From: a virus
Virus record (IMG/VR): IMGVR_UViG_3300035034_000577
Location: 1-34,657 of that record
Reading direction: 5' to 3' (one strand)
Length of the DNA: 34,657 nucleotides
In this document: positions 1-34,657 of the stretch, piece by piece
Numbering within the stretch: the first letter of the stretch is position 1
Layout: every line of letters begins with the position of its first letter
The notes under the pieces: model-generated
Databases searched by the model: none
Told to the model about the DNA's origin: nothing
What the model saw: only the letters and a program-made list of their open reading frames with translations
Translations under genes and position numbers: made by a program

Positions 1-419
1 CCATTACTTCGCGTGACAATAAAATAGTCATACTTCCCTTGTTTTGCAAGAGCTGTCACTTCTCGCATGTTTTTAACTTTAAACGTGGTTTGTTTCTTTG
101 TTTTCGGATCATGAACATTTACGAGCAATGATTCTTCCACCGTTTTTCTAGAGCCATCGCTATCGACTTCTTCATCGTCGTCTTCATCTTCATCTTCATC
201 TTCATCTTCATCGACTTTTTTCTTATCATCGACTTTTTCATCTTCATCTTCATCGACTTTTTTCTTATCATCGACTTCATCCGACGTTTCGTCTTCTTTT
301 TCTTCTTTGTCTTTCACAAAGCCTTTTTTGGATTCTTCGACAAGGGGATTCATTACTTGTGCGAATTTGTCGCGAACTAATGTCTTGATTGTAGCTTTGG
401 TTTCATCAAGGTTACTCAT
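1..419 (-). CDS. Highly acidic protein, partial (possible prohead-core-like)
   Basis: The gene starts at the ATG at 419-417 and stays open to the window edge, so the C-terminus is missing (139 codons seen). An SD-like GGAG lies upstream. A short N-terminal helical segment (residues 1-35) is followed by a Lys/Asp/Glu tract with a duplicated block: KKKVDEDEDE occurs twice and is encoded by a 37-bp direct repeat at 199-235 and 241-277. A basic, folded-looking segment follows (FKVKNMREVTALAKQGKYDY). T4 gp67, a prohead core protein, has a similar helix-plus-acidic-tail design, but gp67 lies next to the portal gene and this gene does not, so the resemblance may be compositional only. It has its own late promoter at 454-461. 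Function is unknown. Confidence 0.75.
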   Translation of the reverse strand, partial: MSNLDETKATIKTLVRDKFAQVMNPLVEESKKGFVKDKEEKEDETSDEVDDKKKVDEDEDEKVDDKKKVDEDEDEDEDEDDDEEVDSDGSRKTVEESLLVNVHDPKTKKQTTFKVKNMREVTALAKQGKYDYFIVTRSN

Positions 420-453
420 TTTGTAGCTCCTGTCTTACTTTTTGTTTTAATTT

Positions 454-461
454 TATTTATA
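454..461 (-). promoter_or_regulatory. T4-type late promoter
   Basis: Exact TATAAATA on the minus strand, 35 bases before the start of the acidic protein gene and just after the stop of the nuclease gene. It matches the T4 late promoter -10 element read by gp55-class sigma factors; a gp55-like gene is present in this window. Confidence 0.75.
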
Positions 462-466
462 AAAAT

Positions 467-1390
467 TCAACCCCCGTTTAACACGGGTACACCTCGAAGT
501 AAATGTTCTTTATGGTTAAACATATTATCTTGGTTCTTAATATTCAATTTTCCTAGAAATTTCAACGCACTAAGGTCGCTTCTGGGTTGAATAGTGGCGT
601 TACTTAGTTGCTGTTTGATATGCCCCAACGTATATTGTTGAAGATGATTAGGCATGGCGTGTCGATCAATCATCGATTTATTGAAGGCATAACGATCTTT
701 TACATAGTCTGGAATCGCGTCTTCTTCTGTTGATTTGTTGAGATTTGTTTCCATGAGATATGTCATCTTGATAGGGTCTTCCCATGCCGCTTTCAGTACT
801 GTCTCTCGTACACGAGGGTATGCACTGGTGACATTGTCTTTTCCGCCACGTATACAACGAACAAACAAATCATAATCAACGTTTTCAGAGGTACGAAACA
901 CTTTTTGTGTTGGAGAATAAATTGACGTCTCTTCTGAGTACAACTGGGTATAGTCTGTGTCAGAAGACAGTATGATATTTTTAACACCAGATGAGTTGGC
1001 GCACCAGACACTGATAACATCATCGCCTTCACAATCATCGACTTTCAAGACAATGCCGTTTGTTTGCTCTCTGATGAACGTCGAAAATAGTCCAATCGCC
1101 TTAATAACCTCATCGAAGTATATATCCTCAGAAGACTTTGAATTGGCTTTGTATCCTTCAAACTTTTGTCGACGCCAGTTGTTGGGCGAGTCTTCGACCA
1201 CAATAATAGTGGTTGCGCCTAATAGTTTAGCTATATTAAATGCGCCTTCAATCATATGAAAAAGAATGACTTGCACTGCCATTGGGTCTTTTTGTCTCTC
1301 GGATGCAGCAGTTTGTAATTTACTATGACGAGTGATAAAACCGAAATTGTTCGCATCGATTAACATGTTTACTGTAGTTTTGTTTCTCAT
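467..1390 (-). CDS. rnh: FEN-family 5'->3' nuclease, T4 RNase H-like
   Basis: This 307-aa protein is close in length to T4 RNase H (305 aa), which removes RNA primers and flaps from lagging-strand DNA. Visible FEN/PIN metal-site motifs in order: LIDANN near the N-terminus (first Asp at residue 12), VEDSPNNWRR followed by a YKANSK segment (helical gateway region), DCEGDDVI (acidic cluster), SSDTDY, and the RGGKDNV loop. An in-frame upstream start at 1441 exists, but the ATG at 1390 is preferred: it follows GGAG with a seven-base spacer and directly follows the stop of the upstream gene, whose last codons carry that SD. It is cotranscribed with the coiled-coil gene from the promoter at 1910-1917. 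The family call is secure; the exact activity is inferred. Confidence 0.85.
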   Translation of the reverse strand: MRNKTTVNMLIDANNFGFITRHSKLQTAASERQKDPMAVQVILFHMIEGAFNIAKLLGATTIIVVEDSPNNWRRQKFEGYKANSKSSEDIYFDEVIKAIGLFSTFIREQTNGIVLKVDDCEGDDVISVWCANSSGVKNIILSSDTDYTQLYSEETSIYSPTQKVFRTSENVDYDLFVRCIRGGKDNVTSAYPRVRETVLKAAWEDPIKMTYLMETNLNKSTEEDAIPDYVKDRYAFNKSMIDRHAMPNHLQQYTLGHIKQQLSNATIQPRSDLSALKFLGKLNIKNQDNMFNHKEHLLRGVPVLNGG

Positions 1391-1394
1391 ATTG

Positions 1395-1886
1395 TTACTC
1401 CGTGAATGATTCCATGATTTGACCAAGCCCTTCGTGAACAATGGAAATCAGTGCGATCTGTATTGCAAACGCATCATTTTTCTCTACCGCTGCATCGTTT
1501 ATATACCCAAGCTCAATAAGTTTTGGCACAATAACAGGGTCATATCGAATGGTCGGAGAAATAGTTGTCAAGTCATCTTTAATAGAAATCACGACATGGG
1601 TTTCGTCTGCGATTGGAGAAAGGGCTTCTAATTTTAGTTTATCGTAGGCCACTTGTAAAGCATTGTGATCCTCAAGTAGCTTAGTATGGGATGCCTTCAC
1701 CAGTTCACATTTGGCGGTTAGTCTACTCAACTGATCATGTGAAGACTCAGCCTGAGTTTGTGTGTCAGATAACCGTTGCTCTTGTTCGTATACAATATCA
1801 ATGAGTTCTTTATTTTCAACACACAATGAGTTTCTTTCTGCTTCGAGTTGTTTAAATGCGGATGTAGCTAAAAATTTGATCACCAA
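1395..1886 (-). CDS. Hypothetical coiled-coil protein
   Basis: Unrecognised protein of about 162 aa. The N-terminal two thirds are a heptad-rich helix (KQLEAERNSLCVENKELIDI onward, through repeated Gln/Glu/Leu segments to about residue 95), predicted coiled coil. The last 65 residues look globular and contain the segment IRYDPVIVPKLIELGYINDA. No ATG is available at the 5' end: TTG at 1886 or the adjacent GTG at 1883 must start it. The GTG has better spacing from the AAGGGGGGG ribosome-binding tract. It is first in a two-gene unit with the RNase H-like gene, driven by the late promoter at 1910-1917. No function can be assigned. Confidence 0.7.
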   Translation of the reverse strand: MVIKFLATSAFKQLEAERNSLCVENKELIDIVYEQEQRLSDTQTQAESSHDQLSRLTAKCELVKASHTKLLEDHNALQVAYDKLKLEALSPIADETHVVISIKDDLTTISPTIRYDPVIVPKLIELGYINDAAVEKNDAFAIQIALISIVHEGLGQIMESFTE

Positions 1887-1909
1887 TAATCCCCCCCTTT
1901 TGATTCGAT

Positions 1910-1917
1910 TATTTATA
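1910..1917 (-). promoter_or_regulatory. T4-type late promoter
   Basis: Exact TATAAATA on the minus strand, 24 bases before the TTG/GTG start of the coiled-coil gene. It lies just downstream of the capsid gene terminator, so transcription restarts here after termination. Confidence 0.75.
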
Positions 1918-1938
1918 TCATATCATACTTCCACAAAC

Positions 1939-1967
1939 AAAAAACCCCTCACGTGGAGGGGTTTTTT
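1939..1967 (-). terminator. Rho-independent terminator after major capsid gene
   Basis: A 12-bp perfect stem with a 5-base loop. The GC core is CCCCTC/GAGGGG, flanked by A6 and T6. On the minus strand the stem is followed by a U-rich tail. It starts 17 bases after the capsid stop codon. The A/T flanks are symmetric, so it could also work in the other direction. Confidence 0.85.
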
Positions 1968-1983
1968 GTTTTAATCGAACCGC

Positions 1984-3237
1984 TTAAACAGCGGGTGGAT
2001 CATTTTGGAAACCCAGTTCAAGGTTTGCAATGGTAGATCGTGCGTAGAAGTCAGGGCTATCACCCAGCGACGTAGCAGTATCGGTGAAGCTGTGCAGCGC
2101 ATATCGAGTGCGCAACATGATACGGTGATCACCAGTTTCTGGGTTACGAACAACACCAGAAGACGCCAGTGGGATGTAAGGCATGTAAACCAGACCAGTA
2201 TCAACTTCACTACCTTTCAGACCCATCAGAATGGTGTCAGTTTCGGCATAAGGATCAACATAGACCTTGATCAGACCGCCGAAAGTACCAACAAACAGGC
2301 TGGTAGAAATTCGCAGATCACCAGTGCCAGCCGGAACAAAAGAACCATTTGATGCATTCTTCAGTGCAGTAAACACACGCTGAGAAACAACCATCCACGT
2401 AGCACCGGCTCGTTTGGTCTTCATCGCAATCTGTGCAGACAGGTTGTCAGCATGGATCGACAGCGCCGCCAGTTTTTCGCCAGCATATCGACCATCAATA
2501 TTTGCGAAATCCTGACTTTCAATCGTACCAGCCAGATCATTCATAGTGAAAATCAGTTCGCGGTCAAGTTCGCGCAGCAGCTGGTCGCCCAGAGTCTGGT
2601 TAACTTCAGTTTCAATGTCCAAACCGTCCATTGCTTGCAGATCGTCAGCAGACTCAAGTGAGTAAGAAGCACTCAACTTTCGGCTCATGGTGGTTGTGGC
2701 TTGAGTCACAACTTCCAAGTCCATCGGCTTACCACGGTTGCCTTCCAAGTATACAGTCTGCTGGAAGGGGTCAAGCATATCAACTTCGTCGTATGCGCCG
2801 CCCAGTGCCAGTTTAGAGTACTTGTCAAACACAGCCATACCAGATGCTTCAGTGCCAGCATCAATCGTATTGGGATCAACAGAACCGGCAGTAGGCAATG
2901 TATCTTGGCTGTAACGTGCACGAAGTGTTCGCGCAATACCGCGTGGGCTGTTAATCGGCTGAACACCAACCAGTTCCATTGCCAACAGAGCTGGCATCAC
3001 ACGTCGAACCAATGGCATAAACAGCATGTCATAGCGAGAAATGTTGGAGGTTACCGTTGAACCGGGAGCAGTTGATTCAACAAGGACTTCGTTGTTTTCA
3101 TCAGCTTTACCAACCACAGCCATATTTTCGCTGTGAGCAGTTTCCATCAGTCGGGTCATCATTCGGGTTTGCTTGTCATCGAGACCTTCCAAAAGGCCAT
3201 CTCGATACTCGCCCCAGTTTTTGTATTCTTGTGTCAT
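1984..3237 (-). CDS. 23: Major capsid protein, T4 gp23-like
   Basis: This 417-aa protein forms the icosahedral shell. It matches gp23 in several places: the LLRELDREL segment near residue 220, GRYAGEKLAAL (gp23 has a similar RWAGESFKAL), the central Trp/Ser-Arg-Val block, GLIKVYVDPYAETD (gp23 VYIDQYAKQD), DTGLVYMPYIPL, and a TRYAL segment near the C-terminus. LVE at residues 52-54 followed by Ser fits the gp21 cleavage consensus (Leu/Ile-x-Glu), suggesting removal of about 54 N-terminal residues on maturation; this is an inference. The start ATG follows CAGGAG. It has its own promoter (3268-3275) and terminator (1939-1967), fitting very high late expression. It lies directly after the scaffold gene, as in T4. 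Confidence 0.95.
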   Translation of the reverse strand: MTQEYKNWGEYRDGLLEGLDDKQTRMMTRLMETAHSENMAVVGKADENNEVLVESTAPGSTVTSNISRYDMLFMPLVRRVMPALLAMELVGVQPINSPRGIARTLRARYSQDTLPTAGSVDPNTIDAGTEASGMAVFDKYSKLALGGAYDEVDMLDPFQQTVYLEGNRGKPMDLEVVTQATTTMSRKLSASYSLESADDLQAMDGLDIETEVNQTLGDQLLRELDRELIFTMNDLAGTIESQDFANIDGRYAGEKLAALSIHADNLSAQIAMKTKRAGATWMVVSQRVFTALKNASNGSFVPAGTGDLRISTSLFVGTFGGLIKVYVDPYAETDTILMGLKGSEVDTGLVYMPYIPLASSGVVRNPETGDHRIMLRTRYALHSFTDTATSLGDSPDFYARSTIANLELGFQNDPPAV

Positions 3238-3267
3238 TTTCTAACTCCTGAATTTTATTCTTATTTT

Positions 3268-3275
3268 TATTTATT
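3268..3275 (-). promoter_or_regulatory. Late promoter variant before capsid gene
   Basis: AATAAATA on the minus strand, one mismatch from TATAAATA, 31 bases before the capsid ATG and in the short gap after the scaffold gene. The position supports it; the mismatch lowers confidence. Confidence 0.5.
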
Positions 3276-3299
3276 CAAATGATTTATTTTGTTTCAAAC

Positions 3300-4115
3300 T
3301 TAACTTACGGTTTTCTTTGCAAACTGGGTAGACTTATTCAGTTTTTCGTAAATACGCTTCATACGGATGTCTACGTCTTTGTCTGTTTCAGTCTCTTCAA
3401 TAACAACTACGGGGGTTGACGTTTTGTTTTCGTTCAACTGTTTATCGTCTTCATCAACGATACCAAGATTAGCTTCGGTCAACAGAGGTAGAACGCGTTC
3501 AAATTTTTCATCAAGTCGATCAAAAGGCGTATCTTCAAGGATATTCATCGCAACAGTTTTCTTCTTACCAGTCAGCGACTCAGTCAATTCTTCGATTTTC
3601 GCAGCCTTATGCAAGCTTTCCAATTCTGCTTTTGCTTCAGCCAGTTCTTTCAGTGTATCCACATCGGCTCCGCCAAACAAAACGGCATAACCTTCGCCGA
3701 AAGATTCGATCAGCTTCTGAACAAAGGCATACTTTCGAGCAACTTCAATCTCGTCTTTCATCTCGGAAACGATTTCATCAACCGTTTCGCTAATGAGAGC
3801 CGCCGCTTCGGTACGCTGATTTTCTGCATACTCTTCCTTGAAAGTTTCCAGTTCCGACTCGTATCGAACTTCTTGAGTACGAGATTCAACCAGTTCCGCT
3901 TGGATTTCGTTTGTAATTTCTTCAATCGCTTCATCGATTGCTTGTGCAGTCGCTTCGCGCAATGTCTGAGTGGCTTCTTCAAGCTTTTGGGTATACTCTT
4001 CTTCCAGAGTAATAGTTTGAGCTGCGATAGATGCATCGAATGCTTCCTGAAGGACAACTTTGGTCTCTTCATTCAGCAATTCGCTATCCATCAGCGATTT
4101 AATTTCTTTTGACAT
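3300..4115 (-). CDS. 22: Prohead core scaffold protein, T4 gp22-like
   Basis: This 271-aa protein is dominated by Glu-rich helices and sits between protease and capsid genes, the gp22 position in T4. Residues 3-30 (KEIKSLMDSELLNEETKVVL and onward) resemble the start of gp22 family scaffolds. Long helices run to about residue 200; a hydrophobic helix with an FGEGYAVLFGG segment lies near residue 150. Many x-x-Glu sites would allow the prohead protease to degrade it, as happens to gp22. A TTG 15 bases further upstream is in frame, but ATG at 4115 is preferred because CAGGAG stands at the right spacing. In the T4 model the core assembles on the portal, guides the shell and is then cleaved. Confidence 0.88.
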   Translation of the reverse strand: MSKEIKSLMDSELLNEETKVVLQEAFDASIAAQTITLEEEYTQKLEEATQTLREATAQAIDEAIEEITNEIQAELVESRTQEVRYESELETFKEEYAENQRTEAAALISETVDEIVSEMKDEIEVARKYAFVQKLIESFGEGYAVLFGGADVDTLKELAEAKAELESLHKAAKIEELTESLTGKKKTVAMNILEDTPFDRLDEKFERVLPLLTEANLGIVDEDDKQLNENKTSTPVVVIEETETDKDVDIRMKRIYEKLNKSTQFAKKTVS

Positions 4116-4143
4116 TTTCGTCTCCTGCAATGAGTATTTGTTT

Positions 4144-4151
4144 TATTTATG
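4144..4151 (-). promoter_or_regulatory. Late promoter variant before scaffold gene
   Basis: CATAAATA on the minus strand, one mismatch from the consensus, 29 bases before the scaffold ATG and immediately after the protease gene. Confidence 0.45.
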
Positions 4152-4153
4152 AT

Positions 4154-4783
4154 TTATTTAGATAATCGCGAAATAAACTTTCGCAATTCAATCTGAAGGT
4201 ATTTCTGAGCTAATGAGTCATGAACAGCAGCTTCAGCCAAATCGGTTATAATTGAACCGTTTTTCCCCATCTGAAGTTGTTCTTCAATTGTTTCTGGATA
4301 CGCCAATCGACATGACGGGGTTGCCACTGCATCAATTGTTTTCAATTTAAAGTTTTTCACCGCACCAGTGGTTTTATTAAGTTCACCAGCTGCGCGACTA
4401 GACATCCCTACTCGCACGTTATCCAGAATCAGTCCACGCAGAATCTGTCCCATTGGATGATTCTCAAGAACCTCTACTTTACCGATTGCTTTGTTACCAT
4501 CCATATAGAGTTCTACGATCTTATGTGAGACATTTTTTAGTGATATATCAAGTGTATGTGGATGATCAAGTTCACCAAGGACAGACCCTAGTTTTGCTTG
4601 TTCATTCAACATACCTACTTCGCGGGTCATTTCCGCGACATCATATGTTCGTCCATTTCGATTTTTCGCGACAGCTTCCATCAAGACGCCCTTCATATAG
4701 AGCTTCTTTTTCTTGGTGCCATCAACACCAGCTTCTTCCAAAATCTCAGAACTTATGTCAAAATTTTCTTCAATAAGAATCAT
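4154..4783 (-). CDS. 21: Prohead core protease, T4 gp21-like (family U9/S78)
   Basis: A 209-aa serine protease of the phage maturation type, close to the length of T4 gp21 (212 aa). Catalytic residues are visible in conserved context: His74 in GELDHPHT, Ser128 in GMSSRAAGEL, and a probable third member Asp151 in KTIDAVATPSC. The LYMKGVLMEA and NRNGRTY segments near residues 28-47 are typical of the N-terminal beta strands. It would cleave scaffold and capsid precursors inside the prohead. The gene is followed by scaffold and capsid genes exactly as in T4, but is separated from the portal gene by two genes that are not recognisable gp67/gp68. The SD is weak (GCGAAG) and the start ATG is at 4783. 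Confidence 0.93.
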   Translation of the reverse strand: MILIEENFDISSEILEEAGVDGTKKKKLYMKGVLMEAVAKNRNGRTYDVAEMTREVGMLNEQAKLGSVLGELDHPHTLDISLKNVSHKIVELYMDGNKAIGKVEVLENHPMGQILRGLILDNVRVGMSSRAAGELNKTTGAVKNFKLKTIDAVATPSCRLAYPETIEEQLQMGKNGSIITDLAEAAVHDSLAQKYLQIELRKFISRLSK

Positions 4784-4806
4784 ATCAATAACTTCGCTTT
4801 TTATTT

Positions 4807-4814
4807 TATTTATT
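4807..4814 (-). promoter_or_regulatory. Late promoter variant before protease gene
   Basis: AATAAATA on the minus strand (one mismatch), 24 bases before the protease ATG. Confidence 0.45.
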
Positions 4815-4841
4815 GCAATATCAAGTTCCGGCGTTGACCGA

Positions 4842-4861
4842 CTGGGATAATATTATCCCAG
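4842..4861. repeat. Perfect 20-bp palindrome (hairpin) after hydrophobic gene
   Basis: The left arm CTGGGATAAT is followed directly by its exact reverse complement ATTATCCCAG. It begins 5 bases after the stop of the minus-strand gene ending at 4867. The T-rich tail (TTTTATTATT) is on the plus-strand side, so as an intrinsic terminator it points against the local genes. For minus-strand transcripts it could be an RNA-end or processing hairpin. Confidence 0.6.
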
Positions 4862-4866
4862 TTTTA

Positions 4867-5481
4867 TTATTTGATGTTCGCAACCATCCCAGATTCCAGC
4901 TTAGCCAATTCTTTTTCAATGCTCGTTAAGCGACCTTCTTCGGCAGCATCCAACATCACTTCAAATCGACCCATAGTACGGGGATTGACGTTTGCCAAGA
5001 CGGATTTGTTAGTTGGGTCAATCAAAAACGCATTAAAGGCAGCAGCAGCTTGTTGTTGTTTTTGAGTCAACATTTTGAGTGCACGAGAGTTTCTGGATAA
5101 TAGTTCATCTCTGGATGCTTCCGGTGCGGATATAATTTTCTTAAGGATATCATCTCTCTTATCAGTCGAATCTTTGAGAGCTGAGTGAAGTTTTGACAGT
5201 TGTCGTTTTTCAACCCCAGCCTTTGCTAATGTTGCTAAAATTTCAGTTGCGAGCAAACTTCCAGCACCAACCATAACCGCGACCTTAGCAGAGCCAGTCA
5301 TAGCACTCGCAATAGTAGCAGTCATCGCAATGGGAAGACCCAAGAATCGAACTACAGTTTTAGTGAAGTCGCCCATTGCAGACTCATTCAACGCATCTTC
5401 ATCGAGGGTGTTGGTGGCTCCGGGTGCTAACCGTTCCGCGAACTCTTTTCGAACAAGCACATCAATTTCAGTTTTATTCAT
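4867..5481 (-). CDS. Hypothetical protein with hydrophobic centre
   Basis: An unrecognised 204-aa protein (208 aa if the in-frame ATG at 5493 is used). The ATG at 5481 has a GGAT-type SD upstream, while the 5493 start has none visible. Residues about 42-85 form a small-residue-rich hydrophobic stretch (LPIAMTATIASAMTGSAKV, then VMVGAGSLLATEILATLA), long enough for one hairpin or two membrane-like helices. The C-terminal half is helical and charged, with KMLTQKQQQAAAAFNAFLID and a terminal coiled-coil-like helix. It lies between the copper-monooxygenase-like gene and the protease, where T4 carries gp67 and gp68, so a head-core role is possible. The hydrophobic centre instead suggests a membrane-interacting protein. 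Confidence 0.75.
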   Translation of the reverse strand: MNKTEIDVLVRKEFAERLAPGATNTLDEDALNESAMGDFTKTVVRFLGLPIAMTATIASAMTGSAKVAVMVGAGSLLATEILATLAKAGVEKRQLSKLHSALKDSTDKRDDILKKIISAPEASRDELLSRNSRALKMLTQKQQQAAAAFNAFLIDPTNKSVLANVNPRTMGRFEVMLDAAEEGRLTSIEKELAKLESGMVANIK

Positions 5482-5515
5482 AATACAATCCATTATTTTG
5501 ATATCAAGATACGTT

Positions 5516-5523
5516 TATTTATC
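5516..5523 (-). promoter_or_regulatory. Late promoter variant
   Basis: GATAAATA on the minus strand (one mismatch) in the short gap between the monooxygenase-like gene and the hydrophobic gene, 23-35 bases before the candidate starts. Confidence 0.4.
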
Positions 5524-5535
5524 CCAAACGGTAAA

Positions 5536-6489
5536 TCAATTTAAATTGTGATAAGAGAAATATCCAATGAACATCTCGTCCCAACTTTGTAGTCCTCCGG
5601 TTGACATTACCGTTGGGTCTGGATTACCCAGATTATATTCGGAGTTATCAAACAACCCCTCTACGATTACCCGAGAACCAGCTGGGATCAACATGGGTTC
5701 GTCCGCTCGATACGTTGGTTGCCATGCAAAATTATAATCCGGAACATTGATAATCTGTTCTTGAGTGCCATCAGGATATATCACCCGAGCTGCCATTGAT
5801 TTCCCTCGATAATGCATATGAGCACGAAAGCCGTATAGCATAATAGCTTCGTCAAACACATGCGTTGCAGCGGATTCATACTCCATTGCACCAGCCGGTA
5901 TTGAAATTTGACTCATTGGCGTCGATACGGAGTACGTATGATATTCATATTTGGGTGGAGTCTGTTCATCTGCGAACCATAAACCAACGCGTGTACTGTC
6001 AGTCGTTTCTTGACCAAATGAGGTATAGTGGATACTCATTCGCAACGCTGAACCGTTTGGAACATAAATGCCGGTATTATCTGGAAACTCGGTTGCATAC
6101 TCCTTACCCGGAGCATACCCCTCCAAAAACTCACGGCGCGGATCATTAACGGTTTCATCCAACATACCCTCACCCGCATCTGGTGTGTCCGCAACTACAT
6201 ACGAAAGTAAATGGTGGAGAACACGTTTATCGCCGGGGATAAACTGAACTGCTTGAATCCATTTGTCTTCGCCGAATTCAAGTGGAATAACCGAGTCGAT
6301 ATAATCGATAACACCCGTAGCGGGTACATTGAAGCTTGGGACGTCCACGATTACGTCCGGAGAAGTTCCGTTATAAAACCACTCATTGGTGATTGCATCA
6401 ACTTCTGTTAGTGGGTCGGTCTGAGCACTAGAATAAAAAGCGGCAACCGCCATTAAACATCCGATGATACCTATAATAATCTTCTTCAT
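5536..6489 (-). CDS. Exported type II copper, ascorbate-dependent monooxygenase-like protein (PHM/DBM fold)
   Basis: A 317-aa protein. Residues 1-22 are a Sec signal peptide (MKK, hydrophobic core, likely cut after Ala22 in SSA-Q), so the product should act in the periplasm or outside. The rest fits the two jelly-roll domains of peptidylglycine hydroxylating monooxygenase. Candidate CuH ligands are His92-His93 (RVLHHLLSYV) and His154 (MSIHYT). Candidate CuM ligands are His224 and His226 (FRAHMHYRGKSM) and Met306 (WDEMFIGYF). The spacings of 61, 70 and 80 residues compare with 64, 70 and 70 in rat PHM. Segments such as YNFAWQPTYR, GLFDNSEYNLGNPDPT and EDKWIQAVQF match the Cu2-monooxygenase regions of bacterial multidomain proteins, but the cytochrome or thioredoxin-like parts are absent. 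The only Cys is in the signal peptide, so the disulfides of animal PHM are missing. The gene begins 15 bases after the portal stop with SD AAGGA, hence portal-coupled late expression. Family assignment is strong; the substrate and any virion role are unknown. Confidence 0.85.
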   Translation of the reverse strand: MKKIIIGIIGCLMAVAAFYSSAQTDPLTEVDAITNEWFYNGTSPDVIVDVPSFNVPATGVIDYIDSVIPLEFGEDKWIQAVQFIPGDKRVLHHLLSYVVADTPDAGEGMLDETVNDPRREFLEGYAPGKEYATEFPDNTGIYVPNGSALRMSIHYTSFGQETTDSTRVGLWFADEQTPPKYEYHTYSVSTPMSQISIPAGAMEYESAATHVFDEAIMLYGFRAHMHYRGKSMAARVIYPDGTQEQIINVPDYNFAWQPTYRADEPMLIPAGSRVIVEGLFDNSEYNLGNPDPTVMSTGGLQSWDEMFIGYFSYHNLN

Positions 6490-6504
6490 ATTTGTTTCCT
6501 TAGT

Positions 6505-8022
6505 TTAAAAACCAGTTGAGGCATCTTTTGCGGCAACGCCATACTTTTCTCCTAAAGACGCATCGCCATAAACAATATTGCGAATTTCCGTTTCGCTCAT
6601 TTTCTTAATATCAGCATCTAGGAGACCCATTTCATATAGTTTCTCAATCTCATTATCAGCAAGTTGATCTTGATCCATGTTAAGATACTTCTGCAATGCA
6701 TACCGTTTAGACAGTTGTGGCATAGACAATGTACTGGAAAATATATTCAACATCTGTTGATTCAGTTCCATTTCTTTGTACAGTCCAAACGAATTTGATT
6801 CGTTGATCACCAAGTTCATCTCGACTGGTATGACTATCTCTCGTGTAGTACAAAACTTTCTGAAATTGGATTCTAAATCAGGTTCAATATCACGCTTGAT
6901 TCTCGCACAGAAGCCCATATAACGAACTTCGATTTGATATACCTGTCCCACTCGCATGTCATTAAACTGATTTTGTTGATCACCATAAGTATCAATCATT
7001 GAGTTCGGAATTCGCAGACCAGCCGCCATTTTTTTTGCGAACCACTCAACATCACCCATTTCACCGAGACCAGCGCCACCGGGAAGTGTCTCCACCCGAG
7101 AACCTTTACCCGTTGAGTTTGTTGGAATGAAAATGTCTTCTGAGGTGGAATGTGGATCATATTCGGCATCGACGCTACCAGACTTGTTTGCGTTCTTCTG
7201 CATCAATCGAATGCGTTGACGTTCAATGGAAGCCTCTCTCTTTGGCCCTTGTAGGTTACCTACGTCAATATAATAAACTCGACGCTCTGGTGCACGTACA
7301 ACCCTGTATATCACAACAGCTGACTCAAGGAGAGCCATTTGCTTCCACACGGAGTACACCGTTTCGACAAGCGATTGACCGAATGGCCCTTCGCCGATCT
7401 TCATGATCACCAATTCATCAACAGGAATAACCTCTTCAACACTATTCGACGATTGGGTGAATGCTGGATTTCGACGATGTTGATAATTTCGTCCATGTTT
7501 ATCGAGCCTCGGAATGGACGGATCATATATATAATGGGTTATCAAGTCCTCGTCATCTTCACTAATAATATACCCAACCATACGTTCAGTTGGAAGTTCT
7601 TTTAGGGTGCCGTCAGGTTGTTCTCGAAAGAACACCGCTCCATATTTCAGTGCTTTTCGTGTACGATGGAACAACTTGGCTTCCATTTTTGTGCGTTTTT
7701 GCCATAAATCTTTTGCAAGTTTAATGAGCTTTAGTGTAGTTTTGTTGATTTTGTAGTCATCGGGAAACTCAATATTGAACAACTCTTCGTCATCTGCGTT
7801 TGAAGAAGAAACGTCTTCTGCAATCATATCGAGTGCTCTTGCGATTTCAACCGACATTTGATCAGCTTCGTCATAGTTCTTCAGCCTTGCTCTCCGGTTA
7901 CCGGTATTATCTATGACTTTGTTATACCAAGTAGTAGAGACAGCGTAGTTTGAAATGCTATAGCCGTTGCCTCGATTCCCAAGGGTTACCGGGTTCCACT
8001 TATTTTCGAGAAGGTGTGTCAT
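6505..8022 (-). CDS. 20: Portal vertex protein, T4 gp20-like
   Basis: A 505-aa subunit (T4 gp20 is 524 aa) of the dodecameric ring through which DNA is packaged and to which the neck attaches. Recognisable gp20 features: the block ALLESAVVIYRVVRAPERRV (about residues 230-250), YIDVGNLQGPKREASIERQR just after it, the PGGAGLGEMGDVEWFAKKM segment with RIPNSMID (about 310-345), and the C-terminal helical crown region. The N-terminal wing region contains the acidic stretch SSSNADDEELFNIEFPDD. It is first in the head operon. The ATG at 8022 follows AAGG, and transcription starts at the late promoter 8055-8062, half of a divergent palindromic promoter. The gp67 and gp68 genes that follow gp20 in T4 are not recognisable here. 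Confidence 0.95.
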   Translation of the reverse strand: MTHLLENKWNPVTLGNRGNGYSISNYAVSTTWYNKVIDNTGNRRARLKNYDEADQMSVEIARALDMIAEDVSSSNADDEELFNIEFPDDYKINKTTLKLIKLAKDLWQKRTKMEAKLFHRTRKALKYGAVFFREQPDGTLKELPTERMVGYIISEDDEDLITHYIYDPSIPRLDKHGRNYQHRRNPAFTQSSNSVEEVIPVDELVIMKIGEGPFGQSLVETVYSVWKQMALLESAVVIYRVVRAPERRVYYIDVGNLQGPKREASIERQRIRLMQKNANKSGSVDAEYDPHSTSEDIFIPTNSTGKGSRVETLPGGAGLGEMGDVEWFAKKMAAGLRIPNSMIDTYGDQQNQFNDMRVGQVYQIEVRYMGFCARIKRDIEPDLESNFRKFCTTREIVIPVEMNLVINESNSFGLYKEMELNQQMLNIFSSTLSMPQLSKRYALQKYLNMDQDQLADNEIEKLYEMGLLDADIKKMSETEIRNIVYGDASLGEKYGVAAKDASTGF

Positions 8023-8054
8023 ATTGTCAAAACCTTATGTGCTGCATATAGCTT

Positions 8055-8062
8055 TATTTATA
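8055..8062 (-). promoter_or_regulatory. T4-type late promoter of the head operon
   Basis: Exact TATAAATA on the minus strand, in the left arm of the palindrome, 32 bases before the portal ATG. Confidence 0.8.
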
Positions 8063-8064
8063 CG

Positions 8065-8072
8065 TATAAATA
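8065..8072 (+). promoter_or_regulatory. T4-type late promoter
   Basis: Exact TATAAATA on the plus strand. With T4 spacing, transcription would start at about 8078, inside or at the edge of the GGAGG ribosome-binding site (8077-8081) of the next gene. This leader would be unusually short. Confidence 0.75.
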
Positions 8073-8088
8073 AAGCGGAGGTTAAAAC

Positions 8089-8622
8089 ATGCCACAAATA
8101 ACACGAACGATTGGTAAAGACTATTTAGATATGTATAGTGGGTACAACCAGCGTGATGTTGGCATGGGACTTCTTACGCCCAATATTTATGCAACCCCAG
8201 AGTACGCACGAAAGAAAGTTCAAAATCTGGTTATTGGTGGGGTATCTGATATCATCTATGCTGGTATGGAACATGATGCTCGACCAAAAATTCTGACGAT
8301 GGTGTATGAATCCGCGTATTCCACCATACTAGCGTACAACCTCAACTATTGCCCTCAACGAATGCGACAAGCGATATTGAAGTATGTGTTAGATAGTAAC
8401 GCAGCAAGAATTCGGTCGAATCAACCCATCATTGTTGATTACCATGCAATCAAAAAAGCAGTACCAGACAGTAAATACATTGTTCGTCGATACAAAGTAG
8501 TTGGGATAAACGTAAGGGAAACACTCCCACTTGTGGAATGGCCGGATGCGGTCAAGGCCAAAAGTCAGTGGGAGTCACATTACATGATGTTCAAAGATGC
8601 TTCCAGAAACAAAAAACGTTAA
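8089..8622 (+). CDS. Unrecognised late protein, lone plus-strand gene
   Basis: A 177-aa protein with no family I recognise. It starts with MPQITRTIGKDYLDMYSGYN. Its middle is helical (ILTMVYESAYSTILAYNLNY, then a basic helix with CPQRMRQAILKYV), and it contains basic segments IKKAVPDSKYIVRRYKVVG and a Lys/Arg-rich C-terminus. ATG at 8089 follows a strong GGAGG with a seven-base spacer. It is the only plus-strand gene between two minus-strand blocks and has its own late promoter, so it is probably a virion or assembly protein. Its length is near that of T4 tail-completion proteins such as gp3, but I see no sequence support for that. Its stop codon overlaps the stop of the convergent 8619 gene. 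Confidence 0.8.
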   Translation: MPQITRTIGKDYLDMYSGYNQRDVGMGLLTPNIYATPEYARKKVQNLVIGGVSDIIYAGMEHDARPKILTMVYESAYSTILAYNLNYCPQRMRQAILKYVLDSNAARIRSNQPIIVDYHAIKKAVPDSKYIVRRYKVVGINVRETLPLVEWPDAVKAKSQWESHYMMFKDASRNKKR

Positions 8623-9149
8623 ATGGCTGGATCACGCCCATTGAGATAGTCTTCTATTAAGTTGTCGGCAGTCACATATCGTGTATTGATTTCTGCAAAC
8701 GAAATCTTGTTGTCAACATAATTCCTAAGCAGAGTTTGGTTATTTTCGATATCAAACGTCTCAATTCTATCCATATTATTAGACAAAATAACCGCCATCA
8801 ATGGCTCATCTGATCCATTTTCTTCGTCTGGGATTTCTGCGATTTCGTCATAACTCATTTTTTCCAAGGGAGGACAAACCCCACTTAACATCAGAATCGC
8901 ATTACCGTCTCCGCCTTCAGCCAAATATAATTCAAGCTCATCCATGTAAAACGTAATTTGTGTCGCAGATACATATTTCGGATGTACTCCCTGACGAGCA
9001 AAGATTTCAATGCACATATTTTGTCGTCTTGGTATGCCACTAATTCCAGCATCAATGCAGAATCGAGACAATTTATCGTATGAGTCAATGCTGACTGGAA
9101 TGGTGACCCATGTCCAAATCTCGGATTCTTCTGTCTTGATATCACTCAT
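8619..9149 (-). CDS. Hypothetical protein, last gene of leftward operon
   Basis: An unrecognised 176-aa acidic protein. The N-terminal part (EIWTWVTIPVSIDSYDKLSR, then FCIDAGISGIPRRQNMCIEI) looks like an alpha/beta domain. The C-terminal half has an acidic linker (EIAEIPDEENGSDEP) and then a helical segment ending in DNLIEDYLNGRDPAI. An upstream TTG at 9161 is in frame, but ATG at 9149 is preferred because GGAG stands just upstream. It overlaps the end of the primase-polymerase gene by eight bases, indicating translational coupling and possibly a replication-related role. It converges on the 8089 gene: both stops are read from one TTAA at 8619-8622, leaving no space for a terminator between them. 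Confidence 0.8.
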   Translation of the reverse strand: MSDIKTEESEIWTWVTIPVSIDSYDKLSRFCIDAGISGIPRRQNMCIEIFARQGVHPKYVSATQITFYMDELELYLAEGGDGNAILMLSGVCPPLEKMSYDEIAEIPDEENGSDEPLMAVILSNNMDRIETFDIENNQTLLRNYVDNKISFAEINTRYVTADNLIEDYLNGRDPAI

Positions 9150-10554
9150 TATCTTCTCCAATTATAGAAATATTTTCAGTTTTATAAAATCCTTTCACTA
9201 TCTTTCCGCCTGTACAATCAATTTTACCATGGAAATCGATATACCCTTTTTCGTACAAAGTTGTTTTTGCTATAGACACAGTGGGGGTACTCACGCCACA
9301 CCATGTACTTCCGAAATTCGACGAAAAAATAGTCTTGCCATCGTAGCCGTCGTACAAATTCTTTATCGCATCCAAAATCAAAATCCCGTTTGCAACCTTC
9401 TGATGTGCTTTCGTTAAGCGATCAGAGGATAAGTACTTTTTCATTACATTGTCCAAACTAAGAATCTCTGCATCATAAAGCATTCGCAGAAACCACATAG
9501 TAAACACGCCTTTTTTTACTCGCGGAACATCGCCATTCGTTTTCATCACCAGATACAGCCTAACCACATTATAATCGATGTTCTGGTGTGTACTCGCAAA
9601 GTGATTAGAAAAGTCTCTGACGAGCAGGTGAGAGCCATCTTGTGACCATCTCGTTGCCATTGATGGACTTTCATCATCATGACTTGGAATAACCGAGTGA
9701 AACCGTTTCGACCTTCCGTCTGCCAGTGGTATACCAATCTGGAGAAACTCAGCAAGTTTCAGTTGTATTTCTCTGTTATGGAAAATTCTATTTATCGACG
9801 ATGACGAAAGGCTTCCTTTGTCGCAATGCAGTTTACCATCAACAAGTAAGCTTTCATCGTGATCAGCCTTTTCAAATTCGTTGGTGGTATGAGCATACAT
9901 CGTTTGGGTTGCAGCAGGATGCAAAATTTCGCCGGTAGATAAATCAACAGTTTCTTCTGTCAGAACGTTGGTGTGTTTTGTTCGTGAAGTTCGCCTTTCA
10001 ATCTCATTGGCGACAGCTGTTATAACACTGAGTTCATTAACCAACAGATTGAAAGTCTCCACATCAAAATCAGGGAGATTCCACATTTTTTCCCATGGTT
10101 TCCCATCATCGTCATCTGATATGTAGTTCTTTTCGTCGGGGAGTATACTGTATCCCCCATCTGCCAACAGATCAACAAACGCCAATGGTCTAATCTGCCT
10201 TCGCATTTTTTCATTCTGGTTGAAGTAGTAATGACGACCACCAGATTGTGTGGTTACCGATAACAAATTTTCAATGTTTTTTGTTGTTCGAGCAAAAAAC
10301 ATCTTAATGATGTTCTCCGCAAAGAATGAACTGATTGGGTCGTTTTGATTGTAATCGCCGTCAATGATTATGAATTGATCATTTGGTGATGCTATTAGTG
10401 CGTTCTCGTTGGTTGTCCACCACTCGCGGATTTGCGTCTCTGATGTGGTGGCTAGTCGAAAAGACTTTTTGAAATATGGCATCTTTTTTTCGTTGACTGG
10501 GAATATGTTTACCCCGTTTCTTGCGTACTCAAGTGCTATTTCCAGTTGTGTCAT
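9142..10554 (-). CDS. Primase-polymerase (Prim-Pol domain) protein
   Basis: A 470-aa protein. Residues 1-140 carry the bifunctional primase/polymerase N-terminal domain of the archaeo-eukaryotic primase superfamily: ALEYARNGVNIFPV with a Lys-Pro-type substrate segment, IREWWTTNENALIASP, the metal-binding pair Asp65/Asp67 in IIIDGD, SGGRHYYF (residues 104-111, nucleotide-binding His), and VDLLADGGYSILP with Asp128 and the DGGY signature. The remaining 330 residues have an acidic linker and a C-terminal domain that may be a helical or winged-helix region (FGSTWCGVSTPTVSIAKTTL). It would make primers or copy DNA for the phage. Its start overlaps the RuvC-like gene by 26 bases, and its end overlaps the next gene by 8. 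T4 itself uses an unrelated DnaG-type primase (gp61). Confidence 0.85.
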   Translation of the reverse strand: MTQLEIALEYARNGVNIFPVNEKKMPYFKKSFRLATTSETQIREWWTTNENALIASPNDQFIIIDGDYNQNDPISSFFAENIIKMFFARTTKNIENLLSVTTQSGGRHYYFNQNEKMRRQIRPLAFVDLLADGGYSILPDEKNYISDDDDGKPWEKMWNLPDFDVETFNLLVNELSVITAVANEIERRTSRTKHTNVLTEETVDLSTGEILHPAATQTMYAHTTNEFEKADHDESLLVDGKLHCDKGSLSSSSINRIFHNREIQLKLAEFLQIGIPLADGRSKRFHSVIPSHDDESPSMATRWSQDGSHLLVRDFSNHFASTHQNIDYNVVRLYLVMKTNGDVPRVKKGVFTMWFLRMLYDAEILSLDNVMKKYLSSDRLTKAHQKVANGILILDAIKNLYDGYDGKTIFSSNFGSTWCGVSTPTVSIAKTTLYEKGYIDFHGKIDCTGGKIVKGFYKTENISIIGEDNE

Positions 10555-11044
10555 TGTTTAAATGTTCCTCTCCATACTTCGCAAGAAAATAAGCATCCGT
10601 GATATCATATCGTCCTTTCGTTTTCAGGTACTGTGATATCATCGGCTTAGCATTATCAGGGAGACTTTCATACATGTCAATTTTTTTTGCTTTTCCATTA
10701 CCAGTTGCATACTTCTTCAATGTGTTAGGAGGGAGAATACAAATGTCTGCGCGAGAATAACCCGCATGGATGAGTGAGTCAATGATGATGTATTGCAGCC
10801 CCCCTAAGTCTCGTGTTGCGTTTCCGGTACCAGCAAACGCAAGTCCTTCTATCACAATTTTCTTAACATCATGGTATGCAGCACTGGCGACAATATCGTT
10901 TGCGATTATTCGTGCTCTTTCGAATTTATCAAATGGGTTTTCGCTATTGACGTCTGTAGTAACAAGACGACAAGTTATTTCGCCGTCTTGTATAACTACT
11001 ATTCCAGTACCCGTATACGATTGATCGAGACCCATTATTGACAT
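10529..11044 (-). CDS. RuvC-like Holliday junction resolvase
   Basis: A 171-aa protein with the RNase H-like RuvC fold. The acidic site is visible: Asp7 in IMGLDQSYTGTG, Glu66 in IVIEGLAFAG, and Asp147/Asp150 in GRYDITDAY. The basic segment NTLKKYATGNGKAKK corresponds to the RuvC stretch with Lys-Lys-x(n)-Gly-x-Gly-x-Ala before the last helix. Its role is likely resolving branched recombination and replication intermediates before packaging, the job of endonuclease VII (gp49) in T4, which belongs to a different family. The start at 11044 lies two bases after the Rad50-like stop, and its ribosome-binding GGGGG is inside that upstream gene. The end overlaps the primase-polymerase gene by 26 bases. 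Confidence 0.88.
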   Translation of the reverse strand: MSIMGLDQSYTGTGIVVIQDGEITCRLVTTDVNSENPFDKFERARIIANDIVASAAYHDVKKIVIEGLAFAGTGNATRDLGGLQYIIIDSLIHAGYSRADICILPPNTLKKYATGNGKAKKIDMYESLPDNAKPMISQYLKTKGRYDITDAYFLAKYGEEHLNNDTTGNST

Positions 11045-11046
11045 TC

Positions 11047-13347
11047 TTATCCCCCGGTGGCAGACTCCTTGACTTCAGAGAACCCCCGGCGTTTTTCAAC
11101 CAAAATTTTGGCATCAACTTTATCAAGAAAAGCTTCTCGATGGGAAATCATCAGAATGTCATCAGACTTTCCGCAAATGAACTTGTATGCTCTATTTATG
11201 AACGATGCATCCGACCCGGAATCAAAAAGTTCATCGATCATGAGCAGGTTTGTACTCAAGCCCATCATTCGCATAAGGTCACGAAATGCCATGGCGGTTG
11301 ATACATCTACTCGCAGTCTCTCCCCCTCAGACAACGAATGATACGATACATTTTCTTTGCCCATATAATCAACCTCAACCCCTAGTTCAGGCGTGATTTT
11401 GATAATATGAACCATCCCGAGTTCCTGAATGTACTCGTTGATTTTCTTGTTCAAATATGGAATGTACTGATCAACCATTCGGGTTCGGATGAATGATTTG
11501 GAATCGGTAAGCATCTTAATCATATACCCACAATGATTGATTTCTTTTTCAATCCCAGCAAACTTATCAGTCAACTCATTAATATCAACAAAACCATTCT
11601 TTGCCTCAGCCAACTCGTCTGTATAGGGGTTCACCCTTTCGTGTGCATTAACAATGGACTTTTTGCACGAGTCAACTTCGTCTGGTATTTTTGTCAACTC
11701 AGTTCGTGTCATCCCAGCAAAATCATTCTCCAATTCTTGTTTCAATTTCACAACATTGCGCTGAATCGCCTCAATGTCAGCATCAAAAGTACGCGCTTCT
11801 TCTCGGTAGGTATCGATTTCTTGATCGATAACATTGATTTGCTCACTAACATCCGCAATGTTAGTGTCAATTTTGTCAACATTATTTTTACTTTCGAAAT
11901 CATTAATTGTTTTTGTAAACGGGTTTGTTTCTTCTCGGTTAAGGTTGTCTTCCGCGTTTTTGATTTGTCTCTTGGCATCAGAAATTTCAGCCAATGTTAC
12001 GCCGTCTGTTTCTTCGAGAAGTTCACTATATCGAGACTGAGCCTCGTCAAACGCATCCGTTTTATTCTTCTTATCCTGTAGTAACGCGTCTAGTTGAGAC
12101 TGGGTTTTCTCCAGTACACTCGTCAACTCAGTAACCTTATCTGCGTCATAATGGCTCTGCTTACACTCATGACAGATACCAGCCTCAAGTGATTCTAATG
12201 TCTCTTTAATCGACGAAAGTTTTGTTTGTGTTGTTGCAACATCACGGTCAATATACTTAATGTCTTTAGTATAGTCTGCGATATCCCGAGAGTATTGGTC
12301 TCGTTGATTGATATTTTTTTCAGCTAAATCTAACTCGACAAGAGGAGGATATAAATCTAACACCCGACGATATTCTTTTTTGTCTTCGTCTTGTTTCGCG
12401 TTGAACTTCAACTGCCCGGTGATGGCGTCTCTATACCCTCGTATATCCAAATTCAGTCCAGTCAACTTGGATGTTAATGTATGTTTATCTTCGTTGATAT
12501 CATTGATTTTGTTTGCAATCGCAGCCCGAATTTCTTTTGTCTTGTTGATCTTCGAGGTAAGTGCGTCAATTTCGGTGTAAATTTCATCAGCCCGGTCGAA
12601 ATTAATCGCCTGCATTAGAAGAAGATCGTCTTCTAACGTCTTGATGTCTGACTTTCTGGTAGCCTCAAACTGAGTGAGTTTACGATTGATACGCTCAACG
12701 TTTTCAGTTGCTCGAACGTTTATGTGCGAGGCATTTTCAACATCACGACGATGAACCTTAAGATCAATCTCAAGCTCTTCTCGAATCCCTTTAATCGTTT
12801 TTGCTCTTGTCGTGAGGGTATCCAAAGACAAAATCTCTTCGATGATCTTGCGTTGATCAGGGCCGGATTTCGCCAAAAAAGACTCTTTCTTCGGTGAAAG
12901 AAAATGGTCAACCATAAACACGTCATATGTCCGGCCTATCGTTTTTGTGATCAGCTTGTCAGTGTTGCTCATACTGTCCAACGTCAGACTCTCGCCACCA
13001 TCCACTTCAAATTCAAGTATTGCCGGTTTACGTCCGCGTCGAATAGTGTAACGGGTATCCCCTTTACTAAACGTCAGCGTAACCATACATCGTTTTGCGT
13101 TGAAGAAATTAACATACTCGTCATTTTTCAACTTATCTGACAGTCCTTTGCCATAAATAGCAAACACGATTGCGTTGAGAATAGTGGTTTTGCCCGCACC
13201 GTTTCGACTCTCACCATCATCACCAACGTCATGATTTTCACCAAGAATTAGCCTGACTTGTTTTTTGTCTAATTGGAGCTTAGACGGTTTCTGACCAAAC
13301 GAAAGAAAATTTGATACTTCTACGCTCTCATATACGATTTTACTCAT
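11047..13347 (-). CDS. 46: Recombination endonuclease subunit, Rad50-like (T4 gp46)
   Basis: A 766-aa SMC-like ATPase that works with the Mre11-like partner in DNA end processing and recombination-dependent replication. The N-terminal Walker A is SRNGAGKTT (residues 47-55). Coiled coil of roughly 200-650 is interrupted by a zinc-hook CxxC (Cys392, Cys395 in ICHECKQ). The C-terminal ABC signature is HSLSEGERLRVDV (about 668-680) and the Walker B LLMIDELFDSG (about 698-708), with an ISHREAF switch His after it. It is longer than T4 gp46 (560 aa), mainly because of a longer coiled coil. Its ATG overlaps the Mre11-like stop by four bases (ATGA), so the two subunits are translationally coupled. 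Confidence 0.93.
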   Translation of the reverse strand: MSKIVYESVEVSNFLSFGQKPSKLQLDKKQVRLILGENHDVGDDGESRNGAGKTTILNAIVFAIYGKGLSDKLKNDEYVNFFNAKRCMVTLTFSKGDTRYTIRRGRKPAILEFEVDGGESLTLDSMSNTDKLITKTIGRTYDVFMVDHFLSPKKESFLAKSGPDQRKIIEEILSLDTLTTRAKTIKGIREELEIDLKVHRRDVENASHINVRATENVERINRKLTQFEATRKSDIKTLEDDLLLMQAINFDRADEIYTEIDALTSKINKTKEIRAAIANKINDINEDKHTLTSKLTGLNLDIRGYRDAITGQLKFNAKQDEDKKEYRRVLDLYPPLVELDLAEKNINQRDQYSRDIADYTKDIKYIDRDVATTQTKLSSIKETLESLEAGICHECKQSHYDADKVTELTSVLEKTQSQLDALLQDKKNKTDAFDEAQSRYSELLEETDGVTLAEISDAKRQIKNAEDNLNREETNPFTKTINDFESKNNVDKIDTNIADVSEQINVIDQEIDTYREEARTFDADIEAIQRNVVKLKQELENDFAGMTRTELTKIPDEVDSCKKSIVNAHERVNPYTDELAEAKNGFVDINELTDKFAGIEKEINHCGYMIKMLTDSKSFIRTRMVDQYIPYLNKKINEYIQELGMVHIIKITPELGVEVDYMGKENVSYHSLSEGERLRVDVSTAMAFRDLMRMMGLSTNLLMIDELFDSGSDASFINRAYKFICGKSDDILMISHREAFLDKVDAKILVEKRRGFSEVKESATGG

Positions 13348-14402
13348 TCATGTTCTCCTTCCTCAACGCCACTTTTCTCTAACACAATCGCTTTTTGATA
13401 TATTTCAGCAAGCAGTTCATTGTCAATTCGGTCAACATCAGACATAGTTTTTAGTGATTTAACGACAAATTCGTCAATGTTTTCAATTTCTTCCACATCG
13501 GAGCTGTTTTCTAACAACTCTTTCAGCTTCCGACCCTTATATTTTGATTTTACATCATAAAACCCCCTGTCTTCGAGTGATTGTCGATGTTCTTCAATAA
13601 TATTTTCGTCTTCGAGATCGTCTGGATATTCAATTCGAATCGTGGTATTGGCTGGATCATACGAGTGAACTTGATCGATCTTATCATATGGGATTGAAAC
13701 AACTTTGACTTTAGTGTACTCAACAAACTCAACCGTGTCCGTGTCCGTGTCGTGGATGTAAACCCCGTGGGCTTCGTTTGCTTCTGACATAGTTATCGGG
13801 TACGGGGTTCCCAAGTAGTTGATGTTTCCGCTAGTTTGTGGAGAGTGATAGTGTCCAGTCGAAACTCGTTTATATCGTTTCAACTCCTTGCCAGATGCTC
13901 CGTGTTCCATGACATATCCATCATTAAGTTTAAACCCACGTAGTTCAAGATGTGCGTACAAGTAATCGTGGTTCTTGCTACCTTTCACGACATCATCCCA
14001 CATAACGTCATCGACTATCCATGGAATCATGAGAATTTTCTTATCTCCGCATTCAATTGTAGTCAACGAGTCGATGACGTTAACATACGATTTTAACGAA
14101 ACAATACTAGAAACATCCAGACGCGTTGTGAAGTACAAATCGTGGTTACCTGATAGTACGTACACGTTATCCCCACCAATTGCCTCTGAGAGCATCTGAG
14201 AGGCTTGTACGCCATAATTTAACGTGCGAACGTCGACTTTATTTCGGTCGTGGTAATAATCCCCGAACTGAACATACAAATCCAAGTTGCGTTCTTTGAA
14301 CAGTTCGATACTCCATCGGATGAAATCAAGAATTTGTTCGTTGAATCTAGAGTCATTTCCTTTTTCTCCAAAATGAAGATCGCCTACTTGTAAAATTTTC
14401 AT
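13344..14402 (-). CDS. 47: Recombination endonuclease subunit, Mre11-like (T4 gp47)
   Basis: A 352-aa metallophosphoesterase nuclease (T4 gp47 is 339 aa). Metal-site motifs run in order: Asp8 and His10 in VGDLHFG, Asp48 in QFGDYYHDR, Asn86-His87 in LSGNHDLY, His151 in YAHLELRG, and His184/His186 in STGHYHSP. The last 130 residues form the capping and partner-binding region, acidic at the end (VEEIENIDEF). It forms the MR complex with the Rad50-like product encoded immediately downstream. It is separated from the late sigma gene by a few bases, so it belongs to the same leftward operon. Confidence 0.93.
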   Translation of the reverse strand: MKILQVGDLHFGEKGNDSRFNEQILDFIRWSIELFKERNLDLYVQFGDYYHDRNKVDVRTLNYGVQASQMLSEAIGGDNVYVLSGNHDLYFTTRLDVSSIVSLKSYVNVIDSLTTIECGDKKILMIPWIVDDVMWDDVVKGSKNHDYLYAHLELRGFKLNDGYVMEHGASGKELKRYKRVSTGHYHSPQTSGNINYLGTPYPITMSEANEAHGVYIHDTDTDTVEFVEYTKVKVVSIPYDKIDQVHSYDPANTTIRIEYPDDLEDENIIEEHRQSLEDRGFYDVKSKYKGRKLKELLENSSDVEEIENIDEFVVKSLKTMSDVDRIDNELLAEIYQKAIVLEKSGVEEGEHE

Positions 14403-14406
14403 TAGT

Positions 14407-14946
14407 CTATTCAGTCTCCTGTGCTAAAAAATTCGATTCGTCTGTTTCGGCGAACAGTTTATCATTATCGCCTTCTTCTTTCATGGCGTCAATATACCCA
14501 TAATCGGCGTCAATCCCGTTTTCAAGTTTGATCTTGTTGGTGACATTGCGCTGATAATATTCTTTTTTGATAAACTGAAGACAGTCGTTTTCGATGACTT
14601 TCGAGAAAAATGAATACGGACTATAATGCTTTTCATAATCATACTCAATCATCTCACCATCCCACAAAACCTTTGTTTTATCAATGATTTCGCCTTCTTC
14701 GTCGCGGATCAAAATATTTCGATTTGGTCTAAATTCTCTGAATTTCATCGCACATGCCCCAGCACCAATCGATATCAAATCTTCGCGGATATGCACATAT
14801 CGAACAAACATTCGATGGTTTATTCGACGCTCTGCTAGTAACAAAAACATTCGAGCAAGCTTATCACTCGCTTTATCTTCTTTGATGCAGTGTAGTGTTT
14901 CAGTAAAAAAATCGGAGGGATCAATATAAAACTCTTTTTTCTTCAT
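14407..14946 (-). CDS. 55: Late transcription sigma factor, T4 gp55-like
   Basis: A 179-aa protein (T4 gp55 is 185 aa). The best-matching part is the sigma region 2-like core: SIGAGACAMKFREFRPNRN, then YSPYSFFSKVIENDCLQFIKK followed by a basic Tyr/Gln segment. It parallels the gp55 motif in which Phe/Tyr-rich and Arg/Lys-rich residues contact the -10 element. An inserted segment (RDEEGEIIDKTKVLWDGEMI) sits between the two halves. The product would direct host RNA polymerase to the TATAAATA promoters found across this window, which supports the call independently. It is first in the leftward operon with gp47 and gp46, loosely as in T4. The SD is weak (AGGAAA), which could limit its level. A sigma70-like promoter candidate lies at 14992-15018. 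Confidence 0.85.
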   Translation of the reverse strand: MKKKEFYIDPSDFFTETLHCIKEDKASDKLARMFLLLAERRINHRMFVRYVHIREDLISIGAGACAMKFREFRPNRNILIRDEEGEIIDKTKVLWDGEMIEYDYEKHYSPYSFFSKVIENDCLQFIKKEYYQRNVTNKIKLENGIDADYGYIDAMKEEGDNDKLFAETDESNFLAQETE

Positions 14947-14991
14947 CAGTCGTGGTTTCCTATTTTTGTCTTGTTTTTATTATTCTTGTAT

Positions 14992-15018
14992 GTTATATGG
15001 AATTTTTTTCAAAGTCAA
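14992..15018 (-). promoter_or_regulatory. Possible host sigma70-type promoter of the leftward operon
   Basis: On the minus strand TTGACT (15018-15013) is followed 15 bases later by TATAAC (14997-14992), or 17 bases later by TAACAT. The -35 is near consensus, but spacing or -10 match is imperfect. It lies 46 bases before the late sigma gene and would allow early or middle expression before gp55 exists. Confidence 0.45.
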
Positions 15019-15262
15019 TTTTTATCTTGATGAACGTCATTGAAATAATATGCAAAATAATGTCATTTTTTCTGTGATTTCCAAATTGCATTAAAGCAAA
15101 AACTTTATAAGGATATATATCTTCTAATCATTACAAACTCCGCTGCGCTTGGCTTTGGACTATTTTCGCTGAATTTTTTTTAATATAATTCATTTAAAAA
15201 CAATATCTTACATTCATTTTCGTTAATATAGTTCAGTGATTATGAACAGATATGGCTACGCT

Positions 15263-15336
15263 GTTTTTTGTTGTTTTTTATGTTTTTGTTGTTTTTTTGC
15301 TTATATAATTGCATTAATATTTTTGTTGTTTTTTTA
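15263..15336. repeat. Three T-tract repeats
   Basis: The unit TTTTTGTTGTTTTTT occurs at about 15264-15279, 15283-15299 and 15319-15334. The phased T tracts suggest bent or easily melted DNA between the divergent modules. Confidence 0.6.
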
Positions 15337-15451
15337 CATTATTGTAGGTTATTTTTATCTTGATACGTTTCCGTAAGATTTTTATAACTATAGTGGAGAC
15401 AGATTGAAGTTTTGATTGTTGTATTGAGCTTTGAGTAAAAAACTGAAAATG

Positions 15452-15459
15452 TATAAATA
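15452..15459 (+). promoter_or_regulatory. T4-type late promoter of the sheath gene
   Basis: Exact TATAAATA, giving a leader of about 100 bases before the sheath ATG. This is much longer than the leaders at the other late genes here. Confidence 0.75.
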
Positions 15460-15563
15460 ATTAAAAGAATAAATCCATATATTTCATTGGTTGAATGTCT
15501 TAACGGCAGATTAGTCAGTTGGAATCATGAGAACAAGAATAAAAATCTTAGGAGAGTAAAAAC

Positions 15564-17027
15564 ATGTCATTCCCAAATTCAGCCGGTGTATATAGCGATA
15601 TTATTGATCGTTCCTTCACTGTCTCTGGTGCTGGTCTGCTTACAGGTGCAATTGTTGTTGCATCAGCGAAAGGGCCGATTGAACCAACGCTTGTTACATC
15701 TGTTACACAATTGATTGAACAATACGGTGACCCTTCGGCTAAGTATGCGTCTATGTACGCTGCTGAGCGATTTCTTCGTCGAGCTGGTGTATTGAATGTA
15801 TGTCGAGTTATTGTCGACGCAACAGCTTCACAGGGAGTATTATCAGACTCACTGGCTGCATCGCATCTGGAAATTAAAGCAGTTAACCCCGGTACATGGG
15901 GTAACAGCATCACGGTTGAGTTTGGTGATGCTCCAAACGAGGCAGCTGGTACTTTGTATGTTTTTGTAAAATACAGTGGTGTTACCGTTGAATCTTGGCT
16001 GGTGTCTCGTGACTTGACAGCGCGTGATGGGTATGGTAACAACATCTATATCGAAAATGTGATCAATGACAAATCAAAGTACATAACTGTCACCGACTTC
16101 CCGAGTGTCAACGAAGCATACGATTTGGATGGTGTTGTTTCTCTTGGTGGGGGTGTCGATGATGCTGCTGCGCCGACCGACTCAGTTATTAACAATGGGT
16201 GGGATCAATTTCTGAACGAAAATTCTCAGGCCGCGAATATTTTGATTGGTGGTGGTTTGGCTTCAACGGCAGTTGCTGCGAAGATGATCGCTGTTGCACA
16301 GAGCCGAAAAAACACACGCGTAATTCTTGATGTGCCATTTGCTGATCGAAACGATGTTCAGGCAATGATCACATATCGAAATGATACACTGGGCGTTAAC
16401 AACTATCTGGGTGGTTTGTATGGCGGTTGGATCAAAGTGTCAGATCAATACACTGGTCGACAGATTGAAATCCCTCCTTCTGGTGATGTTGCTGGTGCGT
16501 TTGTTCAAACCGTGACCAATGGTAATTACTGGAGTGCTCCTGCTGGTGAACCAAACGGTGTTATTCCGAATGCAATCGGGGTTTCTCGAATATTCTCTGA
16601 ACCCGAGCTGGACTTGATGTATACCAATGGTGTCAACCCAATAACCGCATATAACGGAAACAACGCTGTTATTATGGGTCAGAAGACTTTACAAAAAGCT
16701 GCGTCGTCTCTGGATCGTTGGAATGTTGTGAATAACGTGTTGGATATGCGAGAGCGAATCGTAAACGCAATCAAGCCGTTTGTATTCAAAGACAACACTT
16801 CTTTTTATCGTCAACAGGTTGATTTCATGATCCGTAGTATGTTGACTAACCGACAATCAAGTGGTGGCCTGTATGGGTTTGAGGTTGATGTGTCTGACGA
16901 AATCAACACGCCATTCGTTATCGATAACAAACAGATGCTGGTTAACGTGTACGTTCAACCAATACAAGCAAGTGAGTTCATCAAAGTCGGTTTGATCATC
17001 ACTCCGACTGGCGTTGACTTCGCATAA
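15564..17027 (+). CDS. 18: Contractile tail sheath protein, T4 gp18-like
   Basis: A 487-aa protein (T4 gp18 is 659 aa, so the variable protruding domains are reduced). The N-terminus SFPNSAGVYSDIIDRSFTV matches the conserved sheath start (S-P-G-V-x-x-x-E/D-x-D). GAIVVASAKGPIEPTLVTS is the typical first-strand motif. The C-terminal domain LDRWNVVNNVLDMRERIVNA and RSMLTNRQSSGGLYGFEVDV belongs to the conserved sheath core that interlocks neighbouring subunits. ATG follows TTAGGAGAG. It is the first gene of the tail module, with its own promoter and a terminator at 17033-17062, as suits a very abundant structural protein. Confidence 0.95.
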   Translation: MSFPNSAGVYSDIIDRSFTVSGAGLLTGAIVVASAKGPIEPTLVTSVTQLIEQYGDPSAKYASMYAAERFLRRAGVLNVCRVIVDATASQGVLSDSLAASHLEIKAVNPGTWGNSITVEFGDAPNEAAGTLYVFVKYSGVTVESWLVSRDLTARDGYGNNIYIENVINDKSKYITVTDFPSVNEAYDLDGVVSLGGGVDDAAAPTDSVINNGWDQFLNENSQAANILIGGGLASTAVAAKMIAVAQSRKNTRVILDVPFADRNDVQAMITYRNDTLGVNNYLGGLYGGWIKVSDQYTGRQIEIPPSGDVAGAFVQTVTNGNYWSAPAGEPNGVIPNAIGVSRIFSEPELDLMYTNGVNPITAYNGNNAVIMGQKTLQKAASSLDRWNVVNNVLDMRERIVNAIKPFVFKDNTSFYRQQVDFMIRSMLTNRQSSGGLYGFEVDVSDEINTPFVIDNKQMLVNVYVQPIQASEFIKVGLIITPTGVDFA

Positions 17028-17032
17028 TTACG

Positions 17033-17062
17033 TGCGCGCTCGTAACTGGGCGCGCATTTTGT
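17033..17062 (+). terminator. Rho-independent terminator after sheath gene
   Basis: A 7-bp stem, TGCGCGC and GCGCGCA, with the 10-base loop TCGTAACTGG, then a short T run (TTTTGTT). It begins six bases after the sheath stop. Confidence 0.75.
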
Positions 17063-17068
17063 TAAAAC

Positions 17069-17076
17069 TATAAATA
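17069..17076 (+). promoter_or_regulatory. T4-type late promoter of the tube gene
   Basis: Exact TATAAATA immediately after the sheath terminator and 29 bases before the tube ATG. Confidence 0.8.
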
Positions 17077-17104
17077 ATAAAAAGAAATCAGGAGTTAAAC
17101 AAGA

Positions 17105-17614
17105 ATGGCGACCACAATACAAAACGTGCGGGCGATGAATAATCCGCAACGCGCATATGAGTTTGAGGTGGAAATTTACGGTGGTACTTTCGCTGGATCA
17201 CTTCCTATTTTGACTCAACGAGTTGAAACAGCGAGTCTTCCCGGTTCAAGTGTTGATACAATTGAAGTCAACTTCAAAGGTGGTAAATCTATTCACGCTG
17301 GTCGTGATTCATCTGCCCATACTACTACAGTTACTTTCTACGACGATGAAGCAAACGAAGTCTACAAGTTTTTCAAGAAATGGAAAGATGGCTCGATTAA
17401 TGACCCATTGACCGGCGCGGCCTTGACACGAGACTTGTATGCTGGTGAAATGTTTATCAAGACATTCGCCCATGATTCAACTACTGTTACCGCAACACAT
17501 AAGTTCACTAAGATTTTCCCGACAGAAATCGGCGAAGTTAACCTGACTTATGAATCAAGCGAGCACATTCGATTTGATGTAACTTTTGCATTCGAGACAC
17601 ATCAAATCGTATAA
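17105..17614 (+). CDS. 19: Tail tube protein, T4 gp19-like
   Basis: A 169-aa protein (T4 gp19 is 163 aa) that stacks as hexamers to form the inner tube. Family features: the N-terminal NNPQRAYEFEVEI segment, TQRVETASLPGSSVDTIEV (tube beta-sheet and loop), VTFYDDEANEVYKFFKKW (helix with the conserved Phe/Trp), and the C-terminal FPTEIGEVNLTYESSEHIRF. ATG follows CAGGAG with a 9-base spacer. It is flanked upstream by the sheath terminator and a private late promoter. Its stop TAA lies inside a second late promoter (17610-17617). The two following genes carry the same FPTEI-type C-terminal motif. Confidence 0.93.
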   Translation: MATTIQNVRAMNNPQRAYEFEVEIYGGTFAGSLPILTQRVETASLPGSSVDTIEVNFKGGKSIHAGRDSSAHTTTVTFYDDEANEVYKFFKKWKDGSINDPLTGAALTRDLYAGEMFIKTFAHDSTTVTATHKFTKIFPTEIGEVNLTYESSEHIRFDVTFAFETHQIV

Positions 17615-17617
17615 ATA
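17610..17617 (+). promoter_or_regulatory. Late promoter overlapping the tube stop codon
   Basis: Exact TATAAATA; its bases 3-5 are the tube stop codon TAA. The next 50 bases are purine-rich with no start codon and run into the terminator at 17669-17704, so this promoter would make a short non-coding transcript unless read-through occurs. Confidence 0.65.
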
Positions 17618-17622
17618 GTAAT

Positions 17623-17704
17623 AAGAAGAAGAAAAATCATAAGAAGAAGACTAGACTTACTTCTACATAATCCTCGACTCGTTACTGGGTTGGGGATTTT
17701 TTTT
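17623..17704 (+). ncRNA. Candidate short late transcript between tube genes
   Basis: Predicted from the distance between the late promoter at 17610-17617 (start about 17623) and the strong terminator ending at 17704. The roughly 80-base product would be purine-rich (AAGAAGAAG twice) and end in the terminator hairpin. No ATG ORF lies in it. It may simply be a 3'-end processing or maturation product of the tube mRNA. Confidence 0.3.
17669..17704 (+). terminator. Rho-independent terminator after tube gene
   Basis: A 10-bp stem, AATCCTCGAC with GTTGGGGATT (two G-T pairs), loop TCGTTACTGG, then eight T. The loop differs by one base from that of the sheath terminator. Confidence 0.85.
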
Positions 17705-17705
17705 G

Positions 17706-17713
17706 TATAAATA
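17706..17713 (+). promoter_or_regulatory. T4-type late promoter of second tube-like gene
   Basis: Exact TATAAATA directly after the U-tract of the preceding terminator, 24 bases before the ATG at 17737. Confidence 0.8.
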
Positions 17714-17736
17714 AAAGAAAAAAATAGAAGGTATCT

Positions 17737-18321
17737 ATGCCATCATTGAAGCTTATTCGAGCAGGACAGCAGCTACTCAACAAAGTGAACCCGAATATTC
17801 CAACGAATATTCCCAATGCTGCAAACTACTTTTTAAACCCCGTCAAAGACCCACAACGGTCTTATATGTGGGAAGTTCGGTTTAACTCCCCTGTTGGAGA
17901 GGGTGAGACGATAAAATATTATGCCAAGACCGCTGGTATTCCGTCTACTATGATAGAAGTACATAAGCGTTTTTATCAGGGCATTGAGTATGGGTATAGT
18001 GGTCGCGATGTGTCTCCGCGAATATTTCGTGTAACATTTTGGGACAATCAGGATTTGATGGTATATAAGTTTTTTGATAACTGGGTGAACATGATTCGAC
18101 ATCCAGATACCAATAAAAAAGCGTTACCAGAAAATCAAGAACGAGATATTGAGTTGGTGATGTTTGATTCATCTGATTTTTTAGTGACACAGCGATTCGT
18201 CATTAGTAATGCATTTCCAACAGAAATCAGCGAAACCACTTTGACGTATACTGAAAGTGGCGACTTTACGTTTGATGTGATGTTTAATTTTTCTACGAAA
18301 AAACTTGTTAACGGAGGCTGA
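17737..18321 (+). CDS. Tail tube-like protein (paralogue 2)
   Basis: A 194-aa protein with the tube fold by comparison with its neighbour. It shares NPVKDPQRSYMWEVRF (compare NNPQRAYEFEVEI), a FWDNQDLMVYKFFDNWVNMI helix (compare FYDDEANEVYKFFKKW) and FPTEISETTLTYTESGDFTF (compare FPTEIGEVNLTYESSEHIRF). A 30-residue N-terminal helical extension (SLKLIRAGQQLLNKVNPNIP) is added. In T4 the tube is started and capped by tube-fold proteins gp54 and gp48, so this may be a baseplate-end tube adaptor; a terminator-end role is also possible. Its own terminator-promoter boundary separates it from the abundant tube protein, suggesting lower copy number. ATG follows AGAAGG. The next gene starts inside the same GGAGG context. 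Confidence 0.85.
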   Translation: MPSLKLIRAGQQLLNKVNPNIPTNIPNAANYFLNPVKDPQRSYMWEVRFNSPVGEGETIKYYAKTAGIPSTMIEVHKRFYQGIEYGYSGRDVSPRIFRVTFWDNQDLMVYKFFDNWVNMIRHPDTNKKALPENQERDIELVMFDSSDFLVTQRFVISNAFPTEISETTLTYTESGDFTFDVMFNFSTKKLVNGG

Positions 18322-18323
18322 TT

Positions 18324-19058
18324 TTGAATCCAAGAGATGTTATTCGGCTCAAAAAGAGCCAAAATCCACAGTATGAGTACATGTGGACAGTGCTTTTGCC
18401 TTCTTTGAGTCAGGCTGGTCTTTCTGGTATTGGTAACGTGGGGCCGTCATCTGTCCTTCGTGGGAGTATCGCCGAAAAAATAATTTACAATCAAATCACC
18501 GGACTCGATGATACACAACAGCTAAATCATCGTGTCTACTCGATTGATGTACCATTCACTGCGTTTGAATCAAAGAAAAACCTTCGAACGTCAACGTTTT
18601 TTTACACTCCCGTTCATAATGATATTGGTACGGTGACTCTGCGTGTAGACGAACTTGAAGATGGCATGACCCTTAAATATTTCACCAACTGGCAAAATCT
18701 TATCGCCAACAGCAACGGAACATATAACCTTCCGTTTATATACAAAAGGCCGATATTTTTATATAAACTTGGTTCATCTGGTAATGAGCTTCATTTCTCT
18801 ACATACACGGGGTTGTACCCAACTGAGATAGCGCAAGCAACTCATTCGTTTGAGTCTGGAGGGATTCTTCAGTATAACATTACATTGCAGTGTGATGCAG
18901 TTCAGCATAATTTTAAGTCGATTGCAGAAGTGCGCTCGATTGTTGAAAAAGCACAAAGCGGCATGTTTGATCTTCCTTCATACGATAAATATACACTAAC
19001 GGACGATCTGTTAGGGTCAGTTGGTTCGCTTATAAATAAAGGTGTAAAATTCTTTTAA
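18324..19058 (+). CDS. Tail tube-like protein (paralogue 3), baseplate-proximal candidate
   Basis: A 244-aa protein starting with TTG, two bases after the preceding stop, at the right distance from GGAGG (18313-18317). There is no suitable ATG. Tube-fold markers are NPQYEYMWTVLLPSL near the N-terminus, a LKYFTNWQNLIANSNG helix, and YPTEIAQATHSFESGGILQY, all in the same order as in the tube protein. It has larger loops and a C-terminal tail (VRSIVEKAQSGMFDLPSYDK and beyond). It could be a tube initiator or cap comparable to T4 gp54/gp48. The late promoter for the next gene lies inside its 3' end at 19031-19038. Confidence 0.8.
   Translation: MNPRDVIRLKKSQNPQYEYMWTVLLPSLSQAGLSGIGNVGPSSVLRGSIAEKIIYNQITGLDDTQQLNHRVYSIDVPFTAFESKKNLRTSTFFYTPVHNDIGTVTLRVDELEDGMTLKYFTNWQNLIANSNGTYNLPFIYKRPIFLYKLGSSGNELHFSTYTGLYPTEIAQATHSFESGGILQYNITLQCDAVQHNFKSIAEVRSIVEKAQSGMFDLPSYDKYTLTDDLLGSVGSLINKGVKFF
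19031..19038 (+). promoter_or_regulatory. Late promoter inside 3' end of tube paralogue 3
   Basis: Exact TATAAATA within coding sequence (codons for Leu-Ile-Asn-Lys), 41 bases before the ATG of the next gene. Confidence 0.7.
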
Positions 19059-19078
19059 GACTAAACTAGGGGATATAA

Positions 19079-19957
19079 ATGACAAACAACATCACATCAA
19101 CGATGTTTGTGGATGACGACGAAGCGAACGCTATGCAAGAAAAACAAAAGGAGTCTTCGAACCCGCCGCCGACAACACAAAACGAACCCGCACCAGAAGT
19201 ATCACTTAATGGGCATAACCGCGTAAACCTCCCCTCATGTGGGAAGTTTGGGTATCCAACCGATATTGAGTTTCGAGAGATTACGACTGGCGACGAAGAA
19301 GTTCTCGCCACGGCTACCGTTGATACTTATGCCCGAACACTTAATGGTGTATTGAAATCCATTTTGTTGAATTGTTCTTATTTTGATAAGCTCGTCACAT
19401 TCGATCGAGATTATCTGTTGATCTATATCTGGGGGTCTACTTATGATCCAAAGAAAAAATTACAGGTCACGTGTAAACACTGTAAAACACCGGACAACGA
19501 GGTTGTTGTCGATTTGACCGAAGTACCTATCGAAGATGTCCGTGATGATATTATTACGCCAGCAGAGATGGTTCTTTCAAAAACAAATAAACCCATTCGT
19601 ATCCGGCTCAATACCGTTGCAGATGAGATTATGGTTGAAGAATTTATCGCACAGCGTAAGGACAAAATGTATCGATACGAACATTTGTTGATGGTGGCTT
19701 CAATTGATCTGGGTATGCCAATGCCGTTTGAATCGAAAATACAATGGGTTCGTGATAATGTTCGTTCTGTTGAAATGGGATATATCAAAAAATATCACCA
19801 AATCTATTCATTTGGGTTCAAAACAACGCTTGATCATAAGTGCTCGGTGTGTCAGGGGGTCACGCCGTTCGGACTACCCTTTCAAACAGAAGACATTCTT
19901 TACCCGACCGTATCGGATGATATTGGAAAGTACATACGACCTGTGTCGAGTTCTTAA
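19079..19957 (+). CDS. Baseplate hub assembly protein, T4 gp26-like, with CxxC motifs
   Basis: A 292-aa protein resembling the T4 baseplate gp26 family. Residues 1-40 are a low-complexity Pro/Asn/Glu extension. The folded part begins with VNLPSCGKFGYPTDIEFREI and TGDEEVLATATVDTYARTLN. Two Cys pairs, CKHCKT (near residue 135) and KCSVCQGV (near residue 260), probably bind one zinc. A helical segment with EEFIAQRKDKMYRYEHLLMV lies between them. In T4 gp26 acts in hub assembly and is found as a conserved small baseplate gene. The position just before the tape-measure region fits. The C-terminal coding end overlaps a small ORF in another frame by 41 bases. The family call is probable, not certain. 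Confidence 0.7.
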   Translation: MTNNITSTMFVDDDEANAMQEKQKESSNPPPTTQNEPAPEVSLNGHNRVNLPSCGKFGYPTDIEFREITTGDEEVLATATVDTYARTLNGVLKSILLNCSYFDKLVTFDRDYLLIYIWGSTYDPKKKLQVTCKHCKTPDNEVVVDLTEVPIEDVRDDIITPAEMVLSKTNKPIRIRLNTVADEIMVEEFIAQRKDKMYRYEHLLMVASIDLGMPMPFESKIQWVRDNVRSVEMGYIKKYHQIYSFGFKTTLDHKCSVCQGVTPFGLPFQTEDILYPTVSDDIGKYIRPVSSS

Positions 19958-20081
19958 AATATCGCCTGATGTGGCAGAAAAAATGTCAGTTTCAAAGCGC
20001 GAGTTTATGTTAGAGAAAATGGAGAAATCGCTCAAAGACAAAGACCCGTTTGTTGTTCCAACTCCACCTATCAGAATGTGA
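19917..20081 (+). CDS. Small overlapping tail gene (54 aa)
   Basis: A 54-aa ORF beginning MILESTYDLCRVLKISPDVA and ending with the DPFVVPTPPIRM segment, in the +1 frame relative to the gp26-like gene, which it overlaps by 41 bases. The longer ORF in this frame is out-of-frame shadow; only this part has protein-like helical composition outside the overlap. No clear SD is seen before the ATG, so expression would rely on coupling or on frameshifting from the upstream gene, as in tail assembly chaperone pairs before tape measure genes. The stop codon lies in the right arm of the hairpin at 20059-20093. Function is unknown. Confidence 0.6.
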   Translation: MILESTYDLCRVLKISPDVAEKMSVSKREFMLEKMEKSLKDKDPFVVPTPPIRM

Positions 20082-20093
20082 TAGGTGGAGTTG
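20059..20093 (+). repeat. 15-bp perfect hairpin without U-tract
   Basis: The arms CAACTCCACCTATCA and its exact complement surround loop GAATG. It contains the stop codon of the 54-aa gene and is followed by GTGTATAAATA, not a T run. It may be a processing or RNA-stabilising element or a weak terminator, directly before the late promoter at 20096. Confidence 0.7.
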
Positions 20094-20095
20094 TG

Positions 20096-20103
20096 TATAA
20101 ATA
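20096..20103 (+). promoter_or_regulatory. T4-type late promoter
   Basis: Exact TATAAATA three bases after the hairpin, 36 bases before the ATG at 20139. It drives the large tail-gene unit. Confidence 0.8.
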
Positions 20104-20138
20104 GAACTATATGTACATAAAACAAACAGGACTTCGAC

Positions 20139-22316
20139 ATGACACATGAAATTTCCATTCAAGACAACATAGGAGTCAGTGATGTTTTCTTGGATTTTAT
20201 GGTTGATACCAACTTCATCGAAGAGTCTGTCCGGACTGGAATATCGTCAGGTGCTCTTGAGTTGCTTGATGAAGATTACCGTGACGCTCTCTCCAAACTG
20301 ATTCTCGAACGAAATGACAACACACCAGACCAATACGTTTACAATGGTAAATACACCGTTGTTTGGCCGAAATTCCAAATGGTCTGGACTGATTATGATA
20401 ACTATCCAACATCAAATGAAGTTTTGTCTGGTCTTGGCATTCCGTTGAATGCGGTGAATAGTGGTCGAGAAGCGCGAGTACTAAGTGAGGTATTGAAGTA
20501 CTTTCGTGCTCATCGATACGACGAAGCCCGTTCACTCGCAAAATTTTCACAAAGACGAACCGCGTATTCTACTCGTACCAAATCTGCTGTCACGAAGGCA
20601 AACAGCACTGATGATGATGATGATGATCAATTTACGACACAAAATCCCTTCATTGAAACCCCAACATCGGATGATATCAATCGAGGTAAGCGTAACAGAA
20701 TCGACAGAACAACGAGAACTCTGGATGGTTTTAACAAAGCCAGTTTGATTCCGGGTAAATTTTATTCTGATATCTCTCGTATACCACGCACGAATGTGTC
20801 GAAATGGCTTGGTTTGTGGAAAAGAGAAACCCGTCGATTCTTAAAAACATCAGAAGGAAAATGGCAAAAGCATTTCATCATGGGATACCAATCCGGAGGC
20901 ACCGACTCTTTTTATGAGATTTGGTTTAATACACTGGATTCTAGTTTCACTATACATGATATTAACGGAGTTCAACAAGGTCGTCGATATCAGACTCTAA
21001 AAGAGACTCTTCGATATTTTATGAACCAAGTCTCGTCTGAAGAAATTGGAGCCACTGATGGCGATGATGATGTAATCAACTTAAGAAAAGATATGCTGAA
21101 CGCATCTTTTCGGATTGCGATGAAAGCAGAAAAAGTCATCGACCCATATGTCGATCAGCTTGAGCAAAGCGTTAAAAACGAAGTTGACAACGATAAAGAA
21201 ATCGCGATTAAAGAAAAACGCGATAAAGAACGCGATAAACTAAAATCGATGATGAAAACCAGTAAAATCGTAGGCGGTGCGTTGGCTTCTGGGGCTGGTA
21301 AGGCTGTTGCTAGTTATCAAAAATCTATGGACGCATCTCGCGCTTCATTTGCGAATGATGTACATAATACCGCTCAGAGAAAACAAGCCGAAGAAGATCG
21401 CAAAAAAAGTAAACAAACTCGTTCGAACGAAATTAAAGACGAAGCCGCCAAAATTCGGGCTATGTGGGATGATCAAAAAAAGAAACGCGAACAAGATCGT
21501 AAAGAAGCAGTCGGGTACCTCGATAATCTGAGTTTTAAAGACAACGGCTTTGATAATCTGTCAAAATCAGAAAGAGAAACAAGTAACAATAGCGATAAAA
21601 CCAAAGTTGTTAACGATATGATCAACAGGGAACGTGCTGCTCTTGATAAACTACGGAATACAAACAAAAAAACAAAACGCAAAAAAGTAACGGAATCTGA
21701 TTCTTTTTTAGATGATGACTTTATCATTTTTGAGTCTCAAGGTGATTATTCACCCGATCAATATTTTTCGGTTGATAGTGATATATTAAACACATATACA
21801 AACGATCCGTCTGACGAGAATGAGCGTGATTTGCTAGCAGCACAAGTTAAGGCGTTTTCTTCATCTACATATGATCGTCATATCAAGCGAGTGCAAAAAC
21901 ATGCTGATACTGAAATGTCTCGGGTGAAAAATATTACTGATGCGATACAAAATGATTTGATTTCTATATACGAAGACAAAACTCGCGCGCCAGCTCAGAA
22001 GGGGTTTTTCGCTCGACTGTTGGATAAGTTCGCTCGTCGCAGACCAATAACCGATCCCCGTGACAAGGTTAATAAAACATCTGGACGAGGTGTACGATAT
22101 CGTGCTGACTTCATCACCGGGTATTCACTTGGGAATCGAGTGAATATTGAAATTTGGTATGTAACTGAACAGGAACTTGATCCAAAAATTGCAAAACAAA
22201 ATCCGTATATTGCCAGCTATTATGTATATGACGTTTCAAGTGGCACGTTGGTTCGTGGGCGCATTCCGTATCTGCGAAACGCTATTATTACGGTTATGCA
22301 GAAAATAGGAGTCTAA
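20139..22316 (+). CDS. Large tail protein with duplicated domain, unknown
   Basis: A 725-aa protein not recognised as a known family. Residues 1-140 are mixed alpha/beta. Residues 145-190 are low complexity with a run of aspartates (DDDDDDQ). A folded module near 245-297 (HFIMGYQSGG, EIWFN, IHDINGVQQGRRY) is repeated at about 657-720 (DFITGYSLGN, EIWYV, YVYDVSSGTLVRGR). Between them is a very basic and acidic helical region (about 340-520) rich in Lys, Glu, Arg and Asp, probably coiled coil. It lies between the gp26-like genes and the tape-measure-like gene, so it is likely a tail or hub component. Its stop is one base before the next ATG. The duplicated module is seen directly; the role is inferred. 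Confidence 0.75.
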   Translation: MTHEISIQDNIGVSDVFLDFMVDTNFIEESVRTGISSGALELLDEDYRDALSKLILERNDNTPDQYVYNGKYTVVWPKFQMVWTDYDNYPTSNEVLSGLGIPLNAVNSGREARVLSEVLKYFRAHRYDEARSLAKFSQRRTAYSTRTKSAVTKANSTDDDDDDQFTTQNPFIETPTSDDINRGKRNRIDRTTRTLDGFNKASLIPGKFYSDISRIPRTNVSKWLGLWKRETRRFLKTSEGKWQKHFIMGYQSGGTDSFYEIWFNTLDSSFTIHDINGVQQGRRYQTLKETLRYFMNQVSSEEIGATDGDDDVINLRKDMLNASFRIAMKAEKVIDPYVDQLEQSVKNEVDNDKEIAIKEKRDKERDKLKSMMKTSKIVGGALASGAGKAVASYQKSMDASRASFANDVHNTAQRKQAEEDRKKSKQTRSNEIKDEAAKIRAMWDDQKKKREQDRKEAVGYLDNLSFKDNGFDNLSKSERETSNNSDKTKVVNDMINRERAALDKLRNTNKKTKRKKVTESDSFLDDDFIIFESQGDYSPDQYFSVDSDILNTYTNDPSDENERDLLAAQVKAFSSSTYDRHIKRVQKHADTEMSRVKNITDAIQNDLISIYEDKTRAPAQKGFFARLLDKFARRRPITDPRDKVNKTSGRGVRYRADFITGYSLGNRVNIEIWYVTEQELDPKIAKQNPYIASYYVYDVSSGTLVRGRIPYLRNAIITVMQKIGV

Positions 22317-22317
22317 T

Positions 22318-25300
22318 ATGGCATCGTTTATGGATGATGATAACAATGGTGGCGGCGAAAACTATCAAGACTCGGCGAATCGTCGGACGAAGGATATGCA
22401 AGCGCGTCAGATAAATTATGACATCCATGAGGTGCTCGATACGTTGGCTGGTGATGGTGATCGTCACCATAGAGACCAGATGATGGTCATGCTCAAGACA
22501 TCGGACGATCAGCTTAGCTCTCTCGATGGTATAGACGATAAACTGTCTTATATTGGTTCTTCTATGATGAAGAACCATGCTGAGAATCTTGCGACTACGC
22601 AAAACGTTCACTTGTCATCTATTTCGACGAATTCCATTGATTATCTGTCATCTAAACTACATTCTGGTGTGTATGCGGTCAGATTGTCGAATATCATTCA
22701 TGATTTTGTTGATCCGTTAACTGGGCGCATTTCAAAACTGATGGCCAGACACGAGTCTTTTGTTAGTCGTATGCATAACGAAGAGATGTGGTATAACGCA
22801 AAAATGATGAATGCAATGGAAGGCATGGGCGGAGAAGGCCGTGGGGTCGTGCTGGCGTTCAAAAACTTCGTTCGGATGCCAGTGTTCACTGCTATTGCAA
22901 TGATTGGTAGGACGCTAACTGGGGCGGTTAAACGTGTGCTGTTCGGTAAAGAGGCCAGTTCCAGTCAGTTAATAATTGAAGCTATTAAGGATCAAACTGA
23001 GTTCCTTCGTACTGGTACTATTTTATCAAAAGAAAGTGGGTTCTTTGGTAGCTTGTTTAGTAAAGGACTAATAAAGGCCACGGTGAGTGGTGTCTCTCGG
23101 TTAGCTCTGAGTGGTGTTGGTGTAACAGGAAAGAAAGCACAGCAAGCTGAGGATATGAAATCACGTGGAGAAGAAGTAACATCTCTTTCCATGCGAATTT
23201 CGTCAGCTATGCTTGACTCGGCGTTTTCGTCGAAATTTATTGCATCTACTGTTAATCGGCGTGGACGAGACGGTGGTATTTTTGGTGATAAACTAAAAAG
23301 AGACGCAGCAGCTCCGGTAGTTCCTGATCGTAACAAAACTGACATGAATGTGTATACTTTCGGGTTGATGGATGTTGATTCTGTTGGTGAAATCTATATC
23401 AACCGATCTGGCTCTACATACATCGGAGACCAACAGTTAACTCCAATCATTCGGGCATTGGTTGACTCTTTAAAAGGAATCAACTCGCCACACAAAAACC
23501 TCGGCGAAATCATTGATATAGATTTCATGTCTCCGGTTCGTCGTAACCCAATGGATAACGATGTTTCCAGTAGTCATGTATCAGCAGTGTTAGATGAATT
23601 TCAACAACTGCGGAGAGCTGTTCGTTCTGAGTTTTCCACGCAAACAAAATTATTAATAGACGCTGGGTTTTCTGAAAAAAAGACGTACACACGAACAAAA
23701 AACCCAACGGTTGATAATATGTCTCCATTGGTGGGTGCGTTTAGAAAAACCAAAAAGATTACCCCAGATTATGTTGATACGACTGAACGAACCCCCGACG
23801 CTCGACCGGATGTGTTTGTTTCTCCTTTAATAAACGAACTACATGAAATGGGCAAAAGTAGTCGTGAGTTTTTGGTGGGTCAGGCGAAAACCATTAAAGA
23901 CGCCATTAAAGACATCTTTACTGGGTTTGATATATCAAATTATTCACGCATGGGAGAGCTTGTTTCAACGAATGAGAAACAAACCAGTAGTCAAGATTCT
24001 GATTTTGTTTCTCCGTTGCTCAATGAATTTTATCTGATGCGCCAGACAGAAAGACAAAATCAATCAACATTGCTTTCGAACTATGACGAAAGTCGCGGGG
24101 TTGACATATCTCGATATGCCGTTGAGAATCACCAACATGAAACGGTGGTTGATCTATTGGAAACAATGGGTCAGACTGGAGAGACATCGCGAAAATATTT
24201 GCGTGGTATACACAAACAGTCGAAAAAAACTAATACCAATTTACTGTTTCAATCTCTTGCTAGATTGGCAGTACTTCCAATTGCCTTAGCAAAACTGCCG
24301 ATGGCTATCATTAGTGGTATTGCCGGTGTTATAACTGTAACCCTCGGAAAATCATTTCTTGGTAAACTGATTGGTAGTTTCATTGGCGGTAAAGCCACGG
24401 AAGGAAACCCAAACTCGCGAACTCGCAGAATAGTAAGTGGAGCCGGAAAGCTCACTAAGTATAATGGAGCAGTAGCTGGTATTGCTGCGTTGGCTAATTA
24501 TGCCCCACAATATATGAATGCCGAAAATAATCGAGAAAAAGCCGGTGCTGTTGGTGGAGGAGTTGGAACCGCTGTTGGTGCTTTGGGTGGTATAAAGGCC
24601 GGGGGTGCCGCTGGGCTGAGTCTTGGTATGATGACCGGCATCCCACACGTAGCTGCGCTGACAACGGTTATAGGATCGGTCATCGGTGGGGTTGTTGGCG
24701 CAAAGAGCATGGGTATAATGGGTGAGTATGTCGGAGAAAGTTTATCCGACGCAACCAGTCATGTAAAACGATTCTGGAATGAGTTTGATGGGAACTTGGT
24801 GTCTCCTATTTTTAAAATGTGGATGAATTTTCGTAATTTTGACTTCGGAAAGCTAAAAGATAGATTTATGGAGTTTGTCGATAATCGATCGGGCGAGACC
24901 CGCGATTACTCACGAATTGAGCCGTTGGATTGGGCGACAATCAACCAAAATTACCAAACAAACCCACCGGCACAAAGCATTCCAATGGATCAGCGTCCAC
25001 GACTTGATAACTCTCGTGCATCTGTTATTACAGAACGACATAATAGTGTCGGTCAACACGCTGGATCATCAAGTGGTTCAATTGGCAACTCAGACGCGTC
25101 AAGTTTTTCTGATTTACTTGCTAGTCAAGTATTCGGAGCTGACACAGAAGACCTTAAAATGAGACGAGAGCAAATTGCGTCGAGCAAGAAAACAAATGAA
25201 CAACTTGACTCTCTTATCGAAATAAATAGAGAACAAGCGGCAATCTATTCGCGAAGACTTCTTAATAATTCTACGCCCCCACCACCATCAGGGAACGTCA

Positions 25301-25347
25301 ACCCGGTTAGTGGGTTTGACATCTTTGCTACAGGACGAGGATTATAA
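22318..25347 (+). CDS. Tape-measure-like tail protein
   Basis: A 1009-aa protein, the longest of the tail module, and the most likely tail-length ruler and hub component (role of T4 gp29). The N-terminal half is mostly helical. Residues about 400-640 contain spaced degenerate repeats, VSPLINELHEMGKSSREFL and VSPLLNEFYLMRQTERQ, and weaker copies. Two hydrophobic glycine-rich stretches follow: LAVLPIALAKLPMAIISGIA (about 645-680) and a Gly/Ala zipper region about 735-800 (GAVGGGVGTAVGALGGIKAG and onward). Such membrane-like segments are common in tape measures that help DNA cross the inner membrane. The C-terminal 150 residues are disordered. The start ATG at 22318 follows AGGAG; the stop overlaps the next ATG (TAATG). 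Confidence 0.75.
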   Translation: MASFMDDDNNGGGENYQDSANRRTKDMQARQINYDIHEVLDTLAGDGDRHHRDQMMVMLKTSDDQLSSLDGIDDKLSYIGSSMMKNHAENLATTQNVHLSSISTNSIDYLSSKLHSGVYAVRLSNIIHDFVDPLTGRISKLMARHESFVSRMHNEEMWYNAKMMNAMEGMGGEGRGVVLAFKNFVRMPVFTAIAMIGRTLTGAVKRVLFGKEASSSQLIIEAIKDQTEFLRTGTILSKESGFFGSLFSKGLIKATVSGVSRLALSGVGVTGKKAQQAEDMKSRGEEVTSLSMRISSAMLDSAFSSKFIASTVNRRGRDGGIFGDKLKRDAAAPVVPDRNKTDMNVYTFGLMDVDSVGEIYINRSGSTYIGDQQLTPIIRALVDSLKGINSPHKNLGEIIDIDFMSPVRRNPMDNDVSSSHVSAVLDEFQQLRRAVRSEFSTQTKLLIDAGFSEKKTYTRTKNPTVDNMSPLVGAFRKTKKITPDYVDTTERTPDARPDVFVSPLINELHEMGKSSREFLVGQAKTIKDAIKDIFTGFDISNYSRMGELVSTNEKQTSSQDSDFVSPLLNEFYLMRQTERQNQSTLLSNYDESRGVDISRYAVENHQHETVVDLLETMGQTGETSRKYLRGIHKQSKKTNTNLLFQSLARLAVLPIALAKLPMAIISGIAGVITVTLGKSFLGKLIGSFIGGKATEGNPNSRTRRIVSGAGKLTKYNGAVAGIAALANYAPQYMNAENNREKAGAVGGGVGTAVGALGGIKAGGAAGLSLGMMTGIPHVAALTTVIGSVIGGVVGAKSMGIMGEYVGESLSDATSHVKRFWNEFDGNLVSPIFKMWMNFRNFDFGKLKDRFMEFVDNRSGETRDYSRIEPLDWATINQNYQTNPPAQSIPMDQRPRLDNSRASVITERHNSVGQHAGSSSGSIGNSDASSFSDLLASQVFGADTEDLKMRREQIASSKKTNEQLDSLIEINREQAAIYSRRLLNNSTPPPPSGNVNPVSGFDIFATGRGL

Positions 25348-26135
25348 TGACAATGTATGAAGATGCGAACCAATATCATTTGGAAGAAAGTGATGACTTT
25401 TATAAGGTCATTATTACGAATGGCACGACGACAGTAAAAGCCCCTCTTCCAGACGAAATCGGCTTGACGGTTGGTTCTGAATTTTCGTCTCCATTCGATA
25501 CATCCGATTTGTCGCAAAAATTACAAAAAGCTCTTGCGCTTGGGGGTATATCACGTAAACCCGGCGTGAAAATGAAAAAGTATTATGTCAACCCCGAACT
25601 TACTGAAATTTCGTTTGATCTTGATTTTGTTGCTTTTTACTCAACAAAAGAAGAAGTGCTATATCCAATATACAAATTGATGACTATGGCTGTTGGTCGA
25701 GATGTTGATTGGAAAGAACTGAAAGCTGCATTCGAAGCTGCAATGGAAAAGGCTCAGGATATCGGTGATATGATTTCTACCGAAACCGGAATAGAAAATT
25801 ACGTTGAAAAAATTCGAAAGAGCGCAAATGATGGAGGCTATTCAGTCGCCAACGCGTCGCTGGATAAAGACGTCGAAGACCGCATTGACGGTGCGTTTGG
25901 GTTGGTCTCCATTATTGCCTCTCCACTACCAGTGACATTGTACATGGGTAATATTTTGATGCTAGAAGATGTATATGTCAGTAGCGTGAACCCACGGTTC
26001 AGTAATATACTTGACCCAAATGGCGTTCCTCTTTCTGCAACAGTGTCTGTTACATGTGTTCTTCGAGAAGCACCTACTTCTGGCGATGGTCAAAGTAGTG
26101 GTAATATTGAGAAGTGGCTAGTGGGGCAAAGATAA
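25347..26135 (+). CDS. Baseplate tail tube cap/initiator, T4 gp48/gp54-like
   Basis: A 262-aa protein. The C-terminal part (SPLPVTLYMGNILMLEDVYV, then VNPRFSNILDPNGVPLSATV) follows the pattern of T4 gp48 and gp54, in which an Ile/Gly-Asn strand precedes a segment ending in a NGVPL-like turn and beta strand. The central part has helices (LKAAFEAAMEKAQDIGDMIS). These proteins connect the hub to the tube. It follows the tape-measure-like gene and precedes gp53- and hub-like genes, all joined by TAATG stop-start overlaps, so translation is coupled. The exact orthologue (48 or 54) cannot be decided here. Confidence 0.6.
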   Translation: MTMYEDANQYHLEESDDFYKVIITNGTTTVKAPLPDEIGLTVGSEFSSPFDTSDLSQKLQKALALGGISRKPGVKMKKYYVNPELTEISFDLDFVAFYSTKEEVLYPIYKLMTMAVGRDVDWKELKAAFEAAMEKAQDIGDMISTETGIENYVEKIRKSANDGGYSVANASLDKDVEDRIDGAFGLVSIIASPLPVTLYMGNILMLEDVYVSSVNPRFSNILDPNGVPLSATVSVTCVLREAPTSGDGQSSGNIEKWLVGQR

Positions 26136-26449
26136 TGTCATTAGAACAACGAAAATATATGTACAACATCGCAACGGTGGATGGAATCGAAGAGCTGGAC
26201 ATCATGGACTCAAAGATTCACGACATGGCGTTGGAAACCATCAAGACATACATGATTGGTGATATAACCCAGTATCGTCCTGATTTGGTATCGTTCATTA
26301 TGTACGGCAGTTATAACTATGGATGGTTGATTGCACACCACAATGGTATGCTCGATTCGATCAACGAATTTACTACAGGGAAAACAATAAAAATTCCATC
26401 AATGGACTCATATTATCGGTATTTCAACCGGTATTCTCGGACGGCATAA
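26135..26449 (+). CDS. Baseplate wedge protein, gp53-like small
   Basis: A 104-aa protein. The pattern DLVSFIMYGSYNYGWLIAHH, then NGMLDSINEFTTGKTIKIPS, resembles the short LysM/gp53-like baseplate proteins of T4-related phages, in which Tyr-Gly-x-x-x-x-x-Trp precedes an Asn-Gly and an Ile-Pro-Ser end. T4 gp53 itself is longer (196 aa), so this is a compact version. The ATG at 26135 shares its A with the previous stop, and its stop shares a base with the next ATG. An in-frame upstream GTG at 26114 is rejected because it lies inside the previous gene and lacks an SD. Confidence 0.65.
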   Translation: MSLEQRKYMYNIATVDGIEELDIMDSKIHDMALETIKTYMIGDITQYRPDLVSFIMYGSYNYGWLIAHHNGMLDSINEFTTGKTIKIPSMDSYYRYFNRYSRTA

Positions 26450-27729
26450 TGGAAGAAGATGGTAACATTATATTTGAAACGTTTACTGGAAATTTTGACC
26501 CTCAATCTCGTGTTTTTGCGCGGCTTACGGTTGATCAAGAATATTCGCTTGCCTCTGTAATCCCACTAAGAATAACATTATTTGAAAGTTTTGGTGCGTG
26601 GAGTCCGTTAATAACCATCCAGTACATAGACAGTTTGGGGGTTTATACAAATATATCAAAGTTTTCTCCGGGAGCGGTTTTTAATCTGTATATTGGACAT
26701 GAACTGCCCACTTCGATAAAAATCCCATTGAAATTCTATAAATGTGAGTATGGTAATACTGATATAGGAAAATCAGATGCTTCTGCGTTTACTTTACATT
26801 TCATCCATGAAAACTGGCCAAAAATGGCATTGGATCGCCATATAAAATCGTGGTCAGATTCGTCGGTGTCAACGATAGTGTCTGATGTTTCACATAGTAT
26901 GGGGGTTAGTTTACCGTCACCACCCAAGACAAATCTCACTGAAACTATTACAATACAGCCAAATATATCAAACGTCGATTTTTTAGACTGGATATGCGAT
27001 AACAAGAAATCTGATTTTGACGATGGATTTCATTTTTGTGTGAATAAAAAAAATGAGATGATTTTTAATAGTCTATCTGGTTTTATTGACGAGGCTCGAA
27101 GTGACGTGTTGTCTGGAAACATTCCGGTTCTTCGTCTTGAAGGCCCGAGTGATGACAAAGTAACCCGTCAAAATGAGATGAATGCTAATTTTGGGTACCC
27201 AACATACTTCACCAACTATACCGTTAATGAAAGATATGTGAAAGGTCTCATCAGCGGGGCTGGTGGAACGATTTCTCGATACTATGATTGGGATACCGGA
27301 AAGTTTGTCACGAAAGAAATCTCTATCACTGATGTTAAACGGATTCAATACGCAGACTGGACACCCATTAACATTAACCATGCAGGCGGAAAATTTCCGG
27401 TTTATCATGGTAGAGATGACGGACAGTTACGGCGTTCATACGCAACGATATCGAAGGCTATTGAATCTATACCTCCGGTGACAATATATACAGAAGCATC
27501 AATATCCGCGAATGTCGGTGATATTATCGAAATTATCATTCCGACGACTCGATCTGTTCCATATAATATCACACACTCTGGGTTTTATTGTATTTCGGGC
27601 ATTGAATATGAAATGAATCTACAAAGTGGCAAGGGGTTTACTATGGCACTTCGGTTGAGCCGATCCAGTTATGAAGGAAAAGAATTGACTGGCTATGCCA
27701 AAACCAACAGAGGTAAGTTTTCACAATGA
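26449..27729 (+). CDS. Baseplate hub protein, T4 gp27-like
   Basis: A 426-aa protein (T4 gp27 is 391 aa) that probably forms the trimeric hub carrying the spike encoded by the next gene. Evidence is mainly position (immediately before the gp5-like spike, overlapping its ATG by four bases) plus fold-like features: beta-rich N-terminal half, then LDWICDNKKSDFDDGFHFCV and NKKNEMIFNSL, a typical hub segment for reading a ligand-like strand, and a C-terminal beta domain (VGDIIEIIIPTTRSVPYNIT, then SGFYCISGIEYEMN). The ORF extends upstream in frame inside the gp53-like gene, but the ATG at 26449 in a TAATG junction is the natural start. Confidence 0.7.
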   Translation: MEEDGNIIFETFTGNFDPQSRVFARLTVDQEYSLASVIPLRITLFESFGAWSPLITIQYIDSLGVYTNISKFSPGAVFNLYIGHELPTSIKIPLKFYKCEYGNTDIGKSDASAFTLHFIHENWPKMALDRHIKSWSDSSVSTIVSDVSHSMGVSLPSPPKTNLTETITIQPNISNVDFLDWICDNKKSDFDDGFHFCVNKKNEMIFNSLSGFIDEARSDVLSGNIPVLRLEGPSDDKVTRQNEMNANFGYPTYFTNYTVNERYVKGLISGAGGTISRYYDWDTGKFVTKEISITDVKRIQYADWTPININHAGGKFPVYHGRDDGQLRRSYATISKAIESIPPVTIYTEASISANVGDIIEIIIPTTRSVPYNITHSGFYCISGIEYEMNLQSGKGFTMALRLSRSSYEGKELTGYAKTNRGKFSQ

Positions 27730-28436
27730 ATCTATATGGTAATTTTCGAGGGGTGGTCATATCCAATGTTGATCCTTTGCAAGCGGGTCGATGTAAGATA
27801 AATTTTCCTGCTGTTTTTGATGGGCTGGTTGAATCGGATTTACCATGGGCAGAATATGCTGATCCTTTTATGAGTGGACAAGTGGGTTCAGGTGGACATT
27901 TTATTCCAAACATTGGGACGATGGTATGGGGGTTTTTCGAAAATGGAGAAGCAGACAAGCCAATATATTTTGCGGGTGCGTCTGGTAAAGAGTTTGGCCC
28001 AGTTGAAAAGAACACAGGGGAGTATCCAAATAATCGAGTATTCAAAACAAACGCCGGTCATACGATTGAGTTCAATGATACGCCATCGGACGAGTATATC
28101 AAGATAACTCACCCAACTGGAACGTATATGAAGATGAACGCTGACGGCAGTGCGACCGAAGTTATAAAAGGAAACTTCACACGAACAATCGAAGGAGATG
28201 TGTCTGAGACAGTTAATGGTAATGTGTCTGAGGCAGTAACAGGTACATATACAGGGTCTTACGATGGGAATATTACATTAACCTCGGGCGGAACTTGGCA
28301 TGTTAACTCAGCATCTGGGTTCCTTGATTTGACATCAAAACTAGACATCAACGGCATTGTCTTTGAAGATCACGTTCATGAACAGGGTGTTGATAGTAGA
28401 GGTGACACGGAACAAGATACGAAGGTTCCCAAGTAA
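27726..28436 (+). CDS. Baseplate central spike protein, gp5/gpV-like without lysozyme
   Basis: A 236-aa protein. Residues 1-95 form the OB-fold of gp5/gpV: MNLYGNFRGVVISNVDPLQA, GRCKINFPAVF, then GSGGHFIPNIGTMVWGFFEN. Residues about 105-210 have the repeating short strands of a triple beta-helix (GDVSETVNGNVSEAVTGTYT and similar). A C-terminal His-x-His segment (DHVHEQGVDS) is common at spike tips and may bind metal. The lysozyme domain found in the middle of T4 gp5 is absent, so peptidoglycan digestion must come from another protein. It overlaps the hub gene by ATGA. Confidence 0.85.
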   Translation: MNLYGNFRGVVISNVDPLQAGRCKINFPAVFDGLVESDLPWAEYADPFMSGQVGSGGHFIPNIGTMVWGFFENGEADKPIYFAGASGKEFGPVEKNTGEYPNNRVFKTNAGHTIEFNDTPSDEYIKITHPTGTYMKMNADGSATEVIKGNFTRTIEGDVSETVNGNVSEAVTGTYTGSYDGNITLTSGGTWHVNSASGFLDLTSKLDINGIVFEDHVHEQGVDSRGDTEQDTKVPK

Positions 28437-28437
28437 C

Positions 28438-28445
28438 CATAAATA
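28438..28445 (+). promoter_or_regulatory. Late promoter variant before gp25-like gene
   Basis: CATAAATA (one mismatch) two bases after the spike stop codon and 29 bases before the ATG at 28474. Confidence 0.5.
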
Positions 28446-28473
28446 GTATAAACCAAACGATTGGACTTTGCAT

Positions 28474-28857
28474 ATGGCAAGCGAATATACATACTCAGAC
28501 ATGAGTTCTGGGATGGAAGTATCATCCACCGGAGCGGTCAAGATATTGTATGACGAAGATGTCATTATACAGTCGATTCGAAACATTTTCGCAACGATAT
28601 CAAATGAACGGGTTCGCAACGCAATAGGCTCATCTCTGGTACGGCTGTTATTTACTCCGATGACAAAAGAAGCGGCAGGCCAAATCCGAACATTAGTGCG
28701 ACAGTCGATTGAGCGATATGAACCAAGGGTTAAAATTGAAAAAATAATCATCATTCCGAAATATGATTTGCATTATTATGACATCACGATTGAGATGACC
28801 ATCGCGCAGATAAGCCGCAATGTAACATTCAAAGAAAGAATCAGGACATTTGTATAA
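28474..28857 (+). CDS. 25: Baseplate wedge protein, gp25-like (GPW_gp25)
   Basis: A 127-aa protein (T4 gp25 is 132 aa). Conserved pattern: an N-terminal Asp-rich start, DVIIQSIRNIFATISNERV (helix), the R-x-x-F-x-P-like segment VRLLFTPMTKE, then IRTLVRQSIERYEPRVKIEK with the family's Glu-Pro-Arg motif, followed by beta strands. It forms the central core of the wedge that touches sheath and tube. An in-frame TTG at 28468 is less likely than ATG at 28474. Its stop overlaps the next ATG (TAATG), fitting the gp25-gp6 order of contractile systems. Confidence 0.92.
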   Translation: MASEYTYSDMSSGMEVSSTGAVKILYDEDVIIQSIRNIFATISNERVRNAIGSSLVRLLFTPMTKEAAGQIRTLVRQSIERYEPRVKIEKIIIIPKYDLHYYDITIEMTIAQISRNVTFKERIRTFV

Positions 28858-31370
28858 TGAAAGATTATTTGAACTACGAATACCAAGACCTTGTTGATCG
28901 CGCTCAGGAGACGCTGAAGGACGCTGAAGGCTGGGGTGATGGGTATGCATCTGCACACGGACAAATGCTCATAGAGCTTATGGCAGACATGACTGATGCG
29001 CTTCATTACATGGCAGCGAGACGTTCAGCTGAAAACTTCATGAGTACGTTACGATTGAGATCAACCGCAATCTCACGTGCGTCTGATATGGGGTATCGAT
29101 ATAAGCGAATTTTTGGTAACTCTGGGTACCTTACTGTTTCGCTTGTCAATTCAGCTGGGGCTTCGGTTGCTGCCACTTCGCCAATATCAATACCAAAATT
29201 CACACCATTCAAGTTGGGTGATCGCTCTTTTGTCACTGTTGATGAAATAACCATTGAACAGGGTACAGACAGTGTAACCATATTGGTGAAAGAAGGGACA
29301 ATCGACGTTCAAACGTTAACTGTGCCGCAATCTGGAGTAGTCAGTGTTGAAAATTTTCATGACATTGATCGAAACGGTTTATTTATTGACGCCCCCAGTG
29401 GTGAGTTTATTGATATCGAGTTAAATCCAGACAATAAACAAGCATTGACATTTTTGCGATTCAATGATCGATATTATGACATCAGATATGATTTAAACTC
29501 AATGGATATCATTTTTGGTGATAACCGTTTTGGCGCTCGACCCGCTGGTGATATCACAGTCTCTTTTATCCGAACAAAACTTGAGTCTCCGATCCTTACC
29601 ACCGGACACACATTTGAATACGATGGAGATGGACTATTCGACGATCTTGGTAACCTATATGAATTTCTTTCTGTAACGAATTCGACCATTATTGCTGGCG
29701 GAGAAGCAGAAGAATCTATCGACTCGATAAAGAAAAACGCGCCCCTGTATGTAAGGTCAAACGGAAAAGCTACAATAAACGCAGACTATGTATATTGGAT
29801 ACTTCGATCTGGGATTGGTAACATCCGAGACGCGAAGTCGTTTGGTGAACATGAGCTTCGTACTTATTACCACAACATGAATAATATTTTTCTGACATAT
29901 TTGGCTGAAGACGGCGAAAAGCTTTCTCCGACAGAACACCAAGCGGTTCTTGATTATTTTAAAAATCTAAAAGTAGCTGCACCGCATATTGTGTTGCGTC
30001 CAGCTGAGATTTTGGATATACGTTATGTACTGGATGCAAAAAAATCACCAGAATTGGGTGTGTCTGATGCTGAGTTTTATTCTATACTGAATAAGTTTAT
30101 GAACAACTATTTTAAACTCAAAGAAGGATCAATCGGAAGAACCGTACACTCGTCTGATATAGTAAGTGATCTGTATAAACAGCGATATAATATTGGTGGG
30201 ATTAACCGAGAAGTTGTTGATTTTGTTCGGTTGCAGCTGTTTGGTCATTATGAGTTTTCATACCCACCTCGCGCAACAAAAGCATTTGTTTCATTGGATA
30301 TCAATTATATTCCGGAAGATGGTCAAACGTTTATTCTCATTGTTGGAAACATGGTATGTGAAATACCAGTATACGCAGCCGATTCTAAGACTGAGATTTT
30401 ACTAAGAATGCGTGACCGCATCATGGAAGTCACCCCGTTTAGTGCTACGGTTGATTTAACCGGTGCCGCACTTGATGGTTTTGGTAATCCGATCCCAATC
30501 GAAGTAAACCCGTTGGTTGGTGATAGTATATTGCTTGGTGTAGATACTCCATATTTTTCAAAAGACCAGTTAGTTGGTAACTTTGCGTTGGGGTCAACAA
30601 CCGCATCTGTCATTCGAATTTCGCCTGATATTGAGTTTCAACATTATTATTACTCATCAATCACTGGGCGGCGTCCGCGTATTCCTATTCGCACGGGTAC
30701 TACCATAACGTTCACAGCTCCAACCGATACGGATGTTAACGTGTACCATCGAACAGATATGCTTGACGCGAGTACTGAGACGCTGTATACAACGTTACTC
30801 GCTGGAACGACATACACCGAAACATTGACTACTGTACACTCGGTGCAATTTGAATATGTAAACGACTCAACTCAAGATGTCACTGTAACGATTGTATACC
30901 CATCTACAGAAGGCACAACATTCGGGTTAACCATCGACAACGCTGGCCGTGGTCTGTTTGCCATTCAAACTACATCTGGGGATTTGACCAACGAGGTTAT
31001 TCTAGATTACTCGGTTAAAGTACCAACCGCACCAAAATCAATATTGACCACCCAATCTACAACCGCCATAGTACCCGGATCAGTATCGGTTAGACGAAAA
31101 AACACTAATGCGCTTGTGTTTGGTGACAACGGTAGTGGGTATTTTCTTGATGATTTGGGGTCTCTCGTTACAGGTGGTCGAATCGATTATGCAACCGGTG
31201 AACTGTTTTTACCAGAAAACACACCAGTCGATACACTGTACGTGAGGTATAAACAGGATACCTATGATAATTTTTCAGTTGGAAGTGATATTGCAGTTCG
31301 ACTGATAGAAGCAAAACCATCAATAACGAGTAACGTAGCGTCTTCGTCTAGTTTGCGGGTTGTTCCATAA
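28857..31370 (+). CDS. 6: Baseplate wedge protein, gp6/gpJ-like
   Basis: An 837-aa protein in the Baseplate_J/gp6 family, the ring protein that links wedges. The N-terminus DYLNYEYQDLVDRAQETLKD, then GYASAHGQMLIELMADMTDA and LHYMAARRSAENFMSTLRLR, is diagnostic. The middle beta domain has FTPFKLGDRSFVT, which matches the FxPxG-type linker. The region NADYVYWILRSGIGNIRDAK, then TYLAEDGEKLSPTEHQAVLD, matches the conserved J domain end. The last 350 residues (about 490-837) are additional beta-rich domains with Thr- and Pro-rich linkers, probably decorative. It sits between gp25 and gpI-like genes, the universal order. Confidence 0.88.
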   Translation: MKDYLNYEYQDLVDRAQETLKDAEGWGDGYASAHGQMLIELMADMTDALHYMAARRSAENFMSTLRLRSTAISRASDMGYRYKRIFGNSGYLTVSLVNSAGASVAATSPISIPKFTPFKLGDRSFVTVDEITIEQGTDSVTILVKEGTIDVQTLTVPQSGVVSVENFHDIDRNGLFIDAPSGEFIDIELNPDNKQALTFLRFNDRYYDIRYDLNSMDIIFGDNRFGARPAGDITVSFIRTKLESPILTTGHTFEYDGDGLFDDLGNLYEFLSVTNSTIIAGGEAEESIDSIKKNAPLYVRSNGKATINADYVYWILRSGIGNIRDAKSFGEHELRTYYHNMNNIFLTYLAEDGEKLSPTEHQAVLDYFKNLKVAAPHIVLRPAEILDIRYVLDAKKSPELGVSDAEFYSILNKFMNNYFKLKEGSIGRTVHSSDIVSDLYKQRYNIGGINREVVDFVRLQLFGHYEFSYPPRATKAFVSLDINYIPEDGQTFILIVGNMVCEIPVYAADSKTEILLRMRDRIMEVTPFSATVDLTGAALDGFGNPIPIEVNPLVGDSILLGVDTPYFSKDQLVGNFALGSTTASVIRISPDIEFQHYYYSSITGRRPRIPIRTGTTITFTAPTDTDVNVYHRTDMLDASTETLYTTLLAGTTYTETLTTVHSVQFEYVNDSTQDVTVTIVYPSTEGTTFGLTIDNAGRGLFAIQTTSGDLTNEVILDYSVKVPTAPKSILTTQSTTAIVPGSVSVRRKNTNALVFGDNGSGYFLDDLGSLVTGGRIDYATGELFLPENTPVDTLYVRYKQDTYDNFSVGSDIAVRLIEAKPSITSNVASSSSLRVVP

Positions 31371-32731
31371 TGCCGACGAATAAAGAAATTCTCACTAAGA
31401 ATATACCAAGCTTCCTTAAGAAGTACCCGAGTACGGTATCTTATGTCGAAGCTGCTGGTGAGTTTTTAGATGAAATAACAGAAGCAATAATCAATATTTC
31501 GTATGCCCATAAGTACGACAAAACTGGCCCGAAGTCACTGGATTATGCGCTACAAGACTTTGGGTTTAATCTTCCACCAAACGTGACTGAAGAAACGAAG
31601 AGACAACTTCTTCGAGACGGCGTTCATTTTATTTTGAGATCAGGAACAAATGACGCAATCATTGCTGCATTTCGATTGATCGGGATTTCAGCGCAGGTAC
31701 AAGAAGCATGGGCGATTTCTCCTGATCTAATGTCGAAAGGTTTCATTTGGAACGTTGTTGATGGCGCGGTTACCCGATACAACATAGACGACTCTTCTTA
31801 CCAAGATATGATGTATGGCGACTCTGTTGTTAAAGAAGATGGCGTCTATTTTAAAGGATATCAGTATGACGATTTTCTTAGAGAAACACTTATCGAAGAT
31901 GTTCCGATTCACGGAGAGTATTACGATGAACCCCAAACGGGTGATTATAATGTTGGAAAAACTCCGTATATCGTGGTATTCATCAATGACGCATCAGTAA
32001 ATGTAGTCACCAAAGTAAACGTAGACCCAGACACTGGACAGGAATATACGTATACTGATAATGAAAGATTCAATCTGATAAACGATATCATCGAATATTT
32101 TGTGTTCACTGCAAATAAACCAACTCATATGAGAGTGATAGTTGTTATATCGCCATTCGAAGGGACAGAACTTGATGATACGCTTGGATTATCAGATGGA
32201 GTAGAACCAGTAGATGAGTATACTTTTTTCGGTTATCCGGAAACATATGACGATAGTAGCGTCTCTGATTCTGTAGCAAAAACCTCTACAGTCGCCGTCA
32301 CTTCGTTTGCACTGGGTGATCCAATTTTGATTGGTATGCCGTCTCCGTATGAATCGCAATTTTCTATTATAGATGGCGTGAACGTTGGTATGGTTGGAAT
32401 ACAGAATTTCGCCGAGATTAACTATTCAGATGTCGGTGTTGTGTCAATACCAAACGTTGTGTACTCAAATGGAGATTCATCTGGGGTTACTCATCGCATG
32501 TACTTATATGCCAACTCAACCGTCTCTCTTGCTGCGATTGATGGCTGGGCCTTTACTGTCAAATTTTTTAATCACAAAGACGATATTACCCCAGTATACA
32601 TCGAAAATATTGATGCAAGTGGAACCCCAACTTTCAATTTAGTAAATAGTGGGCAATATCATTGTTTTGTTATCGAGTGGACAAAAGGTACTTCTGATGA
32701 TTTTACAGTCACAGTTACGTATGGCGTATAA
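31370..32731 (+). CDS. Baseplate wedge protein, P2 gpI / T4 gp7-type
   Basis: A 453-aa protein. Residues 1-250 fit the phage tail protein I family: FLKKYPSTVSYVEAAGEFLD, LDYALQDFGFNLPPNVTEET, LRDGVHFILRSGTNDAIIAA, then FRLIGISAQVQEAW and, near 235-255, the ANKPTHMRVIVVIS strand. The remaining 190 residues are beta-rich, with a probable carbohydrate-binding-like or fibre-attachment domain. In contractile tails gpI joins gpJ to the fibre. It starts in a TAATG junction with the J-like gene. Its stop TAA is part of the late promoter at 32727-32734. Confidence 0.75.
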   Translation: MPTNKEILTKNIPSFLKKYPSTVSYVEAAGEFLDEITEAIINISYAHKYDKTGPKSLDYALQDFGFNLPPNVTEETKRQLLRDGVHFILRSGTNDAIIAAFRLIGISAQVQEAWAISPDLMSKGFIWNVVDGAVTRYNIDDSSYQDMMYGDSVVKEDGVYFKGYQYDDFLRETLIEDVPIHGEYYDEPQTGDYNVGKTPYIVVFINDASVNVVTKVNVDPDTGQEYTYTDNERFNLINDIIEYFVFTANKPTHMRVIVVISPFEGTELDDTLGLSDGVEPVDEYTFFGYPETYDDSSVSDSVAKTSTVAVTSFALGDPILIGMPSPYESQFSIIDGVNVGMVGIQNFAEINYSDVGVVSIPNVVYSNGDSSGVTHRMYLYANSTVSLAAIDGWAFTVKFFNHKDDITPVYIENIDASGTPTFNLVNSGQYHCFVIEWTKGTSDDFTVTVTYGV

Positions 32732-32734
32732 ATA
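32727..32734 (+). promoter_or_regulatory. Late promoter overlapping stop codon
   Basis: Exact TATAAATA. Its bases 3-5 are the TAA stop of the gpI-like gene. The ATG of the next gene is 19 bases downstream. Confidence 0.75.
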
Positions 32735-32752
32735 AAGAAAAGGATATGGTAA

Positions 32753-33274
32753 ATGGCTGTTAATAAAATTAAAGACAAAACGGGACTAAGCGGGCAGTTG
32801 TGTATATATGACACTGATGCGAAGACCGGCGAAATCCTCAATCGAGACGATGATCACAACGTAATCCTCACACAAGCCCCTGAACAAATTTTCAGGGCGA
32901 TGAGTACAAAGGACGTCAATATATACACAGTTAAGACGATTGTGCTTGGTAACGATGTTGGTACCGGTACGGTGGTGGCCCCTCAACCGGCAACGGATGG
33001 TTTAGATGAAACCGATCTTAATGCTGTTTTTGAGATACCGACTGGTGATTTTGCCGTTTCTTACTCAGGAAATACGTGTACATTTGCTGCTACGATTGTT
33101 GGCGAGGATGTGATGATTAATTTTCCCACCCAACCAAACGTTGTGTATACATCTGCCATTCTCATTAACGAAAACGGAAAAGCGATTGCATATCGACGTT
33201 TTAGTGAAGGCAGAACAATTTCGGCAGCAATTAATATCCAGACGTTTTGGACGTTAACCCTTAATATAAATTGA
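32753..33274 (+). CDS. Hypothetical tail or fibre-associated structural protein
   Basis: A 173-aa protein, beta-rich and soluble, starting MAVNKIKDKTGLSGQLCIYD. It contains RAMSTKDVNIYTVKTIVLGN, then a DVGTGTVVAPQPATD loop and ATIVGEDVMINFPTQPNVVY. This composition and the place after baseplate wedge genes and before fibre genes suggest a virion structural protein connecting baseplate and fibres. I do not recognise a family. The SD is AAAGGAT; the promoter is at 32727. Confidence 0.75.
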   Translation: MAVNKIKDKTGLSGQLCIYDTDAKTGEILNRDDDHNVILTQAPEQIFRAMSTKDVNIYTVKTIVLGNDVGTGTVVAPQPATDGLDETDLNAVFEIPTGDFAVSYSGNTCTFAATIVGEDVMINFPTQPNVVYTSAILINENGKAIAYRRFSEGRTISAAINIQTFWTLTLNIN

Positions 33275-33291
33275 AATGAGACCGACTAAAA

Positions 33292-33651
33292 ATGATTAAC
33301 CTCAGTGCTATTCGATATTTAGAAGTAGGCGAAGCTTTTTCGCCTGAAGTCCTTAACCGGCCAATGCAAGATTTGTCTAACGAAATCGCCCAAGGTATTA
33401 ACGACCTGATCAATGGCGGAACGTATGCGTGGGATGTTGGTAATGCACCTTATCCAGCAGGAATTGGTACTGTGCATAATGGTTCGTTTTGGATTTCGAA
33501 ACAGATCACATCACAAGAGCCATCAGATACTGCTACTCACTGGAAACGTGGAGTAAATACTGATAGCAATATCAGTGGTGCTACAATAACAACCGCCGTA
33601 CCTGTTGCGACTACTGGTACACGAAATGGACATGTTTGGTACGTGTATTAA
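33292..33651 (+). CDS. Hypothetical small structural protein
   Basis: A 119-aa protein. Residues 1-40 are helical (YLEVGEAFSPEVLNRPMQDL, then SNEIAQGINDLINGG). The rest is beta-like with a TATHWKRGVNTDS segment and a Thr/Val-rich C-terminus ending in GHVWYVY. No clear SD precedes the ATG. A degenerate TATAAATT octamer at 33265-33272 might be a weak late promoter. It may be an adaptor for the following repeat fibre. No family is recognised. Confidence 0.7.
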   Translation: MINLSAIRYLEVGEAFSPEVLNRPMQDLSNEIAQGINDLINGGTYAWDVGNAPYPAGIGTVHNGSFWISKQITSQEPSDTATHWKRGVNTDSNISGATITTAVPVATTGTRNGHVWYVY

Positions 33652-33654
33652 TAT

Positions 33655-34657
33655 ATGAGCATTCACTTAAACGATAATGGCACACTACGTAAAATAAAAC
33701 CCGCAATTGTGAATCACAACGGAGTTTTGCGTCGTGTGGGCAGAATTTACGTGAATGATGGCGGAGTAATCCGACAAGTTTTTTCCAACGTAGTTCAAAC
33801 AACGGTTTCGGTTGGCGTTAGTTTTAATACGACGACTACATGGAACACGACCGCTCAAACCACGACTACGTTTAACACGACCGCTCAAACCACGACTACG
33901 TTTAACACGACTGCAAACGCAGGGGCAGTCGTTAACACATCAGTTCAAACCACGACTACGGTTAACACAAGTCGGATGACTACTGTTGTGTTTAACACAA
34001 GTCGGATGACTACTGCTACATGGAACACAACCGTCAACACCACAACGATGGTTAACACATCAGTTCAAACCACGACTACTCGTCCTACGACTCGTTTAAC
34101 AACGACTACGTTTAACGCAAGTCGGATGACTACTGCTACATGGAACACAAGTCATACAACAACTGTCTCATATACCACGACATATAATACTAACGTAGAG
34201 ACAACACGGGTAACGCAGACTTTTGCGTCTACGACTTCTCAACGACAAACCGTTAGGTATTCAGATACACCAGTAAACGTTACTCGTTTAACCGCGAAAG
34301 CGTTTAACCGACAGACATATGATAGAGAAACATCTTGGTACACAGCTTCACCCACATCAAGAGTCACAACAGTTGAAGTTGTGTACGAAACGCAACTAAC
34401 TAACATTAATACGTTTGAGCCTACGTATCGCGAGACTACACGGCTTTCATCGAGAACAACAACATACAATACATCTAAACTTACGAGTCAATCACTGTAT
34501 CGAAACACGGTTTTCTACTCAAATGTTCAAACGAGTTACATATCATATCGAGCCGATCCAGTATATTACAATACAACGGTAACGTATAATACGTGGTATA
34601 ATACAACGTATAGTATGCTTACTACAGCGCAGACTTCTCATGTAACAAATGTACAGG
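33655..34657 (+). CDS. Threonine-rich repeat fibre protein, partial
   Basis: Open from ATG at 33655 to the window edge (334 codons, no stop), so the end is missing. Residues 1-45 contain three copies of a short motif: LNDNGTLRKI, VNHNGVLRRV and VNDGGVIRQV, typical of phage fibre N-termini. From codon 63 (33841) the protein is built of ten-residue repeats encoded by 30-bp DNA units: WNTTAQTTTT, FNTTAQTTTT, VNTSVQTTTT, FNTSRMTTAT and others. At least ten fit the consensus aromatic/Val-Asn-Thr-Thr/Ser-x-x-Thr-Thr. After about residue 190 the repeats decay into a Thr/Tyr/Ser-rich tail without Gly or Pro periodicity. It is likely a fibrous virion appendage, folded as a repetitive beta structure. 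Confidence 0.8.
   Translation, partial: MSIHLNDNGTLRKIKPAIVNHNGVLRRVGRIYVNDGGVIRQVFSNVVQTTVSVGVSFNTTTTWNTTAQTTTTFNTTAQTTTTFNTTANAGAVVNTSVQTTTTVNTSRMTTVVFNTSRMTTATWNTTVNTTTMVNTSVQTTTTRPTTRLTTTTFNASRMTTATWNTSHTTTVSYTTTYNTNVETTRVTQTFASTTSQRQTVRYSDTPVNVTRLTAKAFNRQTYDRETSWYTASPTSRVTTVEVVYETQLTNINTFEPTYRETTRLSSRTTTYNTSKLTSQSLYRNTVFYSNVQTSYISYRADPVYYNTTVTYNTWYNTTYSMLTTAQTSHVTNVQ
33841..34200 (+). repeat. Tandem 30-bp coding repeats
   Basis: Twelve consecutive 30-bp units in frame, several nearly identical (for example 33841-33870 and 33871-33900; 33991-34020 and 34111-34140). They encode decapeptides that start with Trp, Phe or Val followed by Asn-Thr, apart from degenerate units at 34081-34110 and 34171-34200. 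Confidence 0.9.

Follow-up and report, generated by a model that had tools for sequence, protein, structure and literature searches.

A PHM/DBM-fold two-copper monooxygenase-like gene in the head operon of a T4-like phage

The head operon and its phage context

The window, that is, the whole stretch of 34,657 nucleotides analysed here (IMG/VR record IMGVR_UViG_3300035034_000577), is, as judged from its genes, a fragment of a T4-like myovirus, a true phage. The head operon contains the following features.

1984–3237, minus strand: major capsid protein, gp23-like (Gp23 E 1e-67; 72% to Alishewanella phages)
3300–4130, minus strand: scaffold protein (39% to the syntenic Slickus01 protein)
4154–4783, minus strand: prohead protease, gp21-like (Peptidase_S77 E 4e-21)
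4867–5493, minus strand: small membrane-type protein directly downstream of the PHM-like gene (weak DUF7442 match; same position as a Slickus01 gene, L186)
5536–6489, minus strand: PHM/DBM-fold two-copper monooxygenase-like gene (317 aa, signal peptide predicted; Pfam, AlphaFold2 and PDB fold matches)
6505–8022, minus strand: portal protein, gp20-like (Portal_T4 E 2e-60), directly upstream of the PHM-like gene with 15 nt between
8055–8062, minus strand: T4-type late promoter motif TATAAATA, lying upstream of the head operon, which the portal gene leads and which contains the PHM-like gene

A preliminary description of this DNA had placed a copper monooxygenase-like reading frame among the head genes. 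The frame is real and its coordinates are exact; it lies on the minus strand, which that description did not state, and the order is portal, PHM-like gene, small protein, protease, scaffold and capsid. The window contains 11 copies of TATAAATA, compared with 1.9 expected, and none of 100 shuffles contained as many. Because one copy (8062–8055) precedes the portal gene and the PHM-like gene starts 15 nt past the portal stop, the PHM-like gene is very probably transcribed late, together with the head genes.

The closest cultured phages found are the Alishewanella phages Slicko01 and Slickus01 (141 kb). They share the gene order, but at the place of the PHM-like gene after the portal they carry an ORF of 116 aa that lacks a signal peptide. 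Elsewhere in the window, at 8619–10554, ORFs of 180 and 470 aa each match the same 683-aa Slickus01 protein, and what is a single gene there appears to have been split in two here. The contig starts (1–470) with an acid-rich repeat-coding stretch on the minus strand (TTCATC/TCTTCA repeats) and ends (33655–34656) in an open Thr/Asn-rich repeat ORF of TTTxNT units, downstream of baseplate and tail genes, where tandem repeats of 15, 30 and 120 bp are found.

Fold and copper sites

The protein begins with a Sec-type N-terminus, MKKIIIGIIGCLMAVAAFYSSAQ, and carries the putative copper ligands and pocket residues listed here.

6421–6489, minus strand: predicted Sec signal peptide, approximately residues 1–23 (low AlphaFold2 confidence; matched in position by classical Ala-rich signal peptides of the host orthologues)
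6211–6216, minus strand: H92-H93, predicted CuH ligands (invariant in 74/74; spacing as in PHM H107/H108)
6028–6030, minus strand: H154, predicted third CuH ligand (invariant in 74/74)
5812–5820, minus strand: H224-x-H226, predicted CuM ligands (invariant in 74/74; within the Cu2_monoox_C match)
5572–5574, minus strand: M306, predicted CuM ligand (invariant in 74/74)
5824–5826, minus strand: R222, at HxH minus 2, equivalent by offset to PHM Arg240 (Arg in the window protein and, without exception, in the hosts; the other phage subfamilies have Leu or Gln)
5560–5562, minus strand: Y310, at Met plus 4, equivalent by offset to PHM Tyr318 (varies jointly with R222)

The signal peptide and the ligand pattern had both been noticed before, and the translation bears them out: H224-M-H226 lies in the motif HMHYRGKSM and M306 in DEMFIGY. 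The only cysteine is C11, inside the signal peptide, as had also been stated. The mature protein is thus free of cysteine and lacks the disulfides of eukaryotic-type PHM.

A Pfam-A search returned one family for the phage protein, Cu2_monoox_C (PF03712; E 8.4e-7, 29 bits against a gathering cut-off of 23), over residues 206–314. The same match scored 31.4 bits in a six-frame search and was found in 58 of the 74 relatives discussed below. The N-terminal domain family, Cu2_monooxygen (PF01082), was not listed at E 0.1, and the fold alignment spans that half of the protein. A PHROGs profile search assigned no family, and BFVD gave no full-length PHM-like viral match. Searching PDB sequences with the phage protein or with the profile of its relatives did not retrieve PHM, so it is Pfam and fold that connect the protein with PHM; an aldolase match in that search was dismissed as chance.

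For structure prediction, AlphaFold2 was supplied with an alignment (A2) of 74 diverse relatives with identities down to 25%. The model is all-beta, with a mean pLDDT of 88.8. Of the PDB entries matched by Foldseek, the best 31 are without exception PHM or human dopamine beta-hydroxylase (DBH; best E 2.6e-14). In VIA-align, the model superposes on PHM with a Z of 22.4 (2.7 Å, 252 residues), and PHM and DBH fill the best 26 rows at Z 18–22, compared with 9.8 for the best unrelated fold. PNGase F-like folds, which reach Z 9, are expected remote jelly-roll kin. Model residues 41–317 align with PHM 55–327, covering both domains of a two-domain double jelly roll. For a cytochrome-type phage protein (L036) the model was poor (pLDDT 63.9), and PHM/DBH were still the best matches. 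A profile comparison of A2 with alignment A3 is partly circular, as A2 contains members of that group.

The copper ligands of PHM are H107, H108, H172, H242, H244 and M314 (PMC6123673), in agreement with those given for the rat enzyme in the preliminary description. The numbering of the phage model differs from that of PHM by 15 (H107), 18 (H172 and H242) and 8 (M314), which fits the offsets of 14 and 10 at the two ends of the fold alignment. At the level of sequence, the N-terminal domain offers three histidines for CuH (H92, H93, H154), and the C-terminal domain an HxH pair and a methionine for CuM (H224, H226, M306). Only 23 columns are invariant across all 74 sequences, and all six ligand positions are among them.

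The Pfam match, the invariant ligands in the 74 relatives and a pN/pS of approximately 0.14 against the host copy argue for more than a chance resemblance. By predicted fold and ligands, the phage protein is a member of the PHM/DBM (copper type II monooxygenase) superfamily, and the profile search and fold comparison that had been proposed as checks both indicate this fold. It shares with PHM and DBH the two-domain architecture (Z ~22 over ~250 residues) and the same six ligands at similar spacing, and with PHM also the Arg at HxH minus 2 and the Tyr at Met plus 4. Unlike them, it is only 16–18% identical, has no disulfides, leaves the N-terminal Pfam profile unmatched, and would be exported by a bacterium or phage with a likely redoxin–cytochrome c electron supply. 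We do not file it as PHM proper, because it lacks the conserved core disulfides and shares with the PHM substrate site only the Arg/Tyr pair, by position. The earlier label "copper, ascorbate-dependent monooxygenase-like" stands for fold and ligands; "ascorbate-dependent" is to be read here as a family name and not as a tested property, since the bacterial and phage relatives are tied to redoxin and cytochrome c domains.

Bacterial origin and viral relatives

Genome contigs yielded 521 confirmed stretches related to the phage protein. The closest are from Pseudohongiella and unnamed Gammaproteobacteria, with 76–79% identity over the full length including the signal peptide. In these bacteria, the operon order is PHM, redoxin–cytochrome c, PHM, PHM. 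The window protein falls inside the clade of host copy 1 (98/93), nearest to L113 and L114 (95/68). This nesting within copy 1 of the operon that Pseudohongiella shares with close Gammaproteobacteria, at up to 79% identity, indicates that the gene is host-derived, from the first operon gene of Pseudohongiella-like marine bacteria. Three other viral contigs (L001, L003, L004) group with a different Pseudohongiella subclade (98/98). The best tree separates them from the window phage, but a single clade is not rejected by the AU test (p 0.143), and both one capture and two appear compatible with these sequences. The gene has the marks of an auxiliary gene: it is nested among host sequences, lies in a true phage genome and is absent at that locus in Slickus01 and Slicko01. 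Its GC3 is phage-like (0.40, compared with ~0.6 in hosts), and the low pN/pS noted above points to purifying selection. From this one gene, the host of the phage is probably Pseudohongiellaceae-like.

Relatives are encoded on 104 IMG/VR contigs of uncultivated viruses, in many cases next to capsid, tail-tube or lysis genes. The preliminary description knew of no phage enzyme of this type, and our full-text search of the open literature likewise found no description of phage PHM-like proteins. The gene is not unique among phages. It appears to be the first phage gene of the PHM/DBM kind to be described. INPHARED gave no convincing relative, and the viral PHM-like relatives had no PHROG match.

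Most of the other viral relatives are tandem PHM-like genes of ~425 and 412 aa, and an N-terminal CxxCH (cytochrome c motif) is present in 129 of 130 long viral copies. At 11 viral loci, a stand-alone c-type cytochrome gene adjoins the PHM-like genes (e.g., L051:2138–2476; Pfam Cytochrom_C E 1e-7; no PHROG match for this type). Among 40 records checked, gp23 was found in 5 and terminase over the cut-off in 11. In the T4-like phages L012 (8358–10897), L043, L110 and L071, the gp23 and tail tube genes are separated by tandem cytochrome c–PHM genes, each time closely preceded by a late promoter motif, and in L005, L024 and L041 the PHM-like pair is near endolysin genes. Late promoter motifs lie 31–48 nt upstream of PHM-like genes at ten other viral loci; within 120 nt upstream, the motif is found for 11 of 130 PHM-like genes, compared with 1.8% of random windows.

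L001 and L004, as read from their sequences, are true phages: both encode a ribonucleotide reductase, and L004 also PhoH-like, ClpP-like and endolysin genes. Each has a four-gene cassette (L001:10001–13246; L004:5366–8598) of PHM, redoxin-like plus CxxCH, PHM and AhpC-type redoxin. The redoxin half of the second cassette protein is without its Cys, and an OmpA/Pal-like lipoprotein gene follows the cassette in both.

Proposed function and its alternatives

In PHM, Arg240 and Tyr318 contact the peptide substrate. We assigned the corresponding positions by anchoring on the copper ligands, and the pair covaries: the window protein, its orthologues and the host proteins without exception have R/Y, one phage subfamily has L/A and another Q/W. 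Since the ligands are invariant and these pairs change jointly, the substrate pocket appears to differ between subfamilies while the copper chemistry is conserved. Together, Arg222 and Tyr310 hint at a substrate with a carboxyl group.

We consider it probable that the window carries a phage-borne, exported two-copper PHM/DBM-fold monooxygenase, captured from the first gene of a Pseudohongiella-like PHM operon, placed in a T4-type head operon and made late. Starting from the fold, ligand set, origin, synteny and late-promoter setting, we infer the following course for export, copper loading, electron supply and catalysis. Through its insertion in the head operon, the protein would be synthesised late in infection and exported by Sec into the periplasm, where CuH (H92, H93, H154) and CuM (H224, H226, M306) would be loaded. 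No redoxin or cytochrome partner gene is present on the 34.7-kb phage fragment, and re-reduction would most likely come from a host-supplied redoxin–cytochrome c partner, as the operon and fusion partners suggest; such a partner would be phage-borne in L001 and L004 and fused in other viral relatives. Oxygen would be activated at CuM, leading to C–H hydroxylation of a small exported substrate. The benefit to the phage is most likely support of host periplasmic oxidation late in infection.

The operon position makes a structural role the main alternative, namely, a repurposed virion or head-assembly protein whose jelly roll serves in decoration or assembly and whose copper sites are relics. A gene between portal and protease, the position of PHM-like genes in other phages, with gp23 on one side and the tail tube gene on the other, and the late promoter motifs all accord with such a role, as does the fact that a double jelly roll could serve structurally and that capsid-adjacent genes often encode virion parts. 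However, the phage protein has a predicted signal peptide, its copper ligands are all invariant in phage copies, and it shares 79% identity with proteins that hosts encode in redoxin and cytochrome c operons. Moreover, the closest cultured phages build heads without such a gene, and related genes adjoin lysis genes in other phages. We regard the structural role as less likely than an enzyme and, taken alone, as improbable. Slightly less doubtful is a copper-handling or respiratory maturation factor, a periplasmic copper or electron shuttle acting with redoxin and cytochrome c rather than a hydroxylase. Its partners are indeed redoxin and cytochrome c domain proteins, with an extra stand-alone cytochrome c in some viral loci, but the full CuH and CuM ligand set and the subfamily-varying pocket pair indicate catalysis on differing substrates, and SCO or oxidase genes were not seen beside the host operons examined.

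An enzyme that modifies the cell envelope or exported peptides to a late advantage of the phage, such as during lysis or in the exclusion of superinfecting phages, is also unlikely, if the least so of these three. The late setting, the proximity of the gene pair to endolysin genes in L005, L024 and L041 and the resemblance of the Arg/Tyr pair to the peptide-binding residues of PHM speak for it, whereas the hosts have operons with these same genes, around which no phage or lysis context was seen. The neighbours of these operons (PEP synthase-like, NfeD, OYE, CstA and HupE genes) give no hint of the substrate. An artefact of assembly, or the fusion of host DNA with a phage contig, could account for the high identity to host proteins but is hardly credible: the phage genes on either flank share synteny with the Alishewanella phages, the protein diverges by ~21% from the hosts, and orthologues occur on independent viral contigs. 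The phage-like composition and the pN/pS of 0.14 argue against a fresh artefact, and host misassembly is rejected on the grounds of synteny and base composition.

The wider viral set is likely an auxiliary module that large aquatic phages commonly carry. More tentatively, and somewhat short of probable, large T4-like phages of aquatic Gammaproteobacteria may commonly carry a late periplasmic oxidation module in which dicopper PHM-fold enzymes, usually two in tandem, are combined with a c-type cytochrome and sometimes a redoxin. Such a module would amount to a virus-encoded copper–heme electron chain whose targets are exported substrates; the pockets would differ between subfamilies, and the window would be a reduced, recently captured case. 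PHM/DBM copper monooxygenases are familiar chiefly from the synthesis of hormones and transmitters in animals (peptide hormone finishing, noradrenaline). If the proposal is true, phage PHM/DBM enzymes with cytochrome c/redoxin partners in relatives would bring to viruses a chemistry that none of the sources searched describes for them, and would hint at an overlooked periplasmic oxidation that matters to abundant aquatic bacteria. The phage proteins also provide biochemists with small members of the fold that are free of disulfides, and their differing pocket residues make substrate specificity testable.

Among known systems, the phage pmoC/amoC auxiliary genes (PMC7674155) are comparable in being copper monooxygenase genes in phages, taken from aquatic hosts; they belong to an unrelated membrane enzyme family and encode one complex subunit, whereas the phage PHM-like protein would form a complete dicopper core. 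The tandem redoxin–cytochrome c–PHM fusions of OM182/Pseudomonadales (~590 aa) have the same PHM domain and ligands at 45–59% identity but, unlike the phage protein, hold three domains per chain in two genes in tandem. Closest is the Pseudohongiella PHM operon (L112–L124), for which no characterisation was found in the literature. The phage gene is orthologous to its copy 1 (up to 79% over the full length), and the phage fragment, unlike the operon, has the catalytic core alone. One such operon lies in a MAG labelled Rhodoferax (L117, CALQJO020000021.1); its copy 1 is identical to that of a gammaproteobacterial MAG (L118), and the Rhodoferax MAG is probably mis-binned or mislabelled.

Follow-up and report, generated by a model that had tools for sequence, protein, structure and literature searches.

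The window that we analysed is the whole of a 34,657-base virus fragment from IMG/VR. It comes from a T4-like myophage, with a Gp23 capsid protein, Portal_T4, Peptidase_S77, and a gp5-like protein. The sheath is 39% identical to the sheath of the Alishewanella phages Slicko01 and Slickus01, and the gp6-like baseplate wedge is about 35% identical to theirs. The last gene in the baseplate run is a Thr-rich open reading frame (ORF). ORF calling and translation give 334 amino acids from 33655, with no stop through the end of the contig, which cuts the gene (Table 1).

A Cu2_monoox_C domain (29 bits; the cut-off is 23) and a signal-like N-terminus occur in another protein encoded by the window, which has 317 amino acids. 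Its gene sits between the portal and prohead genes, which is unusual for a phage. In the nearest isolate relatives, large proteins are encoded downstream of the wedge gene: 1843 amino acids at L002:13570-19101 and 2313 amino acids at L003:7380-14321. These two proteins differ in their N-terminal parts, while their repeat-rich C-terminal parts are nearly the same.

Table 1. Features of the Thr-rich gene and of other genes in the window.
Feature	Position	Strand	Evidence and remarks
Thr-rich gene, probably for a fibre	33655..34656	+	334 codons, open at the 3' end; ORF and translation; last complete codon ends at 34656
N-terminal domain	33655..33816	+	residues 1-54; three NDxGxLR.(I/V) motifs
Two-face beta repeat arm (putative)	33817..34188	+	residues 55-178; lag-10 test and face rule
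120-bp higher-order repeat within the arm	33929..34150	+	TRF, 1.9 copies, 81% matches
Residues 179-334	34189..34656	+	Thr 26%, no Gly, period 10 absent, face rule weak
gp5-like gene, separate from the Thr-rich gene	27726-28436		
Baseplate wedge (gp6-like)	28857..31370	+	phrog_219, E 4.7e-29
Tail_P2_I-like baseplate protein	31370..32731	+	19.3 bits, just under the Pfam cut-off of 20.6
173-aa gene, phrog_5417-like	32753..33274	+	E 0.0039
119-aa gene directly upstream of the Thr-rich gene	33292..33651	+	no match in Pfam and PHROG searches
Cu2_monoox_C domain protein	5536-6489	-	317 aa

The ten-residue repeat and the two faces of the arm

The first-pass annotation described twelve near-identical, in-frame 30-bp units in a Gly-free repeat that filled 33655-34657. 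The ten-residue repeat is real: lag-10 identity is 0.496 over residues 54-178, which was reached in 0 of 2000 shuffles. There are 11 full units, however (residues 63-172, or 33841-34170), with ragged edges at residues 53-62 and 173-178. The consensus of the unit is aromatic/Val-Asn-Thr-(Ser/Thr)-x-x-Thr-Thr-x-x. The units are not near-identical, as their mean pairwise DNA identity is 0.57 and just 3 of the 55 pairs of units reach 0.9. Nor does the repeat fill the gene: residues 1-54 form an N-terminal domain of their own, presumably an attachment module, and residues 179-334 have no period of 10 (907 of 2000 shuffles were as high). The ORF has 7 Gly, with 6 of them in residues 1-54 and one in the repeat. 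Thr accounts for 30% of all residues in the ORF, rising to 45% in residues 55-178. Overall, we could confirm the earlier observation in part, and its interpretation is partly supported as well.

The arm seems to have two faces. Of the 1269 spacings between aromatic residues that we counted in 17 orthologues, 1239 are even and 30 are odd (540 vs. 461 after shuffling). In the pattern-selected set described below, the counts are 6677 even and 281 odd, but the selecting pattern itself favours a period of 10 and unrelated proteins were not filtered out of this count, so we rely on the counts from the orthologues. Positions on the same side as the aromatics are 65% Thr and 13% Arg, while Arg is down to 0.3% on the opposite face, which has Thr, Ser, Asn, and Ala. 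We infer that the face with the small residues packs inside. In the window protein, all 37 scored positions within residues 57-178 obey this face rule (0 of 5000 shuffles). The rule is weak in residues 179-334 (21 net of 63; 71 of 5000 shuffles), which might continue the arm in degenerate form or might lead up to a tip.

Relatives of the window protein

We found no direct relatives of the whole window protein by a search for related loci, by tblastn against isolate phages, or in the PDB. The tblastn search yielded no isolate phage with the Thr-rich protein, but its low-complexity filter hides such repeats. In the PDB, the window protein had no match at E = 10 and L042 had none at E = 1, and none of the family members that we tested reached a Pfam or NCBIfam cut-off. 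As far as we tested it, then, the statement that the protein is unlike known fibres holds: the window protein has no sequence match in Pfam, NCBIfam, or the PDB. The one clear PHROG match is to phrog_13729 (unknown function), which matches residues 4-75 (E = 1.2e-7). The profile has 190 positions, and the match spans only the N-terminal domain and the start of the repeat.

A stricter version of the repeat pattern had no matches. A looser, degenerate pattern matched at least 120 IMG/VR stretches, some of them unrelated. Most of the pattern matches L004-L083 are FNTS.STTTT-type proteins. The unrelated Pro/Thr-rich or Gly/Thr-rich matches, which we set aside, include L004, L028, L038, L044, L050, L056, L066, L082, and L083. 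Composition filters removed such proteins before we analysed loops, arm lengths, and split pairs in this pattern-selected set.

The N-terminal domain links the window protein to this family. It is common to seven of the pattern-matched loci (phmmer E = 2.2e-10 to 6.8e-13; L048 and L088 are apparently one protein), and it is 43% identical to the domain in L100 over 60 residues. An alignment of the domain with L100 first led to 129 confirmed loci, and all of the best 80, which we kept, have a matching ORF (74 are complete). With the window's domain first, there were 95 confirmed IMG/VR loci, with up to 54% identity over 50 residues; among the 80 kept, 79 are Thr/Ser/Asn-rich and 74 are complete. 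The two sets of loci overlap heavily, and the second added 12 distinct sequences. A C-terminal cap (FDTEV..WDG) is present in 70 of the 74 complete N-domain loci. When we queried genome contigs with the N-terminal domain, there were 17 pattern matches and none was confirmed. The domain also occurs at L329 on a protein of 1849 amino acids that is not Thr-rich and that, by eye, has RCC1-like motifs. So, the domain alone is no proof of a fold-back fibre, and it may be an exchangeable fibre adaptor.

The context of these genes agrees with the original reading of the protein as a fibre. Orthologues adjoin a tail-fibre gene (phrog_892 in L100), the window's gene follows baseplate genes, and a relative that is split across two genes has a Peptidase_S74 domain in gene 1.

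Central loops, mirrored arms, and alternative explanations

Complete members of the family usually have a loop near the middle of the chain, which we defined as the stretch that is least rich in Thr, Ser, and Asn. Among 53 distinct complete orthologues (742-1621 amino acids), which were chosen by the N-terminal domain only, 45 have the loop at 0.48-0.52 of their length, and the extremes are 0.341 and 0.623. Ten complete Thr-rich sequences are outside this list. In nine of them, the loop is at 0.50-0.525 (two of the nine are the L052 protein, which we had seen earlier), and in the other it is at 0.559. In the pattern-selected set, a clear loop was found in 25 of 58 distinct complete proteins: at 0.49-0.55 in 16, at 0.80-0.89 in seven, and elsewhere in two. 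For 20 pattern-selected proteins that were picked for having a central loop, the (log) lengths of the two arms have a correlation of 0.996. Short members have central domains of roughly 70-90 amino acids, which by eye are Gly-bearing and globular-looking. Two such members are L042 (228 amino acids) and L063 (289 amino acids), and each arm of L042 is the shorter by 30 amino acids.

The seven proteins with the loop at 0.80-0.89 led us to a form in which the arms are encoded by two adjacent genes. The arms are within 5% of each other in length in 11 of the 17 split pairs that are complete at both ends. In L014, gene 1 has a C-terminal domain and then ends in a Peptidase_S74 chaperone (23.5 bits; the cut-off is 22), while gene 1 of L084 is below this cut-off.

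Some split loci carry additional sequences. Intein- or Hint-like sequences lie at the C-terminus of gene 1 at L007:5267-5956 (-) and L071:5873-6652 (+), and in a gene between the arms at L068:2163-3191 (-); all are below the Pfam cut-offs. ORFs that look like methyltransferases lie between the arm genes at L014:5793-6356 (-) and L079:9784-10901 (-), with a weak Pfam hit for L079 only.

Insertions and deletions in the two arms tend to mirror each other about the centre. We compared 19 disjoint pairs of proteins with 0.75-0.97 identity, not all of which are phylogenetically independent. Changes in the lengths of the N-terminal and C-terminal arms were strongly correlated (Spearman 0.81, Pearson 0.98, permutation P = 0.0002). 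Of the 48 indels of at least 4 amino acids in the N-terminal arm, 22 have a partner of the same size and sign at the mirrored position in the C-terminal arm, using a strict midpoint, without loop detection, and leaving out 4% of the length on each side. For example, between L138 and L130, the indels in the N-terminal arm are -22, -22, +32, +12, -12, and +6; past the centre, they are +6, -12, +12, +32, -22, and -22. (The centre itself has two more gaps, both small, of 4 and 5.)

The balance is incomplete. The other 26 of the 48 events in the N-terminal arm have no partner, and at least 4 of the 19 pairs are unbalanced (0/-20, -20/+4, 0/-20, and -54/-1). All five pairs with at least 0.97 identity have uncompensated changes, of 20-40 amino acids, which may be recent single steps (real polymorphism) or assembly errors. 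Similarly, near-identical contigs (L144, L145, and L147; L135 and L136) have a difference of 20 or 30 residues that is confined to one arm, which could be either natural variation or the collapse of repeats during assembly. The first-pass annotation proposed that slippage could vary the copy number and tune the length of the fibre. Relatives do differ in their repeat blocks. At 0.75-0.97 identity, however, most changes in one arm are matched in the other, and free slippage on one side is thus not the kind of change that lasts.

The order of features along the arms is mirrored as well. When we divided the arms into zones by composition, the mirror correlation exceeded the direct correlation in all 17 dereplicated orthologues (mean 0.22 vs. 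-0.23), although against circular shifts the signal is individually striking in only some of them. For the register of the aromatic residues in 53 dereplicated pairs of arms, mirror order scored above direct order in 43, tied in 3, and scored below it in 7, and 25 of the 53 beat all 500 shuffles. (These shuffles permute the spacings, so the comparison of mirror to direct order weighs more than the z score.) Mirror order was favoured in 22 of 23 split pairs and in 21 of 30 hairpins, which came from the set that was filtered for central loops. Among all adjacent pairs of Thr-rich genes, with near-duplicates counted, it was favoured in 33 of 35. Short members are uninformative on this question (8 mirror, 5 ties, and 7 direct among 20 proteins). 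We found no pairing of charges or of Asn across the register that is independent of the decapeptide geometry.

Together, these results favour a fold-back of two antiparallel arms within one chain, but the partners might instead belong to different chains, with the N-terminal arm of one copy paired to the C-terminal arm of a second copy, as a head-to-tail dimer or a higher oligomer. The central segment would then lie in the middle of a rod. This arrangement predicts the same mirror register, and the arms are indeed separate genes in many relatives. We still consider it unlikely, because the globular-looking, Gly-bearing central domains resemble a tip rather than a joint in a rod, and the C-terminal domain and chaperone of the split gene 1 are what one would look for at the distal end of a fibre.

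It is quite improbable that the fibre does not fold back at all and is an ordinary beta-solenoid or triple beta-helix with rungs of ten residues, its central loop and equal arms being incidental. Such a fold would fit with the period of 10 in the window protein and with a low-confidence AlphaFold2 model of L203, in which short strands recur at ten-residue intervals within residues 501-545. However, mirrored indels and mirror register would not be expected from it, and they likewise tell against the new solenoid that the first-pass annotation suggested. Also, the rung is not fixed, since the aromatics are found at spacings of 4, 6, 8, 10, 12, 14, 16, and 22.

It is more doubtful still that the mirrored indels arise from choices in the alignment or from duplication between the arms, instead of from selection on pairing. 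Alignments of repeats are ambiguous, and some proteins (L107) do have direct internal copies. But the same alignments that give 22 mirrored partners give 1 of 48 in direct order and a mean of 0.8 (maximum 6) with random shifts, and copying between arms would yield direct order. Finally, a disordered, mucin-like, glycosylated Thr/Ser linker that varies in length by slippage would account for the Thr/Ser/Asn-rich composition, the low confidence of AlphaFold2 (single-chain mean pLDDT of 36.9 for L063 with 8 sequences, and of 31.2 for L203 with 11 sequences, including the window's), and a GT4-like gene downstream in L007, but the strict parity of the aromatics and the balanced indels point to ordered pairing and leave this explanation with very little probability. 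The low pLDDT values themselves count neither for nor against disorder.

We found no evidence for the glycosylation or ice binding that had been raised for this protein. The GT4-like gene is a lone case, in L007 only. In L052, L100, and L121, the neighbours of the orthologous genes had no Pfam match, and glycosylation was dropped as a candidate.

A putative fold-back fibre and known fibre systems

We propose that the window's gene encodes a receptor-binding phage fibre with a fold-back design, in which two beta arms run antiparallel in locked register and a tip lies at the bend (probability of roughly 0.7). At the level of the family, this reading draws on the common N-terminal domain, the two-face arms, the central loop, the C-terminal cap, the mirrored indels, the mirror register, and the split two-gene form. 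Two of these features are visible in the window: the N-terminal NDxGxLR domain and a two-face arm with even spacing of aromatics. Only the N-terminal domain and the first arm are seen, because the contig ends within the gene; the window protein's own tip, return arm, and cap are predicted.

In the proposed fibre, the N-terminal domain would hold the protein to the virion. A long beta arm would run outward with its side chains in strict alternation, with aromatics, Thr, and Arg on one face and small residues (Ser, Asn, Ala, or Thr) on the other. In the middle of the chain, a short non-repeat tip would turn the chain around and would probably contact the receptor. The second arm, of nearly equal length, would return antiparallel, in locked register, to the small C-terminal cap. 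A gain or loss of repeat blocks in one arm would be offset at the mirrored position of its partner, which would let the length of the fibre change without loss of register. Our guess is that the fibre is a trimer.

With somewhat better than even odds, this fibre belongs to a structural class that is new among viruses: a zipper that is hundreds of residues long, whose arms' indels co-vary across the bend like base pairs in an RNA stem, and which has evolved in a single-chain form and in a form with two adjacent genes. In titles and abstracts, we found no description of such a Thr-rich fold-back fibre (most subscription journals and bioRxiv preprints are outside the scope of this search). The family is common in IMG/VR, with the 120 or more repeat-pattern stretches, some unrelated, and the 129 N-domain loci. 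If we are correct, many unnamed Thr-rich phage proteins would be explained as host-recognition fibres, and the pairing of the arms could be read from sequence alone, where AlphaFold2 fails. This would also give a sequence-only way to locate the tip, where the receptor probably binds, and a natural case of a protein fibre whose length is adjusted in matched steps. The family could serve as a test case for structure predictors, which fail on the members that we tested here.

Several known fibres share some of these features. Fibres with a Peptidase_S74 (endosialidase) chaperone resemble the split relative L014, whose gene 1 ends in that domain, but the domain was not found in the incomplete window ORF, nor in L100. 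Like T4 gp5, the arm would be a long, thin, repetitive beta structure. A passage of PMC3004832 describes the triple beta-helix of gp5 as built from octapeptide units; in contrast, the repeat here has a period of 10, residues 55-178 contain one Gly, and the spacings take several even values. With that single Gly, the arm also lacks the Gly-X-Y repeat of collagen-like fibres.

The tip of T4 gp37 is another point of comparison. T4 gp37 carries His-x-His metal motifs, and there are none in the translation of the window ORF. We also found no sequence homology to solved fibre structures (at the PDB thresholds given above for the window protein and L042). A passage of PMC9659904 describes the gp37 tip as a six-stranded antiparallel beta needle and a head domain with a putative receptor-binding site, in which the chain goes out and comes back. 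Here, antiparallel strands along the fibre are putative, from the mirrored indels in relatives. The family differs in having arms of up to about 800 residues, a bend in the middle of the chain (in the orthologues), and split two-gene forms. The putative fold-back fibre would work like the gp37 needle, but we found no homology between them.
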